From assembly GCA_028291285.1 (NCBI GenBank), contig JAQGIJ010000269.1, positions 1 to 5,499 on the forward strand: a stretch of DNA of 5,499 nt, in the 5' to 3' direction. The notes under the pieces are model-generated. The model ran no database searches, was not told the DNA's origin, and worked only from the letters and a program-made list of their open reading frames with translations. Shown here piece after piece: positions 1 to 5,499 of the stretch. Every line of letters begins with the position of its first letter. Positions within the stretch are counted from its first letter, which is position 1. The translations under genes were made by a program, and so were the position numbers. The DNA comes from Phenylobacterium sp. (GTDB taxonomy: Bacteria; Pseudomonadota; Alphaproteobacteria; Caulobacterales; Caulobacteraceae).

Positions 1-495
1 AGGACCTGGGAGGCGACCACCCGGCACAAGGAGGCGGAAGGCTCCTCCTACTACCGGCACTTCCACATGGGCCTGCTGCGCGAGGACGGCGCGCCCAAGC
101 CCGGGCTGGAGGTCTACGCCGACTACGCCGCGCAGATGGGCCTCTGCCAGTGGTTCCACTTCGAGGACCACCGGCTGGACGAGGCCGTGGCCTGGATGAA
201 GCGGCTGGGCGTGAAGCACCTGCGCACCGGGCTTTCCTGGGCCGACAGCTTCAGGCCCAACGCGCTGGCCTGGTTCGACCGGCAGATGGAGGCGCTCGCC
301 GACTTCGAGGTGACGGTGACTTTCTGCTTCACCCCCGAGCACCGCGGTATCGAGCCGCACCACACCAGCCCGCCGCAGGCGGCCGAGGAGTACGCCGGGT
401 TCTGCGCCGACATGGTCCGCCGCTATGCGCCCCAAACCGCCCGACCCGTCGACGCCCAGCCCGCCCGCGGCGCGCGGGCCGTGGCGGCGGAATGA
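1..495 (+). CDS. Glycoside hydrolase-like protein (beta-xylosidase-like TIM barrel), C-terminal part only
   Basis: The gene enters the window already open, so its start lies upstream; 164 codons are visible before TGA at 493-495. Visible residues about 15-34 (SSYYRHFHMGLLREDGAPKP) resemble the last strand and closing segment of a retaining glycoside hydrolase barrel of the beta-xylosidase/GH39-GH5 style. Residues 46-143 then look like the beginning of such a barrel: strand 1 (MGLCQWFHFED, 46-56), helix, strand 2 (VKHLRTGLSWAD, 71-82), helix, strand 3 (VTVTFCFTPEHRG, 104-116), HHTSPP, and a helix ending MVRRYAP (138-144). The stop comes about 20 residues later, just where a fourth strand carrying the acid/base Asn-Glu-Pro motif would be expected. 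The tail (145-164) is Ala/Pro/Arg-rich and probably disordered. The likely role is acting on a sugar or glycan; the substrate is unknown and no catalytic glutamate can be assigned in the visible part. One base separates it from the phosphatase gene, suggesting translational coupling. The family call is from motif memory and moderately sure. Confidence 0.55.
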   Translation, partial: RTWEATTRHKEAEGSSYYRHFHMGLLREDGAPKPGLEVYADYAAQMGLCQWFHFEDHRLDEAVAWMKRLGVKHLRTGLSWADSFRPNALAWFDRQMEALADFEVTVTFCFTPEHRGIEPHHTSPPQAAEEYAGFCADMVRRYAPQTARPVDAQPARGARAVAAE

Positions 496-496
496 G

Positions 497-1021
497 ATGG
501 ACGGGGGCCTCGCCCCGGACCTGACCTGGATTACCGGCGACCTCGCGGTCGGCGGCTACCTGCCGCCGGGCGCCGCGGCGCTTTTGGCCGCAGGCCACGG
601 GGTCGGCTACGTCGTCGACATGCGCGCGGAGGCCTGCGACGATGCCACCGAGCTCGCCGCTTCGGGGTTGAAGTTCGTGCGCCTGCCCACGCCCGACCAC
701 CACGCGCCCACCCAGGACCAGCTCGACGAGGGCGTGGCCTTCGCCGAGGCCGCGCGCGCCGCGGGCGCCAAGATCCTGATCCATTGCCAGCACGGCATCG
801 GCCGCTCCGTGACGCTCGCCCTCTGCGTCCTGGTCGATCGCGGCTTGCAGCCGCTTGCGGCGTTGGCCCGCGCCAAGGACGTTCGCGAGCTCGTCTCGCC
901 GAGCCCGGCGCAGTACGAGGCCTGGGCGGCGTGGATGCGCCGCCGCGCGCCCTGGACCGCCATTCCGCAGTTCGAGGCCTTCACGGCGATCGCCTACCGC
1001 CATCTGGCGGCGCGGGCCTGA
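497..1021 (+). CDS. Dual-specificity-type Cys phosphatase
   Basis: A 174-residue protein with the signature P-loop of Cys-based phosphatases, HCQHGIGRS at residues 96-104. The nucleophile would be Cys97 and the phosphate-binding arginine Arg103 (CX5R), followed by Ser104. Asp67 in LPTPDHHAPT, 30 residues before the Cys, is well placed as the general acid. The N-terminal part (LTWITGDLAVGGYLPPG, 9-25) matches the usual opening of compact dual-specificity phosphatases, and the length fits a single catalytic domain with no signal peptide or membrane segment, so it should be cytoplasmic. The start was chosen at 497 rather than the in-frame ATG at 425: the earlier start would overlap the hydrolase gene by 71 bases and add a Pro-rich tail-like stretch unlike a phosphatase, whereas 497 sits one base after the upstream stop. 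The substrate could be a phosphoprotein, a phosphosugar or a nucleotide-like intermediate. Its place directly before a PRTase/kinase-like gene favours a role in the same pathway, but that is inference. Confidence 0.85.
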   Translation: MDGGLAPDLTWITGDLAVGGYLPPGAAALLAAGHGVGYVVDMRAEACDDATELAASGLKFVRLPTPDHHAPTQDQLDEGVAFAEAARAAGAKILIHCQHGIGRSVTLALCVLVDRGLQPLAALARAKDVRELVSPSPAQYEAWAAWMRRRAPWTAIPQFEAFTAIAYRHLAARA

Positions 1022-1022
1022 G

Positions 1023-2759
1023 ATGCTGGTCTACGGCGACCGCGCGCGGGCGACCACGCCCCGGCAGATGCTGCGGGAGATCACCAGCGTGCTGCGCGCC
1101 GCGGAGGCGGCGCAGCCCGGGCCGGGGCGCCACGACCTCCTGACCCACGCCTTCATCGAGGCCGCCTGCCTGACCCAGGGCGTCGCCGACGCAGAGTTCG
1201 AGGCGCGCGGGGCGGACGACCTCTCCATGGGCCAGGACGCCTGCCTGGCGCTCCTGCTGATGCTGGCGCGCAAGCTCACGGCCTCCGCCTGGAGCGGCTT
1301 CGCCGCGATCGGGCCCGGCGTCGCCCCCGAGCTGATGTCGCTGGCCGTCCAGCCGTTGCCCGAGGCGATCTCGGTCAGGACGCCGGAGGGCTACGCCTTC
1401 TATGCGGTCTATCCCGAAGCCTATCTCAAGGCCGCCGCCGAGCATCCCTGGCCGGCAACCCCGCTGGTCATCGGCCTGCGCAGCATCGGAACCGGCCTGG
1501 CGGCCCTCGTCGCCGCCGTCACCGGCGCGCGCACCGTCATCACGCTGCGGCCCTGCGGCCACCCCTTCCGGCGCGAGCTGAGGGTCTCCGACCAGCTCCG
1601 CGGCCTGCTCGCCGCCCACGACGGCCCGTTCGCCATCGTCGACGAAGGCCCGGGACTTTCCGGCAGCTCGTTCGGCGCCACGGCCGACCTGCTGGAGAGC
1701 CTGGGCGTGGCGGAGGATCGGATCGTCTTCCTGCCGAGCCATCGCGGGGACCTCGGCCCCGAGGCCGATCCGCGGCATCGCGCGCGGTGGAGCCGCGCCG
1801 CGCGGCCGGTGGCGACCTTCGAGGACCTTGCCGCCGAGCTTCCGCTGGCGGACTGGTTCGCCGACCTCACGGGCCGGATCGAGGCGGTGGAGGACCTCTC
1901 CGGCGGCGCGTGGCGCAGCACGCTGGCCCTGCCCGCCGAGGCCATGCCGCCGGCCAACGCGGCGCAGGAGCAGCTGAAGTTCCGGCTCCGCACCGCCTCC
2001 GGCTGGTGGCTCGCCAAGTTCGCCGGGCTCGGGGCCACGGGCGCGGCCAAGTTCGAGCGCGCCAAGGCCCTGCACCGCGCCGGCTTCACGCCCGAGCCGC
2101 TGGCGCTGCGGCGCGGCTTCATCCTGGAGCACTGGGAGGACGGGGCGCCGGGCGCCGCCGTGGAGCGGGCGCGGCTGGTGGAGCACCTCGCCGCCTACCT
2201 CGCCTTCCGCGCCGCCGCCCTGCCCGTCGAGCCCGGCTGCGGCGCCAGCCTCGATGAGCTCGGGGAGATGACCCGGGTCAACCTGCGGGAGACCTTGGGC
2301 CCCGGCGCCGAGGCGCGGGTCGGCCCCCGGCTGGAGGCCGCCGCCGCCGCGCCCCCCGCCCGCCCGGTCCACATCGACGGCCGGCTGCACGCCTGGGAAT
2401 GGCGGCTGACGCCGGACGACCTGCTCCTGAAGACTGACGCCGTCGACCATTCCTGCGCCCACGACCTGGTGGGCTGCCAGGAGATCGGCTGGGACGTGGC
2501 CGGCGCCCGCCTCGAGTTCGACCTCGACGATGAGGAGACCGCCCACCTCTGCGACGCGGTCGAGCAGGCGACCGGCGAGCGGCCTGACCCTGCGCGCCTC
2601 GCCTTCTTCGACTTCGCCTATCCGGCGTTCCAGGCCGGCTGGTGGCGGATGGCCGAAGAGGCCGCCGCCGCGGAGGAGCGCGCCCGGCTCGGCGCCTGCG
2701 TCGAACGCTATGTGCGGCGCCTCGCCAAGCTCGCGGGGGCCCCGGAATCGGCCGACTAA
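1023..2759 (+). CDS. Predicted phosphoribosyltransferase fused to an APH/kinase-like domain
   Basis: A 578-residue protein; I know no characterised relative. Residues 1-140 are mostly helical with no motif I recognise. Residues 147-240 look like a type I PRTase core: a hydrophobic strand and loop (LVIGLRSIGTGLAALVAA, 148-165), a basic segment (HPFRRELRVSDQLRG, 180-194), then a PRPP-loop-like motif IVDEGPGLSGSSF (205-217) with acidic Asp207-Glu208 and a Gly/Ser phosphate-binding turn. From about 315 a kinase-like fold of the aminoglycoside phosphotransferase type appears. Lys332 (WWLAKFAG) is a candidate ATP lysine, Glu345 a candidate helix-C glutamate, FILEHWEDG (367-374) is hinge-like, VHIDGRLHAWEW (449-460) resembles an HxD catalytic loop with Asp452, and LLKTDAVDH (468-476) offers Asp472 as metal ligand. 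The asparagine usual five residues after the catalytic Asp is replaced by Ala457. The start at 1023 is one base after the phosphatase stop; an earlier in-frame start at 855 would overlap that gene deeply. Domain calls rest on motifs only; the PRTase is the firmer one. Confidence 0.55.
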   Translation: MLVYGDRARATTPRQMLREITSVLRAAEAAQPGPGRHDLLTHAFIEAACLTQGVADAEFEARGADDLSMGQDACLALLLMLARKLTASAWSGFAAIGPGVAPELMSLAVQPLPEAISVRTPEGYAFYAVYPEAYLKAAAEHPWPATPLVIGLRSIGTGLAALVAAVTGARTVITLRPCGHPFRRELRVSDQLRGLLAAHDGPFAIVDEGPGLSGSSFGATADLLESLGVAEDRIVFLPSHRGDLGPEADPRHRARWSRAARPVATFEDLAAELPLADWFADLTGRIEAVEDLSGGAWRSTLALPAEAMPPANAAQEQLKFRLRTASGWWLAKFAGLGATGAAKFERAKALHRAGFTPEPLALRRGFILEHWEDGAPGAAVERARLVEHLAAYLAFRAAALPVEPGCGASLDELGEMTRVNLRETLGPGAEARVGPRLEAAAAAPPARPVHIDGRLHAWEWRLTPDDLLLKTDAVDHSCAHDLVGCQEIGWDVAGARLEFDLDDEETAHLCDAVEQATGERPDPARLAFFDFAYPAFQAGWWRMAEEAAAAEERARLGACVERYVRRLAKLAGAPESAD

Positions 2760-2774
2760 GGGAGACCTGCCCAC

Positions 2775-2778
2775 GAGG
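2775..2778 (+). promoter_or_regulatory. Ribosome binding site for the TTG-started glycosyltransferase gene
   Basis: GAGG lies 8 bases before the TTG at 2787, a normal Shine-Dalgarno distance. A second purine run, GGGAGA, lies just after the preceding stop but is over 20 bases from the TTG, too far to serve it. The site supports TTG 2787 as the start, since no ATG gives a better N-terminus: MRFALIKGQSQYGS begins directly with the first strand of the nucleotide-binding fold. Confidence 0.6.
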
Positions 2779-2786
2779 TCCGCCGC

Positions 2787-3959
2787 TTGCGCTTCGCACT
2801 CATCAAAGGCCAGTCGCAGTACGGCTCGCTGCGGCTGCACGTCGACCAGCTGGCGCAGGCGCTGGCCGCGCTCGGCCACGAGGCGCGCGTCGTCGACATG
2901 AGCGCGGACGACCGCCAGGACCAGCTGAATGCCGCAACCCTGGCGCGGCCGGACTGCTTCTTCGGCTTCAGCGGCGTCGGCTGCGACCTGAAGGCGGGCG
3001 AGGCCTCGGCCTATGACGTCTGGGGCTGCGCCTATGCCTCGCTGTACGTCGACAATCCCGTGCACCACCTGGCGCGCCTGCAGACGCCGATCCGCAAGCA
3101 CGTCGCGCTGTTCCTCGACCGCAACCACCTGCAGTTCGTCAACGCCTCGCCCTTCGCCCGCGGCGTCGCCCAGCTGGGCTTCGTCCCCCCCGGCGCCAAC
3201 GAGCTGCCGGAGCCGCCGGACCTTTCCGACGAGGCCTTCGCCCGGCGCGACATCCCGGCGATGTTCACCGGCACCTATCGCGGCGCGCCGCAGACGCCCT
3301 GGCGTGAGTGGCCGGACAGCCCCGCGAGAACCGTGGCCGACGGGATCGCCGAGCGGATGGCGGCGGACGCCCGGCTGTCGATCCTGGACGCGCTGCGCGC
3401 CGTGCTGCGCAGCCTAAGCGCCGAACTCACGCCGCAGCTCTTCAGCGACATCGCCCCCCTGCTCTCCGGTCCGCAGTTCTTCGCCGAGGCCTACCACCGC
3501 GACGCGGTCCTGCAGGCGCTGGGCTCCGCGGGCGTGGCCCTGCACATCTGGGGCAATGGCTGGGAGCCGCTCGCCCAGCGCTACCCGTCCTTCGTCTACG
3601 GCGGCGTCGGCAGCTTCGCCGAGACCCTGCATACGCTGCGCCGGGCCAGGGTGGTGCTGAACATCAACAACGGCTTCACCGCCGGAGGCCACGAGCGGGT
3701 GTTCACCGCCATGTGCGCCGGCGCGGCGGTGTTCTCCGACGCCAATCCCTATTACGACCAGGCCTTCAAGGACGGGCGCGAGATCGTCACCTTCGCCTGG
3801 CCGAAGCTGGCCGAGGCGCCGGACCGCCTCGCCGCCCTGATCGCCGACGAGGCCCGCGCCGCGGGGATCGCCCGCGCCGGCGCCACGAAGGCGCAAGCCG
3901 AGCACCGCTGGACCGAGCGCGCGGGGCGGCTGGTCAAGGCGGTGAAGCAGGCGGCGTGA
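2787..3959 (+). CDS. CgeB-type glycosyltransferase
   Basis: A 390-residue predicted glycosyltransferase of GT-B fold. Its C-terminal domain matches the CgeB/Glyco_trans_1_2 type: RARVVLNINNGF (286-297), then GGHERVFTAMCAGAAVFSD (300-318) with Glu303 at the conserved glutamate position expected to contact the donor nucleotide sugar, then NPYYDQAF (320-327). The N-terminal half begins with a strand and helix (MRFALIKG, then LRLHVDQLAQALAALGHEARVVDM, about 15-38) typical of the acceptor-side Rossmann domain, and LYVDNPVHHL (86-95) is the loop often seen in this group. HIWGNGWEPL (253-262) joins the domains. There is no signal peptide or membrane segment, so it should act in the cytoplasm or at the inner membrane face. 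The start is TTG, supported by a GAGG site. It follows the PRTase/kinase-like gene by 27 bases and is probably the last gene of the operon. CgeB relatives glycosylate spore coat, capsule, flagellin or other surface polymers; donor and acceptor here are unknown. The family call is confident, the target is not. Confidence 0.85.
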   Translation: MRFALIKGQSQYGSLRLHVDQLAQALAALGHEARVVDMSADDRQDQLNAATLARPDCFFGFSGVGCDLKAGEASAYDVWGCAYASLYVDNPVHHLARLQTPIRKHVALFLDRNHLQFVNASPFARGVAQLGFVPPGANELPEPPDLSDEAFARRDIPAMFTGTYRGAPQTPWREWPDSPARTVADGIAERMAADARLSILDALRAVLRSLSAELTPQLFSDIAPLLSGPQFFAEAYHRDAVLQALGSAGVALHIWGNGWEPLAQRYPSFVYGGVGSFAETLHTLRRARVVLNINNGFTAGGHERVFTAMCAGAAVFSDANPYYDQAFKDGREIVTFAWPKLAEAPDRLAALIADEARAAGIARAGATKAQAEHRWTERAGRLVKAVKQAA

Positions 3960-3983
3960 GGCGGCGGCGAAAGACACGCCCCC

Positions 3984-4022
3984 AGCCGAGGCGCAGCACA
4001 GCGCCGAGGCCGACGCACGGCT
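3984..4022. terminator. Weak inverted repeat in the convergent gap, possible bidirectional terminator
   Basis: The 63-base gap between two facing genes contains GGCGC (3990-3994), a six-base loop, and GCGCC (4001-4005). Outside it AGCCG (3984-3988) can pair with CGGCT (4018-4022), though the connecting arms are unequal (1 and 12 bases). There is no T-run on either side, so it is not a standard intrinsic terminator. In GC-rich DNA such short palindromes arise easily; position is the main argument. Confidence 0.25.
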
Positions 4023-5474
<1,452 letters not shown>

Positions 5475-5483
5475 CGGGTCGGT

Positions 5484-5487
5484 CTCC
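5484..5487 (-). promoter_or_regulatory. Ribosome binding site of gltD
   Basis: Read on the - strand, GGAG lies 9 bases before the ATG at 5474-5472. It decides the start in favour of this ATG over the in-frame TTG at 5489, whose codon overlaps the site. Only 25 bases upstream of the ATG are in the window, so no promoter can be assessed. Confidence 0.7.
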
Positions 5488-5499
5488 AAACTCTAGAGG

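Follow-up and report, generated by a model that had tools for sequence, protein, structure and literature searches.

A predicted phosphoribosyltransferase-kinase-like fusion protein and its phosphatase partner accompany a conserved, putatively inositol-oligosaccharide gene cluster

The O-ribosylation of butirosin and ribostamycin involves a phosphoribosyltransferase (PRTase), BtrL, and a phosphatase, BtrP. A literature search returned no paper on BtrL/BtrP chemistry; the butirosin passages of PMC6804068 concern resistance and cluster layout. Here, we describe a locus in which a predicted PRTase, fused to a kinase-type domain, is accompanied by a phosphatase gene. The locus lies in a window of 5,499 nucleotides, the whole stretch of DNA analysed, which represents one end of a larger conserved gene cluster located mostly outside of it. 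We conclude, tentatively and with somewhat less than even confidence, that the phosphatase and the fusion act as a tailoring unit within an uncharacterised cluster, the product of which would be an inositol-containing, methylated oligosaccharide or glycoconjugate, and we propose a ribosylation route for it.

The features of the window are listed in Table 1. The gaps between the glycosidase, phosphatase, fusion, and glycosyltransferase genes are 1, 1, and 27 nt, and the coordinates and gene classes confirm the tight packing of three genes after a sugar hydrolase-like gene that was noticed in the original prediction. The Cys phosphatase call also holds: the protein passes the DSPc cut-off (47.8 bits versus 33.5), and the HCx5R signature was found, its residues being H96, C97, and R103 in alignment numbering. 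The glycosyltransferase, taken earlier to be of CgeB type, matches Glyco_trans_1_2 (PF13524; 71.3 bits, cut-off 25), which confirms its class.

Table 1. Positions of genes, domains, and residues in the window
Feature	Position	Strand	Basis or remark
Glycosidase gene, C-terminal part (164 aa)	1..495	+	gene extends beyond window edge
Cys phosphatase of DSP type with HCx5R signature; paired with the fusion	497..1021	+	
578-aa PRTase-kinase-like fusion	1023..2759	+	
PRTase domain, residues about 121-265 of the fusion	1383..1817	+	predicted structure
PRPP-loop-like motif, residues 203-217 of the fusion (FAIVDEGPGLSGSSF)	1629..1673	+	alignment of 71 sequences
Choline-kinase/APH-like domain, residues about 266-573 of the fusion	1818..2741	+	predicted structure
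Putative catalytic Asp (D452) of the kinase-like domain, kept in 71/71 sequences	2376..2378	+	weak profile alignment
PF13524-type glycosyltransferase; accessory	2787..3959	+	profile match, locus comparison
gltD, convergent to the other genes	4023..5489		TIGR01317, 718.3 bits

The structure of the fusion protein was predicted by AlphaFold (pLDDT 95), and structure comparison of the model revealed two folds, a type I phosphoribosyltransferase fold, preceded by a helical N-terminal extension, and a choline-kinase/APH-like fold. Both halves of the original call, a PRPP-loop motif joined to an APH/kinase-like fold, are thus present in the predicted structure, as the structure modelling suggested at that time was to establish. 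The kinase-type fold is the stronger structural match, the match to choline kinase LicA and APH kinases spanning about 261 residues. The structures nearest to the PRTase domain by Z were PyrR and PRPP synthetase; Foldseek counted no match for this domain at E<=0.001 (best printed value 1.0e-3), and unrelated folds of low probability were also present further down its list; this marginal match counts against the ribosylation route proposed here. Sequence searches of the fusion yielded no match in Pfam or NCBIfam at E<=1, and none among solved structures (PDB) at E<=5 by sequence or at E<=10 by profile. Because the searches against solved structures were empty, the fold assignments rest on AlphaFold models. 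In the 71 aligned family members, the Pfam APH profile had no match at E<=1 (0/71), and neither Ter-type nor other PRTase profiles matched any member. The family itself is large: 2737 relatives were found at E<=0.001 (7996 candidates scored), which, together with near-invariant PRPP-loop-like residues in the 71 sequences, excludes chance. When stand-alone PRTase relatives were sought, fragments and incomplete records were frequent among the best 120 of 165 proteins at E<=0.001, and none of these was clearly a stand-alone enzyme. An intact fusion frame of 582 residues is present on pSymB of Sinorhizobium meliloti 1021, at 253338-255086.

Inspection of the family alignment revealed a near-invariant VDEGPGLSGSS stretch, with D207 kept in 68/71 sequences, E208 in 71/71, S213 in 70/71, G214 in 69/71, and S215 and S216 in 68/71 each; the spacing of this PRPP-loop-like element seems to be one residue longer than in the usual motif. 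Residues R153, S154, G156, R176, G179, and R184 are each found in 71/71. By its modelled fold and its PRPP loop with an acidic pair and phosphate-binding small residues, the fusion is a predicted member of the type I phosphoribosyltransferase superfamily. In the kinase-like part, D452, E459, K470, D472, D475, H476, H480, Q486, W490, and D491 are each present in 71/71, and residue 332 is K or R throughout. D452 aligns to the catalytic Asp in a weak profile alignment against 30 APH-family proteins (prob 5.5%, E 0.0069). In the same weak alignment the place of the HxDxxxxN Asn is variable (A in 31, R in 17, P in 6, and others among the 71), and this apparent lack of the Asn counts against a ribosylation view in which the kinase-like domain takes part.

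These residues also bear on a regulatory reading, which we consider unlikely, where the PRTase domain would be a PyrR-like sensor of PRPP or nucleotide controlling the kinase domain, the kinase would act on a cluster intermediate, for example inositol or a sugar, and the phosphatase would reverse its action. Such a role would agree with the identity of the nearest structures by Z and with the better-matching kinase-type fold and its many invariant polar residues. However, the PPi-loop-like and flexible-loop-like arginines and the PRPP-loop acids, kept in 71/71 sequences or nearly so, go beyond the needs of a sensor, and the metal-binding Asn of the kinase appears, in the weak alignment, not to be conserved.

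The cluster to which the window belongs includes genes for an inositol-3-phosphate synthase, a histidine phosphatase, a TIGR04290 methyltransferase, a TIGR04295 B12 radical-SAM protein, epimerases, dehydrogenases, a UDP-xylose synthase, several glycosyltransferases, and an unusual glycosidase; NCBIfam models TIGR04290 and TIGR04295 mark its core. Cluster proteins were profiled in two loci, L025 and L026. The inositol-3-phosphate synthase scored 528.2 bits with TIGR03450, below the cut-off of 638, the histidine phosphatase 161 bits with His_Phos_1 (with MSMEG_4193 and alpha-ribazole phosphatase as the closest models in NCBIfam, each below cut-off), and the UDP-glucuronic acid decarboxylase 345.8 bits. 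The methyltransferase (384.7 bits, cut-off 300) and the B12 radical-SAM protein (708.2 bits, cut-off 400) were above cut-off in L025. Both loci also encode epimerase-type proteins, a GT4, and PF13524 glycosyltransferases. The cluster probably builds an inositol-containing, methylated oligosaccharide. In open-licence literature, no paper was found for TIGR04290/TIGR04295 or the cluster terms, and a search with locus tags SMb2023x returned SMb20231, named in a paper's table. The phosphatase, fusion, and glycosyltransferase, as well as one cluster glycosidase, had no PADLOC match at E<=0.1, and a defence system was rejected on this basis.

At least two tabulated core genes were present in the fetched stretches of 26 of the 33 fusion loci (window excluded). 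The other seven comprise a 3.7-kb stretch with an inositol-phosphate synthase and the cluster SDR (L052), a locus with the glycosidase alone of the core genes (L006), two short contigs (L007 and L034), and L028, L063, and L101. The 33-locus counts take in close relatives (e.g., L029/L030 and L002/L057), L064, whose cluster has decayed, and L033, where the fusion gene is split.

To survey co-occurrence, TIGR04290 was scored in a family-level sample of 199 genomes and a phylum-level sample of 299, which have G001, and possibly more genomes, in common; part of the candidates in each genome was scored in the first pass. At family level, the fusion was found in 14 genomes, TIGR04290 (above cut-off) in 16, and both in 12. 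At phylum level, all 7 fusion genomes were among the 10 with TIGR04290. The two genes lie on separate contigs in G532. Fisher P values, uncorrected for kinship, were 2.8e-14 and 3.0e-12, respectively, and overstate independence because the sampled genomes are related. Family-level genomes with the fusion and without TIGR04290 were G803, whose fusion is a divergent copy (L063; 35% to the Azospirillum protein), and G805, which holds remnants (L064). In four further fusion genomes TIGR04290 was not adjacent, being located elsewhere in G003, G075, and G1061 and absent from draft G1062; the fusions of G803 and G1062, which occur without TIGR04290, count against the cluster-module view. Elsewhere, the fusion was found in 1/150 genomes at order level and 3/385 at class level, with G001 counted in, and in 5/101 of a second family.

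The window-type phosphatase was detected (E<=1e-20) in 10/199 family-level genomes, all of them fusion genomes, and its gene was directly upstream of the fusion in 10/10. It was present in 12/33 fetched fusion loci and in 0/8 fetched stretches selected by TIGR04290; among the latter, L113 belongs to a genome that carries the fusion elsewhere. Since 4/14 family-level fusion genomes have no DSP phosphatase, another phosphatase would be needed there under our preferred explanation. Four family-level genomes with TIGR04290 and without the fusion (G719, G754, G838, and G956) contain core cluster genes, while the fusion and DSP phosphatase are absent from the fetched stretches. Core clusters lacking both genes occur in some genomes, so that the pair resembles an optional tailoring module, and the genome surveys show that this module depends on the core cluster.

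Of the gene set, the phosphatase and the fusion travel together; the glycosyltransferase of the window is the least conserved part, being present in one of 33 other fetched fusion loci. That locus, L053, repeats the window order glycosidase-phosphatase-fusion-glycosyltransferase-gltD, with the core cluster past the glycosidase. Glycosyltransferases matter for another reading, to which we assign a low probability, below that of the sensor: the fusion would supply the cluster glycosyltransferases with a sugar donor derived from ribose or with a small phosphorylated metabolite, and the finished product would not be ribosylated directly. The epimerases, dehydrogenases, and several glycosyltransferases of the cluster would suit this scheme. 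However, the same types of glycosyltransferase are found in core clusters that have no fusion, and so no glycosyltransferase visibly depends on it.

Relatives of the cluster glycosidase are 74-85% identical to the part in the window and are annotated as beta-xylosidase. The protein starts at the WNEP acid/base region, and sequence of the kind expected for the first barrel strands sits at its C-terminus. Aligned with PslG, the native sequence scored 18.1 bits (E 0.012) over two stretches in inverted order, the second (-0.1 bits) being insignificant alone, and the reordered sequence scored 31.3 bits (E 1.2e-6) over a single collinear stretch. In hhalign against 25 GH39 proteins, reordering gave a modest gain, from 40.0 to 48.1; rotations made at four other positions scored 35.9, 44.0, 44.0, and 47.0, and these are not clean negative controls because the C-to-N junction is restored there too. 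The native N-terminus falls mid-profile in the Pfam models GH39, GH53, and Glyco_hydro_cc, whose scores gained little from reordering. Judged by these alignments, the glycosidase appears to be a GH39-like barrel that is circularly permuted in nature.

The simplest chemistry to expect of a PRTase and a phosphatase acting after it would be phosphoribosylation and dephosphorylation, by analogy with butirosin, and the cluster product may in this way have ribose attached by the module. The PRTase domain would transfer 5-phosphoribose from PRPP to the cyclitol or sugar product, at one of its hydroxyls or amines, and the DSP-type phosphatase would strip the 5-phosphate, leaving a ribosyl group; in other lineages the histidine phosphatase could perhaps perform this step. 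The kinase-like domain would phosphorylate, or merely bind, the same acceptor, and cluster glycosyltransferases would finish the molecule. The original prediction was to be given up if the predicted structure held no PRTase or kinase fold or if the genes rarely co-occurred; since both folds are present and the pair travels together, neither applies to the phosphatase-fusion pair. Its idea of a glycan-related product that is first phosphoribosylated and later dephosphorylated is still reasonable, whereas its link to tellurite (Ter) stress systems is not supported. A PRTase, a phosphatase, and an ATP-type enzyme together do resemble published predictions. Yet no Ter gene is annotated in three annotated fusion neighbourhoods, PRTase profiles match none of the 71 members, and the fusion has glycan and inositol genes as its partners; a Ter-type stress metabolite system, now highly improbable, was therefore set aside.

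With these results, a large family without a Pfam or NCBIfam match gains two predicted folds, a partner in the genome, and a reaction that can be tested, and the pSymB copy in S. meliloti 1021 could open a route to a putative glycan or metabolite made by rhizobia, Azospirillum, and Caulobacteraceae. A broader proposal, possible though in our view doubtful, is that in alphaproteobacteria including S. meliloti 1021 a conserved cluster with at least twelve genes makes a new class of inositol-centred, methylated oligosaccharide, to which the fusion and the phosphatase add ribose or phospho-ribose, with a permuted glycosidase. Such decoration is otherwise known from aminoglycoside antibiotics, and if ribosylation is true, PRPP-dependent O-ribosylation would reach past that range.

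Among described families, TIGR04290 and TIGR04295 each label one protein as a hypothetical equivalog; no such model matches the fusion, and some TIGR04290 clusters have no fusion. The fusion shares its predicted fold and the PRPP-loop-like acidic pair with type I PRTases (PyrR, APRT, XGPRT, PRPP synthetase) and differs from them in having no Pfam or PDB sequence match, a helical N-terminal extension, and a kinase-type domain. With LicA/APH kinases it has in common the fold and, in a weak alignment, an Asp at the HxD position, but it has no APH profile match and the HxDxxxxN Asn place is variable. Ter-linked biosynthetic operons are alike in outline in their enzyme classes, whereas three fusion loci have no annotated Ter gene nearby and the fusion has no matching PRTase profile. 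Compared by enzyme class, BtrL/BtrP likewise combine a PRTase and a phosphatase in a cluster for a cyclitol product, the counterpart here being the inositol-3-phosphate synthase; in contrast to that system, the predicted PRTase carries a kinase-type domain in the same chain, the phosphatase belongs to the DSP type, and the neighbouring genes encode a methyltransferase, a B12 radical-SAM protein, and PF13524 glycosyltransferases.

Decayed inositol-phosphate synthase, glycosidase and fusion genes adjoin one another in genome G805, and these remnants read as joint loss of the whole set. In L033, the locus of another relative, the fusion gene at the cluster's far end is broken across frames into three pieces and is either a degraded gene or the product of a sequencing error. 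The paired frames in genome G003, identical over their first 40 residues, represent either a tandem duplication or an assembly artefact.

The divergent fusion relative, whose identity was measured against the Azospirillum protein, is found without the core cluster and possibly belongs to a second subfamily with a different role. Among the matches listed, the labels on proteins related to the PRTase part include Myxococcota, Thermoanaerobaculia, Gemmatimonadales and Betaproteobacteria.

Coordinates of features in the window and in fetched loci of relatives (L-handles)
Feature	Position	Remark
Two adjoining 348-aa frames	L101:55-1101 and 1273-2319	G003
Divergent fusion relative	L063:9271-10989	35% identity
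Polysaccharide pyruvyl transferase and protein annotated coenzyme F420 hydrogenase	L024:6728-9203	Extra genes in Sinorhizobium cluster
Cluster glycosidase	window 1-495; L025:11030-11953	Apparent GH39-like barrel, candidate circular permutant
Decayed genes for inositol-phosphate synthase, glycosidase and fusion protein	L064:8670-9811	G805
Split fusion gene	L033:9935-11439	Cluster's far end

In the Sinorhizobium cluster, the glycosidase gene runs convergently, and its end overlaps the gene that carries the coenzyme F420 hydrogenase annotation. The cluster glycosidase begins, at its N terminus, with the WNEP acid/base region, and the predicted first barrel strands form its C-terminal end. Judged from its sequence, the enzyme looks like a naturally circularly permuted GH39-like barrel.
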